Shown here: positions 1 to 64,000 of the stretch, piece after piece
Layout: every line of letters starts with the position of its first letter
Numbering within the stretch: the stretch's first letter is position 1
From: Solirubrobacter phytolaccae
GTDB lineage: Bacteria > Actinomycetota > Thermoleophilia > Solirubrobacterales > Solirubrobacteraceae
Direction of reading: 5' to 3'
NCBI RefSeq assembly: GCF_027587195.1
Contig: NZ_JAPDDP010000001.1
Coordinates: forward strand, 62,001 to 126,000
Length of the DNA: 64,000 nucleotides
Notes under the pieces: model-generated
Databases searched by the model: none
What the model saw: the letters and a program-made list of their open reading frames with translations, nothing else
What the model was told of the DNA's origin: nothing
Program-made: the position numbers and the translations under genes

Positions 1-1
1 C

Positions 2-667
2 CTGATCGACGACGAGAGCGGCGGGCTCGTGCTGGTCGACGCCGGGTACGAGCACGACGGCCACCGGATCCTCGAGTACCTGTGGAAGCTCGGGCGCACG
101 CCCGCGGACATCACGGACCTCGCGCTCACGCACGCGCACCGGTCGCATCTCGGTGCGGTGGCGGCGCTCAAGCGGCTGAACCCGAAGCTGACGATCCACG
201 TGCACCAGTGGGAGGCGGACATCGTCGCCGGGGCCCGGATGGCGCAGCCGATGCCGTTCCGCCCGCTGCGGCCGCTGACGATCTACCCGATGCGGATCGG
301 CGCGCTGATCAACTACGACGCGCACCGCGGCTGCCCGCCGGACGCGCTGCTGCAGGACGTGGACGGGCAGCGGATCGGGCCGCTCGAGGTGATCCAGACG
401 CAGGGCCACACGCCCGGCAGCGTCTCGTTCCTCTGGCGCGAGCGGGGCGTGCTCGCGGTCGGTGACGCGGTCGCGACCTGGCCGAAGCTGGACGCCGGCT
501 GGCCCGGGTTCAACCTCGACGAGGCGCGCTACCAGCGGTCGCTGCAGAAGATCGTGTCGCTCGAGCCCGAGATCGTGCTCACCGGCCACGGGCAGCCCGT
601 CACCGAGAACACGACGCAGAAGCTCGAGTCGCTGCTCAAGGGGCCGTACTGGCCGGCCAGGTCTTGA
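2..667 (+). CDS. Metallo-beta-lactamase-fold hydrolase, 5' end cut by window
   Basis: The reading frame is open to the left edge, so the true start lies outside; the GTG at 29 is internal to a normal MBL-fold opening (LIDDESGGLVLVDAGY). Family features seen are the first metal motif THAHRSHLG, the GHTPGS loop, VGDA and the late TGHG histidine, in the usual order. This fold hydrolyses esters, lactones, thioesters or beta-lactams at a metal site in the cytoplasm; the substrate cannot be told from sequence. The metal motif reads HAHRSH instead of HxHxDH, so the aspartate that binds the second zinc is a serine. The 3' end overlaps the convergent peroxidase gene by 32 bases. Confidence 0.85.
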   Translation: MIDDESGGLVLVDAGYEHDGHRILEYLWKLGRTPADITDLALTHAHRSHLGAVAALKRLNPKLTIHVHQWEADIVAGARMAQPMPFRPLRPLTIYPMRIGALINYDAHRGCPPDALLQDVDGQRIGPLEVIQTQGHTPGSVSFLWRERGVLAVGDAVATWPKLDAGWPGFNLDEARYQRSLQKIVSLEPEIVLTGHGQPVTENTTQKLESLLKGPYWPARS

Positions 668-2339
668 ACGCGTTCTCGGCGGGCTTGAGCTGCGGGTAGT
701 GGCGGCGGAGCACGTCGCCCATACTCGTCTCCTCGATCCAGCGCAGCCCGACCGGCGTGTAGGTCTCGGGCGTGTAGCCGTCGGTGAAGAACCGGTCGCT
801 CTGCAGTCGCCGTGAGGCCATCAGCAGGAAGATCCGGAACGCCGTCTCGCTGAACGCGAAGCCGCGCGGCTTGGGCTCGGCGTAGAGGCCGACGACGGCA
901 TCGACGGCGTCCAAATCACCCCCATAGACCTCGCGGATCGCCGCCGCCGTCTTCACGTTCCCGCCCGCGAGCTCCTCGAACGTCTTCGGAACCGGCATCC
1001 GCAGCAGCTGCCGGAACGCGGTGTAGCGGGGCACGCCGGTCTCCCGCGCGCGGAGGATGTCGGCGGCCGCCAGGTCGACCGGCGGCAGGTCGCCGATCCG
1101 CTCCCACCGGCGCATCGTCTCGGGGTAGTTGAACAGCTCGATCTGGCCGGGCGGCTGGGTGCCGAGCGCGTGCAGGGCGCTCGCGACGCCGCCGACCTCG
1201 TTGATCCGGTCGCGCGGCTGGCTGATCCGGCCGGGCTGGATCGCCAACGCCCGCAGGTCGAACGAGAGCGACCCGAACGCGTAGTCGTCGGGCATCAACG
1301 GATGCAGCCGGTAGACGGTCACGAACTCCTCCGTGAGCGTGTACGGCACGCCGTGATGGTTCGTGCGCGAGCCGGGGATGCCGGACAGGACCTCGTTGGC
1401 CCCGATCCGGCCGTGGCGACGGCGGACGTTCTCGCCCAGCAGCCCCCACCACGTCGCCTTGATCGCGCGCTCGGTCGTGGGGTGGCCGATGATCGCGGGC
1501 GTCCACTCGACGGTGTGGATCTTCGCCATCAGCGCGCTGTTGATCAGCCGCGCCTTCGCGTACAGCCGGTCCGCGCGCCAGTGCGGGTAGACCTCGCGCA
1601 GCCGCCGCACGATCGCGTTGTGCTCGCGCGCGAACAGCACCTGCAGCACGGCCAGGCCGACCCACAGGCTGGCTTCGGGCGCGTTGAAGGTCTTGGCCTC
1701 CTCCTCCATCTGGATCAGCAGCGCGTCGTCGACGAGGATCTCGCCGTCGCCCGTCTCGATGTCGCTGATGTACGGCTCGCGCGACCCGTACAGCTGCGAC
1801 GCGTCCCACCAGTGCGTCTCGCGGGAGAGGAAGCTCGCTGGATCGCTGCCCGGCATCGGGATCGCCTTCGCGAGCGGCATGTCCTCCTCGAGCATCCAGT
1901 CGCCGATCGACGGCTCCTTCGCGTGGCTGAGCCAGTCGTGGACCTCGAACTGCAGCCACGCGGCGGCAAGCACGTTGAGATGGCTCGCGGGGAGGAAGTC
2001 GCGCCGGACCATCAGCGCGTCGCTGATCTCGCGCGGGTGCGGCGCGCCGAGCGGATCGGGGTCCGGGAGCGACGGGCCGTTGCGGCCGAACGGCGCGGTG
2101 ATGCTGCCCATCCCGGGCGTCTCGAGGTCGTTGAACGTGCCGTCGGTCAGCCGTTCCTCCCGCGCGACCGGCGGCATCGCGTCGGTCACGGCCGGCACGC
2201 CGGTGTCGTAGAGGTTGCGTTCCCGCAGGCGCTCGCGCAGGCCGACGAGCGTCGCGAGCCCCAGGTAGTACGGGAGCCGCTGCCACCCGAATCTCCGTTG
2301 CAGCCGTTCGGCGAGCGGCATCAGTGCCTTGGCGAGCAT
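636..2339 (-). CDS. Animal-type heme peroxidase, alpha-dioxygenase/COX-like
   Basis: A 567-residue protein of the animal heme peroxidase superfamily. Seen: distal histidine in FEVHDWLSH (His134), the THWWDASQLYGS segment, and the proximal block VYRLHPLMPDDY with His346 and a Tyr343 placed like the radical tyrosine of cyclooxygenase and plant alpha-dioxygenase. Family knowledge suggests oxygenation of fatty acids or peroxidase activity; the actual substrate is unknown. The start at 2339 (MLAKALMP) was chosen because the frame continues far upstream only as antisense of the kinase gene. The N-terminus has a basic amphipathic stretch but no clear signal peptide. Only 21 bases separate this start from the divergent kinase start, so promoter elements must overlap coding sequence or the mRNAs are leaderless. 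Confidence 0.9.
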   Translation of the reverse strand: MLAKALMPLAERLQRRFGWQRLPYYLGLATLVGLRERLRERNLYDTGVPAVTDAMPPVAREERLTDGTFNDLETPGMGSITAPFGRNGPSLPDPDPLGAPHPREISDALMVRRDFLPASHLNVLAAAWLQFEVHDWLSHAKEPSIGDWMLEEDMPLAKAIPMPGSDPASFLSRETHWWDASQLYGSREPYISDIETGDGEILVDDALLIQMEEEAKTFNAPEASLWVGLAVLQVLFAREHNAIVRRLREVYPHWRADRLYAKARLINSALMAKIHTVEWTPAIIGHPTTERAIKATWWGLLGENVRRRHGRIGANEVLSGIPGSRTNHHGVPYTLTEEFVTVYRLHPLMPDDYAFGSLSFDLRALAIQPGRISQPRDRINEVGGVASALHALGTQPPGQIELFNYPETMRRWERIGDLPPVDLAAADILRARETGVPRYTAFRQLLRMPVPKTFEELAGGNVKTAAAIREVYGGDLDAVDAVVGLYAEPKPRGFAFSETAFRIFLLMASRRLQSDRFFTDGYTPETYTPVGLRWIEETSMGDVLRRHYPQLKPAENAFKTWPASTAP

Positions 2340-2360
2340 GGATGCAATCCTTCCACGTGA

Positions 2361-5300
2361 ATGCCTGAGCTTGCCGTCGGCGCCACCTTCGCCGATCACA
2401 TCATCCGCGGGGTCGCCGGGCGTGGAGGCATGGGCGTCGTCTACCGCGCGGTGCATCTCGCGCTCAAGCGCGAGGTCGCGCTGAAGGTGATCGGCGGTGA
2501 GCTGTCGGGCTCGCCCGAGTTCCGCGTCCGCTTCCAGCGCGAGTGCGAGACGGCGGCCTCGATCCAGCACCCGCGCGTGGTGCCGATCTACCACGCGGGC
2601 GAGGAGGACGGGCTGCTGTACGTGACCATGCGCTTCGTCGAGGGCACCGACCTCTCGCGCGCGCTGATGGCCCGCGGCCGGCTGCCGATCGACGACGCGA
2701 TGCGCGTGGTCAAGCATGTCGCCGACGGGTTGCAGGCCGCGCACGCCGCCGGGCTCGTGCACCGGGACGTCAAGCCCGCGAACATCCTGCTGGACACGGA
2801 CGGCTCCGCGCTGCTGGGCGACTTCGGGCTCACCAAGCACGTCAGCGACGAGCCGCTCACGCGCGAGGGCGTGTTCGTCGGCACGCTCGACTACGCCGCG
2901 CCGGAGCAGTTCGACGCGGGCACGGTCGACGCGCGCACCGACGTCTACGCGCTCGGCTGCGTGCTCTACCAGGCGCTCAGTGGCCGCGTCCCGTACCCGG
3001 CGGAATCCGACGCCGCGAAGATGTACGCGCACCTGCAGGCCCCGCCGCCGCGGCTGGACGTGCTCACCGACGACGTCGGGCCGGTGCTGTCGGAGATCGT
3101 CTCGCGCGCGATGGCCAAGCACCCGGCGGAGCGCTTCCAGAGCGCGGGGGAGCTGGCGTCGGCGCTGCGCACGTTGTCGGCGCGGCCGACGCTCCCGGGG
3201 GACGTCACGCTCGTCAGCGAGGACGTCAACGGCGGCGACCACGTGACCGCGATCCCGCTCCCGCCCGCGCTCACGAGCGAGGTCGGCGGCGGCAGCTTCA
3301 TCGGCCGCGTGGAGCCGATGGCGCGGCTGCGGGCGCGCTACGCCGGGGCGTCCGAGGGCACGCGCCAGTTCGTGCTCCTCTCGGGCGAGCCGGGGATCGG
3401 CAAGACGCGGCTGGCGTCGGAGATCGCGCGCGAGGCGCACGCGGGCGGCGCGACCGTGCTGTTCGGCCGCTCGGACGCGGAGTCGCTCGTCCCGTACCAG
3501 CCGTTCATCACGGCGATCCAGCACCGGGTCGCGCACCGCCAGACGCTGTACTTCCCGCCCGAGCTGATGCCGGCGCTGGCCGAGCTCGGGCGCTTCATCC
3601 CGGCCCTGCGCCGCCACACACCGGCGAGCGCGCCGGTCTCCGGCGAGCCCGAGGTCGACCGCTACCGCCTGTTCGCGGCGGTCACGCGGCTGCTGGCGTT
3701 CGTCGCGCGCGAGCACCCGGTGGTCCTGATCCTCGACGACATCCAGTGGGCCGACGCGTCGACCGCGCTGCTGCTCGCGCACATGCTCCAGGACCCGGAC
3801 CCGGTGAAGCTGCTCGTGGTGGCGACGATGCGCGACTCCGAGACGGTCGCCGACGAGCTGCTGGACCTGCTCGCGCGGCTGCGGCGGACGCCGTCGATGG
3901 AGCAGATCGCGCTGGCCGGGCTCGACGAGGCCGAGACGTTCGCGCTCGTGCTCGCCCGTGAGGGCGGCGCCGTCAGCGACGACGCGATCGCGCGCCTGCA
4001 CGCCGACACCGACGGCAACCCGTTCTTCATCGAGGAGCTGCTGCGCGGCGGCGAGGACCTCGGCGTGCCCGAGGGCGTGAAGACGATGATCGCTCGGCGC
4101 CTCGCGCGGCTTGACGAGCTCACCGCGCGCGTGGTCACCGTCGCGTCCGTGGTCGGCCGCGAGTTCCGGCTCGAAGTGCTCGAGGCGTTGATCGACGAGC
4201 CGGTGGAGCGGCTCATCAGCGCGCTGGAGGCGGCGATCGGCGCGGGCCTGATCCGCGAGGTCGAGGACGACGTGGACCGCTTCGTGTTCGCCCACGCGCT
4301 CATCCGCGAAGCGCTCTACGAGGAGCAGAGCGCCTCGCGCCGGGTGCGCGCGCACTACGCGATCGCGCAGGCGCTCGAGCTGCTCGCGCCGCGCTTCCCG
4401 GCGCCGCCCGCCGAGCTCGCCCATCACTACCTGGAGAGCCGCCACCTGGACCGCGAAGGGCGCGCGATCGACTACGCGGTCGCGGCGGCCGAGCAGGCGG
4501 CGGCGATGCTCTCGTGGGAGCAGGCCGCGGGCCACTACCGGCGCGCGCTGGAGGGCGACCTGCCGGCCGACCGCCGCTGCGAGCTGCTGCTCGCGCTCGG
4601 CAGCGCGGAGGAGCGCTCCGGGCACCCGTCGGCGCGGGACACGTTCGCGCGGGCCGCGATGCTCGCCCGGCGCTCGGTCGGGCCGGAGGCGCTCGCGCGC
4701 GCCGCGCTCGGCTTCGCGGGGCGGCACGCCGAGGCGGGGATCGTCGACCGCGACGGGATCGCGCTGCTCGAGGAGGCGCTGGAAGCGCTGGGGGAGGGCG
4801 ACTCGCCGCTGGGCGTCCGCGTGCGGGCGCGGCTGGCGGACTCGCTGCACTTCGCCGACGCGCCGGAGCGGACGTTCGCCCTCAGCCTCGCCGCGCTGGA
4901 GATGGCGCGCCGGATCGAGGACCCCGAGGCGCAGGTCGCCGCGCTCCAGAGCCGCCACGCGGCGCTCCTGCACGTGCAGTATCTGGACGAGCGGCTGCGG
5001 CTGGACGAGGAGATCCTCGCGCTGGCCGAGCGGATCGGCGTGCGCGAGCTGGAGGCGCTCGGTCGCCACTGGCGGATCTACGACCTGCTCGAGGCGGGTT
5101 CGACCGCCGCGGCGCTGGCCGAGCACGAAGCGCTCACGAAGCTCGCCGTCGCGCTGCGTCAGCCGCTCTACCGCCACTTCGCGGGCGGCTGGGAGGTCGT
5201 GTGGGCGCAGATGAGCGGGCGCGTGACCGAGGCCGAGCGGCTCGCGCGCGAGGCGCACGAGCTGGGCCAGCGCGCCCAGGCCCGCGACGCGGACACGATC

Positions 5301-5951
5301 TACGCCGCGCAGCTGCTCACGCTGCGCCGGCGTGAGGACCGGCTGGCCGAGTACGTCTCGACGGTGGAGACGTACGTCGAGCGCCATCCCGCGCTGGTGG
5401 CGTGGCGCGCGGTGCTGCCGCTCGCGCACCTGCTCAACGGCGAGCGCGACGAGGCCGTCGCCGTGTTCGAGGAGCTGGCCGAGGACGGCTTCGCGGCGGT
5501 TCCGCGCGACATGTTCTGGTTCACAGCGACGTGCGTGCTGGGGGAGGCGTGCTCGCACATCGGCGACGTCGAGCGGGCGAAGGAGCTGCACGCGCTCCTC
5601 CTCCCGTATCGCGACCGGATGGTGCAGGTCACGCAGGCCGCGTGCTTCGGCAGCGCCGAGCGCTTCCTCGGCCTGCTGGCCGCGACGTTCGGCGACGTCG
5701 ATGCGGCGTCGGAGCACTTCGAGGCGTGCCTGGCGCTCAACGCGGACCGCGGCGTGCTGCCGCTGATCCCGTTCATCCGCGTCGAGTACGCGCAACGGCT
5801 GCTCGCCCGCGGGACCCCGGAGGACGGCGTCCGCGCGCGGGAGCTCGTGACCACGGCGTACCGCGAGGCGGAGGCCGCGGGCATCGAGATGCTGCTCGCA
5901 CGCCTGAAGCCACTTCTCGATGCCTTAGAGTCACCGACATCGACCCGCTGA
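2361..5951 (+). CDS. Ser/Thr protein kinase fused to AAA/STAND ATPase and helical repeats
   Basis: A 1196-residue multidomain signalling protein. Residues ~10-275 are a Hanks-type kinase: glycine loop GRGGMG (20-25), Lys42, catalytic HRDVKPANILL (His134, Asp136), DFG at 154, and the APEQ segment. Residues ~310-600 are an AAA-16-type ATPase with Walker A GEPGIGKT (Lys348) and Walker B ILDDIQWAD (Asp459/460). The remaining ~600 residues are alpha-helical and TPR-like, as in MalT-type signalling ATPases, but no LuxR DNA-binding domain follows. It probably phosphorylates proteins in response to a signal sensed by the repeats. No membrane segment is seen. The ATG at 2361 has no Shine-Dalgarno site. 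Its TGA overlaps the candidate CTG start of the next kinase. Confidence 0.93.
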   Translation: MPELAVGATFADHIIRGVAGRGGMGVVYRAVHLALKREVALKVIGGELSGSPEFRVRFQRECETAASIQHPRVVPIYHAGEEDGLLYVTMRFVEGTDLSRALMARGRLPIDDAMRVVKHVADGLQAAHAAGLVHRDVKPANILLDTDGSALLGDFGLTKHVSDEPLTREGVFVGTLDYAAPEQFDAGTVDARTDVYALGCVLYQALSGRVPYPAESDAAKMYAHLQAPPPRLDVLTDDVGPVLSEIVSRAMAKHPAERFQSAGELASALRTLSARPTLPGDVTLVSEDVNGGDHVTAIPLPPALTSEVGGGSFIGRVEPMARLRARYAGASEGTRQFVLLSGEPGIGKTRLASEIAREAHAGGATVLFGRSDAESLVPYQPFITAIQHRVAHRQTLYFPPELMPALAELGRFIPALRRHTPASAPVSGEPEVDRYRLFAAVTRLLAFVAREHPVVLILDDIQWADASTALLLAHMLQDPDPVKLLVVATMRDSETVADELLDLLARLRRTPSMEQIALAGLDEAETFALVLAREGGAVSDDAIARLHADTDGNPFFIEELLRGGEDLGVPEGVKTMIARRLARLDELTARVVTVASVVGREFRLEVLEALIDEPVERLISALEAAIGAGLIREVEDDVDRFVFAHALIREALYEEQSASRRVRAHYAIAQALELLAPRFPAPPAELAHHYLESRHLDREGRAIDYAVAAAEQAAAMLSWEQAAGHYRRALEGDLPADRRCELLLALGSAEERSGHPSARDTFARAAMLARRSVGPEALARAALGFAGRHAEAGIVDRDGIALLEEALEALGEGDSPLGVRVRARLADSLHFADAPERTFALSLAALEMARRIEDPEAQVAALQSRHAALLHVQYLDERLRLDEEILALAERIGVRELEALGRHWRIYDLLEAGSTAAALAEHEALTKLAVALRQPLYRHFAGGWEVVWAQMSGRVTEAERLAREAHELGQRAQARDADTIYAAQLLTLRRREDRLAEYVSTVETYVERHPALVAWRAVLPLAHLLNGERDEAVAVFEELAEDGFAAVPRDMFWFTATCVLGEACSHIGDVERAKELHALLLPYRDRMVQVTQAACFGSAERFLGLLAATFGDVDAASEHFEACLALNADRGVLPLIPFIRVEYAQRLLARGTPEDGVRARELVTTAYREAEAAGIEMLLARLKPLLDALESPTSTR

Positions 5952-6760
5952 TCGAGCACGCGCCGGGCACCCGCATCGGGCCGTACGAGGTCCGCGGCAC
6001 GATCGCCCACGGCGGCATGGGCACCGTCTACCTCGCGCTCGGCCCGCACGCCGAGGTGGTCGCGCTCAAGCTGCTCAAGGCCGATCTCGCGCGCGACGAG
6101 CTCACCCGCAAGCGCTTCGAGCGCGAGGCGCGGATGGCGCAGCGGATCGATCACCCGAACGTCGTGCCCGTGCTCGACGTCGGCGTGCACGAGGGCTCGC
6201 CCTACCTCGCGCAGGCGTTCGTGCGCGGCGGCTCCCTTCAGGATCGCCTCGACGCGACCGGGCCGCTCACGCCCACCGAGGCCGCTCGGCTGACGACCGA
6301 GGCCGGCGGCGCGCTGCACGCCATCCACGCCGTCGGGCTCGTCCACCGCGACGTCAAGCCCGGGAACATCCTGCTCGACGAAGCCGACGTCGCCCACGTG
6401 ATCGACTTCGGGCTCGCGAAGGACTCGCAGGCGAGCGCGCTGACGCGGCCGGGCCAGGCGGTCGGGTCGCTCGACTACATGGCGCCGGAGCAGATCCGCG
6501 CCGAGGAGGTCGGGCCGCAGACCGACGTCTACGGGCTCGCGTGCGTGATCTACACGGCGCTCAGCGGCGCGGCGCCGTTCGCGGCGAAGACCGGCATGGG
6601 CGTCCTGTGGGCGCACATCCAGGAGGACCCGCCGCCGCTGCCGGCGTCCGTGCCGGCGCCGATGGCGTGGGCGGTGCTCTCCGGCCTGGCGAAGGACCCG
6701 GCGGACCGGCCGCCGACGACCGTCGAGTACGCGGCGACGGTCGCGGCCTCGCTCAGCTGA
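5948..6760 (+). CDS. Soluble Ser/Thr protein kinase, probable CTG start
   Basis: A compact kinase of about 270 residues with RIGPYEVRGTIAHGGMGTVY as the glycine loop, catalytic HRDVKPGNILL (His133, Asp135 from the proposed start), DFGLAK at ~153 and APEQ. There is no transmembrane or PASTA region, so it is a cytoplasmic kinase domain alone. No ATG, GTG or TTG lies in frame between the end of the upstream gene and the glycine loop. The best start is CTG at 5948, which forms CTGA with the upstream stop, mimicking the ATGA/GTGA overlaps found elsewhere here; a frameshift fusion with the first kinase is the alternative. Translational coupling suggests the two kinases work together. The 3' end overlaps the convergent TetR gene by 8 bases. 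Confidence 0.88.
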   Translation: MIEHAPGTRIGPYEVRGTIAHGGMGTVYLALGPHAEVVALKLLKADLARDELTRKRFEREARMAQRIDHPNVVPVLDVGVHEGSPYLAQAFVRGGSLQDRLDATGPLTPTEAARLTTEAGGALHAIHAVGLVHRDVKPGNILLDEADVAHVIDFGLAKDSQASALTRPGQAVGSLDYMAPEQIRAEEVGPQTDVYGLACVIYTALSGAAPFAAKTGMGVLWAHIQEDPPPLPASVPAPMAWAVLSGLAKDPADRPPTTVEYAATVAASLS

Positions 6761-7424
6761 GCCGGTCCAGCCACTCGCCGAGCAGGGCGCGCTCGGCGTC
6801 GCTGAGCTCCGGCGCGTCCGGGAGGGCGGCGCGGAGCGCGTTGGCCGCGGCGGCCGGGCCAGGAGCTTCTGTGGCCGGCGCGTCGGTCGTGATCGCGGCG
6901 AGCGCGGCGTCGCGGGCGATCGCGGCCGCCGCCCGGTCGCGCTGATCGGCCGGCTGCTCGAGCAGGGCGAAGACGCTGCCGCAGCCCGTGGCGTGGATGA
7001 CGTGCACGGCGTGCGCCTCGCTCACCCGCAGTCGGCCGGCCGCGGCGATCGCACGGATGTGGCCGGCGAGTATCGAGCGCGCGTGCGTGGCGGCGGGTGA
7101 CGGCGTCGGGCGCGGCTCGCCGTACATCAGCGCGTACAGGTCGGGGTGCGTGAGCCCGAACTCGACGTGCAGGTCCATTCCGGCGCGGAGGTTCTCGACC
7201 GGGTCGCGGTTGGCGACCCAGAAGTCCTTGCCGCTCAGGTACGTCGCGAAGCCCCACTCGGCGACGGCGTCGAGCAGCCCGCGCTTGTCGCCGAACAGGC
7301 GATAGATCGTCGGCGCCTGCACGCCGGCGGCGGTGCCGACCGCGCGCGTCGTCACCGCTTCGCGCCCGCCGGCGGCGAGCAGCTCGGCGGCGGCGCTCAC
7401 GATCCGTTCTCGCGTGTCCTCCAC
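6753..7424 (-). CDS. TetR-family transcriptional repressor
   Basis: A 223-residue regulator. The N-terminal DNA-binding domain is typical (RERIVSAAAELLAAGG, then TTRAVGTAAGVQAPTIYRLF as the helix-turn-helix), followed by a helical ligand-binding domain. It is transcribed away from the NmrA-like gene at 7497 and the 72-base gap contains several TAGCG/CGCTA half-sites, so it most likely represses that gene and itself, released by an unknown small molecule. The C-terminus is rich in alanine and proline. Confidence 0.92.
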   Translation of the reverse strand: MEDTRERIVSAAAELLAAGGREAVTTRAVGTAAGVQAPTIYRLFGDKRGLLDAVAEWGFATYLSGKDFWVANRDPVENLRAGMDLHVEFGLTHPDLYALMYGEPRPTPSPAATHARSILAGHIRAIAAAGRLRVSEAHAVHVIHATGCGSVFALLEQPADQRDRAAAAIARDAALAAITTDAPATEAPGPAAAANALRAALPDAPELSDAERALLGEWLDRLS

Positions 7425-7433
7425 GAAGGTGAT

Positions 7434-7475
7434 GTTAGCGCCGCTACTATCAACGCTAACGATGTACTGGTAGCG
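7434..7475. promoter_or_regulatory. Candidate TetR operator cluster
   Basis: Four copies of a five-base half-site lie in the divergent gap: TAGCG at 7436-7440, CGCTA at 7442-7446 (together an 11-base inverted repeat), CGCTA at 7454-7458 and TAGCG at 7471-7475. GTTAGCG (7434-7440) and CGCTAAC (7454-7460) also form a longer inverted repeat. Placement between a TetR gene and its divergent neighbour makes autoregulation likely. Confidence 0.6.
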
Positions 7476-7496
7476 CCGATAACGAGGAGTGCCGCA

Positions 7497-8312
7497 ATGA
7501 TCGTCATCACCGGAGCGAACGGGAAGCTGGGCCGAGCCATCGTCGACCGCCTACCCGCCGAGGGACTGGCCGTGAGCGTCCGCGATCCGGCGGAGGCGCA
7601 GGACCTCGCGGCGCGCGGCGTCCGCGTGCGCCGCGGCGACTTCACCGAGCCCGACACGCTGCGCGACGCCTTCGAGGGCGCGACGCAGGTCCTGATCGTC
7701 TCCGCGGCGGCCACGGGGGAGGAGGCGCTGCGCCGGCACCGCGCCGCGATCACGGCCGCGGTCGAGGCCGGCGCGCGACGGATCCTCTACACGAGCCACA
7801 TGGGCGTGAGCGCGACCTCGCCGTTCCCCCCGATGCCCAGTCACGCCGCGTCGGAGGCGCTGCTGGCCGAGTCCGGCGTGCCGTTCACGTCGCTGCGCAA
7901 CGGCTTCTACGCGTCCAGCGGCGTGATGATGCTCGGCCACGCGCTCGCGACGGGGGAGCTGATCGCGCCCGAGGACGGCCCGGTGTCGTGGACGACGCAC
8001 GCCGACCTCGCTCAGGCCGCGGCGCACATCCTCACGGACGGCGGCTTCGAGGGCGCGACGCCGCCGCTCGCGGCCCGGGAGGCGCTCGACCTCGAAGGCC
8101 TTGCCGAGCGCCACGGCCAATCCATCAAGCGTGTCGTCGTCAGCGACGACGACTTTGCGGCGGGGATGCGGGAGCGCGGCGTGCCTGAGTGGCAGGTCGA
8201 GATGTCGCTCGGCTTCTTCCAGGCGGCCCGCGCAGGCGAGTTCGCCGCGGTCGACCCGACCCTGGAGCGCCTGCTGGGCCGCCCGCCGGTCTCACCCCCC
8301 GAAGCGGGGTAA
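7497..8312 (+). CDS. NmrA-like NAD(P)-binding reductase
   Basis: A 271-residue atypical short-chain dehydrogenase of the NmrA / quinone oxidoreductase 2 type. It opens with the dinucleotide-binding motif MIVITGANGKLGRAIVDRL and lacks the classical YxxxK catalytic pair, as in NAD(P)H:quinone reductases and redox-sensing NmrA proteins. The ATG at 7497 is preceded by GAGGAG (7484-7489) at good spacing, so longer upstream frames are rejected. It is divergent from a TetR gene that probably controls it, an arrangement typical of inducible detoxification of electrophiles or quinones. Substrate unknown. Confidence 0.88.
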   Translation: MIVITGANGKLGRAIVDRLPAEGLAVSVRDPAEAQDLAARGVRVRRGDFTEPDTLRDAFEGATQVLIVSAAATGEEALRRHRAAITAAVEAGARRILYTSHMGVSATSPFPPMPSHAASEALLAESGVPFTSLRNGFYASSGVMMLGHALATGELIAPEDGPVSWTTHADLAQAAAHILTDGGFEGATPPLAAREALDLEGLAERHGQSIKRVVVSDDDFAAGMRERGVPEWQVEMSLGFFQAARAGEFAAVDPTLERLLGRPPVSPPEAG

Positions 8313-8363
8313 TCCCCACCGCGGGCACCCGGCGCTCGGCTTCGCGATGCAAGACTCGCCCGC

Positions 8364-9287
8364 ATGGGAAAGCTTGTGTTCTTGCTGCCTGGCCAGGGCT
8401 CTCAGAAGGTCGGCATGGGCAGCGACCTGCTCGAGGAGCGGCCGGAGCTGCTCGAGCCGTACTTCGAGGCGGCCGAGGCGGCGTCCGGCAAGCCGATCCG
8501 CCAGCTGTGCCTGGAAGGGCCGATCGAGGCGCTGACCGCGACCGACGTCGCGCAGCCGGCGCTGTTCTGCGTCGCGCTGGCGATGGCCGACCTCGCGCGT
8601 GAGCAGGGCATCACGCCCGACTACGTGGCCGGCCACTCGCTCGGCGAGTACACGGCCGCGGTCGTCGCGGGTGCGCTCAGCCCGGAGGACGGCATCAAGC
8701 TCGTCTCCGCGCGTGGCGCGCTGATGGCGGAGGCCCAGAGCGAGGTGCCGGGCGGCATGGCCGCGGTGCTCGGGCTCGACGCCGACAAGGTCGCGGAGCT
8801 GTGCGAGTCGATCGACGGCCGCGTTGCGCCCGCCAACTTCAACACGCCGTCGCAGGTCGTCGTGTCCGGTGATCTGGACGCGATCGACAAGCTCGTCGAG
8901 GCGGCGCCCGAAGCGGGTGCGCAGCGCGCCGTCAAGCTCCAGGTCGGCGCCGCCTTCCACAGCGAGGCGATGGTCCCGGTGCGCGAGAAGATGGCCGAGC
9001 GGATGGCCGACGTCACGTTCAGCGACCCGACGATCCCGCTCGTCTCGAACGCGTCCGGCGAGCTGGTCACGACGGGCGACGGCATCCGCGAGGCGCTGCT
9101 CGCGCAGATCGCGAAGCCCGTGCGCTGGGTGGACTGCGTGAACACGCTCGTCGAGGAGGGCGCGGACACGTTCCTCGAGCTCGGCCCCGGCAAGGTGCTG
9201 ATCGGGCTGGTCCGGCAGATCCGCGACGGCATGGACATCACCGCCGCGGACTCGCCCAAGAAGCTCGGGAAGTTCGTCGCGCGCTAG
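8364..9287 (+). CDS. fabD: Malonyl-CoA:ACP transacylase
   Basis: A 307-residue protein with full FabD architecture: PGQGSQ near the N-terminus, nucleophile elbow GHSLGEY (Ser92) and the catalytic histidine in AAFHSEAM (His199). It moves malonyl groups from CoA to acyl carrier protein for fatty acid synthesis in the cytoplasm. Length fits stand-alone FabD rather than a polyketide synthase domain. No other fab gene is adjacent, unlike the usual fabD-fabH-acpP-fabF clusters. An AAGACT at 8351 seven bases before the ATG could be a -10 element, which would make the mRNA leaderless. Its TAG interlocks with the stop of the convergent alcohol dehydrogenase in a shared CTAG. Confidence 0.93.
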   Translation: MGKLVFLLPGQGSQKVGMGSDLLEERPELLEPYFEAAEAASGKPIRQLCLEGPIEALTATDVAQPALFCVALAMADLAREQGITPDYVAGHSLGEYTAAVVAGALSPEDGIKLVSARGALMAEAQSEVPGGMAAVLGLDADKVAELCESIDGRVAPANFNTPSQVVVSGDLDAIDKLVEAAPEAGAQRAVKLQVGAAFHSEAMVPVREKMAERMADVTFSDPTIPLVSNASGELVTTGDGIREALLAQIAKPVRWVDCVNTLVEEGADTFLELGPGKVLIGLVRQIRDGMDITAADSPKKLGKFVAR

Positions 9288-10468
9288 GGGTTCAGCACGA
9301 TCTTGAACGCCCCGTCCTGCTTCTTCTGGAAGATGTCGTAGCCGTGCGGGGCGTCCTCGAGCTTCATGTGGTGGGTGGCGTAGTTGTCGACGCCGAGCGG
9401 GTCGTCGTCGCCGGTCACCAGCGGCAGGATCTCGTCGATCCAGTTGCGCACGTTGGCCTGGCCCATCCGGAACGTGAGCTGCTTGTCGAACATCTGCAGC
9501 AGCGGCATCGGGCTGGCCGCGCCGCCGTAGACGCCTGACAGAGAGATCGTGCCGCCGCGGCGGACGAGCTCGATCGAGAGGTGCAGGGCGGAGAGGCGGT
9601 CGATGCCGGCCGTCTCGATCGCTTTGCGCGCGACCGCGTCGGGCAGGAAGCTCGCGAGGCGGTGGGCGAGCTTGCCGATCGGGGCGCCGTGCGCCTCCAT
9701 GCCGACCGCGTCGATCACGGCGTCCGGCCCGCGGCCGCCGGTGAGCTCACGGACGTAGGCGGCGATGTCGTCGTGGTCCTCGATCGAGACCGCCGTGACG
9801 CCGTGCGCGTTCGCGCGGGCGAGCCGGTCGGGCACGAGGTCGAGGCCGATCACGTTCTCGGCGCCGAGGTGCTGCGCGACGCGCGTGCACATCTCGCCGA
9901 TCGGACCGAGGCCGAGCACGACGACGCTGCCGCCCTTGGGGATGTCGGCGTACTTGACCGCCTGCCAGGCGGTGGGGAGGACGTCGGAGAGGTAGACGAA
10001 GCGGTCGTCCGACGGGCCCTCGGGCACCTTGATCGGGCCGTACTGCGCCTGCGGCACGCGCAGGTACTCGGCCTGGCCGCCGGGGACCTGGCCGTAGAGC
10101 TTCGTGTAGCCGAGCAGCGCGGCGCCGGTCTCGTACTCGCGCACCTGGGTCGTCTCGCACTGCGACTGCAGGCCGGTGCCGCACATGAAGCAGTGTCCGC
10201 AGGAGATGTTGAACGGGATGACGACGCGGTCGCCCGGCTTGATGTCGGTGACCTCGGCGCCGACCTCCTCGACGATGCCCATCGGCTCGTGGCCGAGGAT
10301 GTCGCCCGAGTCGATGTACGCCCCGAGCACCTCGTACAGGTGCAGGTCGGAGCCGCAGATGCCGGTCGAGGTGACCTTGATGATCGCGTCGGTCGGGTGC
10401 TCGATCGTCGGGTCGGGAACGTTGTCCACGCGCACGTCGTGCACGCCATGCCAAGTCAATGCCTTCAT
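9284..10468 (-). CDS. Zinc-dependent alcohol (formaldehyde-type) dehydrogenase
   Basis: A 394-residue medium-chain dehydrogenase. Catalytic zinc ligands are visible as GICGSDLH (Cys38) and GHEP (His60, Glu61). The structural zinc lobe CGHCFMCGTGLQSQC carries four cysteines, and the NAD(P) site is VLGLGPIGEM. Length and the insert after the cofactor domain resemble glutathione-independent formaldehyde dehydrogenases more than simple ethanol dehydrogenases. The start at 10468 (MKALTWHGVHDVRV) is the canonical family start; the longer frame upstream overlaps the divergent gene and is rejected. The promoter gap of 37 bases is shared with the SDR gene and holds a perfect palindrome. Confidence 0.92.
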   Translation of the reverse strand: MKALTWHGVHDVRVDNVPDPTIEHPTDAIIKVTSTGICGSDLHLYEVLGAYIDSGDILGHEPMGIVEEVGAEVTDIKPGDRVVIPFNISCGHCFMCGTGLQSQCETTQVREYETGAALLGYTKLYGQVPGGQAEYLRVPQAQYGPIKVPEGPSDDRFVYLSDVLPTAWQAVKYADIPKGGSVVVLGLGPIGEMCTRVAQHLGAENVIGLDLVPDRLARANAHGVTAVSIEDHDDIAAYVRELTGGRGPDAVIDAVGMEAHGAPIGKLAHRLASFLPDAVARKAIETAGIDRLSALHLSIELVRRGGTISLSGVYGGAASPMPLLQMFDKQLTFRMGQANVRNWIDEILPLVTGDDDPLGVDNYATHHMKLEDAPHGYDIFQKKQDGAFKIVLNP

Positions 10469-10473
10469 TGCGG

Positions 10474-10496
10474 GTTTCGCTACCCACACTGGGTAG
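10474..10496. promoter_or_regulatory. Palindrome with divergent GGGTAG motifs; possible sigma-B-like promoter or operator
   Basis: CTACCCA (10480-10486) and TGGGTAG (10490-10496) form a perfect inverted repeat with a three-base centre between two divergent genes. Read rightward, GTTT (10474-10477), 13 bases, then GGGTAG (10491-10496) resembles the GTTT...GGGTAT promoter of sigma-B-type factors. The same -10 motif appears leftward because the site is palindromic. It could equally be a repressor operator. Confidence 0.4.
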
Positions 10497-10505
10497 GGCC
10501 TACAG

Positions 10506-11558
10506 ATGAGCCGCAAAGTGGTGGTCACAGGTGCGACGGGGAACGTCGGGACGAGTGTCCTGGAGGCACTCGGTGCCGACGAGCGGGTCGACGAGATCGT
10601 CGGCATCGCGCGGCGGATCTCGAACTGGACGCCGCCCAAGGTCACCTGGGTCTCCGCCGACGTCGCCTCCGACGACCTGTCCGGCGCCTTCGCGGGCGCT
10701 TCGGCCGTCATCCACCTCGCGTGGCTCATCCAGCCCTCCCGCGACGACGCCGAGCTCGAGCGCGTGAACGTGCAGGGCTCGCGGCGCGTGTTCGAGGCCG
10801 CGTTGGCGGCGGGGGTCGAGGTGCTCGTGCACGCGTCTTCGGTCGGCGTGTACTCGCCCGGCCCGAAGGACCGCGCGGTCGACGAGTCCTGGGCGCGCGA
10901 GGGCGTGCCGTCGCTGTTCTACGCCCGTCACAAGGCCGCGTGCGAGCACATCCTGGACGAGCTGGAAGGTCGCGGCACGCGGATCGTCCGGCTGCGGCCC
11001 GGCCTGATCTTCAAGCGTGAAGCGGGCCCGGAGATCCGGCGCCTGTTCGCCGGTCCGTTCCTGCCCGCGTGGCTGCTCAAGCCCGGCCGTCTTCCGGTGC
11101 TCCCGCTCCCGGACCGCCTGTCCGTGCAGTGCGTGCACGCCTCCGACGTCGGCAACGCGTACCGCCTCGCGGCGTTGGAAGAGCACGCCGAGGGCGCCTA
11201 CAACATCGCCGCCGAGCCGGTGCTCGATCCCGACACGCTCGCCAAGGTCCTGCAGACCCGTCGCGTGACCGTGCCCGAGAAGGCGATCCGCGTCGGCGCC
11301 GACCTCACCTTCCGCGCCCACCTGCAGCCCGCTCCCGCCGGCTGGGTGGACATGGGCCTCGCCGTTCCGACCATGGACACCACCCGCGCGAAGGAGCACC
11401 TCGGCTGGACCCCGACCGTCGACGCGGCGACCGCGCTGCGCGAGCTGCTCGCCGGCATGCGCGAGGCCTCAGGCCTCGACACACCGCCGCTCAAGCCCCA
11501 CGCCGGCGGCCCCTTGCGGATCAAGGAGATCCTTTCGGGCGTCGGCCGCCGACTCTAA
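10506..11558 (+). CDS. NAD-dependent epimerase/dehydratase-family protein (extended SDR)
   Basis: A 350-residue extended short-chain dehydrogenase. The cofactor motif is TGATGNVGTSVLEAL near residue 10, and the active-site region has ASSVGVYSPG with the downstream FYARHKAACE (Tyr and Lys of YxxxK present). The C-terminal part resembles sugar-epimerase-like proteins of actinomycetes, but the substrate is unknown. It is divergent from a zinc alcohol dehydrogenase with a palindromic 37-base gap, so the two are probably co-regulated. A perfect hairpin follows 17 bases after the stop. Confidence 0.9.
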   Translation: MSRKVVVTGATGNVGTSVLEALGADERVDEIVGIARRISNWTPPKVTWVSADVASDDLSGAFAGASAVIHLAWLIQPSRDDAELERVNVQGSRRVFEAALAAGVEVLVHASSVGVYSPGPKDRAVDESWAREGVPSLFYARHKAACEHILDELEGRGTRIVRLRPGLIFKREAGPEIRRLFAGPFLPAWLLKPGRLPVLPLPDRLSVQCVHASDVGNAYRLAALEEHAEGAYNIAAEPVLDPDTLAKVLQTRRVTVPEKAIRVGADLTFRAHLQPAPAGWVDMGLAVPTMDTTRAKEHLGWTPTVDAATALRELLAGMREASGLDTPPLKPHAGGPLRIKEILSGVGRRL

Positions 11559-11575
11559 AGCGATGCTAAGGGACG

Positions 11576-11598
11576 GTTAAAGGCCCTGGGCCTTTAAC
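11576..11598. terminator. Bidirectional intrinsic terminator
   Basis: GTTAAAGGCCC (11576-11586), a single T, then GGGCCTTTAAC (11588-11598): a perfect 11-base inverted repeat with GC-rich core and A/T-rich ends, between two convergent genes and touching the stop of the leftward one. The layout suits termination in both directions. Confidence 0.7.
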
Positions 11599-12646
11599 TT
11601 CGTCGAGGCACCTCGAGGGTTGCGCGGGGGCGGGCGTTGTTGACGTAGCCCTTCGGGTTCCATAGGCCGGCCTCGTCGTCGGGCTGGGTGGCGGCGGACG
11701 AGTCCCAGGCGCGGACGACCAGCTCGTGCTCGCCCGGTGGGAGATCGAGCGGCGCGCGCCAGTGGCGCCAGGCCCAGGGGCCGAGGTCGTCGAGGAGCTC
11801 GGCCTGCGTCCAGGTGGCGCCGCCGTCGGTGGAGACGTCCACGCGCGTGACGAAGCGCTCACCGCCCGCGAACGCGTAGCCGCGCACCTCGGTGGCCGTC
11901 GCGGAGAGGATGTCCGCGTTGAGCGCGACCAGGCCGAGCGGCATGCCCGCTCCGGACGCCGGCGCGCCCTCGGGCGGCAGCAGCCGGTAGACGACGTCCT
12001 GGAAGTAGCCCTTCCACGGGTGCGCCCGCACCTCGATCCGGTTCAGCCACTTCACGCTGCGCGCGCCGATGTAGCCCGGCACGACGACCCGGAGCGGCGC
12101 GCCGTGCACGGGCTCGAGCGGCTCGCCGTTCATCGCCCACGCGAGCAGCACCTCGGGCCGCTCGGCCTTGCCGAGCGGGATCGAGCCGCCGAAGTGCTGC
12201 GGCGGCTTGGCCTCGGGGCTCAGGTCGGCGCCCTCGAAGCCGACGTGCGCAGCCCCGGCCCGCGGGCCGGCGAGCTTCAAGACGTCCGCGAGCCGCGCGC
12301 CCGTCCAGGTCGCCGTGCCGGTCGCGCCCGGACCCCACGGCGCCTCGCCCGGGATGTCGCGGATCGCGATCAGCCCCGCGCGCCGGTTGCCCGCGCACTG
12401 CAGCGTCGCGGTCACCTCGTACTCGGGCAGCGCCTCGCGCAGCGTCGCCAGCGACAAGTCCAGCGGCCGCTCGACCAGGCCGTCCACGCGCAACCGCCAC
12501 GCCGAGCCGGCCTCGGGCACCTCGCCGTGGTTGCGCACGTAGAACGCGCTGGTGGCCGTGATCGGCCCGGCCGCCAGCGCCGCGCGCTCGGTCTCGGCGT
12601 TGTACGGGTCGGTGCCGTGGACGATCACGTCGCGCTTGCCGAACAT
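11594..12646 (-). CDS. Sulfite-oxidase-family molybdopterin enzyme, cytoplasmic
   Basis: A 350-residue protein of the sulfite oxidase / nitrate reductase molybdenum-cofactor fold. The molybdenum-ligating cysteine is in TLQCAGNRR (Cys84), and the cofactor-binding block HGAPLRVVVPGYIGARSVKW is clear. The C-terminal half is the Ig-like dimerisation domain (VDVSTDGGATWTQAEL). There is no twin-arginine signal, heme b5 domain or membrane segment, so it should act in the cytoplasm, unlike periplasmic MsrP or SorA. Sulfite is a plausible substrate by family but unproven. The start at 12646 lies only 18 bases from the divergent VOC-protein start. Confidence 0.92.
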   Translation of the reverse strand: MFGKRDVIVHGTDPYNAETERAALAAGPITATSAFYVRNHGEVPEAGSAWRLRVDGLVERPLDLSLATLREALPEYEVTATLQCAGNRRAGLIAIRDIPGEAPWGPGATGTATWTGARLADVLKLAGPRAGAAHVGFEGADLSPEAKPPQHFGGSIPLGKAERPEVLLAWAMNGEPLEPVHGAPLRVVVPGYIGARSVKWLNRIEVRAHPWKGYFQDVVYRLLPPEGAPASGAGMPLGLVALNADILSATATEVRGYAFAGGERFVTRVDVSTDGGATWTQAELLDDLGPWAWRHWRAPLDLPPGEHELVVRAWDSSAATQPDDEAGLWNPKGYVNNARPRATLEVPRRS

Positions 12647-12664
12647 GCCCGTCAGCCTACGGGG

Positions 12665-13042
12665 ATGATCCGGCTCGACCACTGCGTCATCCACGTCTCC
12701 GACTGGGACGTCTCCAACGCCTTCTACCGCGACGTCGTCGGCGCGGAGATCGTCGAGGGCGGCTCCGGCCGCGTCGCGTACCGGCTCGGGGACACGCAGC
12801 TCAACGTCCACGGGCCCGGGGTGGACGTCGGCACCCTCGTCGCCCGCGAGCCGGTCATGCCCGGCAACAGCGACCTCTGCTTCGTCTGGGACGGCTCCCC
12901 GGAGGACGCCGTCGCCCATCTCCAGCGCCACGACGTGCCGATCGAAGACGGCCCGGTGACCCGTCACGGCGCCCGCGGCGAGGGCACGAGCGTCTACTTC
13001 CGCGACCCCGACGGCAGCCTCCTCGAGTTCATCGCGTACTGA
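12665..13042 (+). CDS. VOC-family (glyoxalase/bleomycin-resistance fold) protein
   Basis: A 125-residue single-unit vicinal oxygen chelate protein. It starts with IRLDHCVIHVSDWDVSNAFY and ends with SVYFRDPDGSLLEFIAY, the classic first and last strands. Candidate metal ligands are His in LDHCVIHV and the final Glu. Family members are dioxygenases, glyoxalases, isomerases or antibiotic-binding proteins, so the exact role is open. The ATG at 12665 opens the family's usual first strand. It is divergent from the molybdoenzyme gene with an 18-base gap, so it may be leaderless. Confidence 0.88.
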   Translation: MIRLDHCVIHVSDWDVSNAFYRDVVGAEIVEGGSGRVAYRLGDTQLNVHGPGVDVGTLVAREPVMPGNSDLCFVWDGSPEDAVAHLQRHDVPIEDGPVTRHGARGEGTSVYFRDPDGSLLEFIAY

Positions 13043-13099
13043 ACGGGAACCACGGCGTCCGGTTGCCGTGCGCCAGTTGAGGGTGATACCTATAACTCC

Positions 13100-13840
13100 G
13101 TGACTTTTCTCGACCTATGTCTGTTCGCACAACGCGTCGAAGAGTTTCGATGCACGAACTGCGACGATGGTTCACCCGGCCCCCTTGAATGGATCGGGGC
13201 GGGCGCCGGGGTCATTGGCGGGATCGCGGCGGTGCTTGCGCTAGTCCTGACACGCAGCAGCGCGCATCAGGCGAAGCAGGCGAGCGCGTCGGCGAATCGT
13301 ACGGCCGCCGCCGCAGAACGTACGGCGCAGGCGGCCGAGGAGGAAGCAGAGCTCTCGCGCGAGCAAGTCGCTTCCTGGCGAGTTGAGAGGTCCAAGAAGC
13401 CGCAGATTGAGACATCCGTCCGAGTGCTCTCGGTGAGTCAGCCGGCGCCGGACGCACCGCCTACGGAGTTCCTGCTGAGGTTGAGCTTTCGCAACGTCGG
13501 CGACCGGGCCGCGAGCAGGGTGCTGGCCAATGCCGCCGTCCCGAAAGGCGCTGGACTGCGTCTACGGCCGCACGAAGCCTTCGTGTTCCACTCGTCTGTC
13601 AGTGAAGAGGTCGCGGACCTGGGCAATGGGAGCGAGACGATCTCCTATTGGAACGGCATTCTCCATGACGTCGATGTCGTCGGCGCGTACGAGGTCGACG
13701 TGATGCTCATTACGCAACCCACACTCGACGCGGAGATGCCGCTTGAGCTGTCGGTGAGCTGGGACGGCGTGAGCGACTACAGCTCGTGGGTCGTACACGC
13801 ATCGTCTGGGGGAAGCGTGACGGTCACACGCGCGGCGTAG
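13100..13840 (+). CDS. Membrane-anchored protein of unknown function, lower GC
   Basis: A 246-residue protein I do not recognise. A short N-terminal part with a CTNC cysteine pair is followed by one membrane segment at about 30-52 (EWIGAGAGVIGGIAAVLALV). Then comes an Ala/Glu-rich probable coiled coil (~55-95) and a soluble beta-rich C-terminal domain (FLLRLSFRNVGDRAASRVL). Codon use is visibly less GC-biased than in all neighbours, suggesting recent acquisition. The GTG at 13100 has no Shine-Dalgarno site; a TATAAC stretch lies just four bases upstream, so the exact start is uncertain. The next gene begins 65 bases downstream. Confidence 0.7.
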   Translation: MTFLDLCLFAQRVEEFRCTNCDDGSPGPLEWIGAGAGVIGGIAAVLALVLTRSSAHQAKQASASANRTAAAAERTAQAAEEEAELSREQVASWRVERSKKPQIETSVRVLSVSQPAPDAPPTEFLLRLSFRNVGDRAASRVLANAAVPKGAGLRLRPHEAFVFHSSVSEEVADLGNGSETISYWNGILHDVDVVGAYEVDVMLITQPTLDAEMPLELSVSWDGVSDYSSWVVHASSGGSVTVTRAA

Positions 13841-13893
13841 AACGCCGGAACCACGGCCATCCACGCGCACGAGTTCCGATCACGTCGAGACCG

Positions 13894-13899
13894 TATTGT
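13894..13899 (+). promoter_or_regulatory. Candidate -10 element (leaderless cyclase mRNA)
   Basis: TATTGT lies six bases before the GTG at 13906, the distance expected if transcription starts at the start codon itself. No convincing -35 box is seen. There is no Shine-Dalgarno site, which fits leaderless translation. Confidence 0.35.
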
Positions 13900-13905
13900 T
13901 TGGCC

Positions 13906-15246
13906 GTGCCTGTTCGAATCGTGATCGCGCTGGGTCTGCCGATCGTGGTGATCGTGGCGCTGCGGGCCGCGCCCGACCTGGACGCGCGCTGGGAGGACCA
14001 GCCCGCGCACTTCTGGATCGTGCTCGTCGCCGGTGTGGTCAACGCCGGGCTCGCGGTCGCGGTGAGCGAGGCGGGACGGAGAAGGAAGGACGCGCGGCTG
14101 CTGCTGATCGGGCTCGCGTTCCTGGCCAGCGCCGGGTTCCTCGGATTGCACGCGCTGGCCACGCCGGGCGTGCTGCTGGAGAAGGGGAACGCCGGGTTCG
14201 TGCTCGCGACGCCCGTCGGGCTCGTGGTCGCCGGACTGCTCGCCGCGGCCTCCGCGATCGAGTACCCGCTGCGGACGGCCCTCGTGATCGTCCGTCACGC
14301 ACGGGCGCTGGTCGGCGGGGTGCTGGGGCTGCTCGCGCTGTGGGCGCTCTTCTCGCTCGCCGAGCTGCCGCCGCTCCGCGACACCGTGGCGCCCGAGGAC
14401 GCGGAGGCCACGCTCGGCGTGTTCGCCCTGCTCGGCGTCCTCAGCTACGGGTTCGCCGCCGTCCAGTACTTCCGGATCGCCGCGCGTCGCGACTCGAAGC
14501 TGGCGTTCGCGATTGCCTTCGCGTTCGCGCTGCTGGCCGAGTCGCTCGTGATCGTGCTCGCCTCGCTGACCACGAGCTGGCAGCTGAGCTGGTGGGAATG
14601 GCACGTGCTGATGGCGATCAGCTTCTTCACGATCGCCGCCGCCGCGCAGCGCGAGTGGTTCGAGGAGCGGTTCAGCGCGCTCTACCTCGACGAGACGCTC
14701 GCCGGGCACCGCGAGGTGACCGTGCTGTTCGCGGACCTGAGCGGGTTCACGCCGTTCGCCGAGGCCAACGGCCCCGAGGCCGTGCACGCGATGCTCGTCA
14801 GCTACTTCGGCGACCTCGCGCCGATGATCGTCGACGACTTCGACGGGGAGGTGCAGGACTTCGTCGGCGACCAGATCTTCGCCATCTTCAACAAGCGCGG
14901 CGACCACCCCGACCACGCGCTCCGGGGCGCGAAGGCCGCCCTCGAGCTGCAACGCCGCGCGGCGGCGATCCGCCAGCCCGACTGGCCGATCTTCCGCTGC
15001 GGCGTGAACACCGGCCCGGTGCTCGCGGGTGTGGTGGGGGACCGCGGGCACCGCATCCACGGCGTCTTCGGCGACACCGTCAACCTCGGCTCCCGCCTAG
15101 AGGGTCAGGCCAAGCCCGGCGAGATCGTGATCGCGGCCACCACCCGCGACCATCTGCCGGACGCGGCGCGGGTCGAGCCGCTCCCACCGCTGGCCATCAA
15201 GGGCAAGGCCGAGCCGGTCCAGGCCTACGTCCTGCGCGGGCTGTGA
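13906..15246 (+). CDS. Membrane class III nucleotide cyclase with altered substrate residues
   Basis: A 446-residue protein with about eight hydrophobic membrane helices (residues ~3-260) followed by a class III adenylate/guanylate cyclase domain. The metal-binding aspartates (Asp277 in VLFADLSGF, Asp322 in FVGDQIFAIF) and the transition-state pair (Asn393, Arg397 in VNLGSRLE) are present. The purine-selecting lysine, normally three residues before the second GD, is Asp318, and the partner Asp/Thr seven residues before the Asn is Gly386. Activity is therefore likely but substrate choice is not predictable. The GTG at 13906 was preferred over the longer frame, which runs into the previous gene. 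The integral membrane half may sense an unknown signal. Confidence 0.9.
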   Translation: MPVRIVIALGLPIVVIVALRAAPDLDARWEDQPAHFWIVLVAGVVNAGLAVAVSEAGRRRKDARLLLIGLAFLASAGFLGLHALATPGVLLEKGNAGFVLATPVGLVVAGLLAAASAIEYPLRTALVIVRHARALVGGVLGLLALWALFSLAELPPLRDTVAPEDAEATLGVFALLGVLSYGFAAVQYFRIAARRDSKLAFAIAFAFALLAESLVIVLASLTTSWQLSWWEWHVLMAISFFTIAAAAQREWFEERFSALYLDETLAGHREVTVLFADLSGFTPFAEANGPEAVHAMLVSYFGDLAPMIVDDFDGEVQDFVGDQIFAIFNKRGDHPDHALRGAKAALELQRRAAAIRQPDWPIFRCGVNTGPVLAGVVGDRGHRIHGVFGDTVNLGSRLEGQAKPGEIVIAATTRDHLPDAARVEPLPPLAIKGKAEPVQAYVLRGL

Positions 15247-15284
15247 GAAGCCCGTCATCGCGATTTGCCACGCTGTAGCGATCC

Positions 15285-17558
15285 ATGCCTGACCGGATCA
15301 CGTTCTCGCCCAAGGTCTTCATCCCGCTGACGCAGCTCTGTCGCGACGGATGCTGGTACTGCACGTTCGCGCAGCCGCCGAAGAACTTGGCCGCGCCGTA
15401 CATGTCGCCCGAGCAGGTGGTCGAGGTCGCCGTACGTGGGGCGGAGGCGGGATGCCACGAGGCGCTGTTCACGCTCGGTGAGGCGCCGGAGGCCCAGTAC
15501 GCGGTCGCGCGCGAGTGGCTCGCGGAGCATGGCTACGCGAGCACGGTCGAGTACCTGGCGGCGATGTGCAAGCTCGTGGTCGAGGAGACCGGGCTGCTGC
15601 CGCACGCCAACGCGGGCGCGATCAGCCGCGACGAGCTCGAGCTGCTCAAAGGCGTGAGCGTGTCGCAGGGGATGATGCTCGAGTCGCTGCGTGAGGACCT
15701 GCCGTGCCATCGCGGCGCGCCGGACAAGCATCCCGCGCGCCGGCTGGCGACGCTGGAGTGGGCGGGCGAGCTGAAGATCCCGTTCACGACGGGCATCCTC
15801 GTCGGCATCGGCGAGGACCGGCAGGACCGGGTCGACGCGCTGCAGGCGATCGCCGACAGCCACGCGCGCCACGGCCACGTGCAGGAGGTGATCGTCCAGA
15901 ACTTCCTGCCCAAGCCGGGCACCGCGATGCGCGATCACCCGCCGTGCCCGGAGGAGGACCACCTGGACGCGATCCGCCTCGCCCGCGAGATCCTCCCGGC
16001 CGACGTGCACGTGCAGGCGCCGCCGAACCTGGCCTCGGACATGGGCGCCCTGCTGGACGCCGGCATCGACGACTGGGGCGGTGTGTCCCCGGTCACCGCC
16101 GACTTCGTCAACCCGGAGCGCCCGTGGCCGTCGCTCGCCCGTCTGCGCGAGGCCACCGAGGCCGCCGGCAAGCAGCTCGCGCCGCGCCTGGCCGTCTACC
16201 CCGAGTTCATCGACTGGGTCCACCCGGACCTGCGCTTCCCGACGATCGACCGCGCCGACGCCGAGGGCCTCGGCCGTGACGACCCGGGCGCGGTGCTCCC
16301 GCAGCGCTTCGAGGATGTCGCCAACGTCGCCGACGGCGCGGAGGTGCAGCTCGTCGGCCGCCGCTCGACCGCCTGGTACTCCGGCGCCGACGCGCAGCCG
16401 ATGGAGCTGCCGCTGACCGGCGAGCCGCGCGGGGCGATCAAGGAGGTCCTGGACGGCGTGCGCGCCGGGCAGGAGGTCGGCCTGGAGGAGATCGTCACGC
16501 TCTTCTCCGCGCGCGGGACCGACGTCGGCGCCGTCGCGCAGGCCGCCGACGAGCTGCGCCGTGAGGCGAGTGGCGACACCGTCACGTTCGTCCGCACCCG
16601 CAACATCAACTACACGAACCTGTGCACCTTCAAGTGCAAGTTCTGCGCGTTCGCGAAGGGCCCGCTGTCGCTGAACCTGCGCGGCAAGCCGTACCTGCTC
16701 ACGCACGCCGAGGTCGCCGAGCGCGCCCGCGAGGCGTGGGAGGTCGGCGCGACCGAGGTGTGCCTGCAGGGCGGCATCCACCCGACGTTCGACGGCGACT
16801 TCTACTGGCAGGTGGCCAAGGCCGTCCGTGCCGAGGTCCCGGACATCCACATCCACGGCTTCACGGCGCTCGAGGTGACCGAGGGCGCCCGGCGTCTAAG
16901 AGAACCCCTGGAGGACTACCTGCGCCGGATGAAGGACGCCGGCCTGTCCTCGCTCCCGGGCACGGCCGCCGAGATCCTCGACGACCCGATCCGCGAGATC
17001 CTCTGCCCGGACAAGATCGACACGGGACAGTGGTTGGAAGCGCACCGGATCGCGCACTCGGTCGGCCTGCGGTCGAACGTGACGATCATGTTCGGCGCCG
17101 TCGAGTCGCCGGTGTCCTGGGCGCGCCACCTGCTCCGCACGCGCGACCTGCAGAAGGAGACGGGCGGCTTCACCGAGTTCGTGCCGCTGCCGTTCGTGCA
17201 CATGGCGTCGCCGATCTACCTCAAGCGCGACGCGCGCCGCGGCCCGACGTTCCGCGAGACGCTGCTCATGCACGCGGTCGGCCGGATCGCGTACCACGGG
17301 CAGATCGACAACATCCAGGCCTCGTGGGTGAAGATCGGCCTCGGCGGCCTGCGCCAGCTCCTGCAGGCGGGCGTCAACGACGCCGGCGGCACGCTCATGA
17401 ACGAGAACATCTCGCGCGCCGCCGGCGCCTCGCACGGGCAGTCGCTCGACGAGGTCGCGCTGGCGGAGCTGACCGCGGCGCTGGGCCGTCCGCTCGAGCA
17501 GCGGACGACCCTCTACGGACGGGTGCAGGAGCGGTTGGTGGAGGCTCAGGTCGCCTGA
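15285..17558 (+). CDS. fbiC: Bifunctional FO synthase (CofG-CofH fusion)
   Basis: A 757-residue fusion of two radical-SAM enzymes that make FO, the deazaflavin core of coenzyme F420, from tyrosine and the flavin precursor 5-amino-6-ribitylaminouracil. The CofG half carries CRDGCWYC (Cys19/23/26) and the CofH half carries CTFKCKFC (Cys447/451/454), each a CxxxCxxC cluster motif. Fused enzymes of this order are typical of actinobacteria. At 757 residues it seems a little shorter than I recall for mycobacterial FbiC, but both cores look complete. No other F420 gene is adjacent. FO can also serve as an antenna in photolyases. Confidence 0.95.
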   Translation: MPDRITFSPKVFIPLTQLCRDGCWYCTFAQPPKNLAAPYMSPEQVVEVAVRGAEAGCHEALFTLGEAPEAQYAVAREWLAEHGYASTVEYLAAMCKLVVEETGLLPHANAGAISRDELELLKGVSVSQGMMLESLREDLPCHRGAPDKHPARRLATLEWAGELKIPFTTGILVGIGEDRQDRVDALQAIADSHARHGHVQEVIVQNFLPKPGTAMRDHPPCPEEDHLDAIRLAREILPADVHVQAPPNLASDMGALLDAGIDDWGGVSPVTADFVNPERPWPSLARLREATEAAGKQLAPRLAVYPEFIDWVHPDLRFPTIDRADAEGLGRDDPGAVLPQRFEDVANVADGAEVQLVGRRSTAWYSGADAQPMELPLTGEPRGAIKEVLDGVRAGQEVGLEEIVTLFSARGTDVGAVAQAADELRREASGDTVTFVRTRNINYTNLCTFKCKFCAFAKGPLSLNLRGKPYLLTHAEVAERAREAWEVGATEVCLQGGIHPTFDGDFYWQVAKAVRAEVPDIHIHGFTALEVTEGARRLREPLEDYLRRMKDAGLSSLPGTAAEILDDPIREILCPDKIDTGQWLEAHRIAHSVGLRSNVTIMFGAVESPVSWARHLLRTRDLQKETGGFTEFVPLPFVHMASPIYLKRDARRGPTFRETLLMHAVGRIAYHGQIDNIQASWVKIGLGGLRQLLQAGVNDAGGTLMNENISRAAGASHGQSLDEVALAELTAALGRPLEQRTTLYGRVQERLVEAQVA

Positions 17559-17571
17559 GCCCGCCGCAGCG

Positions 17572-18081
17572 CTACCGGACCACTGGATCGGTGTCGCACG
17601 CCTCCGTGATCGGGTTGGGGATCGAGGGCGTGGTCAGCGGGCCGGTGGTCTGGCCGGGCACGAGCGCTTCGCGGATCGAGATGCTGTGCGTCTGGTCGAG
17701 GGTGAACATGGCCAGCGGGTTGATCGCCTGCGGGTTGACGGTGACCGAGAACGTCGCGGCGCCGTTGGCGTTCGTCGTCCAGGTCGCCGACGGGAACGCC
17801 GTGACGCCCGGCAGCGGTGCGCAGACGCCATCGCTGTAGGGCACCGTCAGGTACGCGCGGTTGGCCGTGAGCCCGGTGACGGTGCCGGTGGCGGTGATCG
17901 GGCCGTTGTCGGTCTGGCGGAACGTCACGGTTCCGCGTGGCGACGTGTTGTTGACCGGCTTGAACGTGTCGGTCGCAGCGGTGAAGGTCGCCTTGGCCGT
18001 GACGGTCGCGGCGTGCGCGGAGGTCGCGCAAACGGGCAGAACGAGGGTTGCCGCACCGGCGGCAATGACTCGACGCAACAT
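17572..18081 (-). CDS. Small secreted beta-rich protein
   Basis: A 169-residue exported protein. It has a signal peptide (basic RR, hydrophobic core, cleavage near AHA-ATV at ~23-25). The mature part reads GTVTFRQTDNGPITATGTVTG and SATWTTNANGAATFSVTV, a strand pattern reminiscent of CHRD or Cu/Zn-superoxide-dismutase-like sandwiches, but metal histidines are absent and I would not assign activity. Two cysteines (VCAPL and EACDTD) could form a disulfide. It converges on FO synthase with a 13-base gap and is divergent from a histidine kinase across 127 bases. Confidence 0.75.
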   Translation of the reverse strand: MLRRVIAAGAATLVLPVCATSAHAATVTAKATFTAATDTFKPVNNTSPRGTVTFRQTDNGPITATGTVTGLTANRAYLTVPYSDGVCAPLPGVTAFPSATWTTNANGAATFSVTVNPQAINPLAMFTLDQTHSISIREALVPGQTTGPLTTPSIPNPITEACDTDPVVR

Positions 18082-18143
18082 GGAGTGGGGGCCTTCCAGA
18101 GAGCGGGTGAGACAGGACCGAGGCGGTGGATACCCAACCGCAT

Positions 18144-18160
18144 TGTTGGTCCAATCAACA
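18144..18160. promoter_or_regulatory. Inverted repeat in divergent promoter region
   Basis: TGTTG (18144-18148) and CAACA (18156-18160) flank a core that itself contains the palindrome TTGGTCCAA. The site lies midway between the secreted-protein gene and the histidine kinase gene. A regulator site is plausible, but arms are short. Confidence 0.3.
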
Positions 18161-18208
18161 GAGCGTCACTCACCGAAAAGCGGGCATGGATAGGCTGCTC
18201 CGCGCGCC

Positions 18209-19747
18209 ATGGATGACACGCCTCAGCCGGAGGAGCTCGAGCTCGGTGACTCCTTCGCACGGATCCTCACCGAGACCACCCAATCCCTCGTCTGCGTCCT
18301 GGACCGCGAGGGCCGGATCCTGCTGTTCAACGAGGCGTGCGAGCGGGCGACGGGCTTCACCCGCGCCGAGGTGCTCGGCCAGCTCGCACAGGACTTCGTG
18401 ATCCCGTCCGAGGAGCGCGAGGCGTTCGGCGAGTTCCTGGACTTCGTGTGGAAGACCGGTACGTCGAGCCCGCAGGTCGGCCACTGGCAGACCAAGGACG
18501 GCGGGCGGCGGCTGATCGCGTGGTCGAACCAGCCGATGGACGGCACGGGGCTCATCACCACCGGCATCGACCTGACCGACCGCGAGTCCAACCGCGACGG
18601 CGCGCTCGAGGGCGATCCCGAGGCGAAGCTGATCGAGGTCTCGCGCGTCGCGAACGAGCACAAGGCGCTGCGCCGCGTCGCGACGCTGGTCGCTTCCGAG
18701 GCCTCGCCGGACCGGATCTTCACGTCGGTGTCGGCCGAGGTCGCGCGCGTCCTGCAGGTCAACGCGTCCGTCGTGCTGCGCTACGTCGGCGACGGCACCG
18801 CGGAGATCGTCGGGCGCTACAACCGCGACAGCGCGGACGTCTTCCCGCTCGGCGAGGTACTCCCCGCCGACGACGACTCCGCGCTCGCGCAGGTCGTCCG
18901 CACGCTCACGCCCGCCCGGATCGACGACTGGGGCGGCGAGACCGCCGAGACGCGCTTCCGCACCGGATACCGCTCCACCGCCGCCGCGCCGATCCTCGTC
19001 TCCGGCGCGCTCTGGGGCGCGGTCGGGATCGCGAGCGAGCAGCCGCTGCCGACCGAGTCCGAGACCCGCCTGGGCGAGTTCGCCGAGCTCGTCTCGCTGG
19101 CGGTCGCGTCCGCACAGGCCCGCACCGACCTGATCGCGTCCCGCGCCCGGCTGGTGAAGGCCGGTGACGACCAGCGCCGCCGGCTTGAACGCAACCTCCA
19201 CGACGGCGCGCAGGCCCGTCTCGTCGCCGTCGCGTTGCAGCTGCGCGTGGCCCGCGCGTCACTCCAGCGCCGGCCGGAGGCGGTCCCGGACCTGCTGGAG
19301 GAAGCGGCGCGCGAGCTCGACGCCGGCCTCGCCGAGCTGCGCGAGATCGCCCGCGGCCTGCACCCGGCGCTGCTCGTCGACCACGGCCTGAGCCGCGCGC
19401 TGGAAGTGCTCGCGGAACGCCTCCCGGTGCCCGTGACGCTCGCCGTGATCGACGAGCGCCTGCCCGAGCTGCTCGAGGCCACCGTCTACTACATCGCGGC
19501 CGAGGCGCTGACGAACACGGCGCGCCACGCGGGCGCGGACGGCGCCTCGGTGACGGTCGCGCGCGACGGCGGCGTGCTCCGCTGCACGATCGCCGACGAC
19601 GGCCGCGGCGGCGCCGACCCCGAGGGCGGCACGGGCCTGCTCGGCCTGCGCGACCGGGCCGAGGCGGTCGGCGGCACGTTGTCGTTCGCGAGCCCGCCGG
19701 GCAAGGGCACGACGATCGTGGCCTCGCTCCCGCTCGACGTGACATGA
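18209..19747 (+). CDS. PAS-GAF sensor histidine kinase (HisKA_3 type)
   Basis: A 512-residue soluble kinase. Residues ~15-130 form a PAS domain (LVCVLDREGRILLFNEACE), ~150-300 a GAF domain (RIFTSVSAEVARVLQV through GIASEQPLP), then the NarX/DesK-type dimerisation helix with phosphate-accepting His331 in ERNLHDGAQARLVAVALQLR. The ATPase follows (EALTNTARHAG as N-box, DDGRGGADPEGGTGLLGL as G-boxes). This class normally pairs with a LuxR-type response regulator, and none is adjacent. It precedes the phytochrome operon by 57 bases and may be co-regulated with it. No membrane segment, so it should sense a cytoplasmic cue such as redox or a ligand. Confidence 0.93.
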   Translation: MDDTPQPEELELGDSFARILTETTQSLVCVLDREGRILLFNEACERATGFTRAEVLGQLAQDFVIPSEEREAFGEFLDFVWKTGTSSPQVGHWQTKDGGRRLIAWSNQPMDGTGLITTGIDLTDRESNRDGALEGDPEAKLIEVSRVANEHKALRRVATLVASEASPDRIFTSVSAEVARVLQVNASVVLRYVGDGTAEIVGRYNRDSADVFPLGEVLPADDDSALAQVVRTLTPARIDDWGGETAETRFRTGYRSTAAAPILVSGALWGAVGIASEQPLPTESETRLGEFAELVSLAVASAQARTDLIASRARLVKAGDDQRRRLERNLHDGAQARLVAVALQLRVARASLQRRPEAVPDLLEEAARELDAGLAELREIARGLHPALLVDHGLSRALEVLAERLPVPVTLAVIDERLPELLEATVYYIAAEALTNTARHAGADGASVTVARDGGVLRCTIADDGRGGADPEGGTGLLGLRDRAEAVGGTLSFASPPGKGTTIVASLPLDVT

Positions 19748-19804
19748 ATCGAACACGCCAAGGCACGGACTTCGAGCGCAGAACTCGCTAGGGTCGCGCG
19801 GGTC

Positions 19805-20404
19805 ATGTCGTCGGCTATGGGCGCCCTCAAAGCCGCGACGGCCGTCCATCACGAACGGCTGGAGCGGCGCGTGGACATCGAGCGCGCGCTCACCACGCGC
19901 GACGGCTACCGCGCGCTGCTGGAGCGCTTCTACGGCTTCTACCGCCCGCTTGAGGACGTGCTCGCGCCGGTCACCATCCCCGGCTTCGACTACGCTCGCA
20001 AGCTGCCGCTGATCGAGGCCGACCTGCGCACGCTCGACAGCACACCGGACACGCTCCCGCTGGCCCGCAAGGTCCCGAGCGTCACCACCGTCGGGGAAGC
20101 GCTTGGGGTCGCCTACGTGATCGAGGGCTCCGCGCTCGGCGGCGCGCTGATCGGCACGCTCGTCCGCCGCAACCTCGGCATCGACAGCGCCTTCTTCGCC
20201 GGCGGCCCTGGCCTCGCGCCCCGCTGGCGCGCGTTCGGTGAGGTCGTCGAGCGCCACGCGCCCGTCTCCACCACCGCCGCGATCGCCACTTTCGAAGAGA
20301 TGGAGCGCTGGCTGTGCGGCGACGCTCGCCGAGAGGCTCGCGTCGCGGCGAGTACTCGCCCGGAGGGCTCGCACTCGCGCCTCGGGGAGGGTCCGAATGT
20401 CTGA
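19805..20404 (+). CDS. bphO: Heme oxygenase (biliverdin-forming, phytochrome-linked)
   Basis: A 199-residue heme oxygenase-like protein. The proximal heme ligand fits the family pattern T-x3-H-x3-E (Thr12, His16, Glu20), and GVAYVIEGSALGGALIG is the distal helix. Family knowledge: it opens heme to biliverdin, the chromophore of bacteriophytochromes. Its stop overlaps the start of the phytochrome gene by eight bases, which makes this role very likely here. The last ~25 residues are a low-complexity tail, perhaps a product of the overlap. A TAGGGT at 19789-19794 could be the -10 element, giving a very short leader. Confidence 0.9.
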   Translation: MSSAMGALKAATAVHHERLERRVDIERALTTRDGYRALLERFYGFYRPLEDVLAPVTIPGFDYARKLPLIEADLRTLDSTPDTLPLARKVPSVTTVGEALGVAYVIEGSALGGALIGTLVRRNLGIDSAFFAGGPGLAPRWRAFGEVVERHAPVSTTAAIATFEEMERWLCGDARREARVAASTRPEGSHSRLGEGPNV

Positions 20405-22535
20405 GCCGCTGCTCGAGCCCGGCACCCCGGTCGACCTGACCAACTGCCACCGCGAGCCGATCCGCACGCCCGGCGGCATCCAGGCCCATGGCGCGCTGCT
20501 CGCCGCCGACGAGTCCACGCTCGAGATCGTGCAGGCGTCGGCCAACGCGGCCACGATCTTCAACCGCTCGGTGCTCGGCGTCTCGCTGAACGAGCTGCTG
20601 ACGGCCGAGGTCGTCGAGCAGCTCCAGGCCTCCGCCGCCGACGCCACGCCCAACCTGCGCCCGCTGCGCACGCACATGCTCGACGCGTACGCCTACCGCC
20701 CGGCGGAGGGCGTGCTCGTCGTCGAGCTCGAGCCGGTCGGCAGCCGCACGGCGAGCCTGACGCGCTACCAGGACGAGATCGCCCGCGCGCTCGGCCTGCT
20801 GCAGGACGCGCCGTCCGTGGAGGAGCTGCTGTGGCGCGCCGCGCGGGTCGTGCGCGAGCTCACCGGCTCGGACCGCGTGTGGGCGTACCGCTTCGAGCCC
20901 GACGACCACGGCGTGATCGTCGCCGAGGAGAAGCGCGAGGACCTCGACGCGTTCCTCGGCCTGCACTATCCCGCCAGCGACATCCCACCGCAGGCGCGCG
21001 CGCTCTTCTTCCAGAACCGGCTGCGGTTCATCCACGACGTCGAGACGTCGGCGACGCCGCTGGAGCCGATCGTCAACCCGCTCACGGGCGAGTGGCTGGA
21101 CCTGTCGCGCGGCGTGCTGCGCGCGGTCTCGCCGATCCACATCCAGTACCTGAAGAACATGGGCGCGACCGCGTCGATGTCGATCGCGCTGACCACCGGC
21201 GACCGGCTGTGGGGCCTCATCTCCGGCCACCACTACAGCGGCCCGCTGTTCGTCCCGCACGAGGTCCGCGCCACCTGCGAGCTGATCGGCATCGTCTGCT
21301 CGATGCAGCTCCAGGCACTCGAAGCGCTCGAGGTCAGCCGCCGCCAGGGCACGCTCGCCACCAAGCGCTCCGCCGTGCTCGACCGCGTCGCCGCCTCCTC
21401 GAGCATCCTCGACGGCCTGGCCGCGGCCGGGGAGGACCTGCTCGCGGTGTGCGGCGCGGACGGCGCCGCGATCCGCATCGACGACGAGCTGCGGCTGATC
21501 GGCGAGACCCCCGGCGACGTCACCGCCCTGCTCGACGGCCTGACCAGCGCGGAGGTGTTCGCCACCGACGATCACGCCGGCGAGATGCCGGGCGTGCTCG
21601 CCGCTCCGCTCGCGGTCGCCCGCGGCAACCACATCGTCTGGTTCCGGCGCGAGTACGTGCGCACGATCGAGTGGGCGCACGCCCCGAAGAGCCTCGCGAT
21701 CAAAGAGGTGGACCGCCTGAACCCCGACGGCTCGTTCCGCACGTGGGCGGAGTCGGTGGAGGGCGAGAGCAAGCCGTGGAGCACGGTCGAGGTCGAGTCG
21801 GTCGCCGAGCTGCGCAGCGCGCTCGGCACGTTCCTGATCACCCGCGCCGAGCAGCTCGCGGCGCTCAACGCCGAGCTCGCCCGCTCCAACGAGGAGCTGG
21901 ACGCGTTCGCGTACGTCGCCGCGCACGACCTCAAGGAGCCGCTCCGCGGGATCTCGAACTTCACCGCGTTCCTGGTGGAGGACTACGAGGACACGCTGGA
22001 CGCGGAGGCCCGCGAGCGGCTCGCGACGATCCAGCGCCTGTCGCAGCGGATGGCCTCGCTGCTGGACTCCCTGCTCGAGTACTCGCGGATCGGTCGCGCC
22101 GACCTGGAGATGAGCGACTTCACCGTCGGCGACGTCGTCCAGGACGCGCTCGAGCTGCTCGCCGCCCCGCCGAAGCTGACCGTCGAGGGCGGGGAGATGC
22201 CCCTGCGCGGCGACCGGATCCGCGTGCGCCAGGTCCTCGTGAACCTGATCGGCAACGCGGTCAAGTACAGCCCGGACGAGCCCGAGATCGCGATCACGGC
22301 GTCCGACGGCGTCGTCTGCGTGACCGACAACGGCATCGGCGTCGCGCCCGAGCATCACGACGCGATCTTCCACGTCTTCCGCCGCCTGCATCCGCGTGAG
22401 GCCTACGGCGGCGGGACCGGCGCGGGGCTCACGATCGCGCGCCGGATCGCCGAGCGTCACGGCGGCCGCCTCTGGCTGGAGCGCTCCACGCCCGGAGCGG
22501 GCTCGGCCTTCTGCTTTACCCTCGAAGGAGACTGA
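20397..22535 (+). CDS. bphP: Bacteriophytochrome photoreceptor histidine kinase
   Basis: A 712-residue phytochrome. The PAS domain holds the biliverdin-attachment cysteine near the N-terminus (Cys17 in DLTNCHREPI). The GAF domain has LHYPASDIPPQAR (Asp195), the PHY domain follows with WGLISGHHYSG just before it, then a HisKA dimerisation helix with His510 (YVAAHDLKEPLRGI) and an ATPase domain. It senses red/far-red light and autophosphorylates. The ATG at 20397 is preceded by GGGGAGGG (20384-20391); the longer frame upstream is inside bphO. The stop overlaps the ATG of the next gene (TGATG), so the single-domain regulator is the obvious phosphate acceptor. Confidence 0.95.
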   Translation: MSEPLLEPGTPVDLTNCHREPIRTPGGIQAHGALLAADESTLEIVQASANAATIFNRSVLGVSLNELLTAEVVEQLQASAADATPNLRPLRTHMLDAYAYRPAEGVLVVELEPVGSRTASLTRYQDEIARALGLLQDAPSVEELLWRAARVVRELTGSDRVWAYRFEPDDHGVIVAEEKREDLDAFLGLHYPASDIPPQARALFFQNRLRFIHDVETSATPLEPIVNPLTGEWLDLSRGVLRAVSPIHIQYLKNMGATASMSIALTTGDRLWGLISGHHYSGPLFVPHEVRATCELIGIVCSMQLQALEALEVSRRQGTLATKRSAVLDRVAASSSILDGLAAAGEDLLAVCGADGAAIRIDDELRLIGETPGDVTALLDGLTSAEVFATDDHAGEMPGVLAAPLAVARGNHIVWFRREYVRTIEWAHAPKSLAIKEVDRLNPDGSFRTWAESVEGESKPWSTVEVESVAELRSALGTFLITRAEQLAALNAELARSNEELDAFAYVAAHDLKEPLRGISNFTAFLVEDYEDTLDAEARERLATIQRLSQRMASLLDSLLEYSRIGRADLEMSDFTVGDVVQDALELLAAPPKLTVEGGEMPLRGDRIRVRQVLVNLIGNAVKYSPDEPEIAITASDGVVCVTDNGIGVAPEHHDAIFHVFRRLHPREAYGGGTGAGLTIARRIAERHGGRLWLERSTPGAGSAFCFTLEGD

Positions 22536-22963
22536 TGGAAGCCGCCCGCGCACTCTCGCCCCTCGCTGTCGTCGAAGACAGCGACGAGGACTTCGAGGCC
22601 CTCTCCCGCGTCCTGCGCGAGACGACCTCCCGCGAGGGCGTCAAGCGCTACGCCAGCGGCGAGGAGGCGCTCGCCGGGCTGCTCGGCGAGGACCCGCGGC
22701 CCGCCCTGATCCTCCTGGACCTCAACCTCCCCGGCATCCGCGGCATGGACGTGCTCACGCAGCTCAAGGCCGACGCCCGGCTGCGGGTCGTGCCCGTGGT
22801 CGTGCTGTCGGGCTCCTCGCGTGAGGAGGACATCGACGCCGCCTACGAGGCGGGCGCGAACGCCTACCTGAGCAAGCCGCTCGACTACACCGAGCTGCGC
22901 CGGATCGTGGTCAGCCTGCACGACTTCTGGCGCATCGCGACCTTGCCGGGACAAAGCCGATGA
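22535..22963 (+). CDS. Single-domain response regulator (Rcp1/CheY type)
   Basis: A 142-residue receiver with no output domain. The acidic pocket is VVEDSDED, the phosphoacceptor is Asp62 in LILLDLNLPG, the switch Ser is in VVVLSGSS, and Lys114 is in YLSKPLD. The extra loop and length match Rcp1-type regulators that partner with phytochromes. It overlaps bphP (TGATG) and the phosphatase gene (ATGA), so it should accept phosphate from the phytochrome and pass the signal by protein contact, perhaps to the phosphatase encoded next. Confidence 0.94.
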   Translation: MEAARALSPLAVVEDSDEDFEALSRVLRETTSREGVKRYASGEEALAGLLGEDPRPALILLDLNLPGIRGMDVLTQLKADARLRVVPVVVLSGSSREEDIDAAYEAGANAYLSKPLDYTELRRIVVSLHDFWRIATLPGQSR

Positions 22964-24555
22964 CGGAAGCGCCGGCGACGGTCCTCGTCGTCGACGACAG
23001 CCCGGAGAACCGCTACGCGATCCGGCGCTACCTGCGTGGCGAGTTCGAGGTGTGGGAGGCCGAGACCGGCACGGAAGGGCTCGACCTGGCGCGGCGCGAT
23101 CCGGACCTGATCGTGCTCGACGTCCACCTGCCCGACATCGACGGCTTCGAGGTCTGCCGCCGGCTCAAGCAGGACGAGCGCACGCGGCACATCCCGGTGC
23201 TCCAGCGCTCGCAGTCGCACGTCGACGACGCCGCGCGCGTGTACGGGCTCGAGAGCGGCGCCGACGCGTACCTCACCGAGCCGGTCGACCCGTCCGTGCT
23301 CGTCGCGACCGCTCGGGCGCTGCTGCGCGTGCGCCGCGCGGAGAACCGGCTCCGGCTCCTCAACCAGGTCGGGGTCGCGCTCGCGACCGCGCTCACCCGC
23401 GCCGAGGTCATGCGGGTCGTCGCCGAGACGCTGCGCGACCAGGTCGGCGCCCGCGACGCCACGCTCTACCTGTTCGACGAGAACCGGCGCCGCCTGGAGC
23501 TCGCGCACACGACGCTCGAGACCGTCGATCCGGAGATGGCGTCGCTGCCGTTCGAGGCCGAGGTGCCGGTCGTGCAGGTCGCCCGCGCCGGGGACGCGAT
23601 GTTCGGTGACGAGGCGGCGCTCGCGAAGGCCTATCCGGACCTCGTCGCGGCGTATCGCGGCAACGGCGGCGGCAGCTGGGCGGCCGTGTCGCTCGTGGCT
23701 TACGGCAAGCGGCTCGGCGCGATGGTGGTCTCCTTCCCGGGCGAGGACGCGCTGCCCGACGCCCAGCGCAGCCTGCTGCTCGTGCTCGCCGGCCAGTGCG
23801 CGCAGGCGCTCGAGCGCGCCGGGCTGTACGAGCATCAGCACCACATCGCGACGACGCTGCAGCACGGCCTGCTGCCCCGGTCGCTGCCGACGATCCCCGG
23901 CGCCGAGGTCGCGGCCCGCTACAACGCCGGCGCCCGCGCCATGGACGTCGGCGGCGACTTCTACGACGTCTTCCCGCGCGGCGACGCCTGGGTGATGGTG
24001 ATCGGCGACGTCTGCGGCCGCGGCGCCGAGGCCGCCCAGCTGACGAGCCTCGCCCGCCACACGATCCGCGCCCAGGCCCAGCACCTCGAGCGCCCGAGCG
24101 AGATCCTGCTCGCGCTGCACGACGCGATCATCGCCGAGGAGGGCCGGGACTCGGCGCGCTTCGTCACCGCGGGCTGCGTGCTGCTCGAGCCCGACGGCAC
24201 CGTTCGCGCGGCGTTCGCCGGCCATCCTCCCGGGCTGGTCGCCCGGCCGTCCGGGGTGGTCGACGAGGTCGCGACCAGCGGGCCGCTGCTGGGCCTGCTC
24301 GACGGCCCCCGGATCACCGACACGGAGACCACCCTCGCGGCAGGCGACGCGCTCGTGCTGTATACCGACGGCGTGATCGAGGCTCGGCGTGGCCGTGACC
24401 TGTTCGGCGAGGAACGCCTGGCCGAGGTGCTCAAGACGGTCGGCCCGCGCCGGCTGTCGGCCGACGCGATCGCGGACGCCGTCCACGAGGCGACGATCGA
24501 GCACGCGGGGGCGACCGAGGACGACCTCGCGATTCTCGTGCTCCGGCGGGTGTGA
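22960..24555 (+). CDS. REC-GAF-PP2C phosphatase (RsbU/SpoIIE type)
   Basis: A 531-residue regulator. Residues 1-~120 are a receiver (Asp54 in LIVLDVHLPD), ~130-290 a GAF domain, and ~310-530 a PP2C phosphatase of the SpoIIE/RsbU class with metal residues in MDVGGDFYD, VIGDVCGRG and the final TEDDLAILVL. Family role: dephosphorylates an anti-anti-sigma factor to free a sigma factor. The conserved receiver lysine is Glu107 (YLTEPVD), so the receiver may respond atypically. ATGA overlap with the phytochrome-linked regulator ties it to light input. No anti-sigma or anti-anti-sigma gene lies in the window, so its target is elsewhere. Confidence 0.93.
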   Translation: MTEAPATVLVVDDSPENRYAIRRYLRGEFEVWEAETGTEGLDLARRDPDLIVLDVHLPDIDGFEVCRRLKQDERTRHIPVLQRSQSHVDDAARVYGLESGADAYLTEPVDPSVLVATARALLRVRRAENRLRLLNQVGVALATALTRAEVMRVVAETLRDQVGARDATLYLFDENRRRLELAHTTLETVDPEMASLPFEAEVPVVQVARAGDAMFGDEAALAKAYPDLVAAYRGNGGGSWAAVSLVAYGKRLGAMVVSFPGEDALPDAQRSLLLVLAGQCAQALERAGLYEHQHHIATTLQHGLLPRSLPTIPGAEVAARYNAGARAMDVGGDFYDVFPRGDAWVMVIGDVCGRGAEAAQLTSLARHTIRAQAQHLERPSEILLALHDAIIAEEGRDSARFVTAGCVLLEPDGTVRAAFAGHPPGLVARPSGVVDEVATSGPLLGLLDGPRITDTETTLAAGDALVLYTDGVIEARRGRDLFGEERLAEVLKTVGPRRLSADAIADAVHEATIEHAGATEDDLAILVLRRV

Positions 24556-26078
24556 CGACTCCGGACCAGCTCAAGACCCGCCTGCGCATCTACCGTTTCG
24601 GGCAGCGGCGTTCGCTCAACGCGCTCGCGGAGCGGTTCGCGGACGAGCCGATCGACGCGGTCACGAGTGGGCTGTGGCGGCGCCGCGGGTGGCTCGCGGC
24701 CGCTTCACCCGCCGGGGTCGAGCTCATCCGACGCCCGTACCTGGCCGGCCGCGCTCGTGACGTGCACTTCCCGTGGAGCGAGCTGACCGCGGTCGAGACG
24801 GGCGGCTCGGGCATGTCGCTCACGCTGCGCTTCCAGGGCCGCGACGTGCGGCTCGGGGCGCTCGGCCCGCCCGACGAGTACGCGCGCTTCGTCGACACCG
24901 CGCGCGGCCATCTGCCCGGCGCGGCGGTCGAGACCGCGGCGCGGGACGTGCGCGCGGAGGTGCGTGCCGCGCTGGGCCGGTGGGCGACGTTCGAGCTCGA
25001 CGCGGCGATCGTCGCGCTGCCGGAGCGGCTCGAGCCGGGGGAGGTGGTCGAGGGCGTCGCCGCGGCGACGCTCGACTTCCGGGGGCTGCTCGTGGTCACC
25101 GACCGGCGCGTGCTGCTGCTCGGCCGGGCGCCGGGACAGGCGTTGCGCGAGTGGTCCACGCACCGCTCGTGGGTCCGGGCGGCGGACGTGGTCGAGGACG
25201 GGCTGCGGCTGGACCTCGGGGTCGAGGTGGTGCAGCTCGCCCAGGTGCTGCCGGAGGACGCGCGCGCGGCGCTGGCCGACCTGATCTCCCCACCTGCGCC
25301 CGCACCCGAGGCGCGGGCCGACGAGACGCCGTCCGGTCCCGACCGGCCGTGGGAGCTGACCGCCGCCGAGGCGTACCTGCTGCGCTACCTCCAGGAGGGC
25401 GCGGCGGTCGAGGAGCCGGTGTTCCGGCTTGCGCTGATCGAGCTCGTCGCGCGCGGCGTCCTGCGGGTCGAGCCGGTGTGGGTGCGCCGGCGGCTGCGAC
25501 CGGGGTGGCGGTTCGACCACGTCTTCACCGCCGGGCCGCGGCTCGCGCTCGCGCCGGCCGCGCTGCGCCCGCTCGTGGCGGCGTTCGAGCGCGCGCGGGC
25601 CGGCGACGGCGTCGTGCGAGCGCGTGCGTACGCCGACCGTGAGCGTGCCGTCGAGGGCGTCCGGCTCGACGCGCTGGGCAAGGAGGACCTTGCGCTGACC
25701 GCGGCCTGCGTGGAGTCGCTGGTGGAGCACGGGCTCGCGCGCAAGCCATTGACGCGGACCGAGGACGGGGTGGCCGCCGACGCCGCCGTGGGGGAGTGGC
25801 TGGCGCTCGCGCGTGGGCGCTTCGCGGAGCGCGCCGCCGGCGACGCGACCTGGGCGACCGCGTTCCTGCACGGCGCGGGCGCCGCCGTGCTGCTCCCCGA
25901 CGTCGCGCTTCCGGCGCTCGCACGCTGCGGCGAGCGGTGGCCGGACGAGCCGTGGCTCGACGTGCGGCTCGGCGCCGCGCGGGGCCTGCCCGACGCGGTC
26001 GCGGCGATCGACGCAGCCTTCCGGGTGATCAAGCCGAAGCTCTCCGACTCGATTGACGCAGTGCTCGACGACGGCTGA
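24552..26078 (+). CDS. Uncharacterised protein with two PH-like units and a helical C-terminus
   Basis: A 508-residue protein with no family I can name. Residues ~45-115 and ~145-245 each look like small PH-like / YokE-type sandwiches (for example FRGLLVVTDRRVLLLGRAPG in the second). The rest is helical, beginning LTAAEAYLLRYLQEG, with a winged-helix-like pair of motifs and a leucine/alanine-rich end. No membrane segment or catalytic motif is visible. The GTG at 24552 forms GTGA with the stop of the phosphatase gene, so it is translated from the light operon and may be an effector or scaffold. The GC-rich composition makes the internal repeats hard to judge. Confidence 0.8.
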   Translation: MTTPDQLKTRLRIYRFGQRRSLNALAERFADEPIDAVTSGLWRRRGWLAAASPAGVELIRRPYLAGRARDVHFPWSELTAVETGGSGMSLTLRFQGRDVRLGALGPPDEYARFVDTARGHLPGAAVETAARDVRAEVRAALGRWATFELDAAIVALPERLEPGEVVEGVAAATLDFRGLLVVTDRRVLLLGRAPGQALREWSTHRSWVRAADVVEDGLRLDLGVEVVQLAQVLPEDARAALADLISPPAPAPEARADETPSGPDRPWELTAAEAYLLRYLQEGAAVEEPVFRLALIELVARGVLRVEPVWVRRRLRPGWRFDHVFTAGPRLALAPAALRPLVAAFERARAGDGVVRARAYADRERAVEGVRLDALGKEDLALTAACVESLVEHGLARKPLTRTEDGVAADAAVGEWLALARGRFAERAAGDATWATAFLHGAGAAVLLPDVALPALARCGERWPDEPWLDVRLGAARGLPDAVAAIDAAFRVIKPKLSDSIDAVLDDG

Positions 26079-26105
26079 GTGTATGGTTGGCGACGGAGAC
26101 AGACG

Positions 26106-26525
26106 GTGTACGTTGAGCATGGGTACATCCAGGACTGGGTGCAGTCCCATGAGGCGACGGTCCTCGACGCGGGCTACGCAGCTCATTTCGACGCGACGCT
26201 CGGCGCGCTCCCGTGGCGCGTGGCCGCGCCGGACTGGTCCGCGATCGGCACCGTGCGCATCCACCTGGACGACGCGACCCTGTGGGATCAGGTCCAGCGC
26301 ACGCCGGTCGGCGCGTTCGAATCCGTGTTCTTCATCTGGTCGGCCGACCAGCCGGGGATCGTCGCGCCGCTGCGCTACATCGTGCGCGACCTGGACGTGC
26401 TGACCTGGCGCGCCGCGGGCTGGCGCTTCTTCTGCGGAGCCCAGCGCGGCCCGCGCGGGTGGCAGATCGAGCCCGATCACTTCGGGGCCTACTCGGGCAA
26501 CGACCACGTGACGCTGCGGTTGTAG
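26106..26525 (+). CDS. Small conserved-looking hypothetical protein
   Basis: A 139-residue protein I do not recognise, with many tryptophans and aromatic residues (WDQVQRTPVGAFESVFFIW, WRAAGWRFFCG), probably a compact alpha/beta fold. GTG at 26106 is preferred because GGAG (26095-26098) lies seven bases upstream; the frame also allows GTG at 26079 directly after the previous stop. It lies 27 bases beyond the PH-like gene and could be the last gene of the light operon. No signal peptide or catalytic motif. Confidence 0.65.
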   Translation: MYVEHGYIQDWVQSHEATVLDAGYAAHFDATLGALPWRVAAPDWSAIGTVRIHLDDATLWDQVQRTPVGAFESVFFIWSADQPGIVAPLRYIVRDLDVLTWRAAGWRFFCGAQRGPRGWQIEPDHFGAYSGNDHVTLRL

Positions 26526-26555
26526 CTCCTCGCGGAGCGTGCCGATACATACGGC

Positions 26556-27185
26556 ATGCTGGTCCGTCTTTCCGCGCTCGCCGTGGGTCTCACGCTGTCG
26601 CTGTCCGTCGCTGCCGCACACGCCTACGAGTCACCCGTCGCCTACACCGCCGTCGCCAAGAACCCGGCCGACGCGCTCGCCGAGCTGCCGCTCGAGGAGC
26701 CCACGTACGATCCCGCCACGCGCTGCTCCAAGCGCCCGAAGCCGGGCATGACCGCGCTCGTGAACTGGCTCGGAAGGCACGCCGACGGCGTGTTCTGGGG
26801 CACGTACCGGTGCGAGAAGTGGGGCAAGGGCTCCGCGTCGCTGCACGCCGAAGGTCGCGCCGTGGACTGGGCGCTCGACGTCGCCGTCCCCGCCCAGCGC
26901 AAGGAGGCCGAGCGCCTGATCGCGCTGCTGCTCGCGCCGGACAAGCTCGGCCAGCCGCAGGCGCTCGCGCGCCGCATGGGCGTCGAGGAGATCATCTGGG
27001 ACTGCGGCTACTGGGGCGCGGGCATGGACCGCTTCCGGCCGTACTCGCCGTGCCTGTCCAAGAAGGGCAAGCTCAAGCGCAAGGTCAACAAGACGATCGC
27101 GCACCGCGACCACCTGCACATCGGCATGACCAAGCGGGGTGCGGCCAAGAAGACGTCCTTCTGGACGCGGCGGGCGAGCTCCTAA
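26556..27185 (+). CDS. Secreted M15/extensin-like peptidase fold protein
   Basis: A 209-residue exported protein with an N-terminal signal peptide ending near AAAHA. The zinc motif SxHxxGxAxD is present as SLHAEGRAVDW (His97, Asp104), and the late histidine pair is in HRDHLHIGM. This is the arrangement of D-Ala-D-Ala carboxypeptidases/endopeptidases and extensin-like proteins, so a peptidoglycan cross-link-cutting role outside the membrane is likely. Four cysteines (TRCSK, RCEKW, DCGYW, SPCLS) could form disulfides. The C-terminus is lysine-rich. Its TAA interlocks with the stop of the convergent DUF1963-like gene. Confidence 0.85.
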   Translation: MLVRLSALAVGLTLSLSVAAAHAYESPVAYTAVAKNPADALAELPLEEPTYDPATRCSKRPKPGMTALVNWLGRHADGVFWGTYRCEKWGKGSASLHAEGRAVDWALDVAVPAQRKEAERLIALLLAPDKLGQPQALARRMGVEEIIWDCGYWGAGMDRFRPYSPCLSKKGKLKRKVNKTIAHRDHLHIGMTKRGAAKKTSFWTRRASS

Positions 27186-28870
27186 CCCGTCGACATCTCC
27201 GTCACGACCCGGTCGTAGCGCCCGGCGGCGAGGTCCTCGGCTGGGACCATGAACGCCAGCCCGTGGCCGTCGCCGACCTCGAAGCCGGCCGTGTTGAACA
27301 TCGCGAGCACCCACCACTGGTCGGGGTCCTCGTCCTCCATGCCGCCCCAGCGGGCGCCCGGTCGCACGTCGTCGTCGTAGGGCGACCGGGCGTGGCCGAG
27401 CAGCTGGTTCGTGAACGTTGCGCCGCGCTTGAGCTCCTGGTCGAGCGCGGCGAAGGCCTCGCGCGCTTCGTCGTCGGCGCCGGAGCCGTACCCGAGCACG
27501 GTCGTGAGCGACGGCACCGCCTGCGCGTGCTGCTCCTCCGTCTCGTAGGCCAGATCCTCGCCGGAGGCGCGCGTGAGCGGCGCGTCGGCCGGGCACGCCA
27601 GCACGACCGCCGGGAACTCCTCGACCGCACCCTCCACCGCGGCGAAGATCCGCAGCAGCGCGCCGCCGTGGTCCCACGCCGGCGCTCCGAAGCCGGTGGG
27701 CAGCGGCGGTAGGGCGGAGCAGTCGATCTGCGCGACGAACGTGTACGGCTCGCCCTCCTCGTCGAGCGGCCACGTCTCACCGGGCGCCAGGTCCGGCAGA
27801 CCGCCCATCCGGTGCGGGCCGTCGTCGGCCTCCTCGAGCCGGTAGCCCGGGCGGATGGAGGCCAGGATCCGCTCCCGGTGGGCTTCGAGCCCGCAGTCCG
27901 CGATCAGCCGCTCGACGCCGGCGCGGCTGGTGACGTCGCGCGGGGGAGCGTCCACGGTCGTCCCGGCGGACGGGTCGGTGACGTCCAGCAGCCGGCCGAG
28001 CGTGACCTGCTCCGGCGGGACCTCGAGGGCGGCGATCGTGACCGTCGCGCCGCCCAGCTCGGCGCGCGCGACCCACGCCTCGTCGAGCGCCAGGAACGCG
28101 AACGGCACGGGCGCGCCGTCGACGAGGAGCTCCCGCGTGCGGACGGGCAGGCGCGCCACGCGACGTCGCAGGAGCCGGTCGGCGTGGTCGTAGCTGAGCT
28201 GGCGCGCCGCGGGGGACAGCTGCGCGTCCTCGTCGAACGGTGGGTCGAGCCGGTAGGTGAGCTGGTCGCGCAGGTCCCCGCGCGCGACCTCCGGGTGCGT
28301 GCCGGTCACGACGTCGAGCTCCTCGCCGGCGCGGTGGGTGATCGAGACGTAGGTCGCGTCTTCGTCGAAGGAGCTCAGGTAGGCGCCGCAGTCGGGGACC
28401 GCGTAGACCGGGAACGTGAGCGCGGCGGCCAGCGCCTCGCGGCGCTCGCGGTCGCGCCGCTCACCGGGGCTCTCCTCACCCGGTGCGAGCGCGATCGGGT
28501 CGCCCGGCATCACGGCGACGCTCTTGGCCATCGTGCCCCACAGCGCGCCCGCGTCGAAGCCGCAGCGCTCGCAGCGCAGGCCGTCATCGAGCTGCACCCA
28601 CGCGCGTGCGGCGCACACCGGGCACGGGTCCCGCGCGTCCTCCACACGGGTGCGGGGGCCGTCCGGCAGCGGCGCGGCGACGAGCGCGCCGTCCGCGTCC
28701 TCGAAGCGCACGAGCGGCTCGCTGAAGCCGACGTCGCCGAGGTCGACCGCGTACGCGCCGTCCACGACCGGCACGCGGTGCTCGTCGCCGCGGTCGTCGA
28801 TCACGGTGGCGGCGGTCGCGCCCACCGGCGCGCGCCCGGACACCAGGCCGCTCACGGGACCCGCACCCAT
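27182..28870 (-). CDS. DUF1963/YwqG-like protein with a zinc ribbon
   Basis: A 562-residue cytoplasmic protein. A zinc-ribbon pair lies at about 82-108 (CPVCAAR and CERCG), then a long middle region, and a C-terminal YwqG-like (DUF1963) domain recognised by GGLPDLAPGETWPLDEEG, FVAQIDC and HGGALLRIFA. The biochemical role of this domain family is not established. Starts at 28870 (MGAGPVSGLVSG); the 3' end of the upstream secreted-protein gene overlaps by 19 bases, so the two are likely one transcript. Acidic C-terminus. Confidence 0.8.
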   Translation of the reverse strand: MGAGPVSGLVSGRAPVGATAATVIDDRGDEHRVPVVDGAYAVDLGDVGFSEPLVRFEDADGALVAAPLPDGPRTRVEDARDPCPVCAARAWVQLDDGLRCERCGFDAGALWGTMAKSVAVMPGDPIALAPGEESPGERRDRERREALAAALTFPVYAVPDCGAYLSSFDEDATYVSITHRAGEELDVVTGTHPEVARGDLRDQLTYRLDPPFDEDAQLSPAARQLSYDHADRLLRRRVARLPVRTRELLVDGAPVPFAFLALDEAWVARAELGGATVTIAALEVPPEQVTLGRLLDVTDPSAGTTVDAPPRDVTSRAGVERLIADCGLEAHRERILASIRPGYRLEEADDGPHRMGGLPDLAPGETWPLDEEGEPYTFVAQIDCSALPPLPTGFGAPAWDHGGALLRIFAAVEGAVEEFPAVVLACPADAPLTRASGEDLAYETEEQHAQAVPSLTTVLGYGSGADDEAREAFAALDQELKRGATFTNQLLGHARSPYDDDVRPGARWGGMEDEDPDQWWVLAMFNTAGFEVGDGHGLAFMVPAEDLAAGRYDRVVTEMSTG

Positions 28871-30072
28871 CGGAACGGGTCGGTCGGAAGGCGCGGGATG
28901 ACCGCCACCGCGACCGCACCCTGCGGCCCGACCGCGAACGCGGGGCCGGGCGTCCAGCCCCGCACCCGGGTGATCGTCTCGCCCTTCAGGATGCGCCCGC
29001 TCGCCGTCGTGCGGGCGATGCGCAGCGTGCCGACGCCCGGATCGCGGTCGGCCCAGGCGATCGCGCCGCGCCCGACCGCGAGCGGGAACAGCTCGGAGTT
29101 CTGCTCCAGATCCTCGGTGAACTTGCGGACCGGGCCGAGCTTGCCACTCGCGAGCCGCACGCGCCCCTCGGCGCGACGCCGCATGTGATCGGTCCAGCCG
29201 AGCACCATCCGGCCGTTCGGGAGCGCCGTGACGTACGGCCCGGCCATGTCACGCGTGCGGTTGAGCTTGGTCGCGGGGCCGAACCCCTTCCCGGGCGAGC
29301 GGAAGCGCGCGTGGACGGAGAAGGTCGAGTCCTTCGTCGACTCGGTCCAGCCGACGACGGCGTCCCCGCGGTCGTTGGCCGCGACGGACGGCTCGCCCGG
29401 GTCGTGTCGGGCGCCGACGAGCCGCGAGACCGGGGCGAACGTCGCCGCGCCCGGCGCCCGGGTGCTGCCGACGATCTCGGTCGCGTTGCGGCGCCGGCTC
29501 AGCTGGCGCCAGGCGAGCACGGCCGACCCGTTCGGCGTCACCGCGAGGGCGGGCGCGTAGACGTTCTCGCCGCCCGGGAGCGTCTGCGGCTCGCTCCACA
29601 CGCCGCTCTCGGTGCGGGTGCGCACCCGCACGTCGGCGTCCAGGTTGGACGTCGGGGTGAGGGAGACGACGGTGGCGGTGCCGGCCGCGTCGAGCGCGAC
29701 CTGGACGCCTGCCTCGGACCACTCGACCCCCGTGGCCGCGAGCTCCGGCGCCCCGAGCACGCCTGCCGCCGTCCGGTAGCGGACCCACAGCTGCCGGTCG
29801 CCGTCGTACCAGAGGACGACCACGTCGCCGCGTGGGCCGACGGTCACGATCGGGTGCGCGGAGCCGCTGGTCACCGGCTCGGACGCCGACCGCGCGCCGT
29901 CCGGGCCGATCACCTGGAGCCGCGCGATGCCGTCGTCCTGGTCCTGCGTGATCAGCGCGATGTGGCCGCCCGCGCCGCCACCCCACTCGCTGGGGGAGTC
30001 GCCCTGCGCGGCGGCGGTCCCGGGGAGGGCGAGCGCCGTGGCGACCACGAGTCCGGCGAAGCGTGCGTGCAT
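28852..30072 (-). CDS. Secreted beta-propeller-like protein
   Basis: A 406-residue exported protein. A signal peptide (MHARFAGLVVATALALPGTA) is followed by repeated four-stranded units with motifs such as GDVVVLWYDGDRQLWVRYR, NGSAVLAWRQ, RGDAVVGWTE and NGRMVLGWTD, the mark of a sialidase-like or WD-type propeller. No catalytic residues can be assigned. The start at 30072 gives a normal signal peptide; an ATG at 30105 would add 11 residues. It overlaps the downstream DUF1963-like gene by 19 bases. Confidence 0.8.
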   Translation of the reverse strand: MHARFAGLVVATALALPGTAAAQGDSPSEWGGGAGGHIALITQDQDDGIARLQVIGPDGARSASEPVTSGSAHPIVTVGPRGDVVVLWYDGDRQLWVRYRTAAGVLGAPELAATGVEWSEAGVQVALDAAGTATVVSLTPTSNLDADVRVRTRTESGVWSEPQTLPGGENVYAPALAVTPNGSAVLAWRQLSRRRNATEIVGSTRAPGAATFAPVSRLVGARHDPGEPSVAANDRGDAVVGWTESTKDSTFSVHARFRSPGKGFGPATKLNRTRDMAGPYVTALPNGRMVLGWTDHMRRRAEGRVRLASGKLGPVRKFTEDLEQNSELFPLAVGRGAIAWADRDPGVGTLRIARTTASGRILKGETITRVRGWTPGPAFAVGPQGAVAVAVIPRLPTDPFRWVRVP

Positions 30073-30117
30073 GCGGTCGAGATGCCCTGAGCCGGCACGT
30101 TTCATACCCTTCGCGCC

Positions 30118-30711
30118 GTGACGACACCGCTCTACGACGCCGCGCTCGACGGCGACGCCGCCGAGGTGCAGGCGCTGCTGGCCGCCGGGGCCGCTCCCGA
30201 CGAGGGTGACGAGGACGGCACGCCGCTGTGCGCCGCGGCGTGCTGGAGCCACACCGACGCGGTACGTGCGCTGCTCGCGGGCGGCGCCGCTCCCGACTAC
30301 GCGGAGAACGACTTGACGCCGCTCGTCTACGCGGCGCTGCGCCTGGACGCGGCGACCGCGGTCGCGCTGCTCGAGGCGGGCGCGAACCCGAACGGCGAAG
30401 GCGCGCCGCTCGTGCGAGCGGCCGGGCGCGGCGCGCTCGGCGTCGTCCGCGCGTTGCTCGCCCACGGCGCGGACCCGGCGCTGCGCGACGCCGACGGGCA
30501 GACCGCGCTCGAAGCCGCCGAGGCCTGGGTCGGGGAGGACGTCGAGCAGGCGCTGGTCGCGTCGCTGCCCGGCGACGGCCCGGTCGAGGTCACGCGGGAG
30601 CCGCTCGAGGACGGAACCGAGCGGATCGAGGTCGTCCGGGTCGAGGAGGGCGCCGTCGGCGAGCTCGGGACCGGGCACGCCCAGATCGTCGCGCTGCTCG
30701 GAAACGGGTAG
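30118..30711 (+). CDS. Ankyrin-repeat protein
   Basis: A 197-residue protein with about four ankyrin repeats (residues ~1-145): LYDAALDGDAAEVQALLAAG, DGTPLCAAACWSHTDAVRAL, LTPLVYAALRLDAATAVALL, VRAAGRGALGVVRALLAHG. The tail is acidic. Ankyrin proteins bind other proteins and this one has no enzyme domain. The GTG at 30118 has no Shine-Dalgarno site; the divergent start at 30072 leaves only 45 bases for two promoters. The next gene follows after 10 bases. Confidence 0.85.
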   Translation: MTTPLYDAALDGDAAEVQALLAAGAAPDEGDEDGTPLCAAACWSHTDAVRALLAGGAAPDYAENDLTPLVYAALRLDAATAVALLEAGANPNGEGAPLVRAAGRGALGVVRALLAHGADPALRDADGQTALEAAEAWVGEDVEQALVASLPGDGPVEVTREPLEDGTERIEVVRVEEGAVGELGTGHAQIVALLGNG

Positions 30712-30721
30712 ACGCCGTCCC

Positions 30722-31381
30722 ATGCGGATCGCGCTCGTCCTGCTCGTCGCGTCACTCGCCGCCCTCGCGGCGGTGCTGGTGTTCGCGCGCACGAGCGACA
30801 ACGAGGAGGCGACGCTGCCCGCGGCGACGCCGACGCCGGCCTACACGCAGCTCACCCGCCTCGTCGAGCAGATCACGCGCGACGAGGACGGTCTCGTCGA
30901 CCAGGGCATCTACGTGATGAGCGCGGGCGTGGGGGACGGCTGCGCGAAGATCGCGCTCGCCAACCCGACCGCGCCCAACGTCGCCTACGTCCAGCGCCAG
31001 TTCCCCGGCACGTGCGTCCAGCGCGAGCCGGCCGCGCGCCCGACGACCTGCACCCAGACCGAGCGCCCACTCGCGCGGGAGGGCTCGATCGAGGTGCCGG
31101 ACCTGCGCGACCTGACGCTCGCCGAAGCCTCACGCCAGGCGGTCACCGCCGACCTCACCTACTCCGCCGACTGCCTCGGCGCGGCCGCGACCGCGCCCTG
31201 GACCCCGGTCGGGCCGCCCGACGAGCTGGCCCGCGTCGTCGAGCAGTGCCCGCGCCCGGGGGAGCTGGTCCGCCGCGGCACGGAGGTCGCGCTCGACGCC
31301 GTCGTCGTGCTGCCCGGCGGCTTCCGCCACCGGATCAGCGCGCTCGACGACGGCGCCTGTCGCGACGGCCGCAACCCCTAG
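30722..31381 (+). CDS. Membrane-anchored PASTA-like protein
   Basis: A 219-residue protein with one N-terminal membrane helix (residues 3-22, signal anchor) and an extracellular part. A PASTA-like module lies at ~123-195 (VPDLRDLTLAEASRQAV through ECPRPGEL-like VVEQCPRPGELVRRGTEV), which in family terms binds peptidoglycan or beta-lactams. Cysteines suggest disulfides. Downstream of the ankyrin gene by 10 bases, so probably one transcript. Its stop TAG shares a CTAG with the convergent giant secreted protein. Confidence 0.75.
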   Translation: MRIALVLLVASLAALAAVLVFARTSDNEEATLPAATPTPAYTQLTRLVEQITRDEDGLVDQGIYVMSAGVGDGCAKIALANPTAPNVAYVQRQFPGTCVQREPAARPTTCTQTERPLAREGSIEVPDLRDLTLAEASRQAVTADLTYSADCLGAAATAPWTPVGPPDELARVVEQCPRPGELVRRGTEVALDAVVVLPGGFRHRISALDDGACRDGRNP

Positions 31382-34300
31382 CGGCCGGCCTTCTTCTTCG
31401 CGGGCTTCTTCTTCGCGAGCGGCTTCTTCACCGTCAGCGTCCGCGTGCTCGTCACCGTCTTGCCGGTCGGCAGCTTGACGGTGGTCACGATCCGCAGCTT
31501 GAGCTTGCCCTTCTTGGTGAGCTCCTTGCGGGCCTTGGCGTTGAGCCGCAGCTTGACGGTCTTGGACTGGCCGACCGGGATCGTGAACTTGGCCTTGCCG
31601 AGCGAGCCCTTGAGCTTGGCGGCGGCGGACGCCGTTGCGCGCGTGCCTCCCGCTCGCTTGGAGCAGCCCGACGGCGTGCACGCCTCGAGCGTGCCCGAGC
31701 ACGAGCCCGGCGTCTGCGTCGGCGAGCCGTTGCAGCGCATCGGGAACGGCAGGTCACCGCCGCCGGACGGCCGGCACGAGGAGCCCGAGCAGCCGTTGTT
31801 CGCGCCGCCGCGGTCGTTCTCGAGCCGGACCTCGCCGAACTCGATGATCTCCGGCCCGGGCGGGGGCGGGAACACGGTCACGGTGATCGTGGCCACGTTC
31901 GAGCGCACGCCCGTCTCGGGGTCATACGCCGCGTACTTGACGTACTCGACGCCGTCGTGCCCGGCCGGGTGCGCGTTGAAGGTGCTCCCGACCACGCCGC
32001 CGTACGCGGGATGCTCGACGATCTCGATCGTGCCGCGGTCGCACTTGAACGGCAGCCCGACGCTGCCGCGCCGCAGCACGCTCACCGCGCCGTCGTCGCA
32101 CTTGGGCGGGTTGCCGACGACCACGCGCACCTCGGCCTCGGCGGACTCCAGCCCGCCGTCAGAGGCGACGAAGCCGACCGTCTCGATCCCCGCGGTCGCG
32201 CCCGCCGTGTAGCGCAGACGCGTCCCCGTCAGCTCGCCGCCGCCGCGCGTCTTGCGCAGCGTGATCGGATCGCCGTCCGGGTCGGCGCAGCGCAGCGTGA
32301 GCTCCACCGTCGCGCCCGGGTTGAGCGCCGCGTCCGCGTTCGAGCACAGCGGCGCGCGGTTCCCGCCGCCCGGCGGCCGCGAGGTGCGCAGGAAGCGGCC
32401 GATGCCGTACTTGGAGCCCGGGAGGATCGCCGTGGTGTAGAGATCACGTCCGGACGGGTCGAACAGCATGTTGCCGCGGGAGGCCGGGAAGGTGCCGACC
32501 TGTGGAATGACGGTGCTGCAGGAGACGGCGCCATCGAAGAGCAGCGTGCAGCGCGGCGCCGACAGCGTGCCGTTCACGCGGTCGGCGCTGAAGGACATCA
32601 CGCCGCCGCCGAGACCGGTCACGTACAGGTCGCCGCCGTCGGGCGAGACGGCCAGCTCGATCGCCTCGTCGACGACCGTCGTCTTGATCGCGCAGTCCGT
32701 GTCCTGGCGCCCGGCGCACATCGCGTGGTCGACCGACCACGTCCGGTCGGCCACGCGCGGCAGGGCGGTCACGCGGTTGCCGCGGTGGGCGCTGACGTAC
32801 AGCGCGCGCCCGTCGGCGGCGAACCGCACCGGCCCGTACCCGAACAGGAAGTCCGGCGGCGTCGGGCAGATGAACTCGCCCTGGCCGTCGAGTCGGCACT
32901 CGGTCGCGGGACGGCACTGGCCGCCCTCGCGCAGGCAGCCACCGTCCTGGCTGAGGGTGCCGGTCGCCTCGTCCCAGCCGAGCAGCGCCAGGTGGTCCAT
33001 CGTGCGGACCGCGAGCGTCTTGCCGTCGGGCGAGAAGTCCAGCCACGGCGTGCTGTACAGGTTGACCGTCAGCGGCTCGCAGCCCAGGTGCTTCTCGGCG
33101 GGATGCCGGTAGCAGTGCACGGGCGCCTCGATCTTGCCGTTGTAGAGCGGGTAGACCTTGATCTCGCCGTAGTTGCGCTTCTGGCCGCCCGGGGACGTGA
33201 TCAGGAAGCGCCCGCCGGGGGACATGATCGGCGTGTCGGCCTCGATCGGGGTGGTGCAGCCCGGAGCCCCCATGCCGATGCAGCCCGTCAGCGTCGGGTC
33301 GCCGTTGGCGTCGAGCGCGAGCGAGATGAGGCTCAGGCGCGGGTTGCCGTCGTCCTCCCAGTTGCCGCCCTGCACGATCAGCTGCTTGTCGTCGGGTGTG
33401 AGGAGCACCGCGGACGGCTCCAGCTTCAGGTCACCGAGCGTCTCGCAGTCACCCGCCGGGCCGCTGGTCGCCCAGCACTTCGTGTCGCTGAGGGCGCCCG
33501 TCGCCGGATCGCGCTTGAGGCGCACGATGCTGGTCTCGTCGGCGACCCACAGGAAGCGGCCGTCCGAGGTCATCGCCTTCGTGCCGGTCGGCGCGGCGAG
33601 CTTGCGCTCACGCTGGTCGCACGACTTGCCCGGCCCGTAGTCGCGCGAGACGCAGCCGAGGTAGGCCAGCTCGCCCGGCTTGCGCGGATCGTCGTCGTCG
33701 GTGATCGTGAACACGCCGCGCACCGTCTCCGGCTGCGCGCCGTCGACGCCGCTCAGCTCGAGCTCGATCGTCTCGTCGGGCTCGTCGGCGACGTCCCCGT
33801 AGAGCGTGATGTCCACGTGCGTGGAGGTGTCGAACGGTGAGAGCGTGACCGGGATGTCGATCGGCTTGTAGTCCTCACCGGCGGTCGCGGTGCCGCCGAC
33901 CGAGCGCAGGCGACCCTCGACCGACATGCCGGACTGGGCGTCCAGCTCGATCCGCACCTGCCCGGTCTCCTCGCCGTCGTCCGCTTCGCGCGCGGCGCGG
34001 GCCGGAAGCGCCGCGGTGGGCGCCGCGCCGGGCTGGAACACCGTCAGCCGCTTGCCGGCCTGGTCGTCCTCGGTGGCGTCGTGGTTGTTCGGTGTCGAGT
34101 CGAAGTCGGGCTCGACCGCCGCGACCACCTCGGCCGTCAGCTCGCCCCGGCCGGTCGCGGTGCCGGTCACCTTCAGCTCGAGCGTCTTGGACCCGCGCAC
34201 GGGGATCTCGCCGACCTCCCAGCGCGGCGTGTCGACGGTCACGCCGGCGGGGGCCGTGATCGCGACCACGACGCCGGTCGCCGGCTTCGGGTACGCGTTG

Positions 34301-37300
34301 GCGACCTCGACCTCGACGGTGCGCGTCTCGCCGACCGGCACGTTGGCCGAAGCGGCCTTCAGCGCCACCGACACGTCGCGCTGCGTGATGAACGGCAGGC
34401 ACGCGTCGCCGAGCCCGTCCTTGTCGGCGTCCTCCTGGCCGGGATCGGCGGCCGCGGGGCAGACGTCCTTGTCGTCATCGACGCCGTCGCCGTCGGTGTC
34501 GATCGCCGCGGCGAGCGAAGCGGCCGAGGGCACGCCGTGCGCCTCGCCGTCGCCGTACCGCCCCTCGCTCCAACCGGCCAGCCCGTGGCGCGAGTAGCGC
34601 AGGCGCGACCAGTCGTCGGCGCCGGTCAGGAACGTGTGGTTCTCCGGCTTCTGGCACTCCTCGAGCTGATTGGCGTCGTGCTCGATGTCGACGTCGTTGA
34701 GCCCCATCGCGCGGGTGGAGTACGCATGGTCGCCGTTGAGGTCGATCTTCTGGCCGAGGCTCACGCGCTGGAGCCGGCACTCGTCCTTGGCGGCGTCGTA
34801 CGTGGTGATCGCCGCCTCGGTCCACGGGTCCTGCGCCCGCTGCGGGTAGCTGTCGTAGAACGGCAGGTTCTCGTCGAACTCGGCCTCGTTGCGCGCGACC
34901 GGGGTCTTGCGCGAGAAGTCGAGCGGCCGGCTGTTGAGCGGCACCTTCGTCAGGTACCAGTAGTTCATGATCGACAGGTAGTTCGGCTCGTTGTTCTCGC
35001 CGGTCTTGTCGCCTCCGTGCAGCAGGCCGAGCGTGTGCCCGAGCTCGTGCATGAACACCGCAGACTCGAGCTGCGCAAGGCACGCGTCGTACTGGCGGTT
35101 GCAGCCGTCCTCGCCCGAGCCGCCGCCGAGCATGATGTCCTCGCGCGGGAAGTCGCCGAGCGTGACCACGAACGCGTCGCCGCCGGGGTCGGCCGCGCCG
35201 GAGTGCCCGCCCTTCTCCTGGCCGGCGAAGAGCGCGTAGCGGTAGGCGAGCTTGCGCGCGCCGAGGATCCCGTAGCACCGCTCGCCGTCGCGGTCGTCCG
35301 CGGAGCCGAACCAGCCCGCGCACGGGTCGTCGTCGTTGAGGCCGCGCAGGAAGTCGTTGACGTCGTCCCAGCGGCCGAGCGGGTTGCGGCCGTCGGCGTT
35401 GATCGGGCCGTTGGACGGGACCTCCTCGCCCATCGCCGTGTGCAGGCTGACCGGGCGCGGCGCGAGCTCGAACGCCTCCTTGACGGCGTACAGCGAGCTC
35501 ATGTGCGGCTTGCGGCCCGCCTGCCAGTCGACCTCGACGAACACGTCGGGCTTGACCGGGCTGGCGCCCTGGTCCTGCAGGCGCAGGTCGGGCGTGCCGT
35601 CGGCGTCGTAGTCGATGCCGCCGGTCTCCCAGTTGTCGCACAGGGCGTCGCCGTCCTGGTCGCCGGTGCAGAGCGGCGACAGCTCGCTCGTGTTGCCGAG
35701 GCGGTCGGTCATGACCGCGCCGTAGGCGGCGTAGGTCTTCGCGTTCGTGAGCGCCCATTCGCCGTGCGCGTCGGGGAACGCGGTGCCCAGGTACTCGCCG
35801 CCGCGCGGGCGGCCCTGGAGGGTCTGGGCCGAGGTGAAGCCGTAGACGTCGATCTGCGTGTTCTGCGCGTCGAAGCGGTCGAGCCGTCCGGCGAGCTTGT
35901 CCGGGAACTTGAGGACGCCGATCGGCGTGTTCGCCCAGTCGTCGGCGTCCGTCTCGTCGTTGGCCGTGGCGCCCTGCTCGGCGAGGTCGACGTCGAGGCC
36001 GGTGTTGCCGCGCATGCGGTTGCCACGCACGGTGATCTGCGACGCGGCGACGACCCGCACACCCGCGCCCCGGTTGTTCTCGATCCGGTTGCAGCGCGTG
36101 TCGCGGCAGTTGACGTCCTCGATGCTGCCGTCGGTCTCGGCGTCGTAGCCGATCACCGCGTCACCACCGCGCGCGTCGGCGAGCACGCCTGGACCCTGGT
36201 TGTCGGTGATGTAGTTGCCCATGATCACGGACTTCTTCGCCCCGTTGATGCGGATGCCGGCCTCGTAGTTGCGGGCGATGTAGTTGCGCGCGTCGATGCC
36301 GAGCGCGCCGCCGACGACAGTGCCGGTGCCGCCGGCGAGGGAGATGCCGACGTCGTTCGGGATCGCGGCGGTGGCGACGTTGTCGAGGCCGATGATGTTC
36401 TGGCGGATCGCCGTGTCGGCGGCGTCGCCCTGGACCTGGACACCGCGGCCGTTGCCGGAGATGACGTTGGCGTCGGTGCTGCTGGAGCCGCCGATGCGCG
36501 TGTTTCTCGGCGCGTCCGGCGCGGTGCCGTGCACGAGCACGCCGGCGCCGGCGTTGCCGAAGTCGGCCGCGTTGGCCTCGCCGTTGGGCGCGGTGCCGAC
36601 GCGGTTGGCGCGCACGTGGACGTTGTCGGTCGGGCCGGCGACGACGATGCCCTGGGCGTTGCTCGACACCGTGTTGCTCTCCACGAGCACGCTGTCGCCC
36701 TGGACGTTGAGGCCGACGCTGCCGTTGCCGAGCGGCTTGCTGTCGGCGCTGACGCCGATCCGGTTGCCCTTGACGACCGCGCTGGGACCGAACATCTGCA
36801 CGCCGTCGGTGCTGTTACCGGCGACGACGTTGCCGGGCCCGAACGTGAGGTCGGTGGGCGCCGCGCCGCCGCTGGCCGGGGCGCCGGTGGCGAAGCCGAT
36901 CTTGTTCGGCAGCGCCTTCACGCCGTCGAGGTCGGTGCCGAATCGGTTGTTCGTCAGCGTCGGGCGCTTGGCCGCGCCCGTGATGTACATGCCGTAGTTG
37001 GTGGAGCCGGCGATCGTGTTCGCGTTGACCGTGACGTCGGCGGGCGCCTCGTCCAGGCCGTCGGCGACGATCGCGACGCCGTTGGTGTTGGGCGCGGCGG
37101 TCGTGCCGTAGTAGTCCGTGCCGATCAGGTTGCCGGCGATCGCGGTGCGGTCCGACCCGCCGTTGACCTCGATCCCGACCTTGTTGCCGGAGACGATGTT
37201 GAACCCGGCCGGGCCGGTGTCGCCGACCACGGTGTCGGGTGAGTCGTGGACGTAGATGCCGATGTCGTGGCCGAGCGCCTCGCCGGTCGGGGACTCCGAG

Positions 37301-38379
37301 ATGCCCGCGGCGCTGACGCCGACGAAGTTGCTGGAGATCTCGGTCTTCTTGCCGGCCAGGACGCTGATGCCGTAGGAGCCGTCGCGCGCGCCGACGACGA
37401 CGTTGCCGAGGATCCGGTTCTCCTCCGTGCCCCGGCCGGCGAGGTTCGTCGGCTCGGTGAGGAGGATGCCGGTCTCGGTGTTGGGGCGGCGGCCGCGGCC
37501 ATCGGTGGTCGTGCCGATGTAGTTGCCGTAGACGAGGTTGTCGTTCGCGAAGCCCGTGGCCTGGCCGATCAGCACGACGCCGATCTCGGTGCCGGAGATG
37601 ATGTTCTTGTCGGCGCCGGGACCGCCGATGACGTTCATCGCGCTGCTGATCAGCGAGAGCCCGAGCATCCGGTCCTCGGTCGACTTGCGCTCGGACACGC
37701 TGCCGTCCGGCTTGAGGCCGAGCCAGTTGCCCTTGATGTTGGCGGCGTCGGTGCCGTCCATGCCGATCTGGGCGTAGGGGAACGAGTGGATGATCAGGCC
37801 GCGGATCGTCGAGCTGTCGGCGTTGCGCAGATCGAGGCCCCACGGGCGGAAGAAGCGGATCACGCTGTCGTCGGACGAGCGCGTGGCCTTGGCCTTGGGC
37901 TTGTCGAGCGGCTCGGCGAGCACGCCCGTGGCGGCGAGCGTGGGACGGGTGTCCTCGGGGATCAGGCTGCCGTCGATCTCGACCTTCGGGACCGTGCCGC
38001 CGCCCGTGCCGTCGATCGTGATCTCCTGGGTGATCGGCGGGAGCGGGGTCGCGGGGGTGAACTTGGCGGGGCCGAGCAGGTTGAACGTGATCGTGTCCGG
38101 GCCGGCGCTGGCGTTGGCCTGGTTGATCGCGCCACGGAGCGTGCACTCGGTGGCGGTGGGGTCGTCACAGCGCTTGCCGGTGTCGGCCGTCGAGTTGACG
38201 ACGATCGTCCCGGCCGGTGCGAAGGGCGCGGCCTGGGCGGAGGTGGGGAGGAGGATCGCCAGCGTGAGCGCGATCAGGGGAGCAAGTAAGCGGACCATCA
38301 GGTCCGCGAACGTACGCTCTGGCTGAAGCCGCGCCATCGACCGAAAGGTGTTGCGCGCTGGTCCGGAAGGATGATTCAC
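31378..38379 (-). CDS. Giant secreted metzincin-type metalloprotease with beta-helix, Calx-beta and propeller domains
   Basis: A 2333-residue surface or secreted protein. Order: signal segment (hydrophobic core ~33-45, cleavage near AQA at 50); CSLREA-type right-handed beta-helix (~60-890); Ca-binding DQDGDALCDNWETGG (~905); metalloprotease with HELGHTLGLLH (His1111, Glu1112, His1115, His1121) and Met-turn SIMNYWYL (Met1138); type-3 repeats DTDGDGVDDDKDVCP (~1292); CARDB-like (~1335-1440); Calx-beta (~1450-1570); seven-blade-like propeller (~1575-2020); Ig-like (~2030-2180); Lys-rich end. The GTG at 38379 overlaps the previous stop (GTGA); ATGs at 38337 or 38298 give a more usual signal peptide. 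Likely degrades or binds extracellular polymer. Confidence 0.9.
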   Translation of the reverse strand: MNHPSGPARNTFRSMARLQPERTFADLMVRLLAPLIALTLAILLPTSAQAAPFAPAGTIVVNSTADTGKRCDDPTATECTLRGAINQANASAGPDTITFNLLGPAKFTPATPLPPITQEITIDGTGGGTVPKVEIDGSLIPEDTRPTLAATGVLAEPLDKPKAKATRSSDDSVIRFFRPWGLDLRNADSSTIRGLIIHSFPYAQIGMDGTDAANIKGNWLGLKPDGSVSERKSTEDRMLGLSLISSAMNVIGGPGADKNIISGTEIGVVLIGQATGFANDNLVYGNYIGTTTDGRGRRPNTETGILLTEPTNLAGRGTEENRILGNVVVGARDGSYGISVLAGKKTEISSNFVGVSAAGISESPTGEALGHDIGIYVHDSPDTVVGDTGPAGFNIVSGNKVGIEVNGGSDRTAIAGNLIGTDYYGTTAAPNTNGVAIVADGLDEAPADVTVNANTIAGSTNYGMYITGAAKRPTLTNNRFGTDLDGVKALPNKIGFATGAPASGGAAPTDLTFGPGNVVAGNSTDGVQMFGPSAVVKGNRIGVSADSKPLGNGSVGLNVQGDSVLVESNTVSSNAQGIVVAGPTDNVHVRANRVGTAPNGEANAADFGNAGAGVLVHGTAPDAPRNTRIGGSSSTDANVISGNGRGVQVQGDAADTAIRQNIIGLDNVATAAIPNDVGISLAGGTGTVVGGALGIDARNYIARNYEAGIRINGAKKSVIMGNYITDNQGPGVLADARGGDAVIGYDAETDGSIEDVNCRDTRCNRIENNRGAGVRVVAASQITVRGNRMRGNTGLDVDLAEQGATANDETDADDWANTPIGVLKFPDKLAGRLDRFDAQNTQIDVYGFTSAQTLQGRPRGGEYLGTAFPDAHGEWALTNAKTYAAYGAVMTDRLGNTSELSPLCTGDQDGDALCDNWETGGIDYDADGTPDLRLQDQGASPVKPDVFVEVDWQAGRKPHMSSLYAVKEAFELAPRPVSLHTAMGEEVPSNGPINADGRNPLGRWDDVNDFLRGLNDDDPCAGWFGSADDRDGERCYGILGARKLAYRYALFAGQEKGGHSGAADPGGDAFVVTLGDFPREDIMLGGGSGEDGCNRQYDACLAQLESAVFMHELGHTLGLLHGGDKTGENNEPNYLSIMNYWYLTKVPLNSRPLDFSRKTPVARNEAEFDENLPFYDSYPQRAQDPWTEAAITTYDAAKDECRLQRVSLGQKIDLNGDHAYSTRAMGLNDVDIEHDANQLEECQKPENHTFLTGADDWSRLRYSRHGLAGWSEGRYGDGEAHGVPSAASLAAAIDTDGDGVDDDKDVCPAAADPGQEDADKDGLGDACLPFITQRDVSVALKAASANVPVGETRTVEVEVANAYPKPATGVVVAITAPAGVTVDTPRWEVGEIPVRGSKTLELKVTGTATGRGELTAEVVAAVEPDFDSTPNNHDATEDDQAGKRLTVFQPGAAPTAALPARAAREADDGEETGQVRIELDAQSGMSVEGRLRSVGGTATAGEDYKPIDIPVTLSPFDTSTHVDITLYGDVADEPDETIELELSGVDGAQPETVRGVFTITDDDDPRKPGELAYLGCVSRDYGPGKSCDQRERKLAAPTGTKAMTSDGRFLWVADETSIVRLKRDPATGALSDTKCWATSGPAGDCETLGDLKLEPSAVLLTPDDKQLIVQGGNWEDDGNPRLSLISLALDANGDPTLTGCIGMGAPGCTTPIEADTPIMSPGGRFLITSPGGQKRNYGEIKVYPLYNGKIEAPVHCYRHPAEKHLGCEPLTVNLYSTPWLDFSPDGKTLAVRTMDHLALLGWDEATGTLSQDGGCLREGGQCRPATECRLDGQGEFICPTPPDFLFGYGPVRFAADGRALYVSAHRGNRVTALPRVADRTWSVDHAMCAGRQDTDCAIKTTVVDEAIELAVSPDGGDLYVTGLGGGVMSFSADRVNGTLSAPRCTLLFDGAVSCSTVIPQVGTFPASRGNMLFDPSGRDLYTTAILPGSKYGIGRFLRTSRPPGGGNRAPLCSNADAALNPGATVELTLRCADPDGDPITLRKTRGGGELTGTRLRYTAGATAGIETVGFVASDGGLESAEAEVRVVVGNPPKCDDGAVSVLRRGSVGLPFKCDRGTIEIVEHPAYGGVVGSTFNAHPAGHDGVEYVKYAAYDPETGVRSNVATITVTVFPPPPGPEIIEFGEVRLENDRGGANNGCSGSSCRPSGGGDLPFPMRCNGSPTQTPGSCSGTLEACTPSGCSKRAGGTRATASAAAKLKGSLGKAKFTIPVGQSKTVKLRLNAKARKELTKKGKLKLRIVTTVKLPTGKTVTSTRTLTVKKPLAKKKPAKKKAGR

Positions 38380-39056
38380 AGCTCGATCCCGTCCGTGTGT
38401 CCAGGTTTGACGAATCCGCTCTCGTAGGCGAGCACCACGGCCTGGACGCGGCTCGTGACGCTGAGCTTGGTCAGCACGCGGTTCACGTGGGTCTTGACCG
38501 TCGCCTCGCTGAGCTCGAGCTCGAGCGCGAGGGCGGCGTTGGAGAAGCCGCGGGCGAGCTGGCGGACGATGTCGCGCTCGCGGACGGTCAGCGTCTCGAA
38601 CCGATGCAGCAGCGAGCCGCGCGCGTCGCCGAGCTGCAGCTCCACGAGCCGCTTCGTGATCGGCGCGGCGAGCAGGGTCTCACCCGCCGCGACCGCCCGG
38701 ACCGCCTCGGCGAGCCGCTGCGGCGGCGCGTCCTTGAGGAAGTAGCCGGTCGCGCCCGCCCGGATCGCCTGCAGCGCGAGCTGGTGGTCGTCGTGGCTGG
38801 TGAGCACGAGCACCTCGGCGCGCGAGCCCGCGGCCTTGATGCGCTTGGTCGCCTCGATCCCGTCGATCCCGGGCATCCACACGTCCATCAGCACCACGTC
38901 GGGGTGGCGCTCGAGCGTGAGCTCCACGCCGGACGCGCCGTCGGCCGCCTCGCCGGTGACCTCGAGGTCGGGCTCGGCGTTCAGCAGCGCCTTGATCCCG
39001 CTGCGGACGAGCAGGTGGTCGTCGACCAGGACGATCCGCGTCGGCCGGCGGCTCAT
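38376..39056 (-). CDS. NarL/FixJ-type response regulator, no adjacent kinase
   Basis: A 226-residue regulator: receiver domain with acidic pair VLVDDHLLVRSGIKALL, phosphoacceptor in VVLMDVWMPG, switch VLVLTSHDD and FLKDA lysine, then a LuxR HTH (LTVRERDIVRQLARGFSNAA and SEATVKTHVNRVLTKL). No cognate histidine kinase lies next to it; the HisKA_3 kinase at 18209 is of the partnering class but 18 kb away. It shares ATGA with the cupin gene and GTGA with the giant protease gene, so it likely controls its own operon. Confidence 0.93.
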   Translation of the reverse strand: MSRRPTRIVLVDDHLLVRSGIKALLNAEPDLEVTGEAADGASGVELTLERHPDVVLMDVWMPGIDGIEATKRIKAAGSRAEVLVLTSHDDHQLALQAIRAGATGYFLKDAPPQRLAEAVRAVAAGETLLAAPITKRLVELQLGDARGSLLHRFETLTVRERDIVRQLARGFSNAALALELELSEATVKTHVNRVLTKLSVTSRVQAVVLAYESGFVKPGHTDGIEL

Positions 39057-39445
39057 GCCGCGGGCACGGCCTGGACGCCGCCGACCGCGAGCAGCGCCGC
39101 GCGGTCGTCCGGGTCCGTGGCCGGGTCGGCGACCACCGTGAGCAGCTGCTCGAGCCCGGCGGGCGTGATCAGCGCGAGCACGCGACTGGGCCGCGTCGCG
39201 GTGAGGCGGCGCGGCACGCCACGCTCGAGCACGACGGTCGCACCGGTGGCGAGCGTGCTGGGCCGCCGGTCGACGACGAGCTCCAGCTCACCGTGCAGGA
39301 CGTGCAGGATCACGTCCTCGAGCTGGGCGACATGCGGTGGGATCTCGGCGCCGTCGGCCACGACCGCCTCGACGAGCGCGTACTCGCCGTGGGTCGCATG
39401 ACCGGCGACGGTCACGTTCAGGGTGATGCCGGGGAGGAGGTTCAT
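39053..39445 (-). CDS. Small cupin protein
   Basis: A 130-residue single cupin: GEYALVEAVVADGAEIPPHV, EDVILHVLHGELELVV as the second motif with strand-turn glycine, and a hydrophobic end. Only one or two metal histidines (PPHV, LHVLHG) are visible, so metal binding is uncertain. It may sense a small ligand. First gene of a probable cupin-regulator-protease operon; it overlaps the regulator by ATGA. Upstream lie tandem TAGGGGTA-type repeats. Confidence 0.82.
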   Translation of the reverse strand: MNLLPGITLNVTVAGHATHGEYALVEAVVADGAEIPPHVAQLEDVILHVLHGELELVVDRRPSTLATGATVVLERGVPRRLTATRPSRVLALITPAGLEQLLTVVADPATDPDDRAALLAVGGVQAVPAA

Positions 39446-39488
39446 ACACCGCCGATCCTCCGCACCCACGCGCCGACCCTCATCAGCG

Positions 39489-39517
39489 CCCTACCCCTAT
39501 TTCAACCCCTACCCCTA
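39489..39517 (-). promoter_or_regulatory. Tandem direct repeats upstream of cupin operon
   Basis: CCCTACCCCTA occurs at 39489-39499 and exactly again at 39507-39517, 18 bases apart; on the minus strand it reads TAGGGGTAGGG twice. The pair sits 44 bases before the cupin start, in the position of an activator or repressor site. LuxR-type regulators often bind such motifs, but the binder is unknown. Confidence 0.45.
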
Positions 39518-39541
39518 CTTAAACGTCCTGGACGTTTAAGT
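39517..39541. terminator. Perfect 25-base palindrome, probable terminator
   Basis: ACTTAAACGTCC (39517-39528), a central T, then GGACGTTTAAGT (39530-39541), eight bases after the stop of the LAL regulator. Arms of 12 bases with GC core and A/T ends resemble the element at 11576-11598. It could also serve as an operator, since it abuts the tandem repeats upstream of the cupin gene. Confidence 0.6.
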
Positions 39542-39548
39542 AAGACGT

Positions 39549-42260
39549 TTAATCGGAAAGGGCGTCGGCGAGCTGGGAGCGGCCCTGGATGCCGAGCTTG
39601 GTGTAGGCGCGGCCCAGGTGCACCTCGACCGTCTTGAGGGACACGAACAGCGCTTCGGCGATCTCGCGGTTGCGCAGGCCGCGGACCGCCAGCTCGGCGA
39701 CGCGTCGTTCCTGCGCCGTGAGCGCGTCGACGCCGCTGAAGGCCAGGCGCTGCGGGCGCGCGCCCGCGACCACGAGCTCCTCGTGCACGCGGGCTTCGAG
39801 GGCGGTGGCGCCGCAGCGGTGGGCGAGGTCGCGGGCCTCGCGGAGAGGGATGCGGGCGTCGGCGCGGCGGCCCTCGCGGCGCAGCTTGAAGCCGAGCTCG
39901 GCGACCGCGGTCGCGTGCACGAGCGGCAGCGGCGAGCGCTCGGCCGCGGCGACCGCACCCTCGACGTCACCGATCGCCAGGCGCAGCACGGACTCCGCGC
40001 CGAACGCCTCGCGCGCCGCGGCCTTGGCGATCTCGGCGGCCGCGAACGCCTCGGCCTCCTCGGTCCGGCCGAGCGCGGCGAGGATGCGCACGCGCAGCGC
40101 GTGGGAGTCCTCGCGCAGGCCGATCAGCCAGCGCCGCGAGGTGTCCGCGCGCTCTTGGCGTTCGAGCGAGGCGAGCGCGGCCTCCGGGTCGCCCTCCTCG
40201 AGGTGGAAGCGCGCGCGGATCGCCCACACGCCGAAGATGGCCACGGTCGCGCCTGGCTCGGGGATCGTGGAGATCGCCTCGCGAGCGCCGGCGACGTCCC
40301 CGCGGTCCAGCCGGATGCCCGCGAGCGTCGTCCCGATCGCGGTCTCCGGGATGTGGTCGCCGCTCGCGAGCTCCAGCCCGTGCAGGGCGAGCTCCTCCGC
40401 GCGGCGCAGGTGGCCGAAGCGCCGCTCCCAGCGGGCCTCCATCCAGGCCGCGCCGCCCGCCGAGGACCGCGAACCGGCGCGGTTGGTGAGGTCGGTCATC
40501 GCGCGGATGGCCTCCTTGGCCTCGTCCGCGGCCTCCACCGCCAGCAGCGCGTCGAGCGCCCACAGCGCGGCGAACCGCTCGACGCCGAGCCGCGCGAACA
40601 CCCGCGAGTCGGCGAACGCGCGCCGCCACGCGGGCAGCACCTCCGAGCGCGGCGCGCCCGCCATCGCCCGGGCGTGGGCGAGGTGGCAGAGCATCGTCGG
40701 GCGACCCGTGTGCGCGTGCTCGTCGACCGCGGCGAGGTACTCCTGGGCGTCGTCGTCGCGGTACGCGAGCGTCTCCACGAGCTGGTCTTGCAGCTCGCCG
40801 CGGGCCGGCTCGGGCGTGGACGGGAGGACGGCCCGGAGTCGCGCGGCGGCGCGCCGCGGCTCGCTGCGCAGGACGAGCGCGGCGGCCGCGACCTTCGTGG
40901 CCTCCGCCGCGACCTCGGGCGAGCCGGTGCGCGCGGCCTCGTCGAGCGCGGCGATCGGGTCCGCGCCGACGCGGAACTGGGCCACGCCGAGCCCGAGCAG
41001 GCTGTCCGGGGTTGGAGGCGAGCAGCGCGCGAGCAGCGTGAGCGCGACGTCCGGCGCGCCCTCGGCCAGCGCACGTCGCCCGGCGCGGGCGAGGATCGCC
41101 GACGCCCACGGGTCCTGCGCCGGCTCCGCGGCCAGCAGGTGGGTGGCGACGACGCCGTCGAGCGCACCCGCCTCGTGGAGGATTCGCGCGGCCTCGCGGT
41201 GCAGTCGCGCGCCTTGGGCGCCGAGGTCGGACTCGACGACCTCGCGGACCATCGGATGGGTGAAGCGCGCGTCGGCGGTGTCGATCAGGTCGGCCTGGGC
41301 GAGCTGATCGAGCTCCATCGCGGCCTCCTCGGGCGCGATCCCGGCGAGCGCCGCCACGCGCTCCAGGCTCGTCGCGTCCCCGAGCACGGCGGTGGCGCGG
41401 GCGACGGCGAGCGCGTGATCGGACAGGCGCCGGATGCGCGCCGTCACGGTCCGCGCGACCGTGCCCGGAACGGTGGTGCGGACGGCCTCGGCCTCGTCGG
41501 CGCGGCCCGTGAACGGCGTGCCCTTGAGCAGTTCGGTCACCAGCAGCGGGTTCCCGCGCGTGGTCTCGAAGCAGGCGGTCACGAACGCGGGCTCGGCGTC
41601 GAACTTCGCGTTCACGAGCGCCTTCACGGCGCGCTCCGACAGCGCCTGCGGGCGGAGCAGGCGTGTGGCGGGCGCGGTCGCGAGGCCGTCCAGCAACGCC
41701 TGCTCGGCGCCCGGCTCCGCGGGCCGCGCGCCGATCGCGAGCAGCACCGGCAGGTCCTCCACCCGGCGCGCGAGCGCGTCCAGGAACCGCAGGCTCGGCG
41801 CGTCCGCCCAGTGCGCGTCGTCGATCACCAGCAGCAGCGGCTGCTCGGCCGCGAGGTTCGCGGCCAGCCAGTACAGCCCGTACATCGTGCTGTGCGCGGG
41901 GTCTTCCTCGTCGCTCGTCGGTGCCGTCGCGAACACGGGCTCGGCGAGCGCCGCGGCCCCCGCGAACAGCCGCTCACGGCGAGCTTCGTCCGCGGTGTGC
42001 AGCTCGGCGTCGAACAGCTGGCGCACGATCCCGAACGCGAAGTCGCGCTCCAGCGGCGCACCCGTCGCGGTCAGCACGCGCAGCCCGTCGTGCGCCGCCT
42101 CCGCGCGCAGCACGCGCAGCAGCGACGTCTTGCCCTGCCCGGCCGGCGCCTCGAGCAGCGCGACCGAGCCCTGCGCCGCCCGCGCGGCGCCCAGCTGGCT
42201 CGCGAGACCCTCCAGCTCGGCCCCGCGCTCGAGCAGCGTGTTGGGGCCGGCGTCGATCAC
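39549..42260 (-). CDS. Large ATP-binding LuxR-family regulator (LAL)
   Basis: A 903-residue regulator. N-terminal AAA ATPase with Walker A APAGQGKTSLL (Lys44) and Walker B LLLVIDDAHWAD, a long helical repeat region, and a C-terminal LuxR DNA-binding domain (LTAQERRVAELAVRGLRNRE and SLKTVEVHLGRAYTKL). LAL proteins activate transcription when nucleotide and ligand are bound. Start uncertain: GTG at 42260 puts the family motif LLERGAELEGLA at residue 8; ATG at 42335 or 42374 would extend it. Divergent from a secreted-protein gene with an 18-base palindrome in the gap, a likely target. Confidence 0.92.
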   Translation of the reverse strand: MIDAGPNTLLERGAELEGLASQLGAARAAQGSVALLEAPAGQGKTSLLRVLRAEAAHDGLRVLTATGAPLERDFAFGIVRQLFDAELHTADEARRERLFAGAAALAEPVFATAPTSDEEDPAHSTMYGLYWLAANLAAEQPLLLVIDDAHWADAPSLRFLDALARRVEDLPVLLAIGARPAEPGAEQALLDGLATAPATRLLRPQALSERAVKALVNAKFDAEPAFVTACFETTRGNPLLVTELLKGTPFTGRADEAEAVRTTVPGTVARTVTARIRRLSDHALAVARATAVLGDATSLERVAALAGIAPEEAAMELDQLAQADLIDTADARFTHPMVREVVESDLGAQGARLHREAARILHEAGALDGVVATHLLAAEPAQDPWASAILARAGRRALAEGAPDVALTLLARCSPPTPDSLLGLGVAQFRVGADPIAALDEAARTGSPEVAAEATKVAAAALVLRSEPRRAAARLRAVLPSTPEPARGELQDQLVETLAYRDDDAQEYLAAVDEHAHTGRPTMLCHLAHARAMAGAPRSEVLPAWRRAFADSRVFARLGVERFAALWALDALLAVEAADEAKEAIRAMTDLTNRAGSRSSAGGAAWMEARWERRFGHLRRAEELALHGLELASGDHIPETAIGTTLAGIRLDRGDVAGAREAISTIPEPGATVAIFGVWAIRARFHLEEGDPEAALASLERQERADTSRRWLIGLREDSHALRVRILAALGRTEEAEAFAAAEIAKAAAREAFGAESVLRLAIGDVEGAVAAAERSPLPLVHATAVAELGFKLRREGRRADARIPLREARDLAHRCGATALEARVHEELVVAGARPQRLAFSGVDALTAQERRVAELAVRGLRNREIAEALFVSLKTVEVHLGRAYTKLGIQGRSQLADALSD

Positions 42261-42358
42261 TGACGACTGATTGTGCCAGTGCCGCGCGTCGTCACTCGCA
42301 CCAAAAGGGTGATGCGCAACCACCGTTCGGACCATGAAGATCGCGTGAGAGGTCCATA

Positions 42359-42376
42359 CGGTGACGCTCGTCACCG
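42359..42376. promoter_or_regulatory. 18-base palindrome, candidate operator
   Basis: CGGTGACG (42359-42366), CT, CGTCACCG (42369-42376): perfect inverted repeat 18 bases before the GTG of the secreted-protein gene and upstream of the divergent LAL gene. Position suits control of one or both. Confidence 0.45.
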
Positions 42377-42394
42377 TCGAGGGAGGGAGTTGCC

Positions 42395-43120
42395 GTGAAG
42401 CGCTTCGTTGCGTTGGTCGCTGCTTTGAGCCTGGTGCCGGCGGGCACCGCCGCCGCGACCGGTGGGGGCCGGTCCGACGCGCTGAGGATCATCGACAACC
42501 CGCTGTTCGTCGCGGTCGACGGGCCGGGCTTCGTCGTCGGGCTGAGCCAGCTCGGCCTGTTCACGCACATCGACGACCGGCGGTTCGGCATCCCGCAGGC
42601 CGGGTTCCCGATCGTGCGCGAGTCGCAGCCGATGCCGACGACCGTGCGCCCGTTCCAGTGCGAGAACGGCACCTACCGCGTGGTGTCCGCGACGTTCGAG
42701 ACCGTCGAGCGGGCGTCGGTCACGGCGCTCCGGCCGCTGCCGTACCCGCCCGCGTTCGGGAACAGCTTCCCGGACATCTTTACGTTCGTCGGGACGCTCG
42801 ACGGCGCGGTCGTCCAGAACGAGGCCGGCGAGCAATTCAAGCTCTACATGTCCGACCTCGCCCACGAGGTGCTGACGAGCAAGTCGTTCACGTCGACGAA
42901 CCCGATCCACGCGTACTTCGTCGACTCGCGCGGCCGGGTGCGTGACCGCGCTTCGCTCGTCGGCCGGGTGAGCGTGGACCGCCGCACCGGCGAGGCCAAG
43001 CACGACATCGTCGACGAGGGCACATGCCATCAGACGGCGACGGTGCTCGGCCAGCCCGGCGTCAGCGTGTTCGGTCCGTTCTTCGTGCTCCCGTTCCCGA
43101 CGACGGTGGTCCGCCGCTAA
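42395..43120 (+). CDS. Secreted protein of unknown function
   Basis: A 241-residue exported protein. GTG start with strong Shine-Dalgarno GGAGGGAG (42382-42389). Signal peptide KRFVALVAALSLVPAGTAAA. The mature part is beta-rich (TYRVVSATFETVERASVTAL, FPDIFTFVGTLDGAVVQNE) with two cysteines (FQCENG and EGTCHQ). I cannot name a family. Divergent from the LAL regulator, which may control it. Its TAA interlocks with the convergent Ig-repeat protein's stop. Confidence 0.75.
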   Translation: MKRFVALVAALSLVPAGTAAATGGGRSDALRIIDNPLFVAVDGPGFVVGLSQLGLFTHIDDRRFGIPQAGFPIVRESQPMPTTVRPFQCENGTYRVVSATFETVERASVTALRPLPYPPAFGNSFPDIFTFVGTLDGAVVQNEAGEQFKLYMSDLAHEVLTSKSFTSTNPIHAYFVDSRGRVRDRASLVGRVSVDRRTGEAKHDIVDEGTCHQTATVLGQPGVSVFGPFFVLPFPTTVVRR

Positions 43121-46100
43121 CGGCGCTTCTTCGCGCCGAGCGACGTCTTCAGCGCCGCGGCCTTCCCGCCGGACAGGGTGGCCGTGGCGTTGAAGCGTCC
43201 GCGTGCGGTCGTCTTGACCGGGATCGTGAGGGTCACGATGCCCGTGCCCTTCGGGGGGCCGGTGACGACCGCGGTGCGGCCGGCGAGCTTGACCGTCGGC
43301 TTGCCGGCGCCCGAGAGCGTGGCGTTCTTGCCGAGCTTGTAGGTCGCGTGCTTGACGGTGCGGCCGGTGATCTGCAGCCCGCCGCCCCGCTTGATGGCCT
43401 TGGCCAGCGCGGGCGTCAGCTTGAAGCTCACGCCGCCGACGGCCCAGCGCGAGTCCACGCGCAGCAGCAGCGTACGGCTGCGGGCGCCGCGCTTCTGCGT
43501 GGCGGTGAGGATCGGCGCGCACTTGGCGGTGGCGATGACCAGCTTCACGGAGCGGGTGCGGCCCGTCTTCGGCGTGAGCTTGGCGACGATCGTGTGGTTG
43601 CGACCGGCGACGAGCTGGGCGGCGGTGACCTTGCCGCGGACGCGCTTGCCGTCCACGGTGATCGCGATCGCCTTGAGCTTGCGCGTCGGCCCGACGACGG
43701 CGAGCGTGGCCGGCGCGGCCTTGCTCACCTGCTTGCTGGAGGCCTTGAGCGCGAGCTTGAACTTGCCCGCGCCCGGGACGACCGAACTGCGCGCGATCGC
43801 CGTGCTCGAGAGCGTCGTGCACGCGGTCGGGGCGACGAGCGAGCCGGCGAGCGAGCCGAGGTCGCTGACGGCGGTGCCGGTGCCCGCGACGGCGGTGCCC
43901 GTGCCGGCGCTGTCGGTCACGACCACGGTCGCGCGGACGGTGAAGCCGCTGTCGGCGTCGGTGACGTCGTAGGTGTCGCCGGTCGCGCCCGGGATGTCCG
44001 TGCACACGCCGGCGGCGTCGCAGCGCTGCCACTGGTAGCGGTAGGTCGCGTCGCCCGTGGTCTGCCACTCGCCCTTGGTCGCGGTCAGGCGCTCACCCGG
44101 GGCGGGGTCGCCGGTGACCACCGGCGCGGTGACGAGCTGCGGGCCCGTCGCCTTGGCCGGAGCGACGACCGGCGCGGACGCGGCCTCCTCGACACCGGCC
44201 GAGCCGACGCCGTTGGACGCGGTCACGCGCGCCTTCAGGGCGTAGCCGACGTCGCTCGCCGTGAGCGTGTAGGACTGGGCGGTGGCGCCCGGGATGTCGG
44301 TGCACGTCGTGCCGGCCGTGTTGCAGCGCTGCCACTGGTAGGCGAGCACCGGGTCCGGCGTGCCGCTCCACTCGCCGTTGTTGGTGGTGACGGTCCGGCC
44401 GGCGGTGAAGACGCCGGAGACGACCGGCGCGACGGTGTTGACGGGGGCGGAGGCGACCAGCGCGGTCGGCTCGCCGACCTCGCTCGCCGTGCCGACGCCG
44501 TTGCTGGCGAGCACGCGGGCGCGGACGGTCTTGCCGCCGTCGGCGGCGACCAGCTTGTAGCTCGGGCCGGTGCCGACGAGCGCGCACGTCGCGCCGTCGC
44601 AGCGCTCCCACTGGGTGGCGTAGGTGATCGTCGCGGTGCCGGTCCAGGTGCCGTTCGAGGCGACGGTCAGCGTCGACCCGACGGCCGCCGTGCCGCTCAC
44701 CGTCGGCTTGACGGCGTTGACCGGGGGCGAGACCGTGATCGTCGCCGTGGCGGTGCCGTTCGCGCTCGCCGCGCCGACGCTGTTGGTCGCGGTGACGACC
44801 GGGCGCACGGTCTTGCCGACGTCGGTGGCGGTCAGCGTGTAGGTCTTGGCGGTGGCGCCGGCGATCGTCGTCCAGGTGCCGGAGACGTTGCGCTGCCAGG
44901 CGTAGGTGAACGTGGGCGCGGGGGAGCCGGTCCACGTGCCGTCGGTGGCGGTCAGCGTCGCGCCCTCGCGCACCAGGCCGGTCGCGGTCGGGGCGACCGT
45001 GTTCACGGGGGCGGCGTCGATCGCGGCGGTCGGGGTCGTGTCGGCGGTGGCGTTGCCGGCGGTGTTGGTGGCGGTCACGCGGGCACGGACCGTATTGCCC
45101 GTGTCGGCGGCGGCGAGCGTGTAGGTCGAGCTCGTGGCGCCGGCGATCGTCGTCCAGACGCCGTCGACGTTGCGCTGCCACGCGTACGTGTAGGTCAGCG
45201 GCGCGGTGCCGGTCCAGGTGCCGGTGGAGGTCGTGAGCGTCTGGCCGACGCGCTTGGTGCCGGTGACGGCCGGGGCGACGGTGTTGACCGGCGCGGTCGC
45301 GGCGATCGTCCCGGTGGCCGCGGTGGTCACGGGCGCGCTGCCGGCGCTGTTGGTCGCGGTCACGCGCGCCTTGAGCGTCTTGCCGGCGTCCGCGGCGGTG
45401 AGTGCATAGGTCTTGGCGGTCGCGCCGCTGATGTCGGTGCAGGTGCCGCTGACGCAGCGCTGCCACTGGTAGGCGTAGGTGAGCGGGCTCGTGCCGGACC
45501 AGGCGCCGTCGCCGACGGTCAGCGTCTCGCCGTCACGCTCGGTGCCGGTGATCGCCGGGACCGTCGTATTGAGCGGGGCGGCCGTGGCGGTCGCGGTCTG
45601 GGCGGAGGCGGCGGTCGCGTTGCCGGCCGCGTTGGTGGCCTTGACCTGGACGCGCAGCTTGGCGTCCTGGTCGGCGCGGGCGACCACATACGAAGCGGCA
45701 GTGGCGCCGGAGATGTCGGTCCAGGTCGAGCCGACGAGGCGCTGCCACTGGTAGGTGTAGGTCGCGGTCGGCGTGGCCGTCCAGGTGCCGGTGGAGGCGG
45801 TGAGCGTGTTCCCCGCGACCGGCGTGCCGGTGACGGCCGGGACGACCGTGTTGACCGGCGCCATCGTGACGACCGACGAGGCGGCGGTGACGTCGGCGGC
45901 GTTGCCCGCGGCGTTCGTCGCGGTGACCTTCGCCTTGACCGTCACGCCCGCGTCGGCGGCGACCAGCGTGTAGGTCTGGGCCGTGGCGCCGGCGATGTCC
46001 GCGCAGCCCGAGCCCGCCGCGTCGCAGCGTTGCCACTGGTAGGTGAAGGTCGGGGTCGTGCCGCTCCAGGTGCCGTTGGAGGTCGTGAGCGTCTGGCCGA

Positions 46101-47508
46101 CCTTGGTCGTGCCGGACAGCGCCGGATCGACGGTGTTGACCGGCGCGACGGCCGCGATCGTCGCGGTGGCGGCCGTGTTGGTCGTCGTGTTGCCGAGGTC
46201 GTTGGTGGCCTTGACCGCGGCCCGCACGGTGGTGCCGGCGTCGGCCGAGGCGAGCGTGTAGGTCTTCGCGGTGGCGCCGGCGATGTCGGTCCAGGTGCCC
46301 GAGACGTTGCGCTGCCACTGGTACGTGTACGCGAGGTCCGGCGTGCCGTTCCAGGTGCCGTCGGCGACCGTGAGCGTCTGGCCGTCGGTGGTCGTGCCGG
46401 AGACGGTCGGCGCGACCTCGTTGCTCGGCGCGTCCGGCGCGCGGTCGATCGCGGTGACGACCGCGGCCGGCGCGTAGACGTCGCCGGTGCTGGTGAAGGA
46501 CAGCGTGCCCGTGCTCGCGTTCGTCGCCAGCGCCCCCGACACGTTGAACACGTCGATGTCGGAGCCGAGCTGGTTCGGGTTGTTCGGGTTCTTGGCCGTG
46601 AACGCGACGCCGCTGCGCGTGTTGGAGGAGTTGAAGACGTCGCCGGCCGGGTTCAGGCCGTTGCTGAGCGCCGAGCCCGCGAACGTCGCCGTGTCACCGG
46701 TGCGGGTCGCGTCGCCCTCCCAGGCCACGATGCCCAGGCGCGCGGCCGGGGAGCCGCTCGGGACCTTCAGGCCGTTGACCGGGAAGGACACGGTGCCGCT
46801 CGTGCTCGAGACCGTCTTCAGGCCGTCCGCGACGCGCAGGTTGCGCTCGACCGAACCGCCCTTGTAGATCACGACGAGCGACCACGCGGCGTAGCGGTCG
46901 GCGCCCGTGCCGGCCTGGACGTTGGCGACCGTGTAGACGCCGTTGCCCGCGGCCTTGACCTGCGCGGTGACGTTCTTGAACGCGCTGTAGCGCGCCGTGC
47001 CGCCGTTCCAGGTGTCGAACGCGTCCGCGGTCTGCGACGCGTAGCTCGACGCGCCCGGCGTCTTGAAGAGCGCGACGCTCGCGAACGCCGCGTTCGGCGC
47101 CGCCGCCGGGGTCGGGGTGGAGGTGGCGCCCGACGGGATCGTCGCGTTCGCCGACGTGTCGCCGCTCCAGTACAGGCCCGCGAACAGCACGGTCGCGCCG
47201 GCCGGCATCGTCAGGGTCGAGGTGCTCGAGTCGAACGTGCTGCCGTCGCCGTCGACGTCTACGTAGGTCATGTTGAAGTCGTTGTCACGAGCACGCGTGG
47301 TCGCCGTGCCGCTCTGCGCAGCAGCACAGTCGGCGTCGGCGGCCGGGCAGGTCATGAGTCCATTGCCGATCAGCGCCATGTCGCCGTACTGGTCGGCGGC
47401 GAAGCGGGTGGTGAACTCCCGGTCCGCGCGGGCGGCGGGCGCGACGACGAGGACGGTCAGGACGGCAAGGGCGAAGGCGAGCACACGGCGGGTCATGCTC
47501 AAGGTCAT
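43117..47508 (-). CDS. Secreted Ig-like repeat surface protein
   Basis: About 1463 residues. Signal peptide MTRRVLAFALAVLTVLVVAP, cleaved near ARA. An N-terminal domain (~25-350) contains TVLFAGLYWSGDTS and WSLVVIYKGGSVERNLRVADG, as in DUF3344-type exported proteins. Then nine Ig-like repeats of ~95 residues (~355-1205), each of the form VNTVxPxVTGT...TYQWQR...DIxGAT...TYTL...VRxxVTATN. The C-terminal ~250 residues are beta-rich and Lys/Arg-rich. The start at 47508 or 47496 gives the signal peptide; the longer GTG at 47526 adds little. Likely a cell-surface or adhesin-like stalk; no enzyme motif seen. Confidence 0.85.
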   Translation of the reverse strand: MTLSMTRRVLAFALAVLTVLVVAPAARADREFTTRFAADQYGDMALIGNGLMTCPAADADCAAAQSGTATTRARDNDFNMTYVDVDGDGSTFDSSTSTLTMPAGATVLFAGLYWSGDTSANATIPSGATSTPTPAAAPNAAFASVALFKTPGASSYASQTADAFDTWNGGTARYSAFKNVTAQVKAAGNGVYTVANVQAGTGADRYAAWSLVVIYKGGSVERNLRVADGLKTVSSTSGTVSFPVNGLKVPSGSPAARLGIVAWEGDATRTGDTATFAGSALSNGLNPAGDVFNSSNTRSGVAFTAKNPNNPNQLGSDIDVFNVSGALATNASTGTLSFTSTGDVYAPAAVVTAIDRAPDAPSNEVAPTVSGTTTDGQTLTVADGTWNGTPDLAYTYQWQRNVSGTWTDIAGATAKTYTLASADAGTTVRAAVKATNDLGNTTTNTAATATIAAVAPVNTVDPALSGTTKVGQTLTTSNGTWSGTTPTFTYQWQRCDAAGSGCADIAGATAQTYTLVAADAGVTVKAKVTATNAAGNAADVTAASSVVTMAPVNTVVPAVTGTPVAGNTLTASTGTWTATPTATYTYQWQRLVGSTWTDISGATAASYVVARADQDAKLRVQVKATNAAGNATAASAQTATATAAPLNTTVPAITGTERDGETLTVGDGAWSGTSPLTYAYQWQRCVSGTCTDISGATAKTYALTAADAGKTLKARVTATNSAGSAPVTTAATGTIAATAPVNTVAPAVTGTKRVGQTLTTSTGTWTGTAPLTYTYAWQRNVDGVWTTIAGATSSTYTLAAADTGNTVRARVTATNTAGNATADTTPTAAIDAAPVNTVAPTATGLVREGATLTATDGTWTGSPAPTFTYAWQRNVSGTWTTIAGATAKTYTLTATDVGKTVRPVVTATNSVGAASANGTATATITVSPPVNAVKPTVSGTAAVGSTLTVASNGTWTGTATITYATQWERCDGATCALVGTGPSYKLVAADGGKTVRARVLASNGVGTASEVGEPTALVASAPVNTVAPVVSGVFTAGRTVTTNNGEWSGTPDPVLAYQWQRCNTAGTTCTDIPGATAQSYTLTASDVGYALKARVTASNGVGSAGVEEAASAPVVAPAKATGPQLVTAPVVTGDPAPGERLTATKGEWQTTGDATYRYQWQRCDAAGVCTDIPGATGDTYDVTDADSGFTVRATVVVTDSAGTGTAVAGTGTAVSDLGSLAGSLVAPTACTTLSSTAIARSSVVPGAGKFKLALKASSKQVSKAAPATLAVVGPTRKLKAIAITVDGKRVRGKVTAAQLVAGRNHTIVAKLTPKTGRTRSVKLVIATAKCAPILTATQKRGARSRTLLLRVDSRWAVGGVSFKLTPALAKAIKRGGGLQITGRTVKHATYKLGKNATLSGAGKPTVKLAGRTAVVTGPPKGTGIVTLTIPVKTTARGRFNATATLSGGKAAALKTSLGAKKRR
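43880..46440 (-). repeat. Nine tandem ~285-base Ig-like coding repeats
   Basis: Successive repeats begin near 46435, 46145, 45855, 45575, 45285, 45010, 44725, 44440 and 44135, each coding an Ig-like unit starting with N/L-T-V-x-P. Sequence identity is highest in the TWxGT, YQWQR and GATxxTYTL segments. Such arrays grow and shrink by recombination and are prone to assembly error. Confidence 0.8.
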
Positions 47509-47553
47509 CGGAGCGGTGACGATCACGTGAATCCTGGTTGCACCCGGGTTCTC

Positions 47554-47579
47554 TCAAGTTTCGGTCAAGGTCGCTCAAG
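47554..47579. promoter_or_regulatory. Helically phased TCAAG direct repeats
   Basis: TCAAG at 47554-47558, 47565-47569 and 47575-47579, spaced 11 and 10 bases, in the 145-base divergent gap between the Ig-repeat protein and the second heme peroxidase. Direct repeats one helical turn apart are typical of OmpR/PhoP-type regulator sites. Confidence 0.4.
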
Positions 47580-47653
47580 CCCGAGTTTTCCCACCGGCAC
47601 GTCCATGCGGGTTACGGTCGGATCAACATCGTCGTCCGCCGAGGAGCACGTCC

Positions 47654-49129
47654 ATGTCGATCGTCGAGCAGGAGCCCACGACCGCGACCGCCGAGGGGGA
47701 GACCCACCACGGCACGCTGATCCCGCGCGGCCAGGACGCGGTGCCCCGCTCGCCGCTGTTCGAGGGCCGCTTCGGGCGCATGTTCCGCTCGCTGCCCGCC
47801 CCGCGTCACGACCGCGACGCGCTGATCGCGCTCGGCAAGGCGATGGCGGACCGCGAGGCGCCGAGCGGCGACAACCCGAAGATCCCGTCGGCCTACACGT
47901 ACTTCGGCCAGTTCGTCGACCACGACATCACGTTCGACCCGCTCTCCGAGCTCAGCAAGTTCAACGACCCGGACGCGCTGACGAACTTCCGCTCACCGCG
48001 CTTCGACCTGGACTCGCTCTACGGCAACGGTCCGTCCGGCAGCCCGTTCCTGTACGAGTTCGCCAAGGCCGACCGGCGCGGCGTGCGGCTGCTGGAGGGC
48101 CGCAACCCCGAGGACAGCCCATTCGAGCGTCGCGACCTGCAGCGCAACGCCCAGGGCCGGGCGATCATCCCCGACCCGCGCAACGACGAGAACATCATCG
48201 TCTCCCAGCTGCACCACGCGTTCATCCGCTTCCACAACAACGTGGTGGAGAAGGTCGCCAAGGCCCAGCCGGCGCTCAAGGGCGCGGCGCTGTTCGCCGA
48301 GGCGCGGCGCGTGGTCACGTGGCACTACCAGTGGGTCGTGGTGCACGACTTCCTCCCGCGGATCATCGGTGAGGACCTGGCGAACGAGCTGCTCCCGGAC
48401 GCCGGTGAGCCGCAGCTGCGCTTCTTCGACCCGCGCGAAGGCGCGTTCATCCCGGTCGAGTTCTCCGGCGCCGCTTACCGCTACGGGCACAGCCAGGTCC
48501 GCCCGACCTACGACCTCAACGACATCGTCGTCGGCGTGCCGCTCTTCTCGGCCGCGAAGACCGCGGACGAGGACATCCTCGGCCACCTGAACGGCTTCCG
48601 GCCGCTGCCCGCGCTGTGGACGATCGACTGGCGCCACTTCGTCGAGATCGACGGCTCCCAGCCGCAGCTCACGCGCGAGATCGACACGCAGCTCGCGAAG
48701 CCGCTGCTCAAGCTCCCGGGCTCGATCGACGGCGCCAACACGGGCCTGCCGGTGCTCAACCTGCGCCGCGGCAAGGCCCTGCAGCTGCCGTCCGGGCAGG
48801 CGGTCGCGCAGGCCATCGGCGCGACACCCGTCAGCAACCTCGGGCTGGACCGCTTCAACCTGTCGGCGGCGCACCGGGCCGCGCTCGAGGCGGAGACGCC
48901 GCTCTGGTACTACGTCCTGCGCGAGGCCGAGAACGCGCCGCGCAACGGCCAGCGGCTCGGGCCGGTCGGCGGGCGGATCGTGGGCGAGGTGCTCGTCGGC
49001 CTGCTCGCGCACGACCCGCAGAGCTTCCTGCGCCAGCAGCCGACCTGGAAGCCGCAGGGCCTGAAGGCGGTCAAGGCGGGGCACTTCACGCTCGGCGACC
49101 TGCTGCGGTTCGCGACCATCGGGCAGTGA
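47654..49129 (+). CDS. Heme peroxidase, peroxinectin-like family
   Basis: A 491-residue animal-type heme peroxidase, a different subfamily from the gene at 636. Distal pair in FGQFVDHDITFDP (His90, Asp91), catalytic-region arginine likely in VRPTYDLN, proximal His279 in AYRYGHSQV, and the late RGKALQLPSGQ segment. GAGGAG (47641-47646) lies seven bases before the ATG. No signal peptide, so probably cytoplasmic; oxidises halides or organics with peroxide by family analogy. A strong hairpin follows the stop. Upstream lie phased TCAAG repeats. Confidence 0.93.
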   Translation: MSIVEQEPTTATAEGETHHGTLIPRGQDAVPRSPLFEGRFGRMFRSLPAPRHDRDALIALGKAMADREAPSGDNPKIPSAYTYFGQFVDHDITFDPLSELSKFNDPDALTNFRSPRFDLDSLYGNGPSGSPFLYEFAKADRRGVRLLEGRNPEDSPFERRDLQRNAQGRAIIPDPRNDENIIVSQLHHAFIRFHNNVVEKVAKAQPALKGAALFAEARRVVTWHYQWVVVHDFLPRIIGEDLANELLPDAGEPQLRFFDPREGAFIPVEFSGAAYRYGHSQVRPTYDLNDIVVGVPLFSAAKTADEDILGHLNGFRPLPALWTIDWRHFVEIDGSQPQLTREIDTQLAKPLLKLPGSIDGANTGLPVLNLRRGKALQLPSGQAVAQAIGATPVSNLGLDRFNLSAAHRAALEAETPLWYYVLREAENAPRNGQRLGPVGGRIVGEVLVGLLAHDPQSFLRQQPTWKPQGLKAVKAGHFTLGDLLRFATIGQ

Positions 49130-49169
49130 ATCCAGTCAGAACGAAAACAGACCACTAATCGGACTGAAA

Positions 49170-49193
49170 GGCCCCGCGAGGGTTTGCGGGGCC
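49170..49193 (+). terminator. Hairpin terminator after second heme peroxidase
   Basis: GGCCCCGC (49170-49177), eight-base loop, GCGGGGCC (49186-49193): perfect stem 40 bases past the peroxidase stop, preceded by AAAG but with little U-tract. Confidence 0.65.
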
Positions 49194-49236
49194 CGCGTTG
49201 ACACACCTCAACGGCGTCGGCCACCATCGCGTCCTG

Positions 49237-49788
49237 ATGCACGCGGATGTCATGGCGCCGCCGCGAGCGGCGAGTCTCGAGCTCCGCGCCTCGATGTCCT
49301 TCGACGAGTGGTCGGGGGTGGGCCGGCGGATCGCCCGTATCGCCAGCGGGAGCGCCTGGGCGCTGGGGGAGTGGCTGCTGTTCGGCGAGCGCCGGTTCGG
49401 CGCTCGCTACCGCTCCGCGATCGAGGCGACCGACCTCGACTACCAGACGCTGCGCAACTACGCCTGGGTCGCGCGCAACGTCGACGCGCCCCGGCGGCGC
49501 GACGAGCTGAGCTTCCAGCATCACGCGGAGGTCGCGTCGCTGCCGGCGCCCGAGCAGGACCTGTGGCTGCACCGGGCCGTGATGCACGGCTGGTCGCGCA
49601 ACGAGCTGCGCCGGCGGATGCGCGCGGACCGTGCCGCCGACCGCGCCGTGCCGGCGACGGTCGTGCGCGTCGAGGTCAGCTCGGACGTCGCCGAGCGCTG
49701 GCGGCGGGCCGCCGAGGCGGCCGACCAGGAGCTGCGCGAGTGGGTACGCGCGGTGACGACGGCCGCGGCCGACGCGACTCTCCACTAG
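49237..49788 (+). CDS. LmbU-like transcriptional regulator
   Basis: A 183-residue protein matching the LmbU family of actinomycete regulators: MSFDEWSGVGRRIARIASGS, WALGEWLLFGERRFGARYR, DLDYQTLRNYAWVARNV, LSFQHHAEVASLP and GWSRNELRRRM are the family blocks. LmbU activates lincomycin biosynthesis in Streptomyces; no antibiotic cluster is seen here, so its targets are unknown. ATG at 49237 or 49252 preferred over the TTG at 49198, which lies next to the terminator. No neighbouring gene is clearly linked. Confidence 0.85.
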   Translation: MHADVMAPPRAASLELRASMSFDEWSGVGRRIARIASGSAWALGEWLLFGERRFGARYRSAIEATDLDYQTLRNYAWVARNVDAPRRRDELSFQHHAEVASLPAPEQDLWLHRAVMHGWSRNELRRRMRADRAADRAVPATVVRVEVSSDVAERWRRAAEAADQELREWVRAVTTAAADATLH

Positions 49789-49808
49789 CGTCGGGATGAC
49801 GGCGCCCG

Positions 49809-49848
49809 GGAGGGCGAGCCCCCGGGCGAGCCCCCGGGCGAGCCCTCC
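49809..49848. repeat. 12-base tandem repeats inside a hairpin
   Basis: GCGAGCCCCCGG is repeated two and a half times (49814-49845), flanked by GGAGGGC (49809-49815) and GCCCTCC (49842-49848), so the array can fold on itself. Lies between convergent genes; likely part of transcription termination or a mutable GC array. Confidence 0.5.
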
Positions 49849-49881
49849 TAGCGACGCGAGGCCGCAGGCCGAGTCGTCGCC

Positions 49882-49899
49882 TGTCCCGCCGGCGGGACA
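49882..49899. terminator. Palindromic terminator between convergent genes
   Basis: TGTCCCGCC (49882-49890) and GGCGGGACA (49891-49899), an 18-base perfect palindrome one base from the stop of the endolysin-like gene. Suits bidirectional termination. Confidence 0.5.
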
Positions 49900-49900
49900 C

Positions 49901-52099
49901 TCACCCCCGCCAGGTGCGCCGCTTGCCGAGCGTGTGGTCGAAGTCGCAGTGGATGAAGTAGCCACGCCCCTTCGCGTAGTAGCCGATCCCGCACTCGAAC
50001 GCCTTCTTGGCGTTCTCGTGGTGGCGATCGAGCGACACCCCGCTCGGCGGTTGCACGTCGACGGCGTACCCCCGCAGGTGGGCGGAGTTCGGCTCACCGC
50101 CGACCGACTTGTTGTACGGCTTCGAGCGGTAGGCCGAGGTGATGACCAGCCGCTTGCCGCCGTCGAGCTTCCGTAGGTGCTCGAGCCGCTTCGCGAGGCC
50201 CTTCGCGCGCAGCTTGGCCTCCTTGCGGCTAAGGCCCTGCTCGCGCATGAGCCCTGCGATGTACGTCGTGTGGCCGCGGTCCTTGCAGGCGAACTCCTTC
50301 ACGTTGAAGTTCGGCGTGAGCTGCCCGGGGATCGTGCGCCAGGCCGGGGTGGAGCGGACGGCGCGCTTGGCCGCGCTGTCGGTCGGCCACAACGGCTGCA
50401 GGAGCCGCATCAGCTCGCCGTCGAGCTGGCCGTCGACGCGCTGGCCGGCGACCCGCTGCGCGGCGCGGACGCCCTTCTCCCACACGCCGGTCGCGAGGTT
50501 GCGGCGCCCGGGGGCACGCGCGTCACGGCGCAGCTGCTTGCGCAGGGCGAGATCGGGGTCGCCCTGGCCCTTCAGGTAGCGGGCGAGCGCGAGCTTCGAG
50601 CGGCGCACGAACACGCCCGTGTCGCCGCGCTTGGCCACGACGGAGCGGCCGCCCTGCGCGGGCCCCGGGTCCGGCTTGCGGTCGGGCGTCGGCTTGGTGG
50701 GCAGCTTGCCGCTGCCGTTGCCGCCGTGCTCGGGGCGGCGCATCTTGTCGCGCACGGCCGGGACCTTGGTGCGCCGCGGCCGCAACGTCGCGAGCTCGGA
50801 CTCGGCGTCCTCGTAGCGCTCGATCAGCTCGGCGCGGGCGCGGTGGGCCATGCGGTCCAGCAGCGCGATCCGGCCCACGAGCTCCGCGTGGTCGAGCTCG
50901 GTCAGCGCGCGGCGCTTGGGCGGCGCCACCGGTGCGGTGGCGACCGGGGCCTCCGCGGGCGCCGTCGCCGTCGCCACGGAACCCGCCGGGACACCGGCGT
51001 CGATCACCGGCGGCGTGGGGGTGACGTCGATCACGGGTGGGCGCGGCCCGCCGGTCAGCAGCTCGGTCTGCCGCTCCTCGATCGTGATCAGGATGCCGAG
51101 CTTGGCCTCGATCCGCGCGAGCGCGTCGGCCAGCGCGTCCGACCCGCCGCCGTTCGGCGACGGGTGTGAGGGGTGCGCCTTCTCGTGCTCGAGCACCTCA
51201 CGCAGCCGGCCGCCGTACGCGAGCAGCTCCGCCCACGCGCGGTCCGACAGGGCGGCGCGGCGCTCGTAGTGGTTGACGAGCTCCGCCAGCGCGGGCTTCG
51301 GCTTGCGCGCGGGCGTGCCGGGCGTGGGCACAGGGCGCTTGCGGCGCGCCTTCTCGGCCCGCGTCGCGCGGTCGAGCGTGCGCAGCGTCTCCGCGCTCGC
51401 GACCCCCGTGCCCTTGAGCCCGTGCTGGCGCTGGAAGCGCTTGAGCGCGAGCTCGGTCTCGGCGTCGAACGTGGTCCGCTTGCCGTCCAGGTAGCCCTTG
51501 TGGGTCTTGGCGGCGCGCACGAACGAGAGCCGCCGGGTGAGGATCAGGACGGCCTTGCCCGTGTCGCCGCGCCGCAGCGACGTCGCCGGCGCCGGCGGCC
51601 GGGCGCCCGACAGCGTCTGGTGCCAGCGCCGGGCGCGGGCCCGGATGTCGCGGCTGTAGGCCTCGGCCGCGTCGCCGGTGCCGTTGTAGCGGCGGATGCC
51701 GTCCGGCTCACCGTGCGCGCGCATCAGCTTCACGAGGTTGCGGAAGCCGATCCGGATGTTGAAGCGCGGCTGCCAGCAGCCGCCCTCGGCGTCCGCCTCG
51801 TTCTGCCACTCCCACCAGGTCAGCTGCGCGGGGCCGACGCCCTGCATCCGGTGCCGGCCGCGCTGCGCGTCCCGCTGGCGCTTGTAGTCGAGGTACTTCT
51901 CGCGCGTCACGGCGCCCGCGCCGGCGAAGATCGTGTCGCGGTCGTGGCCGAAGACGTTCTGCCCGCCGGAGGACTCCTTCTCGAGGATCGCGCACGCGAG
52001 CGAGAGCCGCAGCCCTTCGCGCTTGGCCTCCTCGATCACCATCTCGGGGTTGAGGATCTTGCCGGCGCGCAGCCGGTCGACCTGGGTGGCCGCCGCCAT
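49901..52099 (-). CDS. Endolysin-like multidomain peptidoglycan hydrolase
   Basis: A 732-residue enzyme. N-terminal lysozyme/transglycosylase-like domain (~15-160; ACAILEKESSGGQN and VGPAQLTWWEW), a peptidoglycan-binding module (~170-250; LKRFQRQHGLKGTG), coiled-coil and Pro/Ala linker (~270-440), a second binding-like unit (~490-570), and a C-terminal M15 peptidase (FNVKEFACKDRG; SAHLRGYAVDV with His674/Asp681; YFIHCDFD). It should cut glycan and peptide bonds of peptidoglycan. No signal peptide; export may rely on the overlapping holin-like gene (TGATG). ATG at 52099 has GGAG seven bases upstream. Confidence 0.85.
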   Translation of the reverse strand: MAAATQVDRLRAGKILNPEMVIEEAKREGLRLSLACAILEKESSGGQNVFGHDRDTIFAGAGAVTREKYLDYKRQRDAQRGRHRMQGVGPAQLTWWEWQNEADAEGGCWQPRFNIRIGFRNLVKLMRAHGEPDGIRRYNGTGDAAEAYSRDIRARARRWHQTLSGARPPAPATSLRRGDTGKAVLILTRRLSFVRAAKTHKGYLDGKRTTFDAETELALKRFQRQHGLKGTGVASAETLRTLDRATRAEKARRKRPVPTPGTPARKPKPALAELVNHYERRAALSDRAWAELLAYGGRLREVLEHEKAHPSHPSPNGGGSDALADALARIEAKLGILITIEERQTELLTGGPRPPVIDVTPTPPVIDAGVPAGSVATATAPAEAPVATAPVAPPKRRALTELDHAELVGRIALLDRMAHRARAELIERYEDAESELATLRPRRTKVPAVRDKMRRPEHGGNGSGKLPTKPTPDRKPDPGPAQGGRSVVAKRGDTGVFVRRSKLALARYLKGQGDPDLALRKQLRRDARAPGRRNLATGVWEKGVRAAQRVAGQRVDGQLDGELMRLLQPLWPTDSAAKRAVRSTPAWRTIPGQLTPNFNVKEFACKDRGHTTYIAGLMREQGLSRKEAKLRAKGLAKRLEHLRKLDGGKRLVITSAYRSKPYNKSVGGEPNSAHLRGYAVDVQPPSGVSLDRHHENAKKAFECGIGYYAKGRGYFIHCDFDHTLGKRRTWRG

Positions 52100-52488
52100 C
52101 ACGCCACTCCGGCGGGCTGCTCGTCGCCCGCCTCCAGCGCGAGGGCGTCCTCGTCGTCGTCGAGCCCGGCGTGATCGAGGTCGAGATCCCAGTCGTCGTC
52201 CTCGTCATCGTCGTCGACCGCGGCCTCCTCGGCCGCGGCGGCGTGCGCGCTGTCGCTCGCGTCGGCGGCGGCGACGGCGATCGCGTCGCGCGCCTCCCAC
52301 TTCTGCCAGCCGTGCAGCCAGTGCAGCGCGGGGGCGAGGACGGCGACGGCGCCGGCGATGAAGATCTCCTGCAGCGTGTCCTGGGGGATGTTCACGCCCG
52401 GGAAGTTCTGCGCCAGCCAGGTGGCGCAGCCCCCGGCGGCGAGGGCCAGGACGGGGGTCAGCAGAGCGACGAGTCGGTTGAGCGGCAT
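52099..52488 (-). CDS. Holin-like small membrane protein with acidic tail
   Basis: A 129-residue protein with hydrophobic N-terminus (RLVALLTPVLALAAGGCATW, one or two membrane helices, with a possible second at QEIFIAGAVAVLAPALHWL) and a very acidic C-terminal half. GGAGGG lies eight bases before the ATG at 52488. Size, topology and its overlap with an endolysin-like gene match phage lysis cassettes, but no phage genes surround the pair. A lipobox-like LAAGGC raises the alternative of a lipoprotein. Confidence 0.7.
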   Translation of the reverse strand: MPLNRLVALLTPVLALAAGGCATWLAQNFPGVNIPQDTLQEIFIAGAVAVLAPALHWLHGWQKWEARDAIAVAAADASDSAHAAAAEEAAVDDDDEDDDWDLDLDHAGLDDDEDALALEAGDEQPAGVA

Positions 52489-52568
52489 TGGCAACGCCCT
52501 CCGTAGCGAGTGAGGTATCAGCAGTGCTGACCATCTCCGCAACGGCCGATCAAGGCAAGTCGCTTCGG

Positions 52569-53303
52569 CTAGGGTCGTTCGAGCTTGAAGTCCGCCACGG
52601 TGAGCCGGCCCTCGTACACGAGGAGCCACGCCCCGCCGTCGACCGGGTCGATCGCGCGCTTCTCGCCCGTCGCGCGGAGCGTCACCGTGCCCGGCTTGTC
52701 GGGTGTGGTGATGCCGTAGAGCAACGTGCGCGGGGGATCGCTGTCCACGTTCACGAGGTCGTTCGTCCGCTGGCCTCCGTCCTCGACGCAGACGCCGGGC
52801 CGCAGGTCGCTGAAGCGATGGAACGTGCCATAGCGCTCGAGCCCGAGCTGGTTGCCGCGGAGCTGGCCGGCGATCACACAGTCATTGCCGGCCGCCGAGG
52901 TATAGGTCGCCAAGCCGTAGGACACGTTGCGCTGCTCGTCTGGCGCAGTCGCAACGATGTCCATCCGCTCGCCGTTCGCGGCCGTGATCTTCGGGTCGCT
53001 CGCCTCAAGGCCCGGGGCCGGCTTGATCGGCTCGCCGACCGAGATCAGGCCCGTGCCCTCCGCGACGGCCGTGGCCCCGAGCAGCGCGAGCACCGCGAAC
53101 CCCGCGGTCCGGCGGTGGCGCCGGCGGCGGCGCCCGCGGTGAGCCGCGACCGCGCTCTCGTGCTCGCGCACGCCGGCGGCGACCAGCGCGTCGCGCAGCG
53201 CGGTCTGCGCGGTCCGGCTGGGGTCGGGCTCACGGTGCGCGGCCGCGACGAGCTGGTCGCGGATGCTGTTCTGCGCCGCCCGTGGATCGTCGGCGGCGCT
53301 CAC
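52569..53303 (-). CDS. Single-pass membrane protein, possible anti-sigma partner
   Basis: A 244-residue protein with an N-terminal cytoplasmic helical part, an arginine-rich stretch (RGRRRRRHRR) then one membrane helix (~68-86), and an extracytoplasmic domain with cysteines (DCVIAG, GVCVED). This topology resembles membrane anti-sigma factors, although the zinc-binding HxxxCxxC motif is absent. GTGA overlap with the ECF sigma gene supports a functional pair. Confidence 0.75.
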   Translation of the reverse strand: MSAADDPRAAQNSIRDQLVAAAHREPDPSRTAQTALRDALVAAGVREHESAVAAHRGRRRRRHRRTAGFAVLALLGATAVAEGTGLISVGEPIKPAPGLEASDPKITAANGERMDIVATAPDEQRNVSYGLATYTSAAGNDCVIAGQLRGNQLGLERYGTFHRFSDLRPGVCVEDGGQRTNDLVNVDSDPPRTLLYGITTPDKPGTVTLRATGEKRAIDPVDGGAWLLVYEGRLTVADFKLERP

Positions 53304-53905
53304 GCGATGTCCTCCACGACGTCGTCGTGCGCGGGCGGCGGGAGCGCGATCGCCAGGGCACGCAGGCCACGGGAGACGCGGGCGCGCGCGGTCGGCTCGG
53401 AGACGCCGAGCGTCGTGGCCAGTTCGGCGTAGGACAGGTCCTCCACGACCCGCAGCTCAACGGCCCGGCGCTGCTCGTCCGGGAGCCCGTGCATCGCGGC
53501 CAGCAGCGGCTCCTCGAGCGCGTTGATCCCGCTCAGCGACTCGATCCGGTCGTACTCGAGCGTGCTGAGCGAAGGGGTCGTGATCCGGAAGCGCTCGAGC
53601 GCCGCGCGTTCCACCCGACCAGAACGCCAGTAGTGCGACAACTCGGTGCGGGCAATCGCGAACAGCCATCCCTGTTCTTCCGCCGCGCTCGTGCCGCGGA
53701 ACTGCAGCCGCCGCTCGAGCGCCTTGGCGAACGTCTCTGACAGCAGGTCGAACGCGACCTCGGGGTCGAGGACGCGCCGCGCGAGGAACCGCAGGATGCG
53801 GTCCGCGTACGCGTCGTAGAAGGCGGAGAAAGCGCTCGGGTCTTCCTGCGCGTCAACGAGCAGGCTGTCCGAGGCTCGTTTGAGGAGACGAAGCCGGGGC
53901 CGCAC
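53300..53905 (-). CDS. ECF-type sigma factor
   Basis: A 201-residue sigma-70 family protein with region 2 (SAFYDAYADRILRFLARRVL, FDLLSETFAKAL) and region 4 (LPDEQRRAVELRVVEDLSYA and SEPTARARVSRGLRAL) and no regions 1 or 3. It should recruit RNA polymerase to stress or envelope promoters, held by the overlapping membrane protein. The GTG at 53905 is the only sensible start. Divergent from a small secreted-protein pair, a possible target. Confidence 0.9.
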   Translation of the reverse strand: MRPRLRLLKRASDSLLVDAQEDPSAFSAFYDAYADRILRFLARRVLDPEVAFDLLSETFAKALERRLQFRGTSAAEEQGWLFAIARTELSHYWRSGRVERAALERFRITTPSLSTLEYDRIESLSGINALEEPLLAAMHGLPDEQRRAVELRVVEDLSYAELATTLGVSEPTARARVSRGLRALAIALPPPAHDDVVEDIA

Positions 53906-54049
53906 TGGGCTACCGAGCCTAGTTGATCGGGCTTGTCGCCGAACGCGACGGACTCCATTTCGGTAACGGTCACAAACGAGCCCGCGAGTGGGTCATAAGG
54001 GCTCGCCGGAGCGCGCACCGGTCCGTATCTCAACTCGAAAGGACTCACA

Positions 54050-54460
54050 ATGGACCGACGCTCTCGCAGGGCAGGCGGACGCCTGCGCGCGATGGCGCTC
54101 GTCGCCGCGCTCGCCGGGCTCGTGCTGCCGGCCGGCGCCGCGGCGCAAGTGCCCTCCGATCTCACCGACTGGAATCTGACGGAGACGACCAGCACCTGGG
54201 GCAGCACGTATCACGTCAGCTCCAGCGGGGGTGGCCCCGTGCAGTACCGCTGGCTCGACACGCCTGCGAAGGCGACCGTGGTCTCGGGCAACTCATGCTC
54301 CGACCTGTCGCTCTTCGGCAGCCCGGCGACGATCGCCATCAACGACACGACCTACAAGCTGCTGTTCACGGGCTACACCGACCTCTGCTTCCGCCTGCGC
54401 GGGCGCACGACGAGCGGCTCGGGCTCGATGGTCAACCACGACGGGCGGGTGTCACGATGA
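54050..54460 (+). CDS. Small secreted protein
   Basis: A 136-residue exported protein. Shine-Dalgarno GAAAGGA (54037-54043). Signal peptide RRSRRAGGRLRAMALVAALA, cleaved near AAAQ. The mature ~105 residues are beta-rich with two cysteines (NSCSDLS, DLCFRLR) and no family I recognise. ATGA overlap with the next gene. Divergent from the ECF sigma gene. Confidence 0.75.
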   Translation: MDRRSRRAGGRLRAMALVAALAGLVLPAGAAAQVPSDLTDWNLTETTSTWGSTYHVSSSGGGPVQYRWLDTPAKATVVSGNSCSDLSLFGSPATIAINDTTYKLLFTGYTDLCFRLRGRTTSGSGSMVNHDGRVSR

Positions 54461-55029
54461 AGCGCGCATTCGTCCTCGGCCTGGTCCTCGTGGCCGGCCT
54501 GCTCTACTTCGCCATCCCGCGCGCCGGCTCGGCGACCAGCGCGCCTCCGAGCGCGGCCAGTGCCGCCGCGTTGGAGCGCTCCGAGGCGCTCGCCACCGCG
54601 GTGACCTCGAACCGCTTCTCCGCCGGCACGGCCGTCCCGGCGGCCACCGCCCGCGCGTTCGCGGACGGGCTTGCCGACGACATTCCGCTGCCGCAGGGCG
54701 GCACGTTCGACGGCATCCAGTGGGAGGCCGCCGGCGGCGAGTTCTCGGCCGCGGAGACCCGCAGCGTCCTGCAGTACAACGCCATGTGCCAGTGGGTGCG
54801 GGCCTATCGCGACGGTCGCGAGACCGACGTGAGTGGCCAGATCCTCGCCGCGATCCCGAGCTGGTCGTCGTGGCGGGACTCCGAGACGGCCGCGGTCCTC
54901 TCGCGGGCGATCGGCGAGCTCGTCGGCGGCGGCGGCGACTCGTCGGCCGCGCTGCTCACGCAGTGCGACGCCTCCCACGAGCGCGAAGTGCGCTACGCGG
55001 AGGCGCAGGGGCTGGACTCGAGCCGCTGA
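54457..55029 (+). CDS. Secreted or membrane-anchored small protein
   Basis: A 190-residue protein with an N-terminal hydrophobic segment (AFVLGLVLVAGLLYFAIP) and a helical alanine-rich mature part with two cysteines (NAMCQWV, TQCDAS). Function unknown. It overlaps the preceding secreted-protein gene by ATGA, so the two are co-produced and may form a complex. A strong hairpin follows. Confidence 0.75.
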   Translation: MKRAFVLGLVLVAGLLYFAIPRAGSATSAPPSAASAAALERSEALATAVTSNRFSAGTAVPAATARAFADGLADDIPLPQGGTFDGIQWEAAGGEFSAAETRSVLQYNAMCQWVRAYRDGRETDVSGQILAAIPSWSSWRDSETAAVLSRAIGELVGGGGDSSAALLTQCDASHEREVRYAEAQGLDSSR

Positions 55030-55036
55030 CCTGACC

Positions 55037-55068
55037 CGTGGTCCGGCGCCACCCGGCGCCGGACCACG
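55037..55068. terminator. Strong bidirectional terminator
   Basis: CGTGGTCCGGCGCC (55037-55050), loop ACCC, GGCGCCGGACCACG (55055-55068): a perfect 14-base stem between two convergent genes. Confidence 0.8.
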
Positions 55069-55075
55069 TGGTTGG

Positions 55076-57682
55076 CTACGGCTGGGTCGTGCTCAGCGTG
55101 AACGTGAGCGTCTTGCTGTACGAGCCGGTCCGGAGCGCGTCGTTGACTCCGATCGCCTGCGTGAACAGCACCTGGACCTGGTCGTTGGAGACCGGGCCCG
55201 TCCACGACGTCTTCGAGAGCGCCACCTGCAGCGGCTGCGGCAGCGAGAACGCGCCGTTGGTCATGTGGCCGGGATCGGACACCGCCAGGGTCGCGTCGCC
55301 CGCCGTCGAGATGACGTTGGCGAGCGTCGAGGTCGTGTACTCCTTCGCCACGCCCGGGATGAACGTCCCGAACGAGGCGGGCGTGCCGAGCGTGAGGCTC
55401 AGCGTCGCGGCGACCGTGCCACCCGGGGTGAAGGGCTGGTCGACGCCGTAGTCCGAGCAGCCGCCGTTGGCGTCATAGAAGCCACCGCCGGCGAGGCCCG
55501 GGCCCGTGATCTGCGGACGGTTGCCGTTCGCGGGCGTGCCCGTGTACGACGTGTCCCACCACTGCTTGAAGAACACGTCCAGCTTGTTCGAGCAGCCCTT
55601 GGACTGGTTCGGCATCCACTTGTGGAAGATCGCGATCTCCTGCTCCGGCGTGATCGCGCCGTAGCGGAAGTCGGTCTGGATCTGCTGGCTGGCCTTGTTG
55701 AAGTTCTCCGGGCCGAGAATCGCCCGCAGGGCCGTGTACGACAGGCCCGGGCGGGTGTAGGTGTTGGCCGTGGAGAACAGGTTGCCCGAGGTCGGGTTGT
55801 TCGGCGCGACGCCCCAGAACGTGCCGCTGGTGGTGGCGTAGCGGGAGTTGAAGCGGCTGACGATGCTCGCCTCGTAGGCCGCCTTGAACGCGTCCGAGCC
55901 CTCCGGACCGGCGGCGAGGCCGGCGTTGCGGGCGATGAACATGTACTCCGAGAAGTCCGCGTAGCCCTCCTTGAAGAACGTGTACTTCGGCTGGGCGTAC
56001 GACACGGCGTCGCCCCACCACTGGTGCATGTTCTCGTGGCTGAAGGTCTGCGCGTTGGACCCGATCGTGCCGCCGACGAACACGATCTTCGTCTGCATCT
56101 CCTCCTCGAAGGAGGCGCTCGGCAGCGCGACGACGATGCCGTTCGCGTTGAACTGGAACGGCCCGTTCACCGACTCCTGGAAGTGGGTGATGTCCTCCTG
56201 CATGTCCATGATGGCCTTGTTGGAGGCCTTGCGCGTGGCCGTGATGTTGGCCGACTGGTACTGGTAGTAGATGACGTCGCCGGCGGTGGCGACGCGCTGG
56301 CTGGCGTCGAAGTGGCCGACGCTGTTCTCCACCAGGTAGGAGGCGATCGGCTCGGCCGAGTGCCAGTTGAACGTGCGCGAGCCACCGGTGGGGTAGTTCG
56401 CGTCCGGCGCGTTGACGACCGTGGACACGAGCCGGCCCGGGCCGATGAAGACGCGGTTGGCCTCCGGCGCGACCGCCGGGTCGTAGTTGACCGTCGAGTG
56501 CACGTCGTAGGTCGGCTTGACGGACGCCTGGTTGTTGAGCGGCATCCAGGCCATCGAGCCGGACGGCTCGTTGGTGACCATCGCGCCGTCGCCGACCGGG
56601 CTGTTGTTGCGAAACCAACCCTCGGAGCCCAGCGACGGGTTCGAGCGGATGCCCGGCTGGCCCGTGTAGTTGATGACCACCTTGAAGGTCGTGCCGTTCG
56701 GGATCGGCTGCGCCGGCGTGATCACGAGCTTCGTCTCGCCGCACGGCGCGCCCTGGTTGGCGGCCGTGTTGTTGATCGGCGCGCAGGCCGGCGGGTTCGG
56801 GTTGGTCGCGCTCACCGGGTTGGTGTTGGAGGCGGCGTGCGCGAGCGGGTCGGGATCGTCCCAGCCCTTCGGATCGCCGGCGTAGGTCGGCTGCTTGTGC
56901 GAGAACGTGGCCGGGACGCCGTCGATCGTGATCGACGAGATCGTCATGTCCGGGCCCGGCGTGGTCGCCGTCGCGGAGATGTTGTTCTTGCGGTCGAAGT
57001 CCAAGCTGAACTCCGACAGGCACTGGGTCGACTTCTGCGTGAGCTCGACGTGGTTGCCCGGCAGGAACTTGTTGGTGACGGCGTCGTAGACGGTGAAGAC
57101 GTCGGTGTGGAGCGACGTGTAGCCGCCGTTGCCGAGCTCCGGCCAGACGCGGTTGCCCGGCTGGGAGAGCGTGCGGGCGCCCGGGGTGCAGTCGGCGGCC
57201 TGCGCGGCCTTGGCCTTCGCGGCACCGTTCTGCTGCTCGAACGCCTTGGTGGCGAGCTTGCCCTGGACGGGGTCGCCGCCCTTGATCTTCAGGTCGGCGG
57301 CGCTGGTGGCGCAGCCGAGCTTGCCGGCGTCCGCGCCGCCCTGCGGCGTGCACGCGGCGACGTAGTACGTGCCCTTCTTCAGGCTCGGCAGCTTCACGCT
57401 GACGAGAAAGCTCTTGGTGCCGTGGGCGGCGACGCCGACCTTGGCCTTGCCGATCAGCGCGCCGCCCGTCGAGCGGCGCATCACGCGCACGCTGACGTCG
57501 GCGGTGGCAGCGTGGTCGGTGTCGTTGGTGACGACGCCGGTGAGCGTTCCGGAGCCGGCTCCGGCCGGCAGTGAGCTGAGCGACGTGACGCCGACGCCCG
57601 CGGCGTGCGCGGCCGGTGCGCCGACCAGCGCGGCCAGCACGACTAATGACGCGCCGATGGCGCGCCTGGAACCCTTATTCAT
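55076..57682 (-). CDS. Secreted M1-family metallopeptidase
   Basis: An 868-residue exported enzyme. Signal peptide after MNKGSRRAIGASLVVLAALV, cleaved near AHA. A ~110-residue beta domain precedes the M1 fold. Zinc site HENMHQWWGD (His549, Glu550, His553) with the third ligand Glu572 in FFKEGYADF, spaced as expected. The usual GAMEN exopeptidase loop is replaced by a FEEEMQTK-type stretch. The C-terminal ~120 residues are a beta-sandwich, perhaps for surface attachment. Likely an extracellular aminopeptidase. Shine-Dalgarno-like GAGGGGG lies nine bases upstream of the ATG. Confidence 0.92.
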   Translation of the reverse strand: MNKGSRRAIGASLVVLAALVGAPAAHAAGVGVTSLSSLPAGAGSGTLTGVVTNDTDHAATADVSVRVMRRSTGGALIGKAKVGVAAHGTKSFLVSVKLPSLKKGTYYVAACTPQGGADAGKLGCATSAADLKIKGGDPVQGKLATKAFEQQNGAAKAKAAQAADCTPGARTLSQPGNRVWPELGNGGYTSLHTDVFTVYDAVTNKFLPGNHVELTQKSTQCLSEFSLDFDRKNNISATATTPGPDMTISSITIDGVPATFSHKQPTYAGDPKGWDDPDPLAHAASNTNPVSATNPNPPACAPINNTAANQGAPCGETKLVITPAQPIPNGTTFKVVINYTGQPGIRSNPSLGSEGWFRNNSPVGDGAMVTNEPSGSMAWMPLNNQASVKPTYDVHSTVNYDPAVAPEANRVFIGPGRLVSTVVNAPDANYPTGGSRTFNWHSAEPIASYLVENSVGHFDASQRVATAGDVIYYQYQSANITATRKASNKAIMDMQEDITHFQESVNGPFQFNANGIVVALPSASFEEEMQTKIVFVGGTIGSNAQTFSHENMHQWWGDAVSYAQPKYTFFKEGYADFSEYMFIARNAGLAAGPEGSDAFKAAYEASIVSRFNSRYATTSGTFWGVAPNNPTSGNLFSTANTYTRPGLSYTALRAILGPENFNKASQQIQTDFRYGAITPEQEIAIFHKWMPNQSKGCSNKLDVFFKQWWDTSYTGTPANGNRPQITGPGLAGGGFYDANGGCSDYGVDQPFTPGGTVAATLSLTLGTPASFGTFIPGVAKEYTTSTLANVISTAGDATLAVSDPGHMTNGAFSLPQPLQVALSKTSWTGPVSNDQVQVLFTQAIGVNDALRTGSYSKTLTFTLSTTQP

Positions 57683-57828
57683 TGGTTTGACCCCCTCGTT
57701 GCGACGCGAGTAGGAGCCGAGCGTTCCACGGTGCTGACGAGGAGTCAATTCCCCCGCCGTGGAGCGGAATCAACAGATGAACATCACCTGAGTGTGGGAT
57801 TGCTAACCGCTGAGCCACAAGGGCAGGC

Positions 57829-57854
57829 GGCTAGCGAATCCGCCTCATGGGTAG
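57829..57854 (+). promoter_or_regulatory. Sigma-B-like promoter of csbD-type gene
   Basis: GGCT (57829-57832), 16 bases, GGGTAG (57849-57854), fits the GNNT-N14-16-GGGTAC/T form of actinobacterial sigma-B promoters, 34 bases before the CsbD gene, a common sigma-B target. Confidence 0.35.
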
Positions 57855-57887
57855 GGCAGGGACGTCCAACCACGAGAGGAGCACACC

Positions 57888-58061
57888 ATGGGCGACGGTG
57901 CCGCAGACGATGCCAAGGGCCGCACGAAGGAAGCCGCGGGCGCTTTGACCGGCGACGACGGCCTCAAGCGTGAGGGCAAGGTCGATCAGGCCACCGGCAC
58001 GGTGAAGGACAAGGTCGGCGACGCGAGCGACAAGCTCAAGGACGCCGTCAACCGCGACTGA
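57888..58061 (+). CDS. CsbD-like stress protein (57 residues)
   Basis: A small acidic/lysine-rich protein: MGDGAADDAKGRTKEAAG, TGDDGLKREGKVDQATGTVK and DKLKDAVNRD match the CsbD family of stress-induced proteins. Too short for many ORF screens. GAGAGGAG (57874-57881) lies six bases before the ATG. CsbD in Bacillus is under sigma-B; its molecular role is not settled. A hairpin follows about 50 bases later. Confidence 0.9.
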   Translation: MGDGAADDAKGRTKEAAGALTGDDGLKREGKVDQATGTVKDKVGDASDKLKDAVNRD

Positions 58062-58113
58062 CGCGCGGGTGCGCGCCGCACGCGCGCACGTGAGAACCGA
58101 AGTTTCCCTTTCA

Positions 58114-58139
58114 GCGGCGATGCCTGACGGCATCGCCGC
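58114..58139 (+). terminator. csbD terminator hairpin
   Basis: GCGGCGATGCC (58114-58124), loop TGAC, GGCATCGCCGC (58129-58139): perfect 11-base stem about 50 bases after the csbD stop. Confidence 0.7.
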
Positions 58140-58302
58140 GCCAGCTTCGTCACACCCGAAAGCCGTCGCGGGTCTATGGTCGGTGAGCCGAGTGCCGGCC
58201 GGGGCGAGGGAAAGGGAGAGCGGGTACGAATCGTCAACCTTTGCCCAGCACGCCCGGCCGGCGGCCGAGTGCGGCGCTTGAATTGCCATGACCCGTTGAG
58301 TA

Positions 58303-58320
58303 GACGCGCCACAGCGCGTC
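58303..58320. other. Stem-loop in RHS leader
   Basis: GACGCGC (58303-58309), CACA, GCGCGTC (58314-58320), with outer GTTGAGT/ACTCGAC near-complement extending it. No U-tract; may be a terminator, attenuator or part of a structured leader. Confidence 0.4.
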
Positions 58321-58601
58321 AACACTCGACGTGGACAACCTAGCCGATCACCTCTCGGCCCGACCGCGTACGGCGTCCCGAAGGTGACGCTCGAGGCAGG
58401 CGGAGCCCACCCCAGTTGTGTCCGACCGGGTACCCATCCGCCTCGACTTCAAACCTGACTTTCGAGCAGTGTTCGGGCGCGGACATTTCCATGGTGAGCA
58501 GCTCGTGAGCGGTTGACAGATTCCCGCCCCGGGTGTTGGGTTCCGCCGGAGTCGCCGCGGGGGAGCCTGCGGCGGGCCCCACACAAGAGAGCGGGTACGG
58601 G

Positions 58602-61600
58602 ATGTTCGCTTCTACGGCGCGTCGAGTCGTTCGCTGGTGGCTGCCCGGATACGGGTCGGTCGACGAGGGACCGTCCGGCGTCGCCGTGGCCGCGACCGCA
58701 CTGGTGGCGGCCCTGTGCGCGCTCGTCGCTGCAGGGTTGCCGCTCGGATCGCTGTGGGAGGGGGCAGATACCCGATCGGCGTCGACGCAAGCCTCGGCGC
58801 CACCTTCGCCGTCGGTACGAGCCGGCTCGGCGACCGCGCACGCGGGCCTCTCGTCGACGGGCGCGGTCGCCGCGGTGCGCGATGAGTTCGGTGCGTTGAT
58901 GAGCGCGCGGGCCACCACCGCCGCGCCGCTCTCGCTGGCCCGGCCCGTGACCACGCGGGCCGCCGACGGCCGGGCGTTGCCGACGGTCAAGGTCGCCGCG
59001 AACCCGGTCGACCTACGCTGGCGCACCGATCGGCGCGGCGGCTTCTCGCTCGCGAAGGCGCCGGCCGACGTGCGCGTCGGAGCGACCGCGGCGGCCGGCG
59101 CGGCGTTCGTCGAAGCCGGCGTGGGCTTCGCGCCGCACGGGGCCGCCGATGTCTCCGGCCGGCACGTGGACGCGACCGTCTTCTTCGCCAACGTCGCTCG
59201 CGACACCGACTACCTGCTGGCGCCGCGCGGCGGCGGGCTCGAGGCCATGTGGGCGCTGCGCAGCGCCGCCAGCCCGGAGCGCCTGGTGCTCGACTACCGC
59301 CTCGAGTCGGGGCTGAGCCTGCGCAGCTCGCAGGACCCGGATCTCGCCGCCGTCGTGGTCCGCGGCGGCAAGACGGTCGCGATGACGAGCGCGGTGGTGG
59401 CGTTCGACGCGGATCGCCGTCCGGTGCCGGTGAAGAGCACCGTGGTCGGCGACAAACTCGTGATCGCGGTCGACCATCAGGGCCGCGACCTGCGCTACCC
59501 GTTGTTGGTCGATCCGACGACGTACACGCTGGCTTCGGGCACGTCGAGTGAGCACTGGGCGTACGCCGACCAGGGGGTGTGGGCGTCGGATGCATCTCTC
59601 GCATACCTCGAGATCAACACGTACAACGACACCAGCGCCGGCGACTGGGCGGAGTGGACGTACACGCCGCCCGGAACCGGCTACGTGACCCGCCTCGAGG
59701 GTGGCGTGACCGTCGACTACATGCTCGCGGAGAACTCCGAGAGCAACGCTGGCCTGCGACGGAGCAACGGCACGTGGGCGGTCCCGCCGGTCCTCGTCGA
59801 GGGCATGTATGGCGAGTACGTCCCGGTCGACGTGTGCCTGATCTCGAGTTGCGACGAGCCGGTCGCGGGTGATTCCCCGACCAGCGCGCTCAGCTACTTC
59901 TCGGGCACGAAGGCCGTGTTCCGCGTCGATCAGCGCCGAGACAACTCGGAGACGCTTAACGACGGCTGGCAGACGGGCGAGGCGACGCTGACGCTCGACG
60001 ATCCCGAGGTTCCGACCCTTTCCAGCGTGAGCACGGGCGCGACCGGGTCTGGGACCACTCGCACCGCGTCCGCCACGATCAGCGACGCCGGCCTCGGCCC
60101 GGTCAAGCTCGAGGTCCTCAAGGACGGCAACGTCGTCAACACCGTCAACCGCACGTGTGTGCCGGAGGCCGGCGCCTGCACCGGCTCCTGGTCGCCCTCG
60201 ATCAACTACAGCCTGAGCGGGATCCCGCAGGGCACCAGCGCGACGTTCGGCCTGCGCGCCTACGACGCGGCGGGGCACGTGTCCAGCACGTCGAGCTGGA
60301 CGATCTTCATGGACACCCAGGCGCCGACCGTGACCGCGACGGGCGCGATGGTCAACCCGGTCGACCCCGCGGCGTCGGTGCAGGTGTGGGGCCAGGACGG
60401 TCCCAACAGCTCGGGCATCAAGCGACTGCTGATCGACGTCGACGGCGTCGCGCAGACGCCGGTGACGTTCTCGTGCTCACCCAGCTGCTCGGGGTCGCAG
60501 GCGCACACCTTCTCGCTCACGCCGAGCGCGTACTCGGAAGGGCTGCACACGGTCACGTTCCGCTACGAGGACGCGGCGGGCAACGTCTCCTCGCCGCTGA
60601 CGCGCAACGTCTACGTGATCGACGAGGAGTCGATCAACCGCGCGCAGCTCGGCCTGGAGAACTACTTCGCCTACGAGAGCACTCCGACGGGCGCCGGCAC
60701 CGCCGCGCACGTGAACGTCGCCAACGGCAACGCCGTCTGGCACTCGACGCCGATCGTGAACGCCGGCCGTGGCCTGTCGAGTGTCGTGAACCTCACCTAC
60801 AACTCGCTCGACCGCGGTGGCTACGTCAACTCGCTGATCCAGGACGGCGGAGCCGCCGTGGTCGGCCAAGGCGTCAATCAGAGCCGCTGGCTCGGCGGTC
60901 TCGCGTACGGCGAGGTCGGACCGGGCTTCTCGCTGGGCATCTCCGGCCTCACGCGTTTGAACGAGCCGCTGCGGCGGATCTCCGGTCCGAGCCTGGACCA
61001 GCCCGCCGTGATCGAGCTCGTCGACGTGGACGGCACCGCGCACCGCTTCGTGCGTGACGCGTCGCGGATGACGCGGTTCGCCCCGCCGGCGGGTGTGGAG
61101 CTCGAGCTGCGCGACTACTCCAGCTCCGACGCGACCCGCAAGTGGGCGGCGACCCGCCCCGACGGCGTGACCTTCTTCTTCGACAGTGACGGCTACCAGA
61201 CGTTCATCACCGATCGCAACGGCAACACGATCCGCTTCGAGTACGAGAAGTACTCCAAGGTCACGGGCCTGGTCTCGAGCTGCTCCGGCACTCCCGCGGC
61301 GACGCTGCTGTGCACCAAGCGGGTGGTCCGGGTCGTCGACCCGTACGGCGTCCAGCACGGCGGCACCACCGCGACCGCTCGCTCGCTGACGATCAGCTAC
61401 AAGAGCGGCCCGACGCTCCCGACCGGCTCGCATCCCTCGGTGGCGACCGACGCGCTGACCGGCTCGGTCGGCGGACGGCCGGACAAGATCTCCCGGATCG
61501 TCGACCACGCCGGCCGCGTGACCGACTTCGGCTACGACAGCGCCGGCTACCTGACCACCCTCACGCAGGGCGAGGTGCTCAGCCCGGCCAGCACCGAGCA

Positions 61601-64000
61601 CGTGCGCACGACCACGTTCACGTATGCGGGCTCGGGCGTGAACCGCCAGCTCGCAAGCGTCGTCGACCCGCGTGGCAACGACACGACCTTCACCTACGAG
61701 ACGGCCGCCGCGCCCGGGCTCGCCGGCGTCAAGAGCGTCGGTCAGCGCGCCACCGCGGTCACGAACCGTCGCAACAACGCGACGACGTTCAACTACGGCA
61801 CCAACAGCTGCACCAGCGCCACGGCCCCGGGCAGCGTCGACACCGTCTACTGCTACGACAGCGTCGGCCGCGTCCAGGAGATCACCGACGAGCTCGGCAC
61901 GCTCACCGAGCTGGACTGGAGCAGCGACAACTACATGTCGCGCTACAAGGTCGCCGCGAACTTCGTCGACCAGGCCGCCGAGACCAACATCACGTACACG
62001 CGCCTCGGCGATCCGGAGACGATCACCGACCCGCTCAGCCGCGTCACCACCCTCAAGTACCGCTTCGGGACCGAGACCGGCCCGACGAACGGCGGTGTCG
62101 ACGACGGCACGCAGTACGTCACCGACCTGATCTCGATGCGCCGCCCGGCGCGCGCGAACCTCCAGCAGTTCGCCCTGCCGACCGTGACGTTCGGCCTCGA
62201 CAACGAGGGCAACGTCACGAGCCGCACCTATGCCGGCCTGGCCTCGTCGGAGACCAACTACGGCAGCTACGGCCTCGTGAACTGGGAGGAGGACGAGCAC
62301 GACAACCGCACCAGCTTCTCCGCCTACGACGCCAACGGCCTGCCGACGGTCGTCGTCGATCCCCGCCAGAACGGGGGCGAGACCTCCTACGACGGCACCT
62401 GGCGCTACAGCTACGACCCCGTCGGCAACCTGCTCGCGGTCATCGACCCCCGCGGCGGCACCTCCTTCGCCGCCGAGCAGCCATACACGACGTACTTCGA
62501 GTACGACCCGTTCGACCGCGTCATCGAGTCCTATGCGCCCAAGTGCACCGACCCGAGCGACGACGAGGACGAGGGCTGCCCGGTCAAGACCTGGATCCGT
62601 CGCTCGACGGCGTACGACCCGAACGGCAACCCCACCGACTCGACGGACGGCCGACGCAAGGTCACCACTCGCGTGTTCACCGCCATGGACGCGGTGTCCC
62701 GGGAGCTCACGCCGGAGGTCAACCACTACGGTGAGGAGGACCCCGCAGCTGAGGAGACGGCCTATGAGTACGACGCTCGCGACAACCTGATCCTCGTCAC
62801 CTCGCCGGAGGGCAGCCAGTCCGGGAGCGTGGCCGGCGATCATGCCACGGCGTACGAGTACGACCCGATCGATCGTCTGGTGATCGAGCAGCGCCAACAG
62901 CGCGGAAGCGTCAGCAAGGACCTCATCACGTCCTACGCGTACGACCGGCGCGACAACGTCGTCGGCATCGCCGATCCACGCGCGAACACCAGCGGCGACG
63001 CGAAGGCGAACGCCGCGGACAACGCGAAGCAGCGGTGGGCCTACGGGTACGACCTCGTCGACAACCGAACCGACGCGATCGAGAACCCGAAGACGAGCGG
63101 AGGCCTGAAGCTCCGCACCTACACGACGTACGACGCCAACGACAACGTCGCCAGCATGGTCACCCCGCGCGGCATGACGCCGACAGGGCTGGGCAGCAAT
63201 GCCGCCGAGTTCACGACCACGTATGTCTACGACGTCCACGACGACGTGATCTCGACCACCCGGGGTGGTCAGCGCACGACCGCGTACACCCGCCGGGCCG
63301 ACGGCAAGGTCACGGCGGTCATCTCACCGCGCGGCGTGGCCAGCACCGGTGTGGAGGGCGACTTCCAGACGAGCTACACGTACGATCGCAACGGCGACGT
63401 CGCGACGGTCACGTTGCCGCGAGCCCCAGGCCAGGTTCCGGCGCGCGCGGCCAAGATCAAGTACGGCCGCAACGCCGTCGGCGACCCGATCGACATCAAG
63501 GATCCGCGGGGCAACGACGAGGGCGGATCGCCGGCGCCTCCCGCGCACTACTTCTCGAACCGCTTCTACGACACCGGCGAGCTGCGCTGGACCGACCGGC
63601 CGAGCTGGTGGACGGTCGAGATCGGCGCGGCGTCCGAGGTGCGCGAGCGCACCCCGGACGAGTGGATCCTGTTCGACGGCAACCAGCCCGCCCTGCCGAG
63701 CGGTCCCGGTGACTTCGGGAAGGTGACGGGGATGCCGTTGCCGTCGCTGCTGCCGATGGCCGGCGCGACGACGCTCCGCTACGACCCCGAGATGCGGCTC
63801 GAGAGCGTCGTCGACGCGGCGAACAAGGTCATCGACCTTCGTCGCGACGACGTGGATCGCGTGAAGGGCGTCGAATACCCGTACAAGGCGGACAACTCGG
63901 CAACGCCGGCCAACGACCCGGTGCGGATCCCGACCGAGCTCGGATACGACCGCAACGGCAACTTGGTGATGTCCGAGGACGGCGAAGGCGAGCGGACCGT
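58602..64000 (+). CDS. YD/RHS-repeat protein, 3' end cut by window
   Basis: Open frame from ATG 58602 to the right edge (1799 codons seen, no stop). Residues ~32-50 are hydrophobic (VAVAATALVAALCALVAAGL), a likely signal anchor or atypical signal. The region to ~660 is beta-rich with Ig-like parts (TISDAGLGPVKLEVLKDG). From ~810 onward RHS/YD-type segments recur: GRPDKISRIVDHAGRVTDFG, FEYDPFDRVIESYAP, YEYDPIDRLVIEQ, YGYDLVDNRTDAIENP, TTYVYDVHDDVIST. Such proteins form a hollow shell around a C-terminal toxin in many bacteria; any toxin or immunity gene lies beyond the window. The RBS is weak. Confidence 0.93.
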   Translation, partial: MFASTARRVVRWWLPGYGSVDEGPSGVAVAATALVAALCALVAAGLPLGSLWEGADTRSASTQASAPPSPSVRAGSATAHAGLSSTGAVAAVRDEFGALMSARATTAAPLSLARPVTTRAADGRALPTVKVAANPVDLRWRTDRRGGFSLAKAPADVRVGATAAAGAAFVEAGVGFAPHGAADVSGRHVDATVFFANVARDTDYLLAPRGGGLEAMWALRSAASPERLVLDYRLESGLSLRSSQDPDLAAVVVRGGKTVAMTSAVVAFDADRRPVPVKSTVVGDKLVIAVDHQGRDLRYPLLVDPTTYTLASGTSSEHWAYADQGVWASDASLAYLEINTYNDTSAGDWAEWTYTPPGTGYVTRLEGGVTVDYMLAENSESNAGLRRSNGTWAVPPVLVEGMYGEYVPVDVCLISSCDEPVAGDSPTSALSYFSGTKAVFRVDQRRDNSETLNDGWQTGEATLTLDDPEVPTLSSVSTGATGSGTTRTASATISDAGLGPVKLEVLKDGNVVNTVNRTCVPEAGACTGSWSPSINYSLSGIPQGTSATFGLRAYDAAGHVSSTSSWTIFMDTQAPTVTATGAMVNPVDPAASVQVWGQDGPNSSGIKRLLIDVDGVAQTPVTFSCSPSCSGSQAHTFSLTPSAYSEGLHTVTFRYEDAAGNVSSPLTRNVYVIDEESINRAQLGLENYFAYESTPTGAGTAAHVNVANGNAVWHSTPIVNAGRGLSSVVNLTYNSLDRGGYVNSLIQDGGAAVVGQGVNQSRWLGGLAYGEVGPGFSLGISGLTRLNEPLRRISGPSLDQPAVIELVDVDGTAHRFVRDASRMTRFAPPAGVELELRDYSSSDATRKWAATRPDGVTFFFDSDGYQTFITDRNGNTIRFEYEKYSKVTGLVSSCSGTPAATLLCTKRVVRVVDPYGVQHGGTTATARSLTISYKSGPTLPTGSHPSVATDALTGSVGGRPDKISRIVDHAGRVTDFGYDSAGYLTTLTQGEVLSPASTEHVRTTTFTYAGSGVNRQLASVVDPRGNDTTFTYETAAAPGLAGVKSVGQRATAVTNRRNNATTFNYGTNSCTSATAPGSVDTVYCYDSVGRVQEITDELGTLTELDWSSDNYMSRYKVAANFVDQAAETNITYTRLGDPETITDPLSRVTTLKYRFGTETGPTNGGVDDGTQYVTDLISMRRPARANLQQFALPTVTFGLDNEGNVTSRTYAGLASSETNYGSYGLVNWEEDEHDNRTSFSAYDANGLPTVVVDPRQNGGETSYDGTWRYSYDPVGNLLAVIDPRGGTSFAAEQPYTTYFEYDPFDRVIESYAPKCTDPSDDEDEGCPVKTWIRRSTAYDPNGNPTDSTDGRRKVTTRVFTAMDAVSRELTPEVNHYGEEDPAAEETAYEYDARDNLILVTSPEGSQSGSVAGDHATAYEYDPIDRLVIEQRQQRGSVSKDLITSYAYDRRDNVVGIADPRANTSGDAKANAADNAKQRWAYGYDLVDNRTDAIENPKTSGGLKLRTYTTYDANDNVASMVTPRGMTPTGLGSNAAEFTTTYVYDVHDDVISTTRGGQRTTAYTRRADGKVTAVISPRGVASTGVEGDFQTSYTYDRNGDVATVTLPRAPGQVPARAAKIKYGRNAVGDPIDIKDPRGNDEGGSPAPPAHYFSNRFYDTGELRWTDRPSWWTVEIGAASEVRERTPDEWILFDGNQPALPSGPGDFGKVTGMPLPSLLPMAGATTLRYDPEMRLESVVDAANKVIDLRRDDVDRVKGVEYPYKADNSATPANDPVRIPTELGYDRNGNLVMSEDGEGERT

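What the first reader, a model, noticed from the sequence alone, without database searches (positions are those of the whole stretch)
49901..52488. Isolated holin/endolysin-like pair
A small hydrophobic protein with acidic tail is translationally coupled to an enzyme with lysozyme-like, binding and M15 peptidase domains. No phage structural genes are nearby. It could be a domesticated lysis cassette used for protein release, sporulation or programmed lysis, and it sits beside an ECF sigma operon.
Basis: inference. Interest (0 to 1): 0.6.

Follow-up and report, generated by a model that had tools for sequence, protein, structure and literature searches.

The report
Chromosomal phage-derived holin–endolysin lysis cassette
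A soil actinobacterium (genus Solirubrobacter) carries, far from any virus genes and directly behind a gene for a stress-type sigma factor, a membrane-hole protein and a cell-wall-cutting enzyme of phage origin that have been kept intact in a related species, so the cell probably uses them to burst itself or to let proteins out.

Summary
At 52102–52488(−) lies a 129-aa protein with two hydrophobic segments and a very acidic tail. It overlaps a 733-aa enzyme (49901–52102, −) with an N-terminal goose-lysozyme/transglycosylase-type domain, PG-binding module(s) and a C-terminal M15 peptidase. ECF sigma, anti-sigma-like, holin and lysin genes follow one another on one strand. Relatives of the small protein occur on IMG/VR phage contigs, some beside verified endolysins, and the N-terminal domain is a phage endolysin domain (34 viral contigs): the parts are phage lysis parts. 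No phage structural gene was seen nearby. The locus is syntenic in a second Solirubrobacter genome (77–81% identity), and neutral simulation rejects decay of the lysin. Four housekeeping-flanked chromosomal holins have acidic tails (net −19 to −25); phage-borne and DUF6519/injection-system-linked ones do not (0 to −9). Best reading: a domesticated, sigma-linked lysis/release cassette, resembling clostridial sigma–holin–endolysin modules and type 10 secretion. Cargo, trigger, co-transcription and whether cells die are unknown. A link to contractile injection systems is possible (two relatives; a sheath gene in all six genus genomes sampled) but is not shown for this locus.

The parts
52099..52488 (-). 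Holin-like membrane protein, 129 aa; two hydrophobic segments (about 1-27 and 37-61), acidic C-terminal tail
   Evidence: (AlphaFold: helices 3-28 and 36-92, tail unstructured; mean pLDDT 71); homologues
49901..52102 (-). Bifunctional endolysin, 733 aa: N-terminal transglycosylase/goose-lysozyme-type domain, PG-binding module(s), low-conservation linker, M15 peptidase; no signal peptide by eye
51602..52099 (-). N-terminal GEWL/SLT-like domain; invariant E42 and the QGxGxxQLT and YN motifs
51374..51499 (-). PG_binding_1 module (best Pfam stretch, lysin residues 202-243)
   Evidence: the surrounding segment is the part shared with the lysins of G022 and G194
49943..50236 (-). C-terminal peptidase M15_3 domain (lysin residues 623-720), SxHxxGxAxD motif present
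   Evidence: matches Zn D-Ala-D-Ala carboxypeptidase 1lbu, E 4e-4
53300..53905 (-). ECF-type sigma-70 factor, 201 aa
52569..53303 (-). Probable anti-sigma partner, 244 aa, one hydrophobic segment, overlaps the sigma gene by 4 nt; no family hit
   Evidence: paralogues; role inferred from position
52489..52568 (-). 80-nt gap between anti-sigma-like gene and holin with conserved Shine-Dalgarno-like CTACGGAGGGCG; no sigma-70-type promoter or intrinsic terminator recognised

Best explanation
A phage-derived lysis cassette kept by the bacterium as its own gene set. Shown: the parts are of phage-lysis kind, the locus is not in a recognisable prophage, and the genes are intact in two species, with the lysin clearly under purifying selection. 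Inferred: the ECF sigma factor turns the downstream genes on in some condition; the small protein inserts as a two-helix hairpin and permeabilises the membrane; the lysin, which has no export signal, passes through and cuts glycan strands (N-domain) and stem peptides (M15 domain), while its binding modules hold it on the wall. The outcome is either programmed lysis of a subpopulation or controlled release of signal-less proteins or particles. The acidic tail, found only in the housekeeping-flanked chromosomal copies, is proposed to restrain or time the holin.
For: Relatives of the small protein lie on five IMG/VR contigs. On L100 it directly follows an endolysin (PHROG E 4e-19); on L102 it follows a homologue of this lysin's N-domain (E 8e-26). 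A more distant relative on L110 sits between a VanY-like peptidase and an N-domain homologue, the same three activities as here. The N-domain is encoded on 34 viral contigs, often as a small standalone protein. No phage genes among the neighbours scanned. Syntenic orthologues in G063. dN/dS (NG86) 0.34 holin, 0.39 lysin; YN00 0.10 and 0.04; neutral simulation gives a mean of 6.8 stops in the lysin and none of 300 runs intact. Housekeeping-flanked relatives in G022 and G194. Acidic-tail split. Sigma-holin-endolysin sets are known in clostridia (PMC9527704).
Against: The sigma association is seen in only two genomes; relatives in G022 and G194 have no sigma gene beside them. The 80-nt gap before the holin could hold a separate promoter. 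Three of seven Solirubrobacter genomes lack the holin. No cargo gene is evident. NG86 dN/dS of 0.34-0.39 is moderate, and the neutral simulation is uninformative for the short holin (29% of runs stay intact). The acidic tail's role is a guess.
Confidence: 0.62

Rival explanations
1. Remnant of a prophage: only the lysis genes survive, with no function for the host.
For: Parts are clearly phage-like; patchy distribution, 4 of 7 genus genomes.
Against: Intact and syntenic in two species at 77-81% identity; neutral decay of the lysin is rejected (0 of 300 simulations intact); two further lineages keep such pairs among housekeeping genes, with an acidic tail not seen in the phage copies.
Confidence: 0.15
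2. Release module for phage-tail-like contractile injection particles: the pair lyses the producer so that assembled particles escape.
For: In G170 the holin, a VanY-type and a GH25 lysin end an operon with CIS-tube-, baseplate-J- and P2-gpI-like and DUF6519 genes; in G201 a lysin-holin frame lies beside a DUF6519 gene; the own genome has an injection-system locus with sheath and tube genes on another contig, and all six genus genomes in that sample have a sheath gene. Such particles are released by lysis of the producer (PMC10598620).
Against: Three of the sheath-bearing genus genomes lack the holin; the holins in G170 and G201 are of the non-acidic class; G022 has the holin but no sheath hit; the injection-system locus of this genome is on a different contig.
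Confidence: 0.15
3. Not a holin: a membrane anchor or regulator for a wall-remodelling hydrolase used in growth or development.
For: Acidic tail and long second helix are unlike a minimal holin; weak spore-cortex-lytic-enzyme similarity of the PG-binding part only.
Against: Homologues sit beside endolysins on phage contigs, and the enzyme has no evident export signal, so something must let it out.
Confidence: 0.08

Closest known systems
Holin-endolysin lysis cassettes of phages of actinobacteria (e.g. Gordonia phages, PMC9671378)
   Same: Small membrane protein directly beside an endolysin; same kinds of catalytic domain
   Different: Here chromosomal, without other phage genes, both catalytic domains fused in one 733-aa enzyme, acidic holin tail, sigma factor upstream
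Sigma factor-holin-endolysin modules of clostridia: TcdR/TcdE-type loci and UviA/UviB (Bcn5) (PMC9527704)
   Same: Alternative sigma gene next to holin and endolysin, thought to release signal-less proteins
   Different: No sequence relation was tested; here there is an anti-sigma-like gene and no recognisable toxin or bacteriocin gene
Type 10 secretion systems (Serratia, Yersinia, Salmonella)
   Same: Phage-derived lysis genes taken over for protein release; M15-type peptidase in some (from memory)
   Different: No spanin gene seen; cargo unknown; no experiment
Lysis genes of extracellular contractile injection systems
   Same: A related holin stands at the end of such an operon in G170
   Different: This locus is not linked to one

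Membership tests
Phage-type holin-endolysin cassette | Small protein with two or more membrane segments, homologous to phage proteins beside endolysins | tested here: met
Phage-type holin-endolysin cassette | Peptidoglycan-cutting enzyme without signal peptide next to it | tested here: met
   absence of a signal peptide judged by eye only
Phage-type holin-endolysin cassette | Membrane permeabilisation at a set time | not testable with these tools
   needs expression
Prophage | Structural, packaging or integration genes around the lysis genes | tested here: not met
   neighbours in the window and the next contig stretch against PHROGs: no such genes apart from a match of the Ig-like repeat protein 43117-47526 to a virion protein, taken as a repeat match; not every ORF was scanned
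Type 10 secretion system | Phage-derived holin plus endolysin kept outside a prophage | tested here: met
Type 10 secretion system | Release of a defined cargo | not testable with these tools
   no cargo gene recognised; the haem peroxidase nearby is only a candidate
Sigma-holin-endolysin modules (TcdR/UviA type) | Dedicated sigma factor controls the holin | tested here: inconclusive
   same-strand order in G000 and G063; no promoter motif established
eCIS lysis module | Encoded with injection-system genes | tested here: not met
   not at this locus; met for the relative in G170
Lipoprotein | Lipobox cysteine | tested here: not met
   C21 context AGGC is not a proper lipobox and the cysteine is not conserved

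The most novel reading that the evidence does not exclude
A sigma-factor-controlled, holin-dependent release system native to Solirubrobacter, in which an acidic tail added to a phage holin turns an all-or-nothing lysis pore into a restrained, signal-gated one that frees signal-less proteins or injection particles.
Probability: 0.25. Interest if true: 0.75.

Novelty: new variant of a known kind. Interest (0 to 1): 0.45.

Why it matters
Holin-based protein release is known mostly from enterobacteria and clostridia. A conserved chromosomal cassette behind an ECF sigma factor in a deep-branching group of soil actinobacteria would extend it, give a handle on how injection particles or signal-less proteins leave such cells, and offer a sequence mark (the acidic tail) for telling domesticated holins from phage ones. 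It also points to a phage endolysin domain that Pfam did not recognise.

Tried and rejected
tblastn of the holin against INPHARED phages: none; of the lysin: only the M15 part in the hits listed. A first viral scan with the single holin sequence found nothing, and one with the single N-domain sequence found nothing; alignments did. The G168 hit was rejected as spurious (reading across a cysN/cysD-like region). A phylum-wide profile search gave only two borderline hits beyond this genome. The PG-binding profile A7 proved generic. An attempt to see the sigma-holin unit as an insertion by synteny of the M1 peptidase failed: the surroundings are not conserved in G194 and G201. DUF6519 was absent from the Solirubrobacter injection-system genomes tested. 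No sigma-70-type promoter or terminator was found. The holin tree rests on 72 columns and does not resolve the chromosomal copies, though four of five phage copies form a clade.

Full report
Setting. The window is G000:C81:62001-126000 of a 7.7-Mb genome.

The observation. The two ORFs are as described. The small protein has two hydrophobic stretches and a tail with 23 acidic and no basic residues out of 61. AlphaFold gives two helices, 3-28 and 36-92, then disorder (mean pLDDT 71). The lysin overlaps it by four bases. Pfam sees PG_binding_1 twice and Peptidase_M15_3. Its N-terminal 166 residues are not recognised by Pfam, but with 30 aligned sequences they model at pLDDT 94. They resemble lytic transglycosylases and goose lysozymes, weakly in the PDB (best E 2e-3, TM about 0.6) and better among viral models, PRD1 transglycosylase included. 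E42 and the QGxGxxQLT and YN motifs are invariant. The M15 domain matches Streptomyces Zn carboxypeptidase 1lbu (E 4e-4), with the His and Asp of SxHxxGxAxD present.

Phage origin. Relatives of the small protein are on five IMG/VR contigs. On L100 it directly follows an endolysin. On L102 it follows a homologue of this lysin's N-domain (E 8e-26). On L101 a CHAP/NlpC-like enzyme, by eye only (no PHROG hit), precedes it. On L066 the preceding gene looks VanY-like by eye only. On L067 no lysin was recognised upstream. L110 has a VanY-like peptidase, a distant holin relative (E 1.4e-4) and the N-domain in a row. The N-domain itself is on 34 viral contigs.

Not a recognisable prophage here. The neighbours scanned give no phage structural, packaging or integration genes; the one structural PHROG match is to the Ig-like repeat protein 43117-47526 and is taken as a repeat match. 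The same order - haem peroxidase, LmbU-type regulator, lysin, holin, anti-sigma-like, sigma, M1-type peptidase - stands in G063 (LmbU family). NG86 dN/dS is 0.34 and 0.39 for holin and lysin, against 0.12-0.39 for neighbours. Neutral simulation at the observed synonymous distance leaves no intact lysin in 300 runs (mean 6.8 stops); for the short holin 29% stay intact, so it is uninformative alone.

Relatives and the tail. Order-wide, holin relatives were found in few genomes. G022 and G194 have pairs among housekeeping genes. Their lysins share the PG-binding part and, for G022, much of the linker, but have other N-terminal catalytic domains (Rv2525c-like; GH19-like) and divergent C-terminal ends. 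The four chromosomal holins (G000, G063, G022, G194) have net tail charge -19 to -25; the phage copies and those of G170 and G201 have 0 to -9. In G170 the holin stands with two lysins at the end of an injection-system operon; in G201 it is in one frame with a GH24+VanY+PG-binding lysin beside a DUF6519 gene.

Mechanism. Holin pore, lysin export, wall cutting, and lysis or release follow from the parts and from what is established for phage lysis. Control by the ECF factor is inferred from gene order alone. Sigma-holin-endolysin sets in clostridia (PMC9527704) and type 10 secretion (papers listed) are the nearest working models. Lysis for release of injection particles (PMC10598620) is a live alternative because the genome has such a system, but three sheath-bearing genus genomes lack the holin.

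Verdict. A real, phage-derived, apparently domesticated lysis cassette; a new variant of a known kind. Its use by the cell is not settled.

Noticed in passing
window 55076-57748 (-), residues about 770-890: The C-terminal segment of about 115 aa of the M1-type peptidase recurs in roughly 80-150 places per Solirubrobacter genome (listed matches 57-79% identical), without a Pfam hit; it looks like a lineage-specific sorting or anchoring domain. It is also on the M36 peptidase beside the holin-lysin pair of G194.
   Followed up: partly
window 49198-49788 (+): LmbU-family transcriptional regulator (NCBIfam NF038070, E 1.9e-58), convergent with the lysin gene and conserved beside it in G063.
   Followed up: partly
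window 47654-49129 (+): Animal-type haem peroxidase (PF03098) without an obvious signal peptide; a possible but untested cargo of the release cassette.
   Followed up: no
L094 8228-8737 (G022:C75): Standalone homologue of the lysin N-domain in a 17.9-kb contig whose neighbours look like a tailless virus or provirus by eye; the gene guessed to be the capsid has no PHROG hit.
   Followed up: partly
L090 9819-11450 (-) (G201): GH24 lysozyme, VanY peptidase, PG-binding module and holin in a single open frame: a possible fused lysin-holin.
   Followed up: partly
L032 9440-15538 and L053/L054 (G000:C117, G063:C1): Contractile injection system locus with sheath and tube genes, conserved in Solirubrobacter; no holin noticed in the G063 locus.
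   Followed up: partly
window 51602-52099 (-): The phage endolysin domain on 34 viral contigs gave no Pfam hit in the members tested and no PHROG hit in the two tested (window, L102), although its fold is transglycosylase-like.
   Followed up: partly
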